A stretch of 42,492 bases of DNA from NCBI GenBank assembly GCA_039111535.1, contig JBCCIM010000030.1:1-42492 (forward strand). The letters run 5' to 3'. This DNA is from Bacteroidota bacterium. Lineage in GTDB: Bacteria > Bacteroidota > Rhodothermia > Rhodothermales > JAHQVL01. The notes below the pieces were generated by a model. That model searched no databases. It was not told the origin of the DNA and was given only the letters and a program-made list of their open reading frames with translations. A program made the position numbers and the translations under genes. This document shows positions 1-42,492 of this stretch, piece after piece. Numbering within the stretch: the stretch's first letter is position 1; each line of letters starts with the position of its first letter.

Positions 1-671
1 GGCAAAGTCAGGCCGTCTCTGTTGCTGTACCCCAGGGCACCCGTAAATTTGAAAGCCCCTTTTGTATAGAGATGGGTAAAGTTGAGGTTGGTTGTAGAAG
101 CCTCGCCAAACTGCCCGCCAATTTCGGTCTGGCTCCCATCATAGTCGATCGCCCGTGTGGTAATGTTTATGGCACCACCTAGCACGTTGGTGCCATAGAG
201 CACCGATGGAACGCCTTTGGTAACGGTAATACCGCCGATTACATTGGCCGGCACAAGATCCAAATTCATCCGGTTATCCCAGGGCACGTTCAGGAGCGCA
301 CCATTGAAATAAAGCCCAACCTGGCGCTCGCCCGCATTGCGGAGGTAGATCAGCGACTCGCCCCTTGAGTTTGTTTGGATGTGTGCTGCAGGAATAAGCC
401 GGCCCAGATCACTGAATGACGTAGCGTTCACACGTGCAATTTCAGCCAGGGTAACGCGTTGCACCGTGTTCGTCTCTGCCTCAAATACACTACCATCACT
501 GACCACTATCTCGGCCAGGTCATAGTACATGAGGGAATCCTGTTTTACCTCGGGATCGTCTTGCGCCTGGGCCAACGTAACTGGACCGGCAAACACACAA
601 ATCAGGGTAAAAACGAACAATTTATAGAGAATCGCAGACCGTTCCGCCCGCTCTTTATGACACATTATCAT
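1..671 (-). CDS. TonB-dependent outer-membrane receptor, N-terminal part (cut by window edge)
   Basis: Reading the minus strand from an ATG (a second in-frame ATG lies two codons later) gives an uninterrupted frame that runs off the left edge, so only about 223 residues are visible. It starts with a basic stretch and a hydrophobic signal peptide (LFVFTLICVFAGPVTLAQAQ), then a plug domain: EIVVSDG, a region ending in DLGRLIPAAHI, IYLRNAGERQVGLYFNG, and the characteristic ITVTKGVPSVLYGTNVLGGAINI, shown here only as a description of the plug end. The family imports siderophores, vitamins or glycans across the outer membrane using TonB energy. No CarboxypepD_reg repeat precedes the plug, so it is not a SusC-type receptor as far as can be seen. 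The substrate cannot be inferred because the barrel is missing. Confidence 0.85.
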   Translation of the reverse strand, partial: MIMCHKERAERSAILYKLFVFTLICVFAGPVTLAQAQDDPEVKQDSLMYYDLAEIVVSDGSVFEAETNTVQRVTLAEIARVNATSFSDLGRLIPAAHIQTNSRGESLIYLRNAGERQVGLYFNGALLNVPWDNRMNLDLVPANVIGGITVTKGVPSVLYGTNVLGGAINITTRAIDYDGSQTEIGGQFGEASTTNLNFTHLYTKGAFKFTGALGYSNRDGLTL

Positions 672-837
672 TCAATTTCCAATCCTTTTCCACACAAACG
701 AAACGAGAAGCCCAAATATTACAGAAAACCTTGTGCCAGAATTTAAGGGGCGCTATCTGGCCTTTTCATTACGATACGTACAAGGGAGACATTATTACTC
801 TGTCAGGGCATGCGGTTTCCTGATCCAGTACACATAT

Positions 838-871
838 AACAAAAAAGCCGGAAAGCTCCGGCTTTTTTGTT
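838..871 (-). terminator. Rho-independent terminator
   Basis: A perfect 15-bp inverted repeat (AACAAAAAAGCCGGA and its complement) surrounds a 4-base loop. On the minus strand it ends in a T run, and it lies 50 bases past the stop of the lipoprotein gene, so it should end that transcript before the TonB-receptor gene. The A/T arms are symmetrical, so it could act in both directions. Confidence 0.85.
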
Positions 872-923
872 CACAAATTTCACTGGCAAGCCATTTATAC
901 TTGCAGGCCAGTCAGCAGCACGA

Positions 924-1478
924 TCAGGAGCCGGCCCGCACAGCCAGTGCCTCACTGATAGATTTCTGTGCAAGCGCAAATCGGATTTGCTCGTAGAATG
1001 GCGGCGCAATCTGGTATCGACCCTGCTCGGCATCAACCATGGCAACCATGCCTGCCGACGGCAGCAAGCTGGATGCAAACTGATTGTATTGCTTGTGCAT
1101 GCTAAGCTGCTCTGCCGTGATATACCCTAAAGCGCGGTTCAGATTACGGTACGATGTACTGAGCTTACCGAGCATCCCCGTTTTAACCTCAAGCGTGGCC
1201 GCAAGGTCACCGTGTGCGGTAACCATGTCAGCGTGGCGTGCAAGCAGCATTTCATACTGCGATACCGCTGTATTGAGATCACTATCAGAGGCCGCAGCAC
1301 GCTGCAGGGTTTCGAGTTCCGCTTTCGCCTTGTCGAGTGTCTGAGCAAATTGTGTGTTGATGGTTGCAACACGATCAAACGATGCCTGCTCAGCACCATA
1401 ATCGCCGTAGGTACGGCAGCCGGCCAGCATCAAAAACAAGACAACAACAATGAGGTGACTAGAAAGCTTATTATACAT
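924..1478 (-). CDS. Coiled-coil lipoprotein, function unknown
   Basis: 184 residues. The start is set at an ATG directly after a GTG codon, leaving MYNKLSSHL, a hydrophobic stretch and a lipobox LAGC near residue 20, so the mature protein is a lipid-anchored periplasmic or outer-membrane protein. The mature part is almost entirely helical, with heptad-like stretches (TLDKAKAELETLQRAAAS, YEMLLARHADMVTAHGDL) and no domain I recognise. It lies 112 bases after glgC on the same strand and is followed by a strong terminator, so it may share the glgC transcript. Coiled-coil lipoproteins often scaffold envelope complexes, but no partner is visible here. Confidence 0.75.
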   Translation of the reverse strand: MYNKLSSHLIVVVLFLMLAGCRTYGDYGAEQASFDRVATINTQFAQTLDKAKAELETLQRAAASDSDLNTAVSQYEMLLARHADMVTAHGDLAATLEVKTGMLGKLSTSYRNLNRALGYITAEQLSMHKQYNQFASSLLPSAGMVAMVDAEQGRYQIAPPFYEQIRFALAQKSISEALAVRAGS

Positions 1479-1590
1479 CACAATAAATCTATTTATACCT
1501 GAAAAGGTGCCCAGAGGTACGTATGCCCATCATATGGAAGAACAACCGCATCGTTTCTTCCTGGCGACAACTTCAGGATTAATTCAAATG

Positions 1591-2862
1591 TTAAATAATG
1601 GTATTATCGTCCAGTCGCGCGTTTTTCGTAATTACGATGATACCATCTCGGATAAACACGTTCTCACCGTCGCCTCCTTCCTGCACGTGGTCTTTATTGA
1701 AGATTTTACAATCCCGACCAATGCTGACGTTCCGGTCAATGATTGCACCTTCCACATACGACCCTTCGCCAATGCCCGGATTATCGGGCCCCTGACTTGG
1801 TTCTCTTAGACCAGAATCGTGCCAGTGAAAGTAATCCGCCCCCATCATCACCGTCTTTTTCACAACAGCATTTCGGCCAATGTATGAGCGGATACCTATG
1901 ACAGAGTCTTCCACTTCGCTATCTACAATAACGCTGGCTTCTGCAATGATAGAATTACGCACTACAGAATTGCTGATTTTTGCGTGTGGCAACGTGCGAA
2001 CCGTTGTATAAATCGGCGCTTTCGGATTGTAGACATTAAAAGGTGGCCGGGGCTGTGTCAGCATGATGTTAGCATCATAAAACGACTTAATTGTACCGAT
2101 ATCGCTCCAATAGTCAGCAAAGGGATAGCTCACAACGTGGCAATCCTTGATTGCGGCAGGTATGATCTCGCGCCCAAAATCGTGCATCCCAACGTTTTCG
2201 GCCAGCATGCTGTTTAGCAGCTCTTTGCTGAAGATATAAATCCCCATAGAAGCGAGATACACACGCCCTTGCGCCTCCAGCGATGCTTCTACCGGGCTCG
2301 CTTTATCGTGTAGTTCCTCCAGCGATGGTTTCTCGTAGAACTCGGTAATTTTTTCCTTGTCGTCCGTTTTAAGAATACCAAACCCGGGGGCATCTTCAGC
2401 TGTTACCGGGATCGTTGCAATGGTGATGTCGGCATTAAGTGCCTTATGGTGTTCGAACATTTTAGCATAGTTCATGCTGTAAAGTTGATCACCAGAAAGG
2501 ATAAGCACGTGGGAGTGGCGGTGTCCCTGGATGTGCATCATCACGCGACGCACTGCGTCGGCTGTGCCCTGAAACCAATCTTTCGATATTGGAGTCTGCT
2601 CAGCGGCCAGTACGTTTACAAAGCCAGACCCGAAGCGATCAAATCGGTACGCGCGTTGCACATGTTTATTTAAACTTGCCGAGTTAAACTGCGTAAGAAC
2701 AAAAATACGGTTGATATTGGAGTTTATGCAGTTCGAGATCGGGATATCGATAAGGCGATATCTGCCGGCAAGGGGAACGGCAGGCTTGGAGCGACGGTAA
2801 GTCAAGGGATGCAGACGCGACCCGGCGCCGCCACCCAATATCACAGAGATTAATTCGTTCAT
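1591..2862 (-). CDS. glgC: Glucose-1-phosphate adenylyltransferase
   Basis: 423 residues, close to the usual length (about 430). Makes ADP-glucose from glucose-1-phosphate and ATP, the committed step of bacterial glycogen synthesis. The N-terminal nucleotidyltransferase domain carries GGGAGSRLHPLT and the following KPAVP (residues about 10-30), WFQGTADAVR near residue 97, FYEKP near 175-180 and the SDIGT motif near 250. The C-terminal left-handed beta-helix shows hexapeptide-like repeats (ISNSVVRNSIIAEASVI, then SYIGRNAVV). The start is an ATG directly preceding NELISVILGGG. It is divergent from the DUF4175 gene across a 196-base gap. No glgA or glgB is adjacent; a degenerate GT5-like protein lies 5 kb away on the other strand. 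Confidence 0.95.
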   Translation of the reverse strand: MNELISVILGGGAGSRLHPLTYRRSKPAVPLAGRYRLIDIPISNCINSNINRIFVLTQFNSASLNKHVQRAYRFDRFGSGFVNVLAAEQTPISKDWFQGTADAVRRVMMHIQGHRHSHVLILSGDQLYSMNYAKMFEHHKALNADITIATIPVTAEDAPGFGILKTDDKEKITEFYEKPSLEELHDKASPVEASLEAQGRVYLASMGIYIFSKELLNSMLAENVGMHDFGREIIPAAIKDCHVVSYPFADYWSDIGTIKSFYDANIMLTQPRPPFNVYNPKAPIYTTVRTLPHAKISNSVVRNSIIAEASVIVDSEVEDSVIGIRSYIGRNAVVKKTVMMGADYFHWHDSGLREPSQGPDNPGIGEGSYVEGAIIDRNVSIGRDCKIFNKDHVQEGGDGENVFIRDGIIVITKNARLDDNTII

Positions 2863-3058
2863 GTATGCGGGGGCCTTTAGGCGGGAAAATTATGACTAAA
2901 AGTCAGGGCGGATAGTCAGTGCGAAAAACTTGGAGCAACTCCCGTAGTATAGCTATTAGAGAATAGTTTTAAAACTGAAATTTGAATTAACCGAAAGACG
3001 TTCAATCATTACGTACGTCTGTACTCAATCTGGCTAAAAAAACCGGCCTCATTTTACC

Positions 3059-6000
3059 ATGAGCGAGCATAGTTTACAGTTACTTCAGCGTATCCAGGCA
3101 CGTTTGCAGGCAACCGCACGCCGCCGCTCTTTTATCGATATGACGTTCGGCCTGGTGGTGCTGGTTGGCATATTGGCGGCCCTCTGGTTGCTGGTAACCT
3201 CTATCGAAGCCGGCTTCTGGATGGGCGTCGGAGCACGCAAAATAGCCTTTTGGTTGGTCATCGCGACGGCCGTCGGGATGCTTGTCTGGTTGGTCGTCCG
3301 ACCACTCCTTAAAATGACAGGTGTTGTCCCGGGTCCTTCTACACACAGTATCGCGGAAGATGTCGGCAAACATTTTCCCCAAATCTCAGATAAACTAACG
3401 AATCTGCTGCACCTTGCAGAAGGCAAACGCAGCGCGGCACCTGATCACCTTGTTGATCACGCGGTGCAGTCACTTAGCCGGGATGTAAACCACGTGGCGT
3501 TCGAAGAGATGGAGACGTTCCAGCGCACCCAGCGCGTATCGAGGCTTGCCTCCCTGCCCATCCTTGGCCTCCTGATTTTTCTGATTGCTGCGCCGGGTAC
3601 GTTCCGGAATGCATCGGTTCGCCTCCTCTCCCCTGCAACTGAATTTGAGCGGCCGGCGCCCTTTCAGTTCAACGTGACACCAGGCAATGTGGAATTGATT
3701 CGTGGTGATTCGCTCACATTGGGCATTGCGCTCTCAGGCACAGGCCTTCCCAGCCAGATTACCCTTGAAATCCAGTACGAAGACGAAGACAAAATTGTCC
3801 GCGAAGAGCTCCTTGCTGATGAGCAAGGTTTGTTTGGCAAAACATTTGTCAATGTGCGGCGCTCATTCCAGTATCGACTGGTCTCAGGAAGCGTTAGCAC
3901 CCGACAATATGCAGTCTCTATTGTTGAACGTCCAATTATCCGCTCGCTCCAGGTAGCACTGGACTTCCCACGATACACTAGAATTCCTGCGCAACGCCTT
4001 GAGCGCAACGTGGGTGATGTGCAGGCATTGGCAGGTACGCGCGTTTCCCTGGATGTTGGCATTGGTGGGCGCAACATTAGCGAGGCCCTTATCAGGCAAA
4101 ACGATGGCACGGTTGACACGCTCAACATAGCCGGCAACCAGGCTGTAGGCAATTTCACACTGCGCAAAGAAGGGTTTTACCAGATTGTATTACGCGACGA
4201 AACGGGCATCGAAAACAGCACCCCGATCAAGTATACGCTCAAGGTACTGCCTGATGCATACCCTACCGTTGTCATTCTTGAGCCGGCGCCGCTAGCCGAA
4301 CTGAATGAATCGCTACAGGCCTTTATCCGCAGCAGAATCACCGACGATTTTGGCTTTGCCACACTCCGTTTGTACTACAGGTTATCGGAAAGCCGGTTTG
4401 GAGAGACGATGCAAGATTTTGAACGCATCGACCTGCCCCTGCAAAACCGCACCTCGCTCGATCAAGAAATAAATTTCAACTGGATCATCCGGGAGCAGAC
4501 CGAACTTGACCTGGTCCCTGGAGACGTGGTTGAGTACTATGTGGCTGTCCGCGACAACGACAGTTATGCCGGCTACAAATCAGCGCAAAGCGCCATCCAT
4601 CAACTGCGCTTGCCCTCCCTGGCTGAGCAGTACAAAGAGCTCGAATCCAAAGAAGATGACGCGCAGGATGAAATGGAGGAGCTCTTGCGAGAAACGCAGG
4701 AAGTAAAAGAGCAATTTGAAGAACTGCGAGACGAGCTCAGAAACAAGCAAGAAAGCGACTGGGAAGACCAGCGGCAACTCGAGCAACTCAAAGAAAAACA
4801 GGCAGAGCTGGAAAGTAAAGTAGAAGAACTGTCTGACAGCTTCGAGTCGATGACGGAGCAGATGGAAGAGAATAACCTGGCTTCCGATGAAACGATGGAG
4901 ATGTACCAGGAAATGCAGCAGGTACTTGAAGAAATTAACTCCCCTGAGTTAATGGAAGCCCTGAACCAGTTGCAAGACGCCATGCAAGAACTCGATCTCG
5001 AGCAGATGCAAGAATCGTTGAACAATTTTGAATTCAGCGAAGAACAGTACCAGCAGCGGCTTGAGCGCACCCTTGATTTATTCAAGCAGTTGCGTGTACA
5101 GCAAGACCTCGAAGAAGTAGCCAAACGCGCGGAAGACCTCGCTGAGCAGCAAGAGAAACTGCAGGAAGAAACCGAAAAGCTGAAAGACGAAAGCAGTGAA
5201 GAAGGTGAACAGCAGGAAGGTGAACAGCAAGAAGGCGAACAGCAAGAAGGTGAACAGCAGGAAGGTGAACAGCAAGAAGGCGAGCAGCAAGAAGGTGAAC
5301 AGCAAGAAGGCGAGCAGCAAGAAGGCGAGCAGCAAGAAGGCGAGCAGCAAGAAGGCGAGCAGCAAGAAGGCGAGCAGCAAGAAGGCGAGCAGCAAGAAGG
5401 TGAGTCGCCTCAAAACGAGCAGCTAGCAAAAAAACAGGAGCTGTCAAAAGAGGAAATGCAGCAACTGGAGCAGAAGATGCAGGAGATCATGGAGAAGATG
5501 CAGGATGTTCAGAATGCCCCATCTGAACAAATGGAGCAGTTGAACGAGCAGGTAGAAGACCAGGAAATTCCGGAGCAGATGCAGGAAAACGCAGAGCAGC
5601 TCCGCGAAAACCAGCTTGATGAGGCGCAGCAACAGCAGCAGCAAATGCAGCAGCAGCTCCAGCAAATGCAGCAGCAGCTCCAGCAAATGCAGCAGAACAT
5701 GCAGGGCGCGCAAATGCAGATCAACCTCGCCGGCCTTCGTCGGGCGTTGAGTGACATCCTGACCCTTTCTCAACTCCAGGAAGACTTGCGCGAAGACGTG
5801 CGCGGCCTGGCTGCAGATAGCCCGGTCATGCGTGAAAACGCGCAACTTCAGGTAGAATTGAGTGAAGGACTGAGTGTGGTTAGTGATACGCTGCAGAAGC
5901 TGTCAGCCAAAATCCCGCAAATGAGTCGAGAAGTCCAGCAGCATGCCGGCGACGCGTTGCGTGAAATGGGTTCATCCGTAGAAGCCATGACGGATCGCGT

Positions 6001-6676
6001 ACCGACCCGGGCCAGTGGCCATCAAAAAGAATCGATGATGCACTTGAACGAGTTGGCGCTATTGCTGTCCGACTTGCTCAATGAAATGATGAACAGCCAG
6101 GGCAGCGGCGGTGGCGGTATGTCGATGCAGCAGATGATTCAGCAGATGCAGCAAGCTGCCGGCCAGCAGCAACAGCTGAACCAGCAGATTCAGCAAATGC
6201 TAAACGAAATGCAGGGCAACCGGTTGTCGCAGGATATGCAGCAAAGGCTCAGGCAGATGGCGGCTCAACAGGAACAGATACGCTCTCAAATAAAATCGCT
6301 GAGCCGACAACGCGAACTGCGCGGCAAAGTAATGGGTGACCTGAACCGGATTTCAGATCAAATGGATGAAACCATCAGAGAGTTGCAGCGCGGCCGACCG
6401 GGCCGGCGGACAATGGAACGCCAGCAGCAAATTGTTACGCGGATGCTCGAAGCAACCAAATCGCTCCAGGAACGCGGCAAAGAGAAAAAACGCGAAGGCA
6501 AAGCGGGAGAAGAACAGTTCCGCGAAAGTCCGGCTGAGCTTTCCCCGACTGAACAGGCAGATCAACTGCGGCGCGCACTGATTGAGGCATTAGACAGCGG
6601 GTATGCACCCGATTACGAAGAGCTAATCAAGCGCTACTTTGAATTGCTCCAGCAACGCTCCATAGAAGAAGAGTAG
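3059..6676 (+). CDS. DUF4175-family membrane protein with long Gln/Glu-rich coiled coil
   Basis: 1205 residues. The N-terminus has two membrane segments (about residues 26-46 and 62-84) and a third near 163-180, followed by a roughly 350-residue predicted periplasmic beta-rich region. From about residue 520 to the end it is extremely rich in Gln, Glu and Met and strongly coiled-coil. Residues 715-779 are thirteen EGEQQ units, and another stretch (about 860-880) repeats MQQQLQQ. This architecture matches the DUF4175 family of Bacteroidota, whose function is unknown; an envelope structural role is only a guess. The 15-base DNA repeat keeps all six frames open locally, producing spurious overlapping ORFs. 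It stands alone on its strand, with divergent glgC upstream and a convergent DCC gene downstream. Confidence 0.85.
5201..5395 (+). repeat. 15-bp coding minisatellite, 13 units (EGEQQ)
   Basis: Thirteen in-frame units of GAAGGYGARCAGCAR. The first seven vary at the Gly, second Glu and last Gln third positions; the last six (5306-5395) are identical to the base. Identity confined to the 3' end points to recent unit duplication. A degenerate fourteenth unit (EGESP) follows. Confidence 0.98.
5642..5695 (+). repeat. 21-bp tandem repeat, about 2.5 copies, in DUF4175 gene
   Basis: The 21-base unit CAAATGCAGCAGCAGCTCCA plus one G is present twice without change, followed by a 12-base partial third copy. 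It encodes Q-M-Q-Q-Q-L-Q heptads, which fit a coiled-coil period of seven. Confidence 0.9.
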
Positions 6677-6708
6677 CGCACTAAGGGGATGGAAGCATGA
6701 ATATTCAG

Positions 6709-6740
6709 GTTTTTCGTGCTTTCGGTTTTTGGTGCTTTCG
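6709..6740 (+). repeat. 16-bp tandem duplication in convergent intergenic gap
   Basis: GTTTTTCGTGCTTTCG is followed at once by the same 16 bases with a single C-to-G change, then the start of a third copy (GTTTGCG). It lies between the convergent DUF4175 and DCC genes. No hairpin terminator was found in this gap. Confidence 0.8.
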
Positions 6741-6865
6741 GTTTGCGTTATTCCAGCTCAGGTTGCGATACTATTGGATGCCTCTTTTGCAATAAGAGAA
6801 CATCACTCGACATTCTGGGCTCGAAAACCGGCATTAAACGCCCTCTTTAATTCGCATGAAGCTGA

Positions 6866-7333
6866 CTAAGACGGGCTAACAGGCTCGGGGGTGAGGCCGT
6901 CAAGAAAGCGCTGGCGCAGTTCGGGCGTTGGCAGCCGGCAGGCATCTCGCTGCCCAAACCAGAAATACCGATTGCGGGCAATAACGTCGTACACAGCATC
7001 CCGAATAAAGCGCGGGGCGATTACGAAAGCATACAGAAGCGGCCACGGACCATCTAGTTGGCGCGCAATGCGCAATGCGGCGGTCGATTTCTTGTAAAGA
7101 ACGCCGTTTTCATACAACACCACGCTTTGCAGCAGTTCGTCATCCACTTCACCGTTGAGGCCGGCTTTGGCAAGGTAAGCTTTTGCTTCAGCAGACTGTA
7201 ACGCAGAAAATTTATATAAACCTGCACGGTCTCGGTCAATTACAAAATTGACGCTGCTGTTACACAGGTTGCATACCCCGTCAAACAAGATCACGCGGTC
7301 TTCCATTGGATGGGTATTGGCTGAATACTGCAT
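6866..7333 (-). CDS. DCC-family (DUF393) thiol-disulfide-like protein
   Basis: 155 residues. The defining D-x-x-C-x-x-C motif appears as FDGVCNLCN near residues 18-26, followed by the usual SSVNFVIDRDRAGLYKFSALQS pattern in which R-D and F-A-x-L-Q-S are family features. The C-terminal half (about residues 95-125: WPLLYAFVIAPRFIRDAVYDVIARNR) also matches the family, whose length is typically 120-160. These proteins are suspected thioredoxin-like oxidoreductases, but the reaction is not established. The ATG used is preceded by AGAGGGTGAG, a good ribosome-binding site; a second ATG at residue 10 is possible. Convergent with the DUF4175 gene. Confidence 0.88.
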   Translation of the reverse strand: MQYSANTHPMEDRVILFDGVCNLCNSSVNFVIDRDRAGLYKFSALQSAEAKAYLAKAGLNGEVDDELLQSVVLYENGVLYKKSTAALRIARQLDGPWPLLYAFVIAPRFIRDAVYDVIARNRYFWFGQRDACRLPTPELRQRFLDGLTPEPVSPS

Positions 7334-7637
7334 GTTTTCTCACCCTCTGGTGAACTTTCCCGCACATTGCGTAGAACCATTGGCTAATAATACGTTCGGC
7401 AACAAATCAAGATTCAAAAATATCGCGCTGCCATAGGCTACAAGCCGGATTAACCGAAGGAACTTGTCTTGGAAGCGCATTTTCCTTAAATTAAACAGCT
7501 ATAACACGCAAAACAGGTTTACAGTGCAGCTATCTGGTATGGCCCTGTTACTGTTACCCGCTTACCCACCTATGTGAGCAGAACACGCGTGCAGTTCTCG
7601 ATCAAAACCCCATTTGTAGCAGAAGTAGTCTAGGTTT
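7334..7637. other. Divergent intergenic region, 304 bases
   Basis: Separates the DCC gene (minus) from the GT5-like gene (plus), so it should hold a promoter for each. A weak plus-strand match to the Bacteroidota promoter is TTG near 7371 followed 21 bases later by TACGTTCG, but the spacing and the last bases are imperfect. No hairpin, repeat or RNA gene was recognised. Confidence 0.5.
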
Positions 7638-8402
7638 ATGAGGATTCTTTTTGTTTCTGAAGAAGTCGCACCCTTTACCTGTATCAGTGAAACCGCGGAT
7701 TTAGTGCGCATGCTGCCCGAGCAACTCCAGGAATCTGGAAATTTTGAAGTGCGAATCATGATGCCACGATACGGCCTCATCAATGAGCGCAGAAATCGCT
7801 TGCACGAAGTCATCCGCCTGTCTGGCAATGAAGTTGAAATTGACGGACACAAGGAAACCCTGAAAGTGAAAGTTGCTTCCATTCCTGGCATTCGACTCCA
7901 GGTTTATTTCATGGACAACAATCACTATTTCAAAAGAAAAGGGATTCACGCAGATAAAGAAGGCGCACCTTTCGCGGACAACGCCGAGCGCGCACTGTTT
8001 TTCTCCAGGTCAGTCCTGCACACCATCCACAACCTCGGTTGGACCCCGGATATCGTGCATTGCTTTGGCTGGATGAGTGCGCTCACCCCCCTCCTGCTCC
8101 GCACCGAGTTTAGCCAGGATCCGGTATTTGAAAAAGCCAAAAGCGTTTATACGCCAGGTTTACATTCTTCCGACGATCTGGTAACGGAAGGTTTTAACAC
8201 ACATCTGCCGGCGCTTGATGGTGTTGACGTACAAAATTTATCGATCAACACCCTCGGCGAACAACTTTCCGACATGGTGCTGTACGGCCCATCCCATGCA
8301 GATGGTAACCCTGACCACCCACGGCTACCTGAAGACATGGAAGCCATGAGCGAGCAGCTTGTAAACGTTTATGAACAGGTCATGTCTGCACTCGCAGTCT
8401 GA
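7638..8402 (+). CDS. Truncated GT5 (glycogen/starch-synthase-like) N-domain protein
   Basis: 254 residues, about half the length of glycogen synthase (about 480). It begins as a GT5 N-terminal Rossmann domain (MRILFVSEEVAPF, later IVHCFGWMSALTPLLLR, which parallels the HxHDW region). The C-terminal nucleotide-sugar domain is absent. The ADP-glucose-binding K-x-G-G motif expected near residue 15 is replaced by CISETADL, so glycosyl transfer is unlikely. Bacteroidota carry a conserved family of this short form, often beside DUF4270 genes as here; its role is unknown. The start is the only ATG that preserves the first beta strand. A hairpin terminator follows, so it may be transcribed apart from DUF4270. 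Confidence 0.85.
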   Translation: MRILFVSEEVAPFTCISETADLVRMLPEQLQESGNFEVRIMMPRYGLINERRNRLHEVIRLSGNEVEIDGHKETLKVKVASIPGIRLQVYFMDNNHYFKRKGIHADKEGAPFADNAERALFFSRSVLHTIHNLGWTPDIVHCFGWMSALTPLLLRTEFSQDPVFEKAKSVYTPGLHSSDDLVTEGFNTHLPALDGVDVQNLSINTLGEQLSDMVLYGPSHADGNPDHPRLPEDMEAMSEQLVNVYEQVMSALAV

Positions 8403-8487
8403 CCCTGAATCGCTTACGCTTGCATTTAAGCCGGCAGGACTCCCCCGCGTGAAACATCCTGCAAAATAAGGCATTGACTACGCGTCC

Positions 8488-8522
8488 AAACCCCATCGAC
8501 AGGGTGCTGTCGACTGGGGTTT
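8488..8522 (+). terminator. Probable intrinsic terminator
   Basis: AAACCCCATCGACAG pairs with CTGTCGACTGGGGTTT apart from one bulged C, with a GGTG loop. The downstream T-rich stretch (GACTTTATT) is weak. It lies about 85 bases after the GT5-like stop. Confidence 0.65.
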
Positions 8523-8645
8523 GACTTTATTACGAAGTACACATACGAATTCGACGCCTGCCGCGTTTATAACAAGGCTACACCTTATTCGAACAACCGC
8601 CTACTCACCAGCCCACCACTGGAGTCGGCCCATTGCACCAGGTAT

Positions 8646-9812
8646 ATGGAGATCCAGCGATCCCGGTTTATAGACTTTTCCCGTACCGCGCTTGCCATCG
8701 GCATTATGTGCGCTTTTATGGCCTGTGAAGATCCGACAAATGTGGGCCTCGGGCTCGTTGGCGACGATTCCGGGCAACCCCTCACAGAATCTCTGGACCT
8801 TGATGGCTTCATGCCTGTCGATGAAGTCGGCATCGTAGACAATCTCGGTGAAGTACTGGCCGGCCGGGTTGAAGACCCTTCGCTTGGCACGACCCAGGCT
8901 GTAGCATACTTCGACGTACGAACCAATACCAACCAGACCATCGAATACCGCAACGGTCCCGTTGAACGCGCTATTCTTGAACTGGAGACCAGCTACGTTT
9001 ACGGCGACACCCTATCCGAACTGACGTTTGCGCTGCATGAAGTCCTCAATGAATTTACAGGCTTTCAGTCGACCGTCGACTCCATCCCCCCCGTCGGCCC
9101 GGAATTGCTCCAGTTCTCAATGATGCCAAAGGATGCAGTTGTTGCCATTGAATTGCCGGCAACCTGGGTTGCGCAGTACGACGCCGATCTTCGCACGCCT
9201 GACTTCGGACAAGCATTTGCTGGTTTCCAACTCAGACACATCGAAGGCAATGCCGTTGTGGGTTTCCACAACATTGTCACCCGCGATACGCGCATTAGAA
9301 GCATAGTAGGCACAGATACGGTCAACTTTGTAGCTGAGAAAAGTATCACCACCCTCGAAAAAGAGACGGAAGGTACACTACCGCCAGGGCGCGTAGGCAT
9401 TCAAGACGGCATTGGGCCAAAAATCAGCTTTTCGTTTCCTGTCGATAGCCTACAAGGCGTAGCACTGAACCGCGCTGCCATACAGCTCAGTTCAGATAAC
9501 GAAGCGCTTGATACGCCAACCAACTTCTTTCGACCGACCATCGACAACCTCGCACTACACGGCGTACTAAACGATTCCAGCTCGGCATTGCTGGCCATCG
9601 GTACCCTAAGCGATGACGGCGATTACAGATTTGTATCCGAGACGTTTCACACCGTCTTGCAATCATTTCTGCTAGGCGGCACACCCTATGAAAGCTATGA
9701 AATCAGGTTCTCCAGCACGTCAGCTAACTCGATAGACGCAGTTGTATTACACAACAATGAGTCGGAGACCGATACCCCTCATGTTTTCATTACCTACACA
9801 GACTTACAGTAA
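8646..9812 (+). CDS. DUF4270-family lipoprotein
   Basis: 388 residues. An N-terminal hydrophobic stretch ends in FMAC (lipobox, Cys near 27), followed by EDPTNVGLGLVGDD, the acidic opening typical of DUF4270. The rest alternates short beta-strand segments, for example GRVEDPSLGTTQAVAYFDVR near residues 75-95, the D-P-x-x-G-x-x-x-A region being a family hallmark. Located by prediction on the outer membrane; biochemical function is not known. The neighbourhood with a short GT5-like protein upstream is conserved in Bacteroidota. The next gene begins after 45 bases, and co-transcription with the OMP and perhaps the TPR gene is likely. Confidence 0.85.
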   Translation: MEIQRSRFIDFSRTALAIGIMCAFMACEDPTNVGLGLVGDDSGQPLTESLDLDGFMPVDEVGIVDNLGEVLAGRVEDPSLGTTQAVAYFDVRTNTNQTIEYRNGPVERAILELETSYVYGDTLSELTFALHEVLNEFTGFQSTVDSIPPVGPELLQFSMMPKDAVVAIELPATWVAQYDADLRTPDFGQAFAGFQLRHIEGNAVVGFHNIVTRDTRIRSIVGTDTVNFVAEKSITTLEKETEGTLPPGRVGIQDGIGPKISFSFPVDSLQGVALNRAAIQLSSDNEALDTPTNFFRPTIDNLALHGVLNDSSSALLAIGTLSDDGDYRFVSETFHTVLQSFLLGGTPYESYEIRFSSTSANSIDAVVLHNNESETDTPHVFITYTDLQ

Positions 9813-9857
9813 CGCACACAGGGCTCAATAAAGATCATCATAAGCATCAAACTGCAT

Positions 9858-11171
9858 ATGTTCGCTCGTAAATCATTTTACTCTTTTGTTGCCGCTCTTG
9901 TGCTGACTTGCTGCACAACGCCTCTGGCGTTTAGCCAGGAAAGTGGAGACGGCTCCCTTTACTCACGGTTTGGCATTGGTGATCTGTATGATTTCCAGTC
10001 CTCACAAATCCAGGGCATGGGTGGCGGTGGTACAGCGCTTACTTCGCTGAACTATGTCAACCTTAGCAATCCTGCGACCTGGTCTGACCAGCAGCTTACC
10101 CGATTGGGGGGGAGCGTTCAGTTCCAGGGCCTTGAGGCATCCAATGCCAGCGGCGAAGCCAGCCGGCTGAATTCGAGCCTTTTGCAGGCGTTCCAGTTTA
10201 GCTTCCCGCTTCGCCCCGGACGTCTGGGCGCGGTAGTCTCGTATGTGCCGTACTCGCGCGTTGCACACCGCGTTCAGCAAACATCCATTGCAATAACTGA
10301 AGATCCAACCCTGCCTACAGATGCAGCCTATACCATCTCCTTCCTGGGTGAAGGTGGACTCCAGAAAGCAACCGTGGGACTGGGGTACCGACCAACACCC
10401 AGGTTCAGCGTGGGCGCATCAGCAGACTTTATTTTTGGTATCATTGGAGAAACGCGGGCAACCGAGTTCAACACAGGCGACTTTATCCGCACTGAGTTTC
10501 GTAGCTCAACCCGGCTCGCCGGCTTCAACACCACCCTGGGTGCCCTGTATACCATACCCCGCCTGTTAAGTAACCAGGACGCACTGTCCATTGGATTGAG
10601 CATTTCAACACCGGCTGTCCTCTCTGGTACACAGACGCAAACAATCGGTCAAGGCCTCGCCCAGGATACACTAGGCGCTGCTATTAAAGGTGACATCGAC
10701 CTGCCCGTCCGCACCAACCTCGGCCTCTCCTACCACGCCAACGCCAAGTGGACCTTCGTTGCCAACTACTCGATGGAGCGCTGGTCTGACTTCGACAGCG
10801 AACTGGTCATTCCTGGCTTTATTCCTGGAGAATCATCGTTTTTATCGGACAGGAACCGCTTCTCAATGGGCGTATCCCTGCTTCCATCAGCAAACCCACT
10901 CGACCCATATGGTAAACGCATCGGTTACAGGCTTGGGTTTTACACCGACTCGGGATACATTACATTAAATGATAATGTAGATCTGAATGGATTTGCGTTT
11001 ACCGGCGGTGTCAGCATGCCCACACTCTTTCCTGGCACACGCATTGATGTAAACCTGGAAGTCGGCCGGCGTGGAAGCACGCGCCAAAGCCTCGTCAAAG
11101 AGTCGTTCTTCAAAGTTCATATTAATGTGAATATTGGCGAACGGTGGTTTGAAAGACGGAAACTTGGTTGA
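9858..11171 (+). CDS. Outer-membrane beta-barrel protein (FadL/PorV-like fold suspected)
   Basis: 437 residues with a cleavable signal peptide (about 1-26, ending LAFSQ). The mature N-terminus SLYSRFGIGDL and the following QGMGGGGTAL resemble the opening of many Bacteroidota outer-membrane proteins, in which a Y-S-R-[FY]-G-x-G-D segment precedes the barrel. Alternating strands with aromatic edges (LGAVVSYVPYSRVAHR, WTFVANYSMERWSDF, IGYRLGFYTDSGYI) and a terminal strand rich in hydrophobic residues support a barrel. Cargo is unknown. It lies 45 bases after the DUF4270 gene and 65 before the TPR gene, so the three probably form an envelope operon. Confidence 0.75.
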   Translation: MFARKSFYSFVAALVLTCCTTPLAFSQESGDGSLYSRFGIGDLYDFQSSQIQGMGGGGTALTSLNYVNLSNPATWSDQQLTRLGGSVQFQGLEASNASGEASRLNSSLLQAFQFSFPLRPGRLGAVVSYVPYSRVAHRVQQTSIAITEDPTLPTDAAYTISFLGEGGLQKATVGLGYRPTPRFSVGASADFIFGIIGETRATEFNTGDFIRTEFRSSTRLAGFNTTLGALYTIPRLLSNQDALSIGLSISTPAVLSGTQTQTIGQGLAQDTLGAAIKGDIDLPVRTNLGLSYHANAKWTFVANYSMERWSDFDSELVIPGFIPGESSFLSDRNRFSMGVSLLPSANPLDPYGKRIGYRLGFYTDSGYITLNDNVDLNGFAFTGGVSMPTLFPGTRIDVNLEVGRRGSTRQSLVKESFFKVHINVNIGERWFERRKLG

Positions 11172-11236
11172 GGTCTGACTGTCTATATCGTTATATTAGG
11201 CGTACTTCGCCCGCTCTAACAACCCTTTTGGGCTCG

Positions 11237-12592
11237 ATGAAAAAGATTAAAAAAATGACCAATATGGGCGTTACAAGCCTTTTACTTTTGCTTGTAACCG
11301 CTTTTCTGAGCACCCCTGCGATGGCGCAAGACGACATCGACTGCGGAGATGCTACAGATTCAAATCTCAAGCTGCAAAACTACAGCTTGTACTACGAATC
11401 GTACAAAAACAAAGATTACGCGTCAGCACTCCCCTACCTTAAGTGGATGCTGAAATGTGCACCTGGCTTCGCCGGACCCGGCAAAAATGATGACCGCAAC
11501 TTCGAACGCGGCGTTAAAGCCTACCAGGGTCTTGCAGACGCTACTGAAGACGCAGCAGAAAAACGCGCATTCCTGGAAGAAGCGCTTAACCTGTACGATA
11601 CTGCTGTACCCACACTTCAGGCCGCAGAAGCTACAGTCAACCCCAACGAGTGGACCTTCAACAAAGGCCGCTTTATCCAGAAAAACAATGCTGTTCTGGA
11701 CGACATGCAGGGAGACGTTGGCGCGCTATACAAAGCAGTGTATGACAACGAGCCAACGCAGCTCAGCCCGCTTTCTTATTACGTGAACGTGATTGCAGCT
11801 GATTTTGCTCGTAAAGATCAAAAAGATCTGGCTGTTGAATTTCTCGAAAGCGTCGAATCCAACTTCGGCAGCGACGGCGATGCCATGGGTATCGTTGCAA
11901 ACTGGCGAGACCGGCTGTTCGACTCTCCTGAAGAGCGGATGGCTTTCCTCGAAGACCAGTTGGCGAAAAAGCCGGGTGATGTTAAAATCATCGAAGAGCT
12001 GCTCGAGATCTATACGGAGCTTGATGAGCGCGACAAGTTGACAGGCATGCTCGAAACGATGATCGAAGTCAGCCCAACGCCGAAGGTTCATATCACAGCC
12101 GGCATCATGAAACTCAACGACGGAGATTCTGACGGTGCAATTGAATCTTTCAACGCGGCACTGGCTATGCCAGGTGGTGATGCATACGAAAAAGAAGTCC
12201 AGTTTAACATGGGCAATGCCTACCGCGAGAAAGGCCAGTTGCGACAGGCACGTCGTGCCTACCGGAAAGCTATCTCTGCTGACCCTGGCTTTGGCGCTGC
12301 ATACATGGAAATCGCCAACGTTTACGCTGAAGCTGTCCGTGACTGCGGTGGTTCCAAGATGGAACGCGAAGACCGTGCGGTATACTGGCTTGTAGCCGAC
12401 TACTTCGAACTTGCACGTGCTAAAGACTCTTCGGTCCGCAGCGCTGCCGGCCGCAACTTGCAGCAGTACAAACCCTATTTCCCTGCTGCTGAAGACCTCT
12501 TCTTCAAAGGCTGGAAGGAAGGACAGTCTTATAGCATTGACTATGGCTGCTACTCCTGGATCAGCGAAACGACAAAAGTTAGAAAACCGTAA
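11237..12592 (+). CDS. Secreted tetratricopeptide-repeat protein
   Basis: 451 residues from the ATG before KKIKKMTN; the frame is open 23 codons further upstream but that extension has no signal-peptide character. The signal peptide ends around TPAMAQ. A Cys pair (DCGDA, LKCAPGF) lies in the early mature part. TPR-like helix pairs are clearest near residues 280-375, with FNMGNAYREKGQLRQARRAY being a good consensus unit. It likely acts as a periplasmic scaffold; no specific partner can be named. It follows the outer-membrane barrel gene and precedes a strong hairpin and eno. Confidence 0.8.
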   Translation: MKKIKKMTNMGVTSLLLLLVTAFLSTPAMAQDDIDCGDATDSNLKLQNYSLYYESYKNKDYASALPYLKWMLKCAPGFAGPGKNDDRNFERGVKAYQGLADATEDAAEKRAFLEEALNLYDTAVPTLQAAEATVNPNEWTFNKGRFIQKNNAVLDDMQGDVGALYKAVYDNEPTQLSPLSYYVNVIAADFARKDQKDLAVEFLESVESNFGSDGDAMGIVANWRDRLFDSPEERMAFLEDQLAKKPGDVKIIEELLEIYTELDERDKLTGMLETMIEVSPTPKVHITAGIMKLNDGDSDGAIESFNAALAMPGGDAYEKEVQFNMGNAYREKGQLRQARRAYRKAISADPGFGAAYMEIANVYAEAVRDCGGSKMEREDRAVYWLVADYFELARAKDSSVRSAAGRNLQQYKPYFPAAEDLFFKGWKEGQSYSIDYGCYSWISETTKVRKP

Positions 12593-12633
12593 AGATTTTG
12601 CCTGACGGGATTCTTTTTTAAGGCAATGCGTGT

Positions 12634-13981
<1,348 letters not shown>

Positions 13982-14023
13982 CGCGTTGTCGTTCGAATTG
14001 GACCCTAGTATTATGTTTGCATT

Positions 14024-14347
14024 ATGAAGTTTTCTTATCCACGCGAGATACTTAAGAAATTACGCAACCAGCGATACTTCGGTAAAAGTGTGATCTTCTT
14101 TGCTTCCGCACTTCTGCTGGTGTGGCTGACGTTTTTCGACAGCCATAGCCTGCAGAAGCGGTGGCAGTGGCACCAGGAGTCGGAAAGGCTCTTGGAACGC
14201 AATCAAGAGCTTGAGCAATCAATTCAGGACCTGCATCGCCAACTCGAGGCGGAGCTCCCTGATGAAGTCATTGAACAGCTTGCCCGCGAACGCTATGGGA
14301 TGCGCAAGGAAGGTGAAACTGTTTACCATGTAGAACAGGTCGATTAG
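14024..14347 (+). CDS. Septum formation initiator family protein (FtsB/DivIC-like)
   Basis: 107 residues, the usual size. One membrane helix at about residues 22-38 (SVIFFASALLLVWLTFF), then a coiled coil at about 45-80 (ERLLERNQELEQSIQDL) and the typical C-terminal segment IEQLARERYGMRKEGE, where the R-E-x-Y-x-M/L-x-x-x-G-E pattern identifies the family. FtsB/DivIC bridges FtsL and FtsQ in the divisome and regulates septal peptidoglycan synthesis. Short spacing to eno upstream and to the ROK gene (22 bases) suggests one transcript. Confidence 0.9.
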   Translation: MKFSYPREILKKLRNQRYFGKSVIFFASALLLVWLTFFDSHSLQKRWQWHQESERLLERNQELEQSIQDLHRQLEAELPDEVIEQLARERYGMRKEGETVYHVEQVD

Positions 14348-14369
14348 GCCGGTATTCCAGCATCTTATT

Positions 14370-15350
14370 ATGCACTACTCAGTAGGTGTAGACCTCGGCG
14401 GCACCGCTGTCAAAACAGCGCTCGTTAAAGAGGGTGACGGTATCATTGAATACCGAAAAATTGACACCAATGCGCACGAGGGCCCCGCGCGCGTCATCGA
14501 CAGAATAGCTGATGTAGTGCGTGAATTAAGCGCACTCTCCCCCACAGGCGCCATTTCAGGTATCGGTATTGGCGCACCCGGTGCAGTAAACTGGGAACGC
14601 ACAACCGTTAACCATCCGCCCAATCTTGACCGCTGGGGTGTTGTTGACCTGCACAAGGAGCTCAACATGCGCCTCGACATGGAAATCCCGGTGATTGTCG
14701 AGAACGATGCCAATGTGGCCGGCCTGGGTTCAGCACATTATGGCGCAGGCATCCCCTATCCTTCGTTTATCCTTGTAACCCTCGGCACGGGCGTTGGGGG
14801 TGTAATCATCTACAACAACAAGATTTTCAGGGGCGCCACCGGTGGTGCTGGCGAAATTGGCCATATGACGGTCGACTATGAAGGCCCCATAGATCACGCA
14901 GGTGTTGCCGGCTCCATAGAAGCATATATCGGCCAGCGATTCCTCTCACACCATGCTAAAGCGCGTCTATGGGCAAAAGAGAGCCTCGTACACGAGCTTA
15001 CTGGCGGTGACCTCAACAATATTACCCCCAAACTGCTTTCTGAGGCCGCACTCGCCGGCGATCAGGCAGCGCGTGATGTACTCGCATGGGCTGGGCACAA
15101 ACTCGGCTGTGTACTCGGTTCAGCCGTTAACCTCCTCGATATACGCAAAATTATTGTAGGCGGCGGTGTATCTGCTGCAGGAGATCTTATTCTGAAGCCT
15201 GCACACGAGGCGATGCTGAACTTTGTTATGCCGAGCCTGAGATCAGGCATTGAAATTATCCGGGAAACCCTCGGAAACGAGGCGGGTATGTTAGGAGCAG
15301 CCCATCTTGTATTTGAGCATCTTGATGAGCATTCTTATTCCCGAATTTGA
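14370..15350 (+). CDS. ROK-family sugar kinase (glucokinase-like) lacking zinc cysteines
   Basis: 326 residues. The N-terminal phosphate-binding loop VGVDLGGTAVKTALV (residues 5-19), the catalytic Asp in VENDANVAG (D113), LGTGVGGVII (138-147) and the GGAGEIGH motif (158-165) identify a ROK kinase, most often glucokinase in Bacteroidota. The zinc finger C-x-C-G-x-x-G-C-x-E that normally follows is present in outline but all three Cys are gone: residues 173-184 read PIDHAGVAGSIE, keeping the two Gly and the Glu. The protein could still be active with a restructured sugar-binding loop. The family also contains repressors, but no helix-turn-helix domain is present. Confidence 0.9.
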   Translation: MHYSVGVDLGGTAVKTALVKEGDGIIEYRKIDTNAHEGPARVIDRIADVVRELSALSPTGAISGIGIGAPGAVNWERTTVNHPPNLDRWGVVDLHKELNMRLDMEIPVIVENDANVAGLGSAHYGAGIPYPSFILVTLGTGVGGVIIYNNKIFRGATGGAGEIGHMTVDYEGPIDHAGVAGSIEAYIGQRFLSHHAKARLWAKESLVHELTGGDLNNITPKLLSEAALAGDQAARDVLAWAGHKLGCVLGSAVNLLDIRKIIVGGGVSAAGDLILKPAHEAMLNFVMPSLRSGIEIIRETLGNEAGMLGAAHLVFEHLDEHSYSRI

Positions 15351-15420
15351 GCGATGTCGGACGGGAGGCCGCAAACTTCAAATCCCACTGCGTGTCGCGT
15401 TACCATTCCATCAAGGTAAA

Positions 15421-18246
15421 ATGAGAAACTGCTTACGAGCAGTCAAAAGCCACACCCCTCCCTGCCGGCGCCTGTTTGCACGCCCCCTTGTTTTCCTCCT
15501 CTGCTGCTACTTATACCCGCTGCAATTCGCCACAGCCCAGGAAACAGATACCGTACGCGTTGCTCTACCCCAACCAGATTCACTTGTAACTGATTCATTG
15601 GCCTCAGATCCGCTTGCCGCTGACTCTTTGCGCCGCAACCTCCCTGATTCACTCACCGGCCCTGCGCAAGGGGTATCGCTCCCGCCTCCCGGCGAATCCA
15701 ACCTCAAAAGCGCCGTAAAATTTACAGCCCGCGACTCGTTGGTCATCAAACTCAACGGCGATAATGGCGACGCCGGCTCCATGTACGGGGGCGTTCAGGT
15801 GGATTATGGAGAGGTAAAACTGGGCGCTCATGAAGTGAACATCCTATTCGATATTGACGAACTTCGTGCACGAGGCATGCCTGTCGACACGGGCATGGTT
15901 GGCCGGCCTGAGTTTAAACAAGGGGAAGAGATCTTTCGTGGGGATGGGATGGCATACAACCTGCGTACGGAACGCGGCCGCGTAACCGGGGCTGAAACCC
16001 GATTTGACGACGGCCAAATCAAAGGTGGTGTTGTAAAGGTACGGGAAGACAGCACCCTTTTCATTCGAGATGGTGTTTACACCACCTGTGAATGCCTCGA
16101 CGACCCGTCGTATTCTTTGCGTTCCTCCAAGATGAAGGTAGTAGATCAGACCAAAATCTTCACGGGCCCCATCCAGCTTTTCCTTTTTAACATCCCTACC
16201 CCGCTCTGGCTGCCGTTTGGCTTTTTGCCGGCGCAAAACACCCGACGTAGTGGTTTCCTTGCCCCCACGTACGGCGAAGACGAATTTGGCTTTTACCTGC
16301 GCGACCTCGGCTGGTATTTTGCACTCAACGACTACATGGACCTCCAGCTACGGGGCGGCATTTGGACTAACGGCAGTTGGCAAAGCTCTACCACATGGCG
16401 ATACAACAAGCGGTATCGTTACAGCGGCAGTGTCTTTTTTGACTATTCAAGGCTTCGAAACGGCGAGGCCAACGATGTCGATTTCTCCATCCGCAACACC
16501 ACCTCGTTCAAGTGGCAACATCGACATACCATCGATCCCTCTACGTCGCTGAGCGCCAACATCAACCTGTCCACCCAGGGCTATTTGCGCGCCGTATCAG
16601 AGCAGTATAATGACCGGGTCACCCAGTCTGTGTCTTCAAGCATGCGCTTTCAGAAACGATGGGCCACGACCGGCAGGTCACTACAGATAAATGCAAACCA
16701 GCGGCAGGTTTTCTCGACCAATACAACAACGATGACGCTGCCCAACCTGACGCTCTCCCAAAGCTCCAGGAAGCCGTTTAAAAAGAATACGCGGGCACCC
16801 GGGCAGCGGGAAAAATGGTTTGAGAAAGTCACATATACCTACAACTTCTCGCTGAACAACAACTTCAACTTCCGGCCCATTCAGGATGAAGCGATACTTG
16901 ACTCACTGAATGCCAGCGACATTACCTGGTTCGACGCCCTCACATCTCTCGACGACTACCAACTGGCCACAGGTGAAGATGAACGGTTTGACTTTAGAGC
17001 CAGCCACCGTATTCCGATCAATGCTTCGTTTTCGGCAAAGAAAATAAGCCTGAACATTACACCCAACATCAACTATACGGAAGACTGGTTCTTGCGCACA
17101 GAGCGGCAGGCAAACGTATTTGATGCAGCTGACTCAACGTTCAGCGTGGAGAACTTTGCTGATCGAGGCTTTTTTGCGCTCCGGCAGTTTAGCTCCGGGT
17201 TGTCTGCCAATACTACGATTTACGGCCTTTTCCCCTTTAAAGCCGGCGCAATCCAGGGCATCAGACACACCCTACGCCCTACTTTGTCATTTACGTACCG
17301 GCCAGACTTCACCGGTTCCTTCTGGGGTTACACCCGCTCCTATGTAGATGCTGAAACAGAAGAGGAAATAGAATACAACATCGTAAATGGCGTCCAGCGC
17401 GGTTTGCAGCAATCCTTGTCGCTGAACCTGGCAAATATCTTTGAGGCGAAACGGGTATGGACGGATTCAACAGGTACTGAGCAAAGCAAAACCCTCAAGC
17501 TACTCAACCTCGACGGGGGGACGCGGTATAACTTTGCCGCCGACTCGCTCAAGCTGGCAGACATATCTTTGAATGCAAGGACCACCCTCTTCGACAATAA
17601 GATGTCGATTAACTTCCGCTCTTCGTTCTCGCCCTACAAGTTATTCCAGGACAGCACGACAACCCGCGTTATAGATGACTACTACATCAATCCGCTAAAG
17701 CTTCGTTTTGGCCGGCTCACCCGCGCCAGTCTCACTGCAAGTACATCTTTCAGAAGCAAAACGGGCAGCCCGGGCCGACCAGTAGAAACGACCCGGTCTC
17801 GCGCCGGCGACTTCACCGACTTCAACTCACCTGGCTTCAATCCCGACGCCGCCATTGCCAACAGTTTAGTCAATCCGACGGGTGATCTTGTCGATTTCAA
17901 CATTCCCTGGTCCCTTTCATTGGATTTGACCTACAGCATCCAGAAACCCTTGGCTACACTAAACCGTACTATGACTCTTAACGGTCGATTTGACTTCAGT
18001 CTTACGCCCAACTGGAAGGTTCAGGGGCGCACAGGCTATGATTTTGAACGTAAGGAAGTAGTCACAACCAATATTAGTTTTTTTCGTGACTTTGAATGCT
18101 GGCAAATGTCGCTCAACTGGGTGCCCTTCGGCAGATTCCAATCATTCGGATTCAACTTGCAAGTTAAGAGCGGTCACCTGAAAGACCTGCTCAGGATTCA
18201 ACAACCCCGATCCGACGTGCAAGGCAGATTTGATGGTTTAATCTAG
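15421..18246 (+). CDS. lptD: LPS-assembly outer-membrane protein LptD (Bacteroidota type)
   Basis: 941 residues from the ATG after AAGGTAAA; the open frame extends 38 codons upstream into the ROK gene, but the chosen start gives a basic N-terminus and hydrophobic signal peptide ending near FATAQ. After a Pro/Ser/Asp-rich linker, an OstA/LptA-like domain (about residues 95-230, with RGDGMAYNLRTERGRVTGAE) leads into the barrel, opening with IPTPLWLPFGFLPAQNTRRSG, a strongly conserved LptD segment. The remainder is alternating beta strands. With LptE it inserts lipopolysaccharide into the outer leaflet. One C-x-C (TTCECLDD) is visible, so disulfide wiring differs from the E. coli arrangement. 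An LptF/G-type permease lies 3.6 kb downstream. Confidence 0.88.
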   Translation: MRNCLRAVKSHTPPCRRLFARPLVFLLCCYLYPLQFATAQETDTVRVALPQPDSLVTDSLASDPLAADSLRRNLPDSLTGPAQGVSLPPPGESNLKSAVKFTARDSLVIKLNGDNGDAGSMYGGVQVDYGEVKLGAHEVNILFDIDELRARGMPVDTGMVGRPEFKQGEEIFRGDGMAYNLRTERGRVTGAETRFDDGQIKGGVVKVREDSTLFIRDGVYTTCECLDDPSYSLRSSKMKVVDQTKIFTGPIQLFLFNIPTPLWLPFGFLPAQNTRRSGFLAPTYGEDEFGFYLRDLGWYFALNDYMDLQLRGGIWTNGSWQSSTTWRYNKRYRYSGSVFFDYSRLRNGEANDVDFSIRNTTSFKWQHRHTIDPSTSLSANINLSTQGYLRAVSEQYNDRVTQSVSSSMRFQKRWATTGRSLQINANQRQVFSTNTTTMTLPNLTLSQSSRKPFKKNTRAPGQREKWFEKVTYTYNFSLNNNFNFRPIQDEAILDSLNASDITWFDALTSLDDYQLATGEDERFDFRASHRIPINASFSAKKISLNITPNINYTEDWFLRTERQANVFDAADSTFSVENFADRGFFALRQFSSGLSANTTIYGLFPFKAGAIQGIRHTLRPTLSFTYRPDFTGSFWGYTRSYVDAETEEEIEYNIVNGVQRGLQQSLSLNLANIFEAKRVWTDSTGTEQSKTLKLLNLDGGTRYNFAADSLKLADISLNARTTLFDNKMSINFRSSFSPYKLFQDSTTTRVIDDYYINPLKLRFGRLTRASLTASTSFRSKTGSPGRPVETTRSRAGDFTDFNSPGFNPDAAIANSLVNPTGDLVDFNIPWSLSLDLTYSIQKPLATLNRTMTLNGRFDFSLTPNWKVQGRTGYDFERKEVVTTNISFFRDFECWQMSLNWVPFGRFQSFGFNLQVKSGHLKDLLRIQQPRSDVQGRFDGLI

Positions 18247-18537
18247 ATGGTTTTTTGGATCAACCACGCAGAATGACTACGAATTGTGGGTCAATTCTCC
18301 CACAAAAACGCATGCTGAAAGCGCACAAAATACTCGCCTTCTCTTCCTTTCGCTTTATGTATATATGTCATAAACTACATACCATTATGGTACGAAAGTA
18401 CCATCACATCTCAAGCAATAGTTGCCCCAGATTAGTCATGATGATGTAGCTTCAAGTTGTAACCAGCTACTATCTTTACTCGTCAACTAATCGTCCTTCC
18501 TTTTCATTATCAATACAGCATTAATTACCCCGGATTA
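18247..18537. other. Intergenic region with three hairpins
   Basis: This 291-base gap follows lptD. Three perfect stems can be drawn: TTGTGGG/CCCACAA (18284-18305), ATGGTAC/GTACCAT closed by a GAAA loop (18387-18404) and GTAGC/GCTAC (18446-18470). None is followed by a clear T run on the plus strand, so none is a convincing lptD terminator. Base composition is lower in G+C than the flanking genes. The promoter of the BON-like gene should lie here, but I do not see a good match. Confidence 0.5.
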
Positions 18538-18897
18538 ATGAGGTTTCAGATTCCCTTGGTTCATCACCTTCGTTCATATTGGCACCAGATGTACAGGCGG
18601 GCGTTTTCCGACAAACAACTCGCGCAGTATCTTTGCGAGACGTTTGAGTCCGAACTGGAAAGTGCACAGATAGATGGACTCCGCTTCTATGTCAAAAGCG
18701 GAATTGTGACGATTTATGGTACCCTGTTCAGAGAATATGATCACGAAATGGTGATCAAACTGGCCGGCCGCATCTTTGGCTTAAAAGCCATTGTTGACAA
18801 AATGCAGGTGATTAAAGACGTGAGCAAAGAAGAACCCTCACGCATTTTCCTGCTCCTCAACGACAAAGCCGAAACCAAGCGTTTGATACCCGCTTAA
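18538..18897 (+). CDS. Small BON-domain-like protein
   Basis: 119 residues, no signal peptide. Residues about 40-90 (IDGLRFYVKSGIVTIYGTL, then AGRIFGLKAIVDKMQVI) follow the BON pattern: a strand, a V-x-[IL]-x-G turn, a helix with hydrophobic spacing and a final V-x-x-[IV] strand. BON domains bind phospholipid or partner proteins in osmotic-stress and secretin proteins; this one has only a single copy and no export signal, so the location is uncertain. The last 41 bases overlap the 3' end of the GNAT gene on the other strand. Confidence 0.65.
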   Translation: MRFQIPLVHHLRSYWHQMYRRAFSDKQLAQYLCETFESELESAQIDGLRFYVKSGIVTIYGTLFREYDHEMVIKLAGRIFGLKAIVDKMQVIKDVSKEEPSRIFLLLNDKAETKRLIPA

Positions 18898-19294
18898 AGC
18901 CAAGATGGGCGTAATAGCCCGTTGACAGATCTGAATCGCGCAGTAACAGCTCCGTTCCTTTGCAATTCTCGAATACCTGGTCGAGTAACGCCCGCCCTAC
19001 ACCGAGGCCCTGCACATCAGGTTCAACAGCCAGATCACACAGATAGCTATTCAGCATTCCATCTGTTAGCACCCGCGCTATACCAACAAGCTGGCGCTCA
19101 TGCCAGGCAGTTAGCACCAGCGACGATTGCTCGAACATGTGCCACACTTTTTTAGGATCGCTCACGGGCCGAAGAAGTGGCGCGCGTCTGTAGAGGGTAA
19201 GAATCCGCGAAGGGGTTAAGCCTTCCAGTCCTTCTTTAAAAACAAGTGGCCCGATTTTATCTTTACGGGCGCTAGCTGGGGTCAAAACTTCCAT
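18857..19294 (-). CDS. GNAT-family N-acetyltransferase
   Basis: 145 residues from the ATG encoding MEVLTPASAR. The frame is open further to a TTG inside the end of the ABC gene (169 residues), which cannot be excluded. GNAT features: LVLTAWHERQLVGIARVLTDG (beta2-beta3), LCDLAVEPDVQGLGVGRALL (beta4 plus the acetyl-CoA pyrophosphate loop Q-G-L-G-V-G) and the final STGYYAHLGFKRV (the Y-x-x-x-G-F-x-x element). The substrate is unknown. It lies downstream of the ABC ATPase on the same strand, so co-transcription is likely, and it converges with the BON-like gene, overlapping by 41 bases. Confidence 0.85.
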   Translation of the reverse strand: MEVLTPASARKDKIGPLVFKEGLEGLTPSRILTLYRRAPLLRPVSDPKKVWHMFEQSSLVLTAWHERQLVGIARVLTDGMLNSYLCDLAVEPDVQGLGVGRALLDQVFENCKGTELLLRDSDLSTGYYAHLGFKRVSNAWFRLCR

Positions 19295-19355
19295 GTCAGA
19301 GCGGAGATTTGTGATGATTTGATGAAAGCCTGCTTCTAGGGTAACATCTTTATAC

Positions 19356-20360
19356 CTATTCCGCAAGCACCCAGCGAAATTGTAGCGCCTTTATTTTCTT
19401 CCCGTCCTCATACGCGGTATCCGGATTCACCCAGGCACGCACCGAGGTCCCCTCCCCGCCTTCGAGCCACCATTCGACGGAAGCGCCCAGAAACTGGCGC
19501 GACTTTATCCTGACCGTCACGCCATCATCACTAAACACCAGGTGTTCTGGCCGCACAGCGAGTACCATGTTGTCTGCGGGAGGTGGTGTACCGGCCATTT
19601 CGGTGGCAAGCGCCGGCTCTTCAATGATGTTACTCCCCCCCAGGAATCGGGCAACAAATGCGGTCTCAGGCATTCTGTACAGGTCCTCCGGGCGTCCTAC
19701 CTGGATGAGCCTGCCAGCACGCATGACTGCAATGCGATCTGAAAGCGCCAGGGCCTCTTGCTGGTCGTGCGTGACGTAAACACTTGTAGTGCCCAATTCG
19801 CGCTGTAACAAGGTGAGTTCACGGCGGGTTTGCTCACGCAGTGCCACATCGAGGTTCGACAGGGGTTCGTCGAATAACAATACCGCCGGCTGTACTGCCA
19901 GCGCACGCGCTAGTGCCACACGCTGCTGCTGCCCACCCGACAACTGCGTAACCGGCTTGGGGCCGTATCCAGCTAAATCAACACGCTTCAGCGCTTCCGC
20001 TACACGCTGCATACGCGCTGACTCAGGGGTTTTACGGACTTTGAGTCCATAAGCAACATTCTCCTCAACTGTCATGGTTGGAAAAAGCGCATAATTCTGA
20101 AACACCATCGCCGTAGGCCGTTGCTGAGGAGACGCATAGGTGATATCAGTACCGGCAATGCTGATGTTACCTTTATCGGGCTGTTCAAAGCCGGCAATCA
20201 TGCGAAGCAGTGTAGTTTTCCCACAACCACTTGGCCCTAACAACGAAAAGAATTCACCGGGCTGTATATCCAGACTTACATCGTTAACCGCCAACAATTG
20301 TCCAAACTGCTTGGTGATATTTTGCAGCGTAACGCCTGCTTCCTCCTGTACCCGGGGCAT
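19356..20360 (-). CDS. ABC transporter ATP-binding protein, PotA/FbpC-like, no permease nearby
   Basis: 334 residues. Complete nucleotide-binding domain: Walker A GPSGCGKT (42-49), Q-loop Gln88 in VFQNYALFP, signature LSGGQQQR (140-147), Walker B LLFDEP (161-166), D-loop SNLD and switch His198 in VTHDQQEA. After residue about 240 a TOBE-like regulatory domain follows (VLAVRPEHLVF), as in importers of polyamine, iron, sulfate or sugar. The order VTHDQQEALALSDRIAVM is typical of that superfamily. No permease or binding protein is in the window, so the substrate is open. A terminator separates it from sucC upstream; the GNAT gene follows. Confidence 0.92.
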   Translation of the reverse strand: MPRVQEEAGVTLQNITKQFGQLLAVNDVSLDIQPGEFFSLLGPSGCGKTTLLRMIAGFEQPDKGNISIAGTDITYASPQQRPTAMVFQNYALFPTMTVEENVAYGLKVRKTPESARMQRVAEALKRVDLAGYGPKPVTQLSGGQQQRVALARALAVQPAVLLFDEPLSNLDVALREQTRRELTLLQRELGTTSVYVTHDQQEALALSDRIAVMRAGRLIQVGRPEDLYRMPETAFVARFLGGSNIIEEPALATEMAGTPPPADNMVLAVRPEHLVFSDDGVTVRIKSRQFLGASVEWWLEGGEGTSVRAWVNPDTAYEDGKKIKALQFRWVLAE

Positions 20361-20454
20361 ATGGATAATGGTTTTATTCTCTGGTGAGCGTCTACACTAA
20401 AAAAGATACGAACAAAGCACAAGATGCTTCCAAAAGTAAAAGTACCTCCAAAAG

Positions 20455-20505
20455 AAAAGGTGCTGCGCCGGCAGTTTTGAATCACTGGCCGGCACAGCAC
20501 CTTTT
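20455..20505 (-). terminator. Intrinsic terminator after sucC
   Basis: AAAAGGTGCTG and its complement form the base of a long stem continued by GCCGGC on each arm, with one bulge and an 8-base loop. Read on the minus strand it ends CACCTTTTCTTTT, 22 bases past the sucC stop. Both arms contain the iterated GCCGGC palindrome. Confidence 0.88.
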
Positions 20506-20526
20506 ACTCAAGTCACGGACCATGCA

Positions 20527-21699
20527 CTAGGCCAATGCTTGCGTCACTTTCTGTGCAGCTTCTTTCAACAGAATTGCTGTCTGCACTTCAAGGTCGCTCT
20601 CATCGAGGATTTTTTGTCCTTCTTCAGCATTGGTGCCTTGCAGGCGTACAATCAACGGTACGTTGATCTCCACTTTTTTGGCAGCTTCTACAACACCGTT
20701 CGCGACGCGGTCACAACGAACAATCCCACCAAAGATGTTGATCAAGATGGCCTTTACGTTGGGATCTTTCAGGATGATGCGGAAGCCCGCCTCAACGGTT
20801 TGCGCGTTGGCGCCGCCTCCTACGTCCAGGAAGTTCGCAGGCTCACCGCCGGCAATTTTAATGATGTCCATGGTTGCCATCGCCAGTCCAGCACCGTTAA
20901 CCATACATCCTACATTGCCATCAAGCTTGATGTAGTTCAAGCCAAACTCACTGGCTTCAACTTCGAGCGGATCTTCTTCATGCACATCGCGCAGATCTTC
21001 AAGATCTTTATGCATGTAGAGCGCATTTTCGTCCAGATTGACTTTGGCGTCTACTGCAATGATATCGCCCTGGTCGGTCAGCACGAGCGGGTTGATTTCA
21101 GCGATTGAACAATCGGTGTCTTCATACGCTTTGTAGAGGGCGCTGACGAACTTTGTTGCCTGCTTGAGGGCATTGCCTTCAAAACCAAGTCCAAACGCGA
21201 CCTGGCGGGCCTGGTATGCCTGCAAACCAACCGCCGGATCAATCCACACTTTCTGGATTTTCTCAGGCGTTTCTTCTGCAACGGTCTCGATGTCTACACC
21301 ACCTTCTGTTGAGGCCATGATCACATTGGCGTTCGCCTGCCGATCAAGGGTGATGCCGAGGTAGTATTCTTTTGCGATATCGCTGGCTGCAGCAATAAGC
21401 ACAGCGCGCACCAACTGGCCCTCCGGCCCGGTCTGGTGAGTCACCAGGGTCATCCCGAGGATAGCTTCAGCTTTCTCGCGTACTTCGTCAATACCTCTAG
21501 CGAGCTTTACACCGCCTCCTTTCCCACGGCCGCCGGCATGGATCTGTGCTTTTACAACAAACAGATCGAGGCCTTCTTCTGCCTTTAACTTCTCAGCTGC
21601 TGCAACAGCCTCCTCAACCGTATAGGCAACAATACCTGGTTGTACCGCAACCCCGTATTTGGCCAGTACGTCTTTTGCTTGATATTCGTGCAGTTTCAT
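20527..21699 (-). CDS. sucC: Succinyl-CoA synthetase (ADP-forming) beta subunit
   Basis: 390 residues, standard for SucC. Opens [17 protein letters not shown], then [20 protein letters not shown] (ATP-grasp), [11 protein letters not shown] (about 205-215, metal/ATP-binding Glu), [11 protein letters not shown] (about 265-275) and [13 protein letters not shown] (phosphate/CoA-binding loop). With SucD it makes succinate and ATP from succinyl-CoA in the TCA cycle. sucD is not in the window, which is common in Bacteroidota. Divergent from the LptF/G-type gene over 177 bases; a strong terminator follows. Confidence 0.97.
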
Positions 21700-21876
21700 T
21701 TATTTTCAGTTTAATCGCGCCGGCGCGTCGGCTTACTAACTAATGGGCCGGCTTTGAAATGTTAAATTCCTGTAGCTCTCAATATTCACATTTACACGAG
21801 ATGGCTATAGAACCTAAGATAAGCGCTTAAGTTTACAGCATTACATCTATTCTCCGTGAAAATATAAGTTGTTTAG

Positions 21877-22962
21877 TTGACAACCATCGATCTACATATC
21901 ATCAGGCGCTTCCTTGTGGGCATTCTATACCTCACGCTGTCCCTGATAATATTCTTCGTCGTTTTGCACTACGTCGAGTACATAGATGACTTCTTTGATC
22001 GCGGTGCAACCATGAAGGACGTGTTTCTGGTTTATTACCTGAACTACCTTCCAGAGATCGTAAAGCTGACCTCCCCCCTAGCAGTATTCCTTTCGAGCGT
22101 CTACCTGACGGGAAAGCTCTCGCAAAAACTGCAAATAGCAGCCTTGCAAACCAGTGGCGTATCGCTGTACCGCATCATGGTCCCGTTCCTGTTGGTCGGT
22201 ATCCTGGTTTCCGGCTTTATGTTCTGGTTTAATGGCTGGGTGGTACCGGTCACCAATCAGAAAGTAATTGAGTTTGAACAGCGTTTCCTGAAAGGCAACC
22301 AGGTGCAAATCGACCTGCATGATGTACATCGCCAAAGTACGCCCGGCAGCGTTATCACGGTTGGGTATTACGACCGATTCAGCAAAGTAGCCAACAAGGT
22401 ATCTATCCAGGATTACGAAGAGAGTCAGCGGCTAATTTTGCGGCTGGATGCAGACAGGATGGTCTGGGTAGACTCAACAGAACGTTGGCGCCTCGAAGGC
22501 GTAACCGAACGTCATTTTGGCAAAAACGGCTGGCCGGCGCAACGTGAAATAGACTACCTGGACACCACGCTTACCGTTTTTCCAAGAGATTTTGCGCGAA
22601 CGCAACGAGAAGTTGAATCGATGACGGTACCGGATGCACGCGAATATATAGATTCTCTTTTGCGCTCAGGTGCAAACAGCACCGGGAGAACCCAGGTGGC
22701 GTATTTCAACAAATTTGCGTATCCGCTAGCTAACCTGATTGTGGTACTCATCGCGGTACCGCTCGCTTCAGTTCGCCGGCGAGGTGGACAGGCCATACAA
22801 ATGGGCATCGGCCTGTTGGTCTCATTTTTCTATCTGGCAACCATAAAACTGGTTGAACCTTTTGGGTACGAAGAAACACTCTCACCCGCTATGGCAGCAT
22901 GGCTCCCCCATGCCCTATTCCTGATCCTGGGCATCTTCTTACTGATCAGAGCAAAGAAATAA
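21877..22962 (+). CDS. LptF/LptG (YjgP/YjgQ) family lipopolysaccharide-export permease
   Basis: 361 residues. The start is TTG: an in-frame TAG lies immediately before it and the first ATG would delete membrane helix 1, so TTG is the only start that keeps the family N-terminus (TTIDLHIIRRFLVGIL). Helices at about residues 12-33, 58-80 and 100-122, a roughly 150-residue periplasmic domain, then three C-terminal helices near 280-360 (FAYPLANLIVVLIAVPLAS is the conserved start of helix 4). The LptB2FG complex extracts LPS from the inner membrane. Which of F or G it is cannot be told; the partner permease and LptB are outside the window. Confidence 0.92.
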   Translation: MTTIDLHIIRRFLVGILYLTLSLIIFFVVLHYVEYIDDFFDRGATMKDVFLVYYLNYLPEIVKLTSPLAVFLSSVYLTGKLSQKLQIAALQTSGVSLYRIMVPFLLVGILVSGFMFWFNGWVVPVTNQKVIEFEQRFLKGNQVQIDLHDVHRQSTPGSVITVGYYDRFSKVANKVSIQDYEESQRLILRLDADRMVWVDSTERWRLEGVTERHFGKNGWPAQREIDYLDTTLTVFPRDFARTQREVESMTVPDAREYIDSLLRSGANSTGRTQVAYFNKFAYPLANLIVVLIAVPLASVRRRGGQAIQMGIGLLVSFFYLATIKLVEPFGYEETLSPAMAAWLPHALFLILGIFLLIRAKK

Positions 22963-22976
22963 GCCAACAAGTTGGC

Positions 22977-23303
22977 CTAGGCTTCACCTGAAGGCCCACC
23001 AAACTGCACTCCCTGACCAGGCTGGCTGGTAGCGGTGATCGTACCGTTTGCGGCTTCGTATCGTTTTACGTTATCAGCAAGCGCAGCCAACAGACGTTTT
23101 GCATGTGATGGGGAAATGATGATACGGGTCTTCACTTTTGCTTTTGCAACACCAGGCACAACCCGGATAAAGTCGAGGATAAATTCTTCGGCGGAATGCG
23201 CAATCATAACAAGATTGGAATACACCCCCTCTGCAATTTCCTCGCTCAGCTCAATATTTAATTGTTGCTGACCAGGTCTGTTTGGATCCTGCGGCTCACT
23301 CAT
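22977..23303 (-). CDS. DUF3467 protein
   Basis: 108 residues. The family core is plain: NIELSEEIAEGVYSNLVMI, HSAEEFILDFIRVVPG and VKTRIIISPSHAKRLLAAL, ending before a Gly/Gln-rich tail. The family is widespread and uncharacterised. Its ATG lies only two bases after the stop codon of the cystathionine beta-synthase gene, so translation of the two is probably coupled. It converges on the LptF/G gene with a 14-base gap. Confidence 0.92.
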   Translation of the reverse strand: MSEPQDPNRPGQQQLNIELSEEIAEGVYSNLVMIAHSAEEFILDFIRVVPGVAKAKVKTRIIISPSHAKRLLAALADNVKRYEAANGTITATSQPGQGVQFGGPSGEA

Positions 23304-23305
23304 TA

Positions 23306-24721
23306 CTATTGCCCGTTTGATTTGTGGTTGGATGTTTTGCCTGTCGCCGCGAGGGCCCTGATCAAGTCACTTTTTGTGATAATCTCGTAGGAGGCGTCGT
23401 CTCTTTTTACTAGCACGGCGCCGGAGGCCTTGTCAAGATACGAGGAAAGGTCGTCAATGTGCAGTGAACGCCCTACAACAGGGAATGGCTCCCCCATTAT
23501 CTGAGACACCTGCTCGTTCCGCGCCTCTGGTTGTTCAATCAGTCGGTTCAAAATACTGGTTTCAGTCAGGCTCCCTACAATTTCTTCTCCTGCCATAACG
23601 GGGATCTGAGAGATACCGTATTCGGTCATCTGAGAAATTGCATCACCCAGCGTATGGGCCGGCTCAACAGTAACCATCACGTCTTCCCGATTACGCAGCG
23701 ACATCACTTGTTGTACGGTCAGCGGTGTATTGCGCTCGAGAAAGCCATTGTTCTGCATCCAGTTGTCGTTGTAGGTTTTCGACAGGTATCGAAACCCTGA
23801 ATCTGGCAAGACAACAACAACAACATCGTCTTTGGTCAGGCTATCGCGGTGGGCTTCCATCCACTTGAGCATACCTGCCATAGCCATGCCGCAAGACTGA
23901 CCAACAAACATCCCTTCTTCCCGCGCAAGCCGGCGCGTCATGATCATCGACGCTTTATCCGTAACACGAACGTAGTCGTCGACAATGCCAAAGTCCATGT
24001 TCTTTGCCAGGATATCTTCCCCTACCCCTTCCGTGATGTACGGATAGATTTCATCGTGATCAAACTCACCCGTATGGAAATACTTGTAGTACACCGAACC
24101 ATAGGGATCAATGCCAACCACCCGCACATCGCTATTTTGCTCTTTCAAATACTTGGCCGTACCGGAAATCGTCCCCCCAGTACCGGCACCGGCAAAATAG
24201 TGCGTGATTTTACCTTCTGTTTGCGCCCACAACTCGGGGCCCGTTGTCTCATAATGCGCTATGGCATTTGAAGGATTATCGTACTGATTCAGATAAACCG
24301 AGTTGGGAATCTCTTCGGCGAGCCGGCGCGCTACGGAGTAGTAGGAACGCGGATCATCTGGTTCGACGTTGGTCGGACACACAATTACCTCAGCGCCAAA
24401 AGCCTGAAGCACGTCAATTTTTTCTTTGCTCTGCTTGTCTGTTGTCGTAAAAATACAGCGATAGCCTTTCGCAATGGCTACCAGCGCCAAGCCGGCGCCC
24501 GTATTTCCGCTTGTACCCTCAATGATGGTCCCGCCCGGCTTGAGCAAGCCATCAGCTTCAGCCTGCGCAATCATGGAAACACCAATGCGATCCTTTACGG
24601 ACCCGCCCGGATTGAAGAGCTCTACTTTTGCAAGCACTGTGCAGGGAAAATCCTCAGCGAGCTTGTTTATTTTAACAAGCGGCGTATTGCCGATTGTCCC
24701 CAGAATATTGTCGTACCACAT
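23306..24721 (-). CDS. cbs: Cystathionine beta-synthase
   Basis: 471 residues: a fold-type II PLP domain (1 to about 320) plus a C-terminal pair of CBS domains (about 340-455), the architecture of cystathionine beta-synthase rather than cysteine synthase. The PLP lysine is K43 in NPGGSVKDR; SGNTG (71-75) binds the substrate carboxylate; the phosphate loop is GAGTGGTISG (178-187). VLPDSGFRYLSK closes the catalytic domain. It condenses serine (or O-acetylserine) with homocysteine in transsulfuration. The CBS pair could sense S-adenosylmethionine, as in the human enzyme, but this is not established for bacteria. A leader hairpin precedes it and DUF3467 follows after two bases. Confidence 0.93.
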   Translation of the reverse strand: MWYDNILGTIGNTPLVKINKLAEDFPCTVLAKVELFNPGGSVKDRIGVSMIAQAEADGLLKPGGTIIEGTSGNTGAGLALVAIAKGYRCIFTTTDKQSKEKIDVLQAFGAEVIVCPTNVEPDDPRSYYSVARRLAEEIPNSVYLNQYDNPSNAIAHYETTGPELWAQTEGKITHYFAGAGTGGTISGTAKYLKEQNSDVRVVGIDPYGSVYYKYFHTGEFDHDEIYPYITEGVGEDILAKNMDFGIVDDYVRVTDKASMIMTRRLAREEGMFVGQSCGMAMAGMLKWMEAHRDSLTKDDVVVVVLPDSGFRYLSKTYNDNWMQNNGFLERNTPLTVQQVMSLRNREDVMVTVEPAHTLGDAISQMTEYGISQIPVMAGEEIVGSLTETSILNRLIEQPEARNEQVSQIMGEPFPVVGRSLHIDDLSSYLDKASGAVLVKRDDASYEIITKSDLIRALAATGKTSNHKSNGQ

Positions 24722-24748
24722 AGAAATGTATATAAATGCAAATTGCTC

Positions 24749-24782
24749 GTTACGCCTGCTCAGCTTTTCGGCGGGCGGTAAC
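24749..24782 (-). promoter_or_regulatory. Leader hairpin upstream of cystathionine beta-synthase gene
   Basis: GTTACGCC and GGCGGTAAC pair (8 bp, one bulge) around a 17-base loop. It sits 28-61 bases before the CBS gene start on the minus strand. There is no T run, so it is not a terminator. It could be a leader structure or an operator; no known riboswitch consensus was recognised. Confidence 0.4.
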
Positions 24783-24883
24783 CTTGTCAGCTATGTCTGT
24801 ATGAAAGCGTACATACTCAACATCAGAGGGGGAGTTTCTGGCGATCACGCAGCGTAAGTCAACCTCATCAAATCATAACACGA

Positions 24884-26899
24884 TCAACCGCGCCTGTCCT
24901 CCTGTACAAAAGCATGGATACGGGGAATCACGCGTGTATCGCGAAAATAGCCTGTATGCGCACCCGGCCCTACTTCAACGTTTTTGGGCCAGCCAATGAA
25001 GGAAGGCGCAGCAATGGGGCTGTGAATCTGGACATGGGTCCCGATGTAGTCGTCTGTCCGGTAAATATTGAGCCAATGTGTAACTGGCTTGCCGGCTTCC
25101 TTTTCGGGGTCAAAGGCAACACACTGGTTGTGAATACCCGGAAAGTAGTATCCGTAAATATGACAAAACGGCGAGCCCATCGTAACGAGTTGCACCTTTT
25201 TAAAACCTGAAAGTGCTTCATTAAAGGCCGGGTTTTGGAGAAAATCCAAAGCCAATACCGTTCCTTGGCTGTGCGTGATCAAAACCAGCCGATCCGCCTT
25301 TGGGGCGCCCGTTTGTGCGGTAAAATAGCGTGTTACCTGCTTGAATCGGTGTAAAATCTGGGCACGAACGCTAAACGTGATGTCGTCGTATGCCGGCAAT
25401 ACTTGCGAAAAATCCTGCGCCGGCAATGGCCGGAAATAGTTAATAACATCGAGGAGAATGCCCAGTCCACGCCGTATCCCATCGCGATTGTAATTCAGTA
25501 GTGGAATAAGAAAAGTACCCAATACAATGACATAGCCGCTGATTGCCGGCGTCCAGTTTCTTACTGCCCGCATAAGGAATGTCGACTCAAGCCAGGCATT
25601 CATTTCAATCCGGGTAGCTGACAGGTCCGATGAGATAAACTGTTGAAAATACGTCGGCCATTTAAACTCCGTATTCCACAAGACAAGCAACGCCATCGGC
25701 GTCAAAATCACAGCTGCTGTGTACAGGGCAACAGAGATATATGGACTTACCACAACCCGCATGGGATCTGCTTTTGTGTATGCAGCGCCTTGCGCAGCGG
25801 CTAACATTTTCTTTACGCGGTAAGAACGAATAGCCCAAACGACCCCGGCTACGAAAGCAACAAAAAACAGACACAGGTAAATCCAGCCAGCCGTTGGCAC
25901 GCTGCGCGTTAAAATTTGCTGCTGTACCGCAACCTGCATGCTTTCCGGCGTTGCCAGGTACATCCCAACAAGCACAAGCGGCATGAGTGCAACCCAGAAC
26001 ATCAAGCTGATGAGTGGAATCAAACTACAAGCAACCTGGCTTACAAGATGCTCACGCCACAACATCGAAAGCGGCAAAATCACCACAAGAATAAGCAGTA
26101 CAACAAGGTTGGCCACAAACCACGACACGCGCACAGGTGCTACAAAGAGCGCACCATATAGCGCAACGCTATCCGTGTAATTGATTGATCCCCAGGCCGG
26201 CTGAATCATCAGAACCCCTGCGTAGAATATCAACAACAGGATGATCACCTTGGCCGTGTATCCCCTGAACAAAGGCTGCTTGCCAAGCACCATCAAAACG
26301 ATCAATGAAAGCGCAGCAATGGCACACGCGGCTGCAATCAGGTCTACCAAACTCGACTCTGGAAAAAAGGCATCGCCGGCCCCGCTCTTCCGAATCTGCT
26401 CTCGCGCAATGTACACAAGGTCAATGAGTACCCACACCAGAAAAGCAACCAGACCCAGCGCCAGAATCGGCCCCCGCAACAACCAGAAAAACACCCGGCT
26501 AAATCGTGCCGGCCATATGGCGCCACCAAACTTCTCCAACGGCGGAACGAGAAAGCGTATACTCAGGATGATGTCGAAAATACCGTAGATAGTCCCCCAC
26601 AGCGTTTGCTTTACATTCGACAAATCATCCCAGTATAATTCTGCAAAGATGGATTCCTCGTTGCCGTCTTCACTGGAGAGGATAGGTACACCAAAAACTT
26701 CAATATTCTGTCGCGGCTGTAAATCTTCAACAGGCGCATCATCCACAACTGGTCCGGCAGGCAGCACCAGTTCGTCTTCGCCGGCCAGAATCGGATTGCC
26801 AGACACAACGGCGTAACTACTGGCAAAATTTTTAACGGTTGCTCCTTTTTCTTCACTGCCAACACCGGGCACAACAAGGAATAGCGTCCGCTCTTTCAT
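24884..26899 (-). CDS. Polytopic membrane protein with split alpha/beta-hydrolase (lipase-like) domain
   Basis: 671 residues from the ATG of MKERTLFLVVPGVG; an open extension upstream (33 codons) lacks merit. The N-terminal strand LFLVVPGVG resembles the first core strand and oxyanion loop of an alpha/beta hydrolase. About eight membrane helices follow (roughly residues 110-490). The C-terminal 135 residues hold the nucleophile elbow THSQG (Ser544), TMGSP, an Asp in YRTDDYIG (616/617) and a His in GAHTGY (648), a plausible Ser-Asp-His triad. So the hydrolase fold seems interrupted by a membrane bundle. The active site is predicted cytosolic if the helix count is even. Substrate may be a lipid or ester; unknown. 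Confidence 0.7.
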   Translation of the reverse strand: MKERTLFLVVPGVGSEEKGATVKNFASSYAVVSGNPILAGEDELVLPAGPVVDDAPVEDLQPRQNIEVFGVPILSSEDGNEESIFAELYWDDLSNVKQTLWGTIYGIFDIILSIRFLVPPLEKFGGAIWPARFSRVFFWLLRGPILALGLVAFLVWVLIDLVYIAREQIRKSGAGDAFFPESSLVDLIAAACAIAALSLIVLMVLGKQPLFRGYTAKVIILLLIFYAGVLMIQPAWGSINYTDSVALYGALFVAPVRVSWFVANLVVLLILVVILPLSMLWREHLVSQVACSLIPLISLMFWVALMPLVLVGMYLATPESMQVAVQQQILTRSVPTAGWIYLCLFFVAFVAGVVWAIRSYRVKKMLAAAQGAAYTKADPMRVVVSPYISVALYTAAVILTPMALLVLWNTEFKWPTYFQQFISSDLSATRIEMNAWLESTFLMRAVRNWTPAISGYVIVLGTFLIPLLNYNRDGIRRGLGILLDVINYFRPLPAQDFSQVLPAYDDITFSVRAQILHRFKQVTRYFTAQTGAPKADRLVLITHSQGTVLALDFLQNPAFNEALSGFKKVQLVTMGSPFCHIYGYYFPGIHNQCVAFDPEKEAGKPVTHWLNIYRTDDYIGTHVQIHSPIAAPSFIGWPKNVEVGPGAHTGYFRDTRVIPRIHAFVQEDRRG

Positions 26900-26970
26900 A
26901 ACAATCGGGCAAGCAGATGAGAGGAGATTGCTCCGAATATAGGGAAAAACGAACCTAAAACACGTGCTCC

Positions 26971-26987
26971 CCTGTGGGTACCACAGG
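26971..26987. promoter_or_regulatory. 17-bp perfect dyad, possible operator
   Basis: CCTGTGG-GTA-CCACAGG, a perfect inverted repeat with a three-base centre, lies 72-88 bases before the start of the split-hydrolase gene. There is no adjacent T run, so it is unlikely to be a terminator. Confidence 0.4.
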
Positions 26988-27039
26988 AAGGGAGACAAAA
27001 TGCAGACTTAACGCAAGGTGTTACTTTAGAAGGGAACAG

Positions 27040-27483
27040 TTACGCCGCGATGCTTGCTGGCCCGAGCAGTCTACGCTGCCCCTCTGGCAGCCACATATTC
27101 GGACGCAAGTTGGCTACAGCTTCGAGCAGATCTTTGTAAAAGTCTCTGGGATGGTTTCTCCAGGTGGAAACTTCAGTTTCTTCCTCACCCAGTGGCTCGA
27201 TCTCGGTTGACCACTCATCGCTCTTGATAAGTACGCCGCTAAACGCATAGCAGAGGCGGTCATTATGAAATACCTTTGGCGTTGTCATCACGAGTAACTT
27301 CAGATCGTCATACTCGAATGTAAAAACAGCCGGCGTCTCCACGTTATACACACGCTGGAATCCAAGCTTTCTTGTCATCCTAGACAAGGCCTTCTCTACG
27401 TCATCCATCTTAAAACATGGGTACATGTACGCAGCATCTGCGCTGATCATGGAGAGCGTAAGTGGGCTTATTTGCGTGTTCAT
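27040..27483 (-). CDS. Hypothetical protein, 147 residues
   Basis: I do not recognise the family. No signal peptide or membrane segment. The middle is a mix of beta strands (PAVFTFEYDDLKLLVMTTP, LCYAFSGVLI) and the C-terminus has a helix (FYKDLLEAVANLR). The first third holds MYPCFKMDDVEKALSRMTRKLGF, a helix-like segment. The ATG has no competing start with a better context. It lies 140 bases upstream of the split-hydrolase gene on the same strand and diverges from the histidine kinase gene over 401 bases. Codon use looks like its neighbours. Confidence 0.65.
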   Translation of the reverse strand: MNTQISPLTLSMISADAAYMYPCFKMDDVEKALSRMTRKLGFQRVYNVETPAVFTFEYDDLKLLVMTTPKVFHNDRLCYAFSGVLIKSDEWSTEIEPLGEEETEVSTWRNHPRDFYKDLLEAVANLRPNMWLPEGQRRLLGPASIAA

Positions 27484-27884
27484 TATTCTTATCAGCTACC
27501 AACAAAAGAGACTTCGTAGCGGGGAATGACTAATTATAGGCGCTTACATCGCCCGTATCCCCTCAAATCAGCGGCAATTGTGTTGCGAAGTTGTGTCGTA
27601 GTCCAATTTGAGGCGGCAAATAGTGGGGATTATCCCCCAATTCTTAATCACAACGCGCAAATGCAGGCATTGGTTAATTCAGCATCAAAATCTTCTCATT
27701 CACAGCTTGGCACGTGAAAACTAACGAAACAATGCAATGCGCTTGGAGTGATATCTGTATCCTGAGCAAGCACAGCAATTCTTCTCTCCTCAGGGTATCT
27801 GGATAGGTCTGGCAACTTCGGCTGCTGGCGTGCAGGTCATCCAGCAAAACACTTCTTCTGTTCAGATCAAGCATATCATATTCT
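27484..27884. other. Divergent intergenic region, 401 bases
   Basis: Separates the 147-residue unknown gene (minus) and the hybrid kinase gene (plus). It holds one small palindrome, GGGGAT-T-ATCCCC (27625-27637), and short open frames with no coding character. No promoter match, RNA gene or terminator could be supported. Confidence 0.5.
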
Positions 27885-29339
27885 ATGGCAGAGCTACAAG
27901 AATCCGCCGTGCCCCTGGCGACGGAACTCCTCGTTGCAACCTTCACCCCCGGTGGACAAGTCACGTTTCGAAACGAGGCATGGATAAAATTACTCGGACA
28001 AGAAACTGCGGTTTGGCAAGACATGACCGACGGAGACCGGGAAATGGCCAGTCAATACCTGGTAGAAGCGGCAGCCGGCACCCTGGTCACAAATCAGATT
28101 TTCTTCGCCCATATCGAAAACAGGGATGAACCCCTCCCTATTCTGCTACACTTCATACCCGTCGCGCCAGACCAGTCGATGGATGATGAAGCGGCCTGTG
28201 TTACGGTTACTGGTGAAATACTCGCTGAACCAGAAAGCTGGGTCCTTAGCCAAACCCAGCGCAACCGCATTGAAAATGTCGGCCGGATGACGCTCGGACT
28301 GATTCATGAAATCAACAACATGCTTACCAACATCCTGGGTAATTTCGAGGTAATCGAAAAATCAGGTATGTATCCGGATGAGGAGAATGAGCTTTCTGCT
28401 TACATGAATACGATCCGTAAAGCTGCACACGACGGCGCAGCCATGACACGGAGTATCAAGAAGTACATTCGCAACGAAAAGTCATCTGCATTCGAACTGA
28501 TTGACTTGTCTTGCCTCCTGCAAGACTGCATTGCCTTTACCCGGCCTTACTGGTACAATGAACCGCGCCGGCAAGGTATTCACATTGAGTCGCTGGTAGA
28601 GCTCTCCTCAGTGCCGCGCGTTATGGGAGCTGCTGTGGAATTGAAACAGGTTTTTATCAACCTGATTACCAATGCCGTGCAGGCCATGCCGCGCGGAGGC
28701 CGGCTTACCTTCAAAACTTACAAAGAAGGAGACCAGGTCGTAGTAGCCATCTCCGATACAGGCAACGGCATGTCTGAAAAGACCAAGAACCGGATTTTTG
28801 AGCCTATGTTTACCACAAAAGGCAAGCAAGGCACCGGGCTCGGCCTGTCCTTATGCTACAGCATTATCCAAAATCACGATGCAAAAATGCAGGTCGACTC
28901 TGCATTGGGACAAGGCACAACGTTTTTTATGCGCTTCAAGCCACAATCTTCACCTGAAACGAAAGTGGTACAGCCGGCACACGTAGCTGAGAAGAAGCTT
29001 GCGCAGATCCTTGCAGTTGATGACGAACCAGGTGTTCGGAATGTATTGGCAAACCTGCTAACGCTCCAGGGCCACGAGGTCCAGGTTGCAGCATCGGGGC
29101 ATGAAGCCCTCGATCACCTGAATGACGCAAAAGTTGACATCGTTTTTACGGATCATGGCATGCCTGGAATGAATGGCCGGCAACTGGCACAGGCAATAAA
29201 ACAGTCAACTCCTGAATTACCCGTTGTCTTGATTACAGGAGATACCGACTTTGAAGAGAAACTGGAAGAAGTAAACGCTGTCATCGGCAAACCCTTTTTG
29301 CTAGAAGACCTGCAAAAAGTCATAAACGAGTTGGTTTAG
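27885..29339 (+). CDS. Soluble hybrid histidine kinase with C-terminal receiver domain
   Basis: 484 residues without a membrane segment. Residues about 1-115 look like a PAS-type sensor (FTPGGQVTFRNEAWIKLLG). The HisKA H-box is LIHEINNMLTNILG with His141; the ATPase domain has the N-box NLITNAVQAM (259-268), G1 DTGNGM (291-296), F-box FEPMFTTK and G2 GTGLGL (316-321). A receiver follows: acidic pocket D379/D380, phosphoacceptor Asp423 in FTDHGMPGMNG, Thr451 and Lys469 in IGKP. No Hpt or DNA-binding domain is attached, so output must go to a partner not encoded nearby. The signal is presumably cytosolic. Confidence 0.93.
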   Translation: MAELQESAVPLATELLVATFTPGGQVTFRNEAWIKLLGQETAVWQDMTDGDREMASQYLVEAAAGTLVTNQIFFAHIENRDEPLPILLHFIPVAPDQSMDDEAACVTVTGEILAEPESWVLSQTQRNRIENVGRMTLGLIHEINNMLTNILGNFEVIEKSGMYPDEENELSAYMNTIRKAAHDGAAMTRSIKKYIRNEKSSAFELIDLSCLLQDCIAFTRPYWYNEPRRQGIHIESLVELSSVPRVMGAAVELKQVFINLITNAVQAMPRGGRLTFKTYKEGDQVVVAISDTGNGMSEKTKNRIFEPMFTTKGKQGTGLGLSLCYSIIQNHDAKMQVDSALGQGTTFFMRFKPQSSPETKVVQPAHVAEKKLAQILAVDDEPGVRNVLANLLTLQGHEVQVAASGHEALDHLNDAKVDIVFTDHGMPGMNGRQLAQAIKQSTPELPVVLITGDTDFEEKLEEVNAVIGKPFLLEDLQKVINELV

Positions 29340-29364
29340 CAACCATACCTACGTGTACTTCATC

Positions 29365-29383
29365 TACCAGTTGTATACTGGTA
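29365..29383. repeat. Inverted repeat after the hybrid kinase gene
   Basis: TACCAGT-TGTAT-ACTGGTA, a perfect 7-bp stem, begins 26 bases past the kinase stop. No T run follows, so its use as a terminator is doubtful; it may be an operator upstream of lon. Confidence 0.4.
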
Positions 29384-29491
29384 CTTCAGCAAACGGATTT
29401 ATAACGAATAGTACTTCTGGCTCCCAAACAGGCACTGCCAATACCTATCTTGGCGTGCGCTGGATCAATTGTGCAAGGCAAAGTACGACAC

Positions 29492-29524
29492 TTTGGCAGA
29501 GCCGTCCCTTTGGCCTAGTTTTTG
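29492..29524 (+). promoter_or_regulatory. Candidate lon promoter, Bacteroidota type
   Basis: TTTG (29492-29495) is followed after 20 bases by TAGTTTTTG (29516-29524), close to the Bacteroidota RpoD elements TTTG and TAnnTTTG with one extra T. Transcription would begin near 29530, leaving a leader of about 110 bases before the lon ATG. Confidence 0.45.
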
Positions 29525-29639
29525 AACCCGCCCAAAATGCTCATATTGGAGTATTTTTCCGGCATTATGGCAGACTGAATGTCGGATGTTGTAAACTTTT
29601 GTGATTCAGATTGGCTTAAGATATAAGTTAACGCATTAT

Positions 29640-32162
29640 ATGATTGATCCTGACCTGTACATGTTGATAGAGGATGACCCGGAACAGTCCATTCCGCTCC
29701 CCACAGCTGAAGAAGAAGAGGAAATGAGTACGTCCTCAATTCCAGATTCGCTTCCGATTCTGGCATTGAGAAATACAGTTCTGTTCCCAGGTGTTGTACT
29801 GCCAATTACAGTTGGCCGTGACGCCTCTCTTAAACTGGTCAAAGATGCGTTTGGTGATGATTCGCTGATTGGGGTTATTGCGCAAAAAAGTAGCGATGTA
29901 GAAGACCCTACCCCGGAAGACTTATATGAATTTGGCACCGCTGCGTCTATCCTCAAACTGATCAAAATGCCGGACGGCTCAAAGTCGATCGTTATTCAGG
30001 GAAAGCGCCGTTTCCGGACACACGCTTACACGCAGACAGACCCCTACTTCAAAGCGAATGTAGAGCCGATAACCGAAGAAAAGTCGCCCGATCAGATTGA
30101 ACTCGATGCGCTGATTCGTTCCATCAAGGAATTGGCTATCCAAATTGTAAACCTGTCACCCAATCTCCCGAGCGAAGCTGCCTACGCCATCCAAAACATT
30201 GATTCCCCAACGTTCCTCATCCACTTTATCGCCTCCAATTTGCAGGTTGAAGTGGACGACAAACAGGTCTTGCTGGAAACCATCCCTATCGCAGATCGGG
30301 CTGAACTGGTCCTCCAGCATTTAAACCGGGAATTGCAGGTATTGCAGCTCTCCGAAGAAATTCGGTCAAAAGTTAAAACTGACGTAGACAAACAACAACG
30401 CGAATACCTGTTGCGTCAGCAAATGAAAACGATCCAGGAAGAACTTGGCGAAGCGGAAGGCGGCGAAGCTGAGATCGGAGAATTGCGCAAACGCGCGAAG
30501 AAAAAGAAATTACCCGAGCAGGTGCGCGAAGCCCTCAACAAAGAACTGGATAAACTCTCGCGCACCAATCCTGCTTCACCAGATTACGCGGTAACCCGTA
30601 ATTATGTAGACTGGATTCTCGACCTGCCCTGGAATTCTTATTCCAAAGACGATCTCGACATCAACCGGGCAGATGTTATTCTCAACGAAGACCACTACGG
30701 TCTCGACCGCGTTAAGAAAAGAATCCTGGAATACCTCGCTGTATTGAAGCTCAAAGGCGACATGAAAGCGCCTATCCTCTGTTTCCACGGGCCTCCAGGT
30801 GTTGGAAAAACGAGCCTGGGCAAAAGCATTGCTCGTGCGCTTGGCCGTGAGTTTGTTCGCATGAGCCTGGGCGGCGTACGCGACGAAGCTGAAATCAGGG
30901 GACACCGACGTACCTACGTAGGCGCCCTTCCCGGTCGCATCATCAAAGCCTTGAAACGCGCCGGCACCTCAAATCCTGTTATCATGCTGGATGAGGTAGA
31001 CAAACTTGGTTCTGACTTCCGTGGTGATCCGAGCAGTGCCCTGCTCGAAGTACTCGACCCGGAGCAGAACAACGCATTTAACGACCATTACCTGGAGCTC
31101 GACTACGACCTCTCGAAAACATTGTTCATCGCGACGGCCAACTACCTGGATATGATCCCCTCTCCGCTCCGCGACCGTATGGAGCTGATTGAAATCACGG
31201 GATACACCCAGGAAGAAAAGCTTGCCATCGCGCGGCACTACCTCGTTCCGCGCCAGGTAGAAAACAATGGCCTGAAGCCAGAGCAGTTTTCGATCAAAGA
31301 CGACGCGTTGAACCTGATTACTGACGGCTATACGCGAGAATCCGGCGTTCGTCAGCTAGAACGCATGATTGGCGCGGTTGCGCGAGGCGTGGCTAAAAAA
31401 GTGGCTACAGAAGAAATTGAGTCGGCCACGATCGGGACTTCCGACATCAAAGAGTACCTGAACGCCCGGAAGTTCTTCTCGGACACCGCGCAGCGTACCG
31501 AAGTGCCTGGTGTAGCAACAGGCCTTGCCTGGACACCTGTTGGTGGTGATATCCTGTTTATTGAAGCCTCCATTCTCAGGGGGACCGGCCGGCTCATTCT
31601 TACAGGACAGCTTGGCGATGTCATGAAAGAATCTGCCCAGGCAGCGTTTTCTTACGTCAAAGCACACTATCAAGCACTCAATATTCCATACGATGCTTTC
31701 CGCTACTGGGATGTCCACGTGCACATTCCCGCTGGGTCCGTCCCTAAAGACGGCCCTTCAGCAGGCGTTACCCTGCTGTCAGCACTTGTATCGATATACA
31801 CACAGCGGCGTGTTAAACACACCATTGCGATGACTGGCGAGATTACGCTGCGTGGCCTGGTGTTGCCGGTTGGCGGTATCAAAGAGAAGGTGCTTGCTGC
31901 CAAGCGCGCGGGCATCAAAAAGGTATTGTTGCCTGAAAAGAACAAAAAGGACATCGAAGAAATCGATAAGTCTGTTCTGAAAGGCCTGAAAATTAATTAC
32001 GTCAAGCGCATGAATGAAGTGCTGGATGAAGTGCTCTTGTTAGAAGCAGACACAGATCCGGTTGCACTCTTCAAAATTCCTGAAAATGAAAAGCCGGCGC
32101 GCGATGCAGTTAACGGAAATGGCAGTAGCATGCTGAGCGAAGAGAAGGTGGTAACGAATTAA
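29640..32162 (+). CDS. lon: ATP-dependent protease Lon (LonA type)
   Basis: 840 residues from the ATG of MIDPDLYML; an in-frame GTG 13 codons upstream is less likely. N-terminal substrate-binding domain from about residue 35 (LPILALRNTVLFPGVVLPI), a coiled segment, then an AAA+ module with Walker A GPPGVGKT (384-391) and Walker B VIMLDEVDK. The C-terminal serine protease has Ser707 in PKDGPSAG and Lys750 in GGIKEK, the Ser-Lys dyad. Lon degrades misfolded and regulatory proteins in the cytosol. Length is slightly above E. coli Lon (784). Preceded by a candidate Bacteroidota promoter and followed by a terminator, so it is probably monocistronic. Confidence 0.97.
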   Translation: MIDPDLYMLIEDDPEQSIPLPTAEEEEEMSTSSIPDSLPILALRNTVLFPGVVLPITVGRDASLKLVKDAFGDDSLIGVIAQKSSDVEDPTPEDLYEFGTAASILKLIKMPDGSKSIVIQGKRRFRTHAYTQTDPYFKANVEPITEEKSPDQIELDALIRSIKELAIQIVNLSPNLPSEAAYAIQNIDSPTFLIHFIASNLQVEVDDKQVLLETIPIADRAELVLQHLNRELQVLQLSEEIRSKVKTDVDKQQREYLLRQQMKTIQEELGEAEGGEAEIGELRKRAKKKKLPEQVREALNKELDKLSRTNPASPDYAVTRNYVDWILDLPWNSYSKDDLDINRADVILNEDHYGLDRVKKRILEYLAVLKLKGDMKAPILCFHGPPGVGKTSLGKSIARALGREFVRMSLGGVRDEAEIRGHRRTYVGALPGRIIKALKRAGTSNPVIMLDEVDKLGSDFRGDPSSALLEVLDPEQNNAFNDHYLELDYDLSKTLFIATANYLDMIPSPLRDRMELIEITGYTQEEKLAIARHYLVPRQVENNGLKPEQFSIKDDALNLITDGYTRESGVRQLERMIGAVARGVAKKVATEEIESATIGTSDIKEYLNARKFFSDTAQRTEVPGVATGLAWTPVGGDILFIEASILRGTGRLILTGQLGDVMKESAQAAFSYVKAHYQALNIPYDAFRYWDVHVHIPAGSVPKDGPSAGVTLLSALVSIYTQRRVKHTIAMTGEITLRGLVLPVGGIKEKVLAAKRAGIKKVLLPEKNKKDIEEIDKSVLKGLKINYVKRMNEVLDEVLLLEADTDPVALFKIPENEKPARDAVNGNGSSMLSEEKVVTN

Positions 32163-32223
32163 TTGCTCGCTACTTTCTGTCAGTAATGCTTTTACCTTTG
32201 CCGGCGCTGACTTACCTTTTTAT

Positions 32224-32259
32224 CACAAAGCCTTGCATTAGCGAGGCTTTTGTGTTTTT
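32224..32259 (+). terminator. Intrinsic terminator after lon
   Basis: CACAAAGCCTTGC and GCGAGGCTTTTGTG pair around ATTA with one G-U pair and one bulged T, followed by TTTTT. It lies 62 bases past the lon stop. Confidence 0.82.
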
Positions 32260-32302
32260 CAGCGTATTTGTATTCCACCTAAAAAGTACCTAAACCCGCC
32301 CT

Positions 32303-32824
32303 ATGAAAGCTATTGCCTGTCTGACGTTGCTTGCCCTGCTCTTGCTACACGCACCAACAGCAGCTGCACAATCGCAGAAAACAGCACACACCCTTAATCT
32401 CGACAAAGACTCAACGTCACCAGCAGCATCTATCAATCAAATTGCATGGATCGCCGGGCACTGGAACGGGGAAGCTTTCGGAGGCCAGATCGAAGAAATC
32501 TGGAGCGCACCCGCCGGCGGCGCAATGATGGGGATGTTCAGACTGATCCAGGGGGATGAAGTAGGATTTTACGAATTGATGACGCTGTTGGAAGAAGCTG
32601 GGAGCCTCGCGTTCCGGTTGAAGCATTTCAACAAAGACTTGACGGGCTGGGAAGAGAAAGATGAAACCGTTACAATGCCGCTGGTTGCGCTGGATGAAAA
32701 CATTGCCTTCTTCGACGGCATTACCTTTCAGCGTGTTGACGATAAAACGCTACAAGTATACCTTGCATCTGAAAACAAAACAGGCGGATTTGACGAACTA
32801 ACCTTTACCTACAAACACAAATAG
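32303..32824 (+). CDS. Secreted DUF6265-family protein
   Basis: 173 residues. A clear signal peptide (1 to about 23, ending PTAAAQ). The mature protein has the family hallmark IAWIAGHWNGE (47-57), then EEIWSAPAGGAMMGMFR, GFYELMTLLEE and LRLKHFN-like FRLKHFNKDLTGWEEKDE, typical of DUF6265 and related calycin-like beta-barrels. Function unknown. It stands alone after the lon terminator and converges on the small-protein pair on the minus strand with 25 bases between. Confidence 0.85.
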   Translation: MKAIACLTLLALLLLHAPTAAAQSQKTAHTLNLDKDSTSPAASINQIAWIAGHWNGEAFGGQIEEIWSAPAGGAMMGMFRLIQGDEVGFYELMTLLEEAGSLAFRLKHFNKDLTGWEEKDETVTMPLVALDENIAFFDGITFQRVDDKTLQVYLASENKTGGFDELTFTYKHK

Positions 32825-32849
32825 CCCAGCGCGAGCAGAAAAAGGTAAT

Positions 32850-33155
32850 TTACTTGCGCGGCGTGTTTTTCGCTTTCCGATTCTCCTCGTGTTCTTCGAG
32901 GATTTTGGCGTCCTCGATGTTGGGATCTAACCCTTGTTTAAACGCCTTCTCTGCTTCCGTAACAATGTCTACGGAAGCCTTGATTGTCGCATCAACAGCC
33001 TTGGTAGCAGCGCGGGTCAGAAACCCGCCTACAAATACAGCTTTCCCCAGGAAGTTCAGGTCCTCAAAGCGGATAATGTGGTTATCATCAGCCTTTCGAT
33101 TGCCAGATCTTTTACCCCCCGACTGTTTAGAGCCGGCGTCTTGAGGGTCAGCCAT
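32850..33155 (-). CDS. Small helical protein, paralogue of upstream neighbour
   Basis: 101 residues, no signal peptide. The N-terminus is basic and Gly/Ser/Lys-rich; the core RFEDLNFLGKAVFVGGFLT and AATKAVDATIKASVDIVTEAEKAF is a long amphipathic helix resembling phasin-like or polyhydroxybutyrate-granule proteins in texture, without being a clear match. The tail is mixed-charge (ILEEHEENRKAKNTPRK). The core aligns by eye with the protein encoded 16 bases upstream (F-[ED]-x-L-x-x-x-x-K-A-[VI]-F), so the two look like a tandem duplication. Both would be on one transcript. I cannot assign a function. Confidence 0.7.
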   Translation of the reverse strand: MADPQDAGSKQSGGKRSGNRKADDNHIIRFEDLNFLGKAVFVGGFLTRAATKAVDATIKASVDIVTEAEKAFKQGLDPNIEDAKILEEHEENRKAKNTPRK

Positions 33156-33171
33156 ATCGTTTGTCCGTTAC

Positions 33172-33492
33172 TTATTCTTCCTTCTTTGGCGTGGATTTGC
33201 GGGTGCGGGTAGAGGTAGAGCGTTTACGCGTCGTTGTACTTTTTTTGGTTGTTGTACGCTTCTTGGGGGCAGGTTTGGGCGCTTCTTCTGCCGCTTCTTC
33301 TGCCGCTTCCTCGTCCTTGTACATGTTGTTTACCTGTTCTGCAAACACATTGCCTACCGCTTCGATCCCGTGCGCAAGCATGGCGAAGGTAGATTCAACC
33401 AGGAAGATAGCTTTTTCCTCAATTTTGAGAGAATCAAACTCATCTCGCGCCTGACGGTACTGCTCTTTATTATTTTTCGCTTTTTCTGCCAT
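33172..33492 (-). CDS. Small protein with histone-H1-like basic tail
   Basis: 106 residues. Residues 1-62 form a helical, mostly acidic head (DEFDSLKIEEKAIFLVEST, GIEAVGNVFAEQVNNM). An Ala/Glu run (AAEEAAEEAPKPAP) links to a tail of about 35 residues built from Lys, Arg, Thr and Ser (KKRTTTKKSTTTRKRSTS), like histone H1-type and Hc1-like DNA-condensing tails. The tail suggests nucleic-acid or polyanion binding; the head resembles its downstream paralogue and phasin-like proteins. Phasins with such lysine-rich tails do bind DNA in some bacteria, but no polyhydroxyalkanoate gene is in the window, so this is only an inference. Confidence 0.75.
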   Translation of the reverse strand: MAEKAKNNKEQYRQARDEFDSLKIEEKAIFLVESTFAMLAHGIEAVGNVFAEQVNNMYKDEEAAEEAAEEAPKPAPKKRTTTKKSTTTRKRSTSTRTRKSTPKKEE

Positions 33493-33683
33493 ATCTTTAA
33501 AGCCCGGCGCAATGCGCGCGGTGCTATACTATGAGAAGGATTGCACAAATGAAAAAGGGCCGATGAACAAACTGGTAGACGAGACTTTTAAAGCCCATGT
33601 TTCATTTTTCCGTTATTTGCAGCGGATATGCAGCCTTTTACTTTCAAAGCGCCGCAGTATTCTCATAAAACACCCTGGCAAGC

Positions 33684-34658
33684 GTGCCTGAAAACGAAGT
33701 ATCAACACCAGCTACGCCCCCTACCGCAGACGGGATTGTAATACGATCCACCGGTAGCTGGTATGATGTCCGTACCCCCGCCGGCGTTGTACCAGCCAAA
33801 ATGCGTGGCAAATTTCGACTTCGTCAAGGCGCTACCACCAATCCGGTTGCCGTTGGCGACAATGTTTCATTGCGACTAAATGCCGACGAAACGGGTCTGA
33901 TTACGGAGATCCATCCACGGCGTAACAAGTTGAGCCGGCGGGCAGCAGGCCGGCGTGTAGGCAAAGAGCACGTCATTGTCTCTAATATAGATGCTGCCCT
34001 GGTTATGCAGTCTGTCGAACTGCCAAAACCCAATCCCGGGTTTGTAGACCGCTTCCTGGTGATGGCTACTTACCACGACCTGGAAGCCGGCATCATTTTG
34101 AACAAAACCGACCTGCAGAATGAAAACAACCGTGGGAATGTAGCTTACTTCAAAGATATCTACCAGGACCTGGGATACAGCATCTTTCTCGTAAGCGCAA
34201 AGTCAGGCGAAGGGATGGACGCGCTCCGCGAATTCCTGAACGGTAAGGTATCTGTGATTGCTGGTCCTTCTGGCGCTGGAAAATCTACGTTGCTTAATGC
34301 ACTTGAACCCGATCTCGACCTGCCAACGGGAGAAGTAAGCCTCAAAACTAAAAAGGGCCGGCACACTACAACCAACGCTGCCCTCTTCCCTATTAATGCA
34401 ACATCCTACGTTGCAGACACACCAGGCATTCGTGAATACGGTCTTTTTGGCATCACAGCCGAGGATCTCGGTCATTATTACCCTGAGTTTGAACCCTACC
34501 TGAACCAGTGCAAATTCCCCAACTGCATGCACGACCACGAACCAGCGTGTGCAGTGAAAGATGCTGTAGAGCAGGACGAAATTCACCCCACCCGTTTCCA
34601 CAACTACCTTAGCATCCTCGACTCCCTGTACCTTGGCGAGAAGGACGTTGGCCGCTAA
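33684..34658 (+). CDS. rsgA: Ribosome small-subunit-dependent GTPase A
   Basis: 324 residues. The start is GTG: an in-frame TAA lies 6 codons upstream and there is no ATG before residue 40. Order of elements: OB-fold N-terminus (about 20-80), then the circularly permuted GTPase with G4 NKTD, G1 GPSGAGKST (about 193-201), G3 DTPGI and a C-terminal zinc site in CKFPNCMHDHEPACAV (Cys-x4-Cys-x-His-x5-Cys). RsgA assists late maturation of the 30S subunit. The 3' end lies 15 bases from the convergent GyrI-like gene, with no terminator between. Confidence 0.96.
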   Translation: MPENEVSTPATPPTADGIVIRSTGSWYDVRTPAGVVPAKMRGKFRLRQGATTNPVAVGDNVSLRLNADETGLITEIHPRRNKLSRRAAGRRVGKEHVIVSNIDAALVMQSVELPKPNPGFVDRFLVMATYHDLEAGIILNKTDLQNENNRGNVAYFKDIYQDLGYSIFLVSAKSGEGMDALREFLNGKVSVIAGPSGAGKSTLLNALEPDLDLPTGEVSLKTKKGRHTTTNAALFPINATSYVADTPGIREYGLFGITAEDLGHYYPEFEPYLNQCKFPNCMHDHEPACAVKDAVEQDEIHPTRFHNYLSILDSLYLGEKDVGR

Positions 34659-34673
34659 TGGAAGGTGCAGGGA

Positions 34674-35153
34674 TTATTTAGCACGGATAGGAATCCAAAC
34701 TTCTTCGCGGGCTTGGGGGTCAATAGGGTTATACCCCTCCGGCAAAATCTCGAACTGGGGGCGATCGTCCATTGCATACGCAGAATTGGGCAACCAGTCC
34801 TGAAAAATATACCCAAAGACGCGGGGAGCGCCACTGGCCGGCCCAACGTAATCGAATACTGCGTAAAGTCCAGTCTCAAGCGTAAATGTTTGCATGCCTT
34901 CAGGCACCTCACCTCCCTCGTCTACCTCTACTACAGCCCACTTTCTAAACACAGTAGTCGGAGTAAATGCTGCATCTCCATTTTTGTCATACACTTGCAT
35001 GGAAATGTAGTCGTCCGTGATGCGCCCCTGTACTTCGTGCCGCCTTGGCATAAAGGATTGCCAGAGTGCCTGCGTCTTGTTTTCCATTAACGACATCTCC
35101 AACGAAATCCCAACCAGGTGTCTTGTTGGTGTGTTTTCTATTCTTACGTCCAT
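34674..35153 (-). CDS. GyrI-like / AraC effector-binding domain protein
   Basis: 159 residues, a stand-alone domain with no DNA-binding part. The pattern PTRHLVGISLEMSL at the start, IFQDWLPNSAYAMDDRPQFEIL in the second half and a final VWIPIR are classic for the GyrI-like fold, which binds small amphipathic ligands. ETGLYAVFDYVGP matches the conserved G-x-Y-A-x-F-x-x-x-G segment. Possible roles are ligand sensing or detoxification; none is supported by neighbours. The upstream channel gene has a terminator 2-38 bases after its stop, so this gene probably has its own promoter. Confidence 0.88.
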   Translation of the reverse strand: MDVRIENTPTRHLVGISLEMSLMENKTQALWQSFMPRRHEVQGRITDDYISMQVYDKNGDAAFTPTTVFRKWAVVEVDEGGEVPEGMQTFTLETGLYAVFDYVGPASGAPRVFGYIFQDWLPNSAYAMDDRPQFEILPEGYNPIDPQAREEVWIPIRAK

Positions 35154-35237
35154 GGGTTGCGCAGTTTGGTACCAGGGAAAAACAAGCTGTATAGCACTAC
35201 AGGCTACCTGGTGCAGGCTCCGTCTTGCCCAAGACTG

Positions 35238-35274
35238 AAATAAATATTAAGCGTTTAGCACAACGCTAAACCGC
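35238..35274 (-). terminator. Intrinsic terminator after channel gene
   Basis: GTTTAGC pairs with GCTAAAC (7 bp) around ACAAC, with additional GC pairs at the base. Read on the minus strand it is followed by GCTTAATATTTATTT, a T-rich tract. A second small hairpin (GTCTT/AAGAC, 35222-35235) follows it. Confidence 0.6.
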
Positions 35275-35275
35275 A

Positions 35276-36124
35276 TCATTCTTCCTGCGGAGGTGGCCGG
35301 CTTGAGTTTGTCAGATGATCCATCTGCGCCTGTTGGAGCGCGATCACCTCTTTTCGAAAATCGGCCAACTCCCCTCTGAGATCTTTTACCAGTTCTTCCA
35401 GTGCGTCGTTGTTATCAGCCGTCATTTCATCAACAAAAACGGCATTTGCAAGCGAGAAACCGAGAATACCGCCAATCACAACGGAAAAGGCAAAATAGCC
35501 GCGTAAAAGCAGCAGGTCCCAATCAGCCAACCCCTCCTCTTCAAGTTGGTCAGGAATTTCAAACCAGCCTTCGATAGTGAAGACCTTGAACATAGAATAA
35601 TAGGCCACATAGGGATCGCCAAAGTATTTCTCCGAATAATCCTTGAACAGCATGTTTGCACCCATTGCAAAAATGATGTTGAGCAGAATCAAAACAAGAA
35701 ACACACCCACAGATGCTTTTAAAGAGCGTAAAACGCCTTTCCAAATCTGTTCTGCATGCGGGATAAAACGCAGCATGCGGAAAAAGCGCAGAAAGCGCCC
35801 CATCCTAAGGAGCAGCACAATCTCAGCCCCTTCAAATTCTCCTTCAACAAAGGGATCCAGCAGCAGTGGTAATCCGAGCAGGACAATGGTAAAATCAAAC
35901 CTGTTCCATGCGCTCTTCCAGTAGCCACGAAACCCCAGCAGCCTGGTTTTGACAAATACCTCGAACACATAGTACAGCATGCAATACACATCAAACTGAT
36001 GTAGCAAGCGTCCATATTCCGCGTGAATGCCGGGAAAACCGTCCAGCACAAGCGCGGTAGTGTTCAGAAGAATAATGGTTATGACGAGGTACTCATTAAC
36101 CAGGAACTGCAGTGTTTTTTTCAT
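35276..36124 (-). CDS. Single-domain voltage-gated cation channel, T-x-E-G-W filter
   Basis: 282 residues from the ATG directly after a TTG codon. Six membrane helices as in bacterial NaChBac-type channels: S1 about 8-30, S2 43-60, S3 72-90 with NRFDF, S4 with five Arg at every third position (R107, 110, 113, 116, 119), S5 138-158 and S6 206-232 ending ANAVFVDEM. The pore loop carries TIEGW (183-187) where BacNav channels usually have TLESW; T-x-E-G-W occurs in eukaryotic Cav pore loops. A C-terminal coiled coil (238-268) fits tetramer assembly. Ion selectivity is therefore uncertain. The amidase gene lies 65 bases upstream on the same strand. Confidence 0.9.
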   Translation of the reverse strand: MKKTLQFLVNEYLVITIILLNTTALVLDGFPGIHAEYGRLLHQFDVYCMLYYVFEVFVKTRLLGFRGYWKSAWNRFDFTIVLLGLPLLLDPFVEGEFEGAEIVLLLRMGRFLRFFRMLRFIPHAEQIWKGVLRSLKASVGVFLVLILLNIIFAMGANMLFKDYSEKYFGDPYVAYYSMFKVFTIEGWFEIPDQLEEEGLADWDLLLLRGYFAFSVVIGGILGFSLANAVFVDEMTADNNDALEELVKDLRGELADFRKEVIALQQAQMDHLTNSSRPPPQEE

Positions 36125-36189
36125 CAATCACACAAAACTCAGTGTTTCAACAAGGGATGGTGGCAGATACGTTAAATGTGCCGGCGGGT

Positions 36190-37896
36190 TTAACGGATTG
36201 GCGGTTTTCGCAGGTGAAAATCTGTTTTTTGTTGATACGCATGGGCTACCGCCAGCGTCATGTCGTCTTTGAACAAGCCGCCTGTAAAGGTAATGCTGCC
36301 GGGCACACGCCGCAGGGAAGCCGGCTTGTCTGGCAGGATGTCAAAACGATTTGGGACCACCACCGCAGGGTGACCGGTCAAGTTTGTGATTTGTAATGCC
36401 CCACCCCGAAAAGACGGTGCAACAAATACATCCACTTCTTCCATGACCGCTTCCATTTCCTGCATAAGCAGGGTGCGGTACCTGTTTGCCTGAATGTACT
36501 CTACCGCCGGTGTAAACCGCGCAGCACGAAAGGCATTGGGCCATGCACGACGCTCTTGCCGCACCATTGTGTCAACAGCGCCATTGCGCGTGATTTCGTC
36601 GAATGCTGCTGCGGCTTCAACGCCAAGCGTCAAGAGCAAAGGCTGTACATCTCTGGCCGGTAACTTGATAGGCACTAGCTCAATGCCGAGATCGCGCAGT
36701 ACCTTCAGTGTGGCAGAATCGGCTTTTTGTCCATTATAGGTTCCTTCAAAGGCTTCTGCGACATATCCTACGCGCATACTGGCCAGTTCAGGAGCCGGCC
36801 ATGCAAAAGGTGCATCTATCGAACTGCAGTCTGCGGCATCAACGCCGTGGATAGCGTCGAAAACCAGTGCGCAATCTTCTGCAGAGCGACACATCGGTCC
36901 AAGCTTGTCCATAGACCAGGAAAGTGCCATCGCCCCGTCGCGGCTTACACGGCCGTATGTCGGGCGCAATCCACTTACTCCGTTTCGGGTAGACGGCGAC
37001 ACGATAGAGCCGAGCGTTTCCGAGCCAATGGCAAACCCTACAAGACCGGCCGCAACGGCTGATCCGGGCCCGGCAGAGGATCCGCTTGATCCTTGCTCGA
37101 TATTCCATGGATTTTTGGTAACGCCATCATACCAGACATCTCCCCAGGCAAGCGCGCCGAGGGTAAGCTTGGCAACGAGAATGGCGCCGGCTTCATCCAG
37201 CTGCTTTACAACAGCGGCATCTGCATCAATCACCTGGTCTTTAAACGGCATGGCGCCCCAGGTGGTTGGATAGTCTTTTACCGCGAGCAGGTCTTTCGCC
37301 CCCCATGGAATGCCGTGTAGCGGACCACGCCACACGCCTGCAGCAAGTTCTTCATCTCTGGCAGCTGCCTGGGCTAGTGCACGGTCTTCCGTTAGCGTCA
37401 CTACGGCTTCCAGTAGCGGGTTGTATTTTTTCAGCCGCTTGAGGTACAGCCGGGTTAGCGCAGTGGCTGTAATTACACGCGATTTTATCAATCCCGACAA
37501 CTGCGCAACCGGCAGGTATGCTAAATCTTCTTCGCTTGCAGGCAGCTGTACATCAGCCGGCTCCCATGTCGTGCGTGTTATTGCGCCAGCATCAGGCAAA
37601 TGGCTGGCCACGCGCAGGTTTAGCTGAACGGCAGGCATCACGCTATTCGGCAATCGCTCCTCGCGCATTGTATTGATTTGGGCGAGGCTTTCGTTCAAAT
37701 CTTCCAACATGAGCGTACGCTGCTCGGTGGTAAAGCTGAGGCCGGCAATCTGTTCAGCTTCAGCAATCATTTCTACGGTGATCGCAGCTTGCGCTTCCTG
37801 CTGCTTATGCAGGGCAAACAAGGCGCCAGGAAAAAGCGTGGATGACAATCCGGAAGCTGTAAAGAACTGCAGGAAACCGCGTCTATTGAAAGACAT
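36190..37896 (-). CDS. Tat-exported amidase (amidase signature family)
   Basis: 568 residues from the second ATG; eight more codons are possible. NRRGFLQFF (residues 4-12) followed by a hydrophobic stretch is a twin-arginine signal. Catalytic triad of the amidase-signature fold: Lys201 in WGAKDL, cis-Ser273 in SGSSAGPGSAVAAG and nucleophile Ser297 in GSETLGS, spaced as in FAAH and GatA. HGIPWGAKD and NPWNIEQGSSGS match a GatA-like clade. It hydrolyses an amide of unknown type in the periplasm; it is not the tRNA amidotransferase, because of the signal peptide and the long N-terminal helical extension (about 40-120). The channel gene follows after 65 bases. Confidence 0.92.
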   Translation of the reverse strand: MSFNRRGFLQFFTASGLSSTLFPGALFALHKQQEAQAAITVEMIAEAEQIAGLSFTTEQRTLMLEDLNESLAQINTMREERLPNSVMPAVQLNLRVASHLPDAGAITRTTWEPADVQLPASEEDLAYLPVAQLSGLIKSRVITATALTRLYLKRLKKYNPLLEAVVTLTEDRALAQAAARDEELAAGVWRGPLHGIPWGAKDLLAVKDYPTTWGAMPFKDQVIDADAAVVKQLDEAGAILVAKLTLGALAWGDVWYDGVTKNPWNIEQGSSGSSAGPGSAVAAGLVGFAIGSETLGSIVSPSTRNGVSGLRPTYGRVSRDGAMALSWSMDKLGPMCRSAEDCALVFDAIHGVDAADCSSIDAPFAWPAPELASMRVGYVAEAFEGTYNGQKADSATLKVLRDLGIELVPIKLPARDVQPLLLTLGVEAAAAFDEITRNGAVDTMVRQERRAWPNAFRAARFTPAVEYIQANRYRTLLMQEMEAVMEEVDVFVAPSFRGGALQITNLTGHPAVVVPNRFDILPDKPASLRRVPGSITFTGGLFKDDMTLAVAHAYQQKTDFHLRKPPIR

Positions 37897-37984
37897 ATAG
37901 CCAAACGAATAAATGAGCATTTACTGGCTTGAGTATAGCAAAATCGACATAAAATTACCGATTTCATCCGGTATAAATACAACG

Positions 37985-38030
37985 CTACGCATAAAAAAAG
38001 CCCCGCCAATCCTGAGATTGTCGGGGCTTT
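37985..38030 (-). terminator. Intrinsic terminator after transketolase gene
   Basis: AAAGCCCCGCCAATC and GATTGTCGGGGCTTT form a 15-bp stem with one mismatch and a CTGA loop. On the minus strand a run of seven T follows. It lies 21 bases past the tkt stop, separating it from the amidase gene. Confidence 0.9.
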
Positions 38031-38050
38031 GAAAAAGCTTTAGGCTAGCG

Positions 38051-40066
38051 CTAGCTGTTCAGAAGTGCGCGTGCCTCGTTAGCAATATTTTCAGGTGTAA
38101 ACCCGAAGTGTTCGAACAATACACCACCCGGTCCTGATTCGCCAAAACGATCGAGTCCGAATGACTTGCCTTCAACGCCTACATAGCGCTCCCAGCCCAT
38201 TGTAGTGGCTGCTTCAACCGACATACGATGCGTGACAGACGGAGGCAGTACACTATCGCGGTATGCTTTCGGCTGCTCATCAAACAGCTCCCATGCCGGC
38301 ATGCTAACTACGCGTACCGCATGTCCTTCGCCACGCAGCAGCTCTGCGGCATCCATGATGAGCGAGACTTCACTGCCTGTTGCGATCAGGATCAGATCCG
38401 GCGTTCCCTCATCATCGCTCAGGATATATCCGCCTTTCAGCGTACCTGAAGCATCGCCAAGGTTGGTGCGATCAAACGTTGGTACACCCTGACGCGTAAG
38501 CACGAGTGCCGTCGGCCGATCGGTCTGCTCAATGGCAGCGCGCCAGGCATAAGCCACTTCGTTTGCATCGCCCGGACGCATAACAACCAGGTTTGGAATC
38601 GCGCGCAGCGAAAGTACGTGCTCGACAGGCTGGTGTGTTGGTCCATCTTCGCCCTGCCCTATTGAGTCGTGCGTGAAGACGTAGGCTACGGGCAACTTCA
38701 TCAGGGCGCTCAGGCGCACTGCCGGCCGCATGTAGTCGCTAAACACGAGGAACGTGCCACAGAACGGACGTACACCACCGTGCACTGCCATGCCGTTCAC
38801 GATAGCACCCATGCCGTGCTCGCGGATACCGAACCGGAAGTAGCGGCCTTCCGGCGTATCTTTCTGGAAATCGGTGCTGCCATCAATATTGGTTTTGTTT
38901 GAACCAGAGAGGTCAGCAGACCCACCAACAAAGTTATCGATGCTGCTGGCGATGGCGTTGATGACTTTACCGCTAGATGCGCGGGTTGCCATTTTACTGC
39001 CGGCTTCAAAAACGGGGAGGTTGTCCTGCCAGCCGACAGGGAAGTCGCCACTCATCCACAGTTCATACTGTGCTGCCAACTCAGGGTACGCAGCTTTATA
39101 CTGCGCAAAAAGACCATCCCACTCCTGCTCACGTGCAGCGCCTTCTTCAACGCTTTCGAGCATGTGTGTCCGCGCTTCGTCTGGCACGTAGAACTTCTTG
39201 TCTTCCGGCCAGCCAAGGTTGCGTTTGGTCAACACAATCTCTTCGTCACCCAGGGGTGATCCGTGGATTCCGGCGGTACCCTGTTTGTTCGGGCTGCCAA
39301 ATCCAATCACCGTTCTAACAATGATCAAAGAGGGCTTGTCCCCTTCGAGTCGGGCAGCTTCAATGGCTGCTGTCAACGCATCAAGATCATTACCGTCTTC
39401 TACGTGCAACACGTGCCAGTTGTAAGACTCAAACCGCGCACCTACATTTTCTGTAAACGTGATGTCTGTGCTGCCATCGATAGAAATATCGTTGTCGTCA
39501 TAGAGGTAGATGAGTTTCCCGAGACCAAGATGGCCAGCCATGGAGGCAGCTTCAGCAGCTACGCCTTCCATCAAATCCCCATCAGAGACAATGCCGTAGG
39601 TGTAGTGATCAACAATATTGTGATCCGGACGGTTGAACCGCGCTGCAAGGAACGCTTCTGCAATCGCCATCCCTACACCATTGGCAAACCCTTGTCCGAG
39701 CGGGCCGGTTGTTGTTTCGACACCTTTCGTCATAAAGTTTTCAGGGTGCCCTGGTGTGTTACTGCCCAATTGCCGGAATTGCATGAGGTCTTCCAGCGAC
39801 ATGTCGTACCCGGTCAGGTGCAACAGGGAATACAGCAACATAGAACCATGGCCGGCAGAAAGCACAAACCGGTCGCGATCCAACCATGCAGGGTTTTTGG
39901 GATTGTGGCGGAGAAATCTTTTCCAGAGCACATAAGCCATTGGAGCAGCACCCATAGGCAAACCCGGGTGGCCACTGTTGGCTTTCTGAATAGCATCAAC
40001 GGAAAGAAATCGAATTGAATTTATGCTCTGTTCTGTCACTTTGGTGTCCTGCGCAACGACGCTCAT
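38051..40066 (-). CDS. tkt: Transketolase
   Basis: 671 residues, standard length. Thiamine-diphosphate enzyme of the pentose phosphate and Calvin-type sugar interconversions. Features: [20 protein letters not shown] (N-terminus), [14 protein letters not shown], the TPP motif GDGDLMEG near 155 with [15 protein letters not shown], then [18 protein letters not shown] and [18 protein letters not shown] in the pyrimidine domain. The C-terminal domain ends normally ([15 protein letters not shown]). The start is the ATG before [10 protein letters not shown]. Upstream lies a 148-base gap with a 16-bp dyad, so it has its own promoter; a terminator follows. Confidence 0.97.
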
Positions 40067-40146
40067 GATTATTTCGGGGTATGGTACAAAATATCTAAAT
40101 GAAGCAAATGCTACCCTGACTGTATTGACGCAGGAACGCCACGTCC

Positions 40147-40162
40147 AAGCAACACGTTGCTT
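40147..40162. promoter_or_regulatory. 16-bp dyad upstream of transketolase gene
   Basis: AAGCAAC-AC-GTTGCTT is a perfect inverted repeat with a two-base centre, 81-96 bases before the tkt start and 53 after the VKOR-DsbA stop. The loop is too short for a hairpin, so a dimeric regulator site is more likely. Confidence 0.4.
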
Positions 40163-40214
40163 TTAGATATCGGCTAAAGATAAGGTGAGATTAGCAACTA
40201 CTAATGTTAATGAA

Positions 40215-41483
40215 TTAAGAAGCTGCACTATCGATAAATTGCGAAATGCACTCGGTGGTTTTCTGGAGCACATATTCTCCATTTACCAGCACTGATGGCA
40301 CGCTTGACATCCCTGTTGCTGAAATTTTCTCGCGCTGTTCCAGGATCACGCGGCGATAAAGCTGTGAACGCCAGCGGTTGTTCAGCAGCGCAACATCGAG
40401 TCCGAGAATGCCGGCGAGTTCACGCACCTGCTCTACAGGGAGTCCACGTGTTTCCTGCATCGCCATTTGTGCGTCGAGCATTTCGAAGAACTTTTCCTGT
40501 TCTTTGGCAACGTAAAGCGCTTCAATCTGCGGCAGCGAGCTTTCACGGAGCGGGAAAGGAATCATATGAAAGCGAACACGGTCCTGGTACTTCGTGATGA
40601 CCTCTTTCATCACCGGGTGTGTGCGCTGGCAAGAGGGGCAGTTCGGATCGAAAAACTCAACCACGGTAACGGCTGCATCTTCTGGGCCTACTACCGGGTC
40701 AAATGAAGAAAGGATGCTACGGTAATCATCCATTTTAGGCATCCGCGTGTCAATCTGGCAAACATCTGCAGGGTCAGCACCCGCAGCGCCTGTAGCAGCA
40801 GCTGTTGCTGTCGCAGCCGTTGCGGCCGGAGGCGCTTCAACTTCGAGGTTGTTAAAGTAAAGCAGGTCGGCCCCAATGAGCACCACGGCAACGCCGGCAA
40901 GAATTTTATACAACTGCATGGAGCGCGCTGGCCCTTCTTTGCCGGCTACACTCGAAGAGGTAAACACATCATACAGCATAATAGCAAACATGATTGCCAT
41001 GATGGCAGCAGAAGTCAAACAAAGCGCACAGTACTCCCCAATGCTTGTTGCCTGAATGTAAACAAGATAGCCTGAATACAGAAAACCAAGACCGATCATG
41101 CCGGCGCGTAATTTTTTGAATTTGGATACATCAGCGCCTTTTGCACGTGCTACGAGGAAGCCAAAAACTGAAAGCAGCCCGTAGAAAATCATGCCCCAAT
41201 ACACATTGGAGATGCCGAAGAGCTTGCCGGCGTCGCTCGTCACTACGGCTTCACAGTTAAAAGTAGCTGCTTCTTCAGCTGAAGGTGGGTTGAACCCCCA
41301 ACAGCCCTGATCAAATCCGCGGCTTTGCTGAATCATCAAATGAACAGTGACAATTACACCTATGATCGCCAACGCAAAAAGCGCCTGGTCGATAAAGGGA
41401 CGATAGGTACTGAGTAAGGTGGAGGTAGCAGGAGCAGAACTGGATTTTGCTCCCTTTCTTTCGTTTCTGGTTTTGCGTGCCAT
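40215..41483 (-). CDS. Vitamin K epoxide reductase / DsbA-like thioredoxin fusion
   Basis: 422 residues. The N-terminal VKOR half has helices near 30-50, 92-112, 126-146, 150-172 and 190-210, a loop Cys pair (C61, C77) and the active CALC (152-155). An Ala/Thr-rich linker (217-235) leads to a periplasmic thioredoxin-fold domain with CPSC (282-285) and a cis-Pro in SSVPSVLV (396). VKOR reoxidises the DsbA-like domain using quinone, so this one protein should catalyse oxidative protein folding in place of DsbA/DsbB. An N-terminal Lys/Arg/Ser stretch precedes helix 1. Divergent from the methyltransferase gene. Confidence 0.93.
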   Translation of the reverse strand: MARKTRNERKGAKSSSAPATSTLLSTYRPFIDQALFALAIIGVIVTVHLMIQQSRGFDQGCWGFNPPSAEEAATFNCEAVVTSDAGKLFGISNVYWGMIFYGLLSVFGFLVARAKGADVSKFKKLRAGMIGLGFLYSGYLVYIQATSIGEYCALCLTSAAIMAIMFAIMLYDVFTSSSVAGKEGPARSMQLYKILAGVAVVLIGADLLYFNNLEVEAPPAATAATATAAATGAAGADPADVCQIDTRMPKMDDYRSILSSFDPVVGPEDAAVTVVEFFDPNCPSCQRTHPVMKEVITKYQDRVRFHMIPFPLRESSLPQIEALYVAKEQEKFFEMLDAQMAMQETRGLPVEQVRELAGILGLDVALLNNRWRSQLYRRVILEQREKISATGMSSVPSVLVNGEYVLQKTTECISQFIDSAAS

Positions 41484-41672
41484 TCCGCTATTCTGGGCAG
41501 GGTAGGAAAATTATTGAACTGATACCTAAGTATATTCGTCCCATCAGGAAACTGTACTAACGTAGTGCATTCGGCGCTACATGCAGGTATACTGGATTTG
41601 CTTCAATACGCCCTCATCCTGCGGAGGTTCGGCCACTGCAGGAGATCATTTACTGAAGAATCGGTCAAGAAA

Positions 41673-42359
41673 GTGGAAACCTCGACATCTCGAACGCCAG
41701 ATATTTTACCGGCACGTATTTCAAAGTCCGAAATCCCGCAGATGTATACCTGGATTGCACCAACGCACGACTGGCTCGCTGTACTGGTTGAAGCAACGGC
41801 GCGCAAGCGCGGCCTGGAAAAGGCCAACATACAGGCAGGTGAATCCATAATGGAAGTGGCCGTGGGCACGGGATTATCGTTCAAACACATTCTCCAGCAA
41901 AACGTCAGCGGTACCAATGTAGGAGTCGATCTGACGCCGGCCATGCTAAAAAAAGCCCGCAAACGCGCCAAGAAATACGGTAAGGACAATTATACCCTGC
42001 AACTTGGCGATGCTTATGCGCTAGATTTCCCCAACGGTTCGTTCGACCTGGTCATGAACAGTTATATGTTCGACCTGTTACCTGTCTCTCACTTCGTACC
42101 CGTACTCAAGGAATTCCATCGGGTACTCAAACCCGGCGGCCGGCTTGTGCAAATCAACATGACCCCCGGCGAAGCCTGGTACAATTTTTTATGGGAAGGC
42201 CTCTACCGCCTGCACCCAGCCCTGCTTGGCGGCTGCCGTGGCGTTAGAATGAAGCCCTACTTCGAGGAAGCCGGCTTCTTAGAGGTAGAAAGGGAGTACA
42301 TTAGCCAGCGAACGTTTGCGTCGGAAGTGGTGTTTGGGTTGAAGGGGGAAGGAATGTAA
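41673..42359 (+). CDS. Class I SAM-dependent methyltransferase (UbiE-like)
   Basis: About 228 residues from a GTG start; the frame is open to another GTG 36 codons upstream, and ATG-only reading would begin at IPQMYTWIAP, which is too short at the N-terminus. SAM-binding motif I is IMEVAVGTGLSF, followed by GVDLTPAMLKKARKRA, YTLQLGDAYALDFPNGSFD and EFHRVLKPGGRLVQINM. The SEIPQMYTWIAPTHD start recalls UbiE/COQ5 enzymes that methylate quinones or lipids. The substrate cannot be fixed. The 133 bases after it hold nothing I recognise. Confidence 0.85.
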   Translation: METSTSRTPDILPARISKSEIPQMYTWIAPTHDWLAVLVEATARKRGLEKANIQAGESIMEVAVGTGLSFKHILQQNVSGTNVGVDLTPAMLKKARKRAKKYGKDNYTLQLGDAYALDFPNGSFDLVMNSYMFDLLPVSHFVPVLKEFHRVLKPGGRLVQINMTPGEAWYNFLWEGLYRLHPALLGGCRGVRMKPYFEEAGFLEVEREYISQRTFASEVVFGLKGEGM

Positions 42360-42492
42360 ACTTCAAAATTCCTTGTTCGGTGTCAGGGGTGTTCAGAAAA
42401 AATAGTAGCTGTCAAAGTTCAGTTCGTTATTAGCAATTTAGTGTGCTGGACGTCCACCAAATGCGCGGCGGTGTGCGAGGGACTTTTATCGA

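Follow-up and report, generated by a model that had tools for sequence, protein, structure and literature searches.

Channel gene and its surroundings

The window, that is, the whole stretch of 42,492 nucleotides analysed here, carries on its minus strand a gene for a one-domain (6TM) voltage-gated cation channel. The ORF runs from an ATG at 36124 to a stop at 35276-35278 and encodes 282 aa, and an alternative TTG start (36125-36127) lies directly 5' of the ATG. Residues are numbered below as in P0001, the window channel counted with this TTG as residue 1; numbers counted from the ATG are one lower. The features of the locus are the following.

34674..35153, minus strand: downstream neighbour, a GyrI-like / Cass2-like small-molecule-binding protein (PF06445, by Pfam)
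35276..36124, minus strand: one-domain (6TM) voltage-gated cation channel gene (ORF translation, PF00520, AlphaFold2 model)
35303..35422, minus strand: C-terminal helix with coiled-coil heptads (heptad reading, AlphaFold2 model)
35423..35455, minus strand: S6 signature S225-LANAVFVDEM (alignments)
35558..35578, minus strand: selectivity filter T1-I2-E3-G4-W5-F6-E7 (translation; TIEGW is 35564-35578)
35585..35587, minus strand: P1 pore-helix residue Lys181, at -3 relative to the filter Thr (aligns with NavAb Gln172)
35768..35806, minus strand: S4 voltage sensor R108-x2-R111-x2-R114-x2-R117-x2-R120 (translation, alignments)
36190..37920, minus strand: upstream neighbour, an amidase (PF01425, by Pfam)

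The protein matched PF00520 (Ion_trans) with 99.4 bits (cut-off 25), and this score above the curated cut-off, together with an S4 arginine at every third residue, places it in the voltage-gated type of PF00520. The five arginines of S4 (RMGRFLRFFRMLR) follow one another at i+3, and R108 and R111 are invariant in both alignments (A1 and A2). The filter codons read T-I-E-G-W on the minus strand, Gly4 being residue 186 from the ATG and 187 from the TTG, and the C-terminal helix bears a heptad stripe (L-V-L-L-F-V-L) in a single register. The preliminary description had noted the TIEGW motif, the five regularly spaced arginines, a C-terminal coiled coil and a glycine numbered 186; we recovered all of these, the last when counting from ATG 36124.

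An AlphaFold2 monomer model computed on a 56-row alignment (mean pLDDT 92.2, pTM 0.68) presents S1-S5 helices, two pore helices (172-182 and 185-197) flanking the filter, and one continuous helix (202-275) that leads from S6 into the C-terminal coiled coil. Among solved folds, this model came closest to chains of NavAb, CavAb and CatSper, which were level at Z 15-16 (chain D of the CatSper entry 7eeb at Z 16.2, with an rmsd of 4.2 and 232 aligned; NavAb and CavAb at Z 15.9). Matches in fold do not discriminate between NavAb, CavAb and CatSper, and we draw no conclusion of kinship with CatSper from ties in fold. The 6TM fold, the EEEE ring and the C-terminal helix are common to NavAb, NaChBac and the window channel. 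Because its relatives share the filter and span ten named phyla, this predicted six-helix voltage-gated channel is a real observation and not a product of chance.

The amidase (PF01425) was not found beside the channels of relatives. In both the window and the nearest relative (G002, locus L088), rsgA and transketolase lie on either side of the channel, and in the relative the amidase and GyrI genes were undetected. Saprospiraceae-type loci (L028-L081) have the order EngB-like GTPase, acyltransferase (PF01553), channel and RNase_T exonuclease, the acyltransferase gene being upstream in 22 loci and the exonuclease downstream in 21; the GTPase owes its name to inspection of the sequence by eye, the acyltransferase and the exonuclease theirs to Pfam. 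We claim no functional link of the acyltransferase or the exonuclease to the channel, since neither adjoins the window gene. A pair of short neighbouring ORFs elsewhere in the window (32850-33492, minus strand) resembles phasin- or histone-like proteins, as judged only by eye; the second is rich in Ala over one stretch and has a basic tail of Lys, Arg, Thr and Ser.

Separation from other one-domain channels

Our searches gave 193 distinct matches. The 93 above 180 bits, including the window's own row, were taken as the family, by a threshold chosen after the gap was visible; three of these rows are shorter than 220 aa (L041, L194 and L195). A further 76 matches scored 60-180 bits, and removal of two filterless pieces (L206 and the second piece of L194) left 74 other one-domain channels. 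The 24 lower matches stand outside these counts, and six of them, of K type, served as the outgroup of the quick tree described below. A profile built on 26 family members scored full-length family rows at 290 bits or above and the other one-domain channels at 126 bits or below. NCBIfam yielded no match for P0001 and no family model, the commonest match among the 26 members hitting two of them.

When named genomes were scanned with P0001, 101 relatives came up and 80 were kept: 51 from Bacteroidota, five from Planctomycetota, four each from Rhodothermota and Myxococcota, two from Calditrichota, one each from Thermodesulfobacteriota, Omnitrophota, Verrucomicrobiota, Pseudomonadota and Acidobacteriota, and nine without phylum. 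As many relatives are metagenome bins, the single-record phyla may reflect binning errors. The nearest named relative is a Rhodothermaceae bin (62% identity), which makes it probable that the host belongs to Rhodothermales. The gene is patchy, with matches in seven of the 60 genomes of the close-relative search (own genome counted). Among the matches listed, strong family matches (>190 bits) occurred in 8/296, 5/193, 1/249, 5/149 and 1/148 genomes of the phylum searches, each of which counts its centre genome, chosen for carrying the gene. The plasmid search returned one record, with a 34% partial match.

Whereas the preliminary description had presented the protein as a bacterial sodium channel (BacNav) with an odd filter, our trees and S6 comparisons set it in a separate family. 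The trees comprised 31 family rows and 45 BacNav or ancestor-like rows, picked by a similarity cut. In a careful tree, from which the filter columns were dropped and which had no K-type outgroup, the branch between the family and the others was fully supported (100/100), with NavAb, NaChBac and the TLEDWTD sequences on its other side. In a quick tree with the K-type outgroup, the groups stayed apart, with support of 49 for the family and 98 for the others.

The family S6 signature is S-L-A-N-A-[VI]-F-V-D. In almost every other one-domain channel, S6 instead reads N-L-F-I-[GA], a pattern present in 66 of the 74 others and in none of the 93 family rows. In 91/93 family rows, Ser replaces the Asn that Nav and Cav channels conserve, and in 92/93 an Asn follows one turn later; outside the family, S6 could be read by its pattern in 68 of the 74 channels, 67 of them with the Asn, and most of the six unmatched sequences were cut short. 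All 93 family rows have Ala at the place of NaChBac Gly229, a state not specific to the family, as 27 of the 68 other channels also have it. The window channel displays the Ser, the displaced Asn and the Ala.

Canonical BacNavs have TLESW, a neutral position 7 and S6 N-L-[FV]-[IV]-[GA], and branch across the 100/100 split; the window channel has neither T-x-E-S-W nor N-L-F-I-[GA] and does not group with NavAb and NaChBac. Ancestor-like BacNavs with TLEDWTD (NavPp type) share its acidic position 7 and, three residues before the filter Thr, have an Arg where it has Lys181, at the site of NavAb Gln172, whose role is discussed along with that of Met181 in excerpts of PMC12919392. They differ in Asp4, in S6 (N-L-F-I) and in their side of the branch. 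Among solved structures, NaChBac and its chimera were the best single-domain PDB matches to the window sequence (71-73 bits) and NavMs (6yz2/6sx5) the best to the family profile (128 bits). The repeats of Cav2.2 stay below NavMs against this profile (59-91 bits); its repeat I reads T-M-E-G-W in the aligned pore, with Gly after Glu as in the window channel, which is single-domain and bacterial.

CavMr of Meiothermus ruber is also a one-domain voltage-gated channel and has T1, E3, G4, W5 and an acidic position 7 in common with the window channel (excerpts of PMC7041947). Comparing TLEGWVD with TIEGWFE, the filters differ by Leu/Ile at position 2, Val/Phe at 6 and Asp/Glu at 7. CavMr is further reported with Gly at the Gly229 place (excerpts of PMC7041947), where the window channel has Ala, and with a disulphide-bearing L6 loop (excerpts of PMC10120453), whereas the window pore domain contains no Cys.

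On these sequence comparisons, the window channel is better described as belonging to a distinct one-domain family that is neither of the canonical BacNav nor of the TLEDWTD ancestor-like kind, the published ancestor-like group (AnclNav) being compared through stand-ins, with CavMr and NavPp represented by stand-ins or description only. That the family is instead a divergent part of AnclNav, a claim of kinship compatible with any reading of selectivity, seems to us distinctly improbable: AnclNav as published is described as reaching across many phyla and into archaea (excerpts of PMC7041947), and our comparison used TLEDWTD and TLEGW-type stand-ins in place of CavMr or the published set, but the 100/100 branch parts the family from every stand-in and from both reference BacNavs, and CavMr's Gly at the Gly229 place stands against Ala in the whole family.

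Selectivity filter and ion preference

The filter is strongly conserved in the 93 family rows: position 1 is Thr in 92 (Ser in one), positions 3 and 5 are Glu and Trp throughout, and position 4 is Gly in 92 (Asn in one). Position 6 is Asn in 51 rows, Tyr in 35, Phe in five, and His and Ile in one each, but never Val, and position 7 is Glu in 87, Asp in four, and Gly and Ser in one each. Among the 74 other one-domain channels, position 4 is Asp in 37, Gly in 20, Ser in 16 and Asn in one, and an acidic position 7 accompanies these residues in 34/37, 16/20, 0/16 and 1/1 cases, respectively. The preliminary description had asked whether such a filter is common in plain sodium BacNavs; it is not, the acid at position 7 being found in none of the 16 Ser4 channels as against 91 of the 93 family rows. 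On the tree, Gly4 changes state at least 10 times among the 45 other rows and 12 times in all. Labile elsewhere and nearly fixed in the family, this residue argues for function.

The only family row lacking Gly4 is a Shewanella sequence (L101/L049, filter SIENWND), whose placement is unsure because of its long branch. We also considered covariation between the P1-helix residue at -3 (Lys/Gln) and position 6 (Tyr/Phe or Asn). Although strong by counts, it reflects ancestry on the tree and adds nothing beyond it, since the -3 trait changes twice and supported branches give one independent pair.

Separately, adjacent pairs of one-domain channel genes were observed in 4/249 genomes of the phylum search around a Shewanella genome (L140, L154 and L157, at G444:C391, G356:C135 and G332:C22; also G293:C62). 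Three of the pairs were read, and in each of them a TTEGWP[S/T] partner, neutral at position 7, stands beside a T[M/S]EGWPD partner. The two products may together form a heteromeric channel of two subunits, which could serve as a model of a step towards the paired repeats of four-domain Cavs.

The link between the filter glycine and calcium selectivity proposed in the preliminary description is real for CavMr, whose PCa/PNa of about 218 falls to 11.9 in G4S and 7.7 in G4D, and NavPp D4G, with Thr at position 6, gains divalent selectivity (excerpts of PMC7041947). Excerpts of a 2023 review (PMC10120453) equate a glycine here with calcium selectivity in one-domain channels. The glycine alone is nevertheless insufficient: NavAb S178G (TLEGWSM) has PCa/PNa <0.01 and prefers Li+ (PLi/PNa about 2.2), and NavAb M181A mutants are described as non-selective, with about ten-fold calcium selectivity (excerpts of PMC12919392). 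Because S178G stays calcium-excluding, Gly4 would, by analogy, need its scaffold.

In the window channel, Gly at position 4, as in CavMr, speaks for calcium, and Phe at position 6, where CavMr requires Val for its high selectivity, speaks against it. CavMr remains calcium-selective in D7M, but V6T loses much of the selectivity and is permeable to K+ and Cs+ (excerpts of PMC7041947). The Phe, Asn, Tyr, His or Ile found at position 6 in the family is a state outside the published experiments consulted. Because the CavMr combination of Gly4 and acid-7 is present but Val6 never is, we regard a preference for calcium (or divalents), predicted by analogy, as the best-supported reading of the window channel, and as probable without being secure.

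Two further observations weigh against this calcium preference. The Na+/Ca2+ exchanger family PF01699 was not found in the channel's own genome (97.6% complete), so that no calcium export partner of exchanger type was seen, and none of the gene neighbourhoods examined, in the window and in relatives, points to calcium. In favour of the calcium reading, the same genome has five PF00520 matches over the cut-off; as the four besides the window channel carry G-[YF]-G filters of K type, the window channel is, judging by these motifs, the only Nav/Cav-type channel found there. One further match, below the cut-off, lacks the G-[YF]-G motif.

A voltage-gated channel selective for monovalent ions (Na+ or Li+), with Gly4 merely widening the filter entrance, would parallel NavAb S178G with its TLEGW filter and exclusion of calcium, and a Na+ entry path would presumably be usable by a salt-water host. 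We think this unlikely, as S178G has Met7, a residue tied by the authors to monovalent sorting (excerpts of PMC12919392), whereas position 7 is Glu or Asp in nearly all family rows, and CavMr and NavPp-D4G, both with an acid there, are calcium-selective (excerpts of PMC7041947). A weakly selective or calcium-blocked channel passing both Na+ and Ca2+, like NavPp or CavMr V6T, would fit the bulky or polar position 6 (F/Y/N), where V6T lowered the selectivity of CavMr; this also appears unlikely, NavPp-D4G being divalent-selective despite its Thr6 (excerpts of PMC7041947).

Under the preferred reading of calcium or divalent preference, we infer a homotetramer opened by depolarisation, its four subunits bundled by the C-terminal coiled coil and its S4 arginines, to judge from their conservation, sensing voltage. 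The four Glu3 side chains would form a high-field ring, the small Gly4 would widen the filter mouth above it, and Glu7 would contribute an outer acidic ring; Ca2+ or divalents would then be favoured over Na+, as in CavMr.

Implications for prokaryotic calcium channels

CavMr is the only prokaryotic Cav identified according to excerpts of a 2026 paper (PMC12919392), and the open-access literature that we searched contained no prokaryotic Cav besides CavMr and no TVEGW or TIEGW channel. We tentatively propose a third deep lineage of one-domain channels, spread over about ten phyla, in which T-x-E-G-W-x-[E/D] would be held fixed by calcium conduction throughout the lineage, an idea that is quite possible but that we would stop short of calling probable. 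If it is true, there would be a real family of prokaryotic Cavs where only CavMr is now recognised, with S6 lining the pore differently from the Nav/Cav channels studied so far. Scattered as it is, and with a CavMr-like pore nearly always kept, the family is a good starting point in the search for bacterial calcium channels, and its nearly invariant Gly4 offers dozens of natural tests of Gly plus an outer acid as a calcium filter. Its members would provide small one-domain channels for studies of the Cav pore and for calcium tools, and would reveal whether calcium entry through voltage-gated channels is an old and common trait of bacteria.
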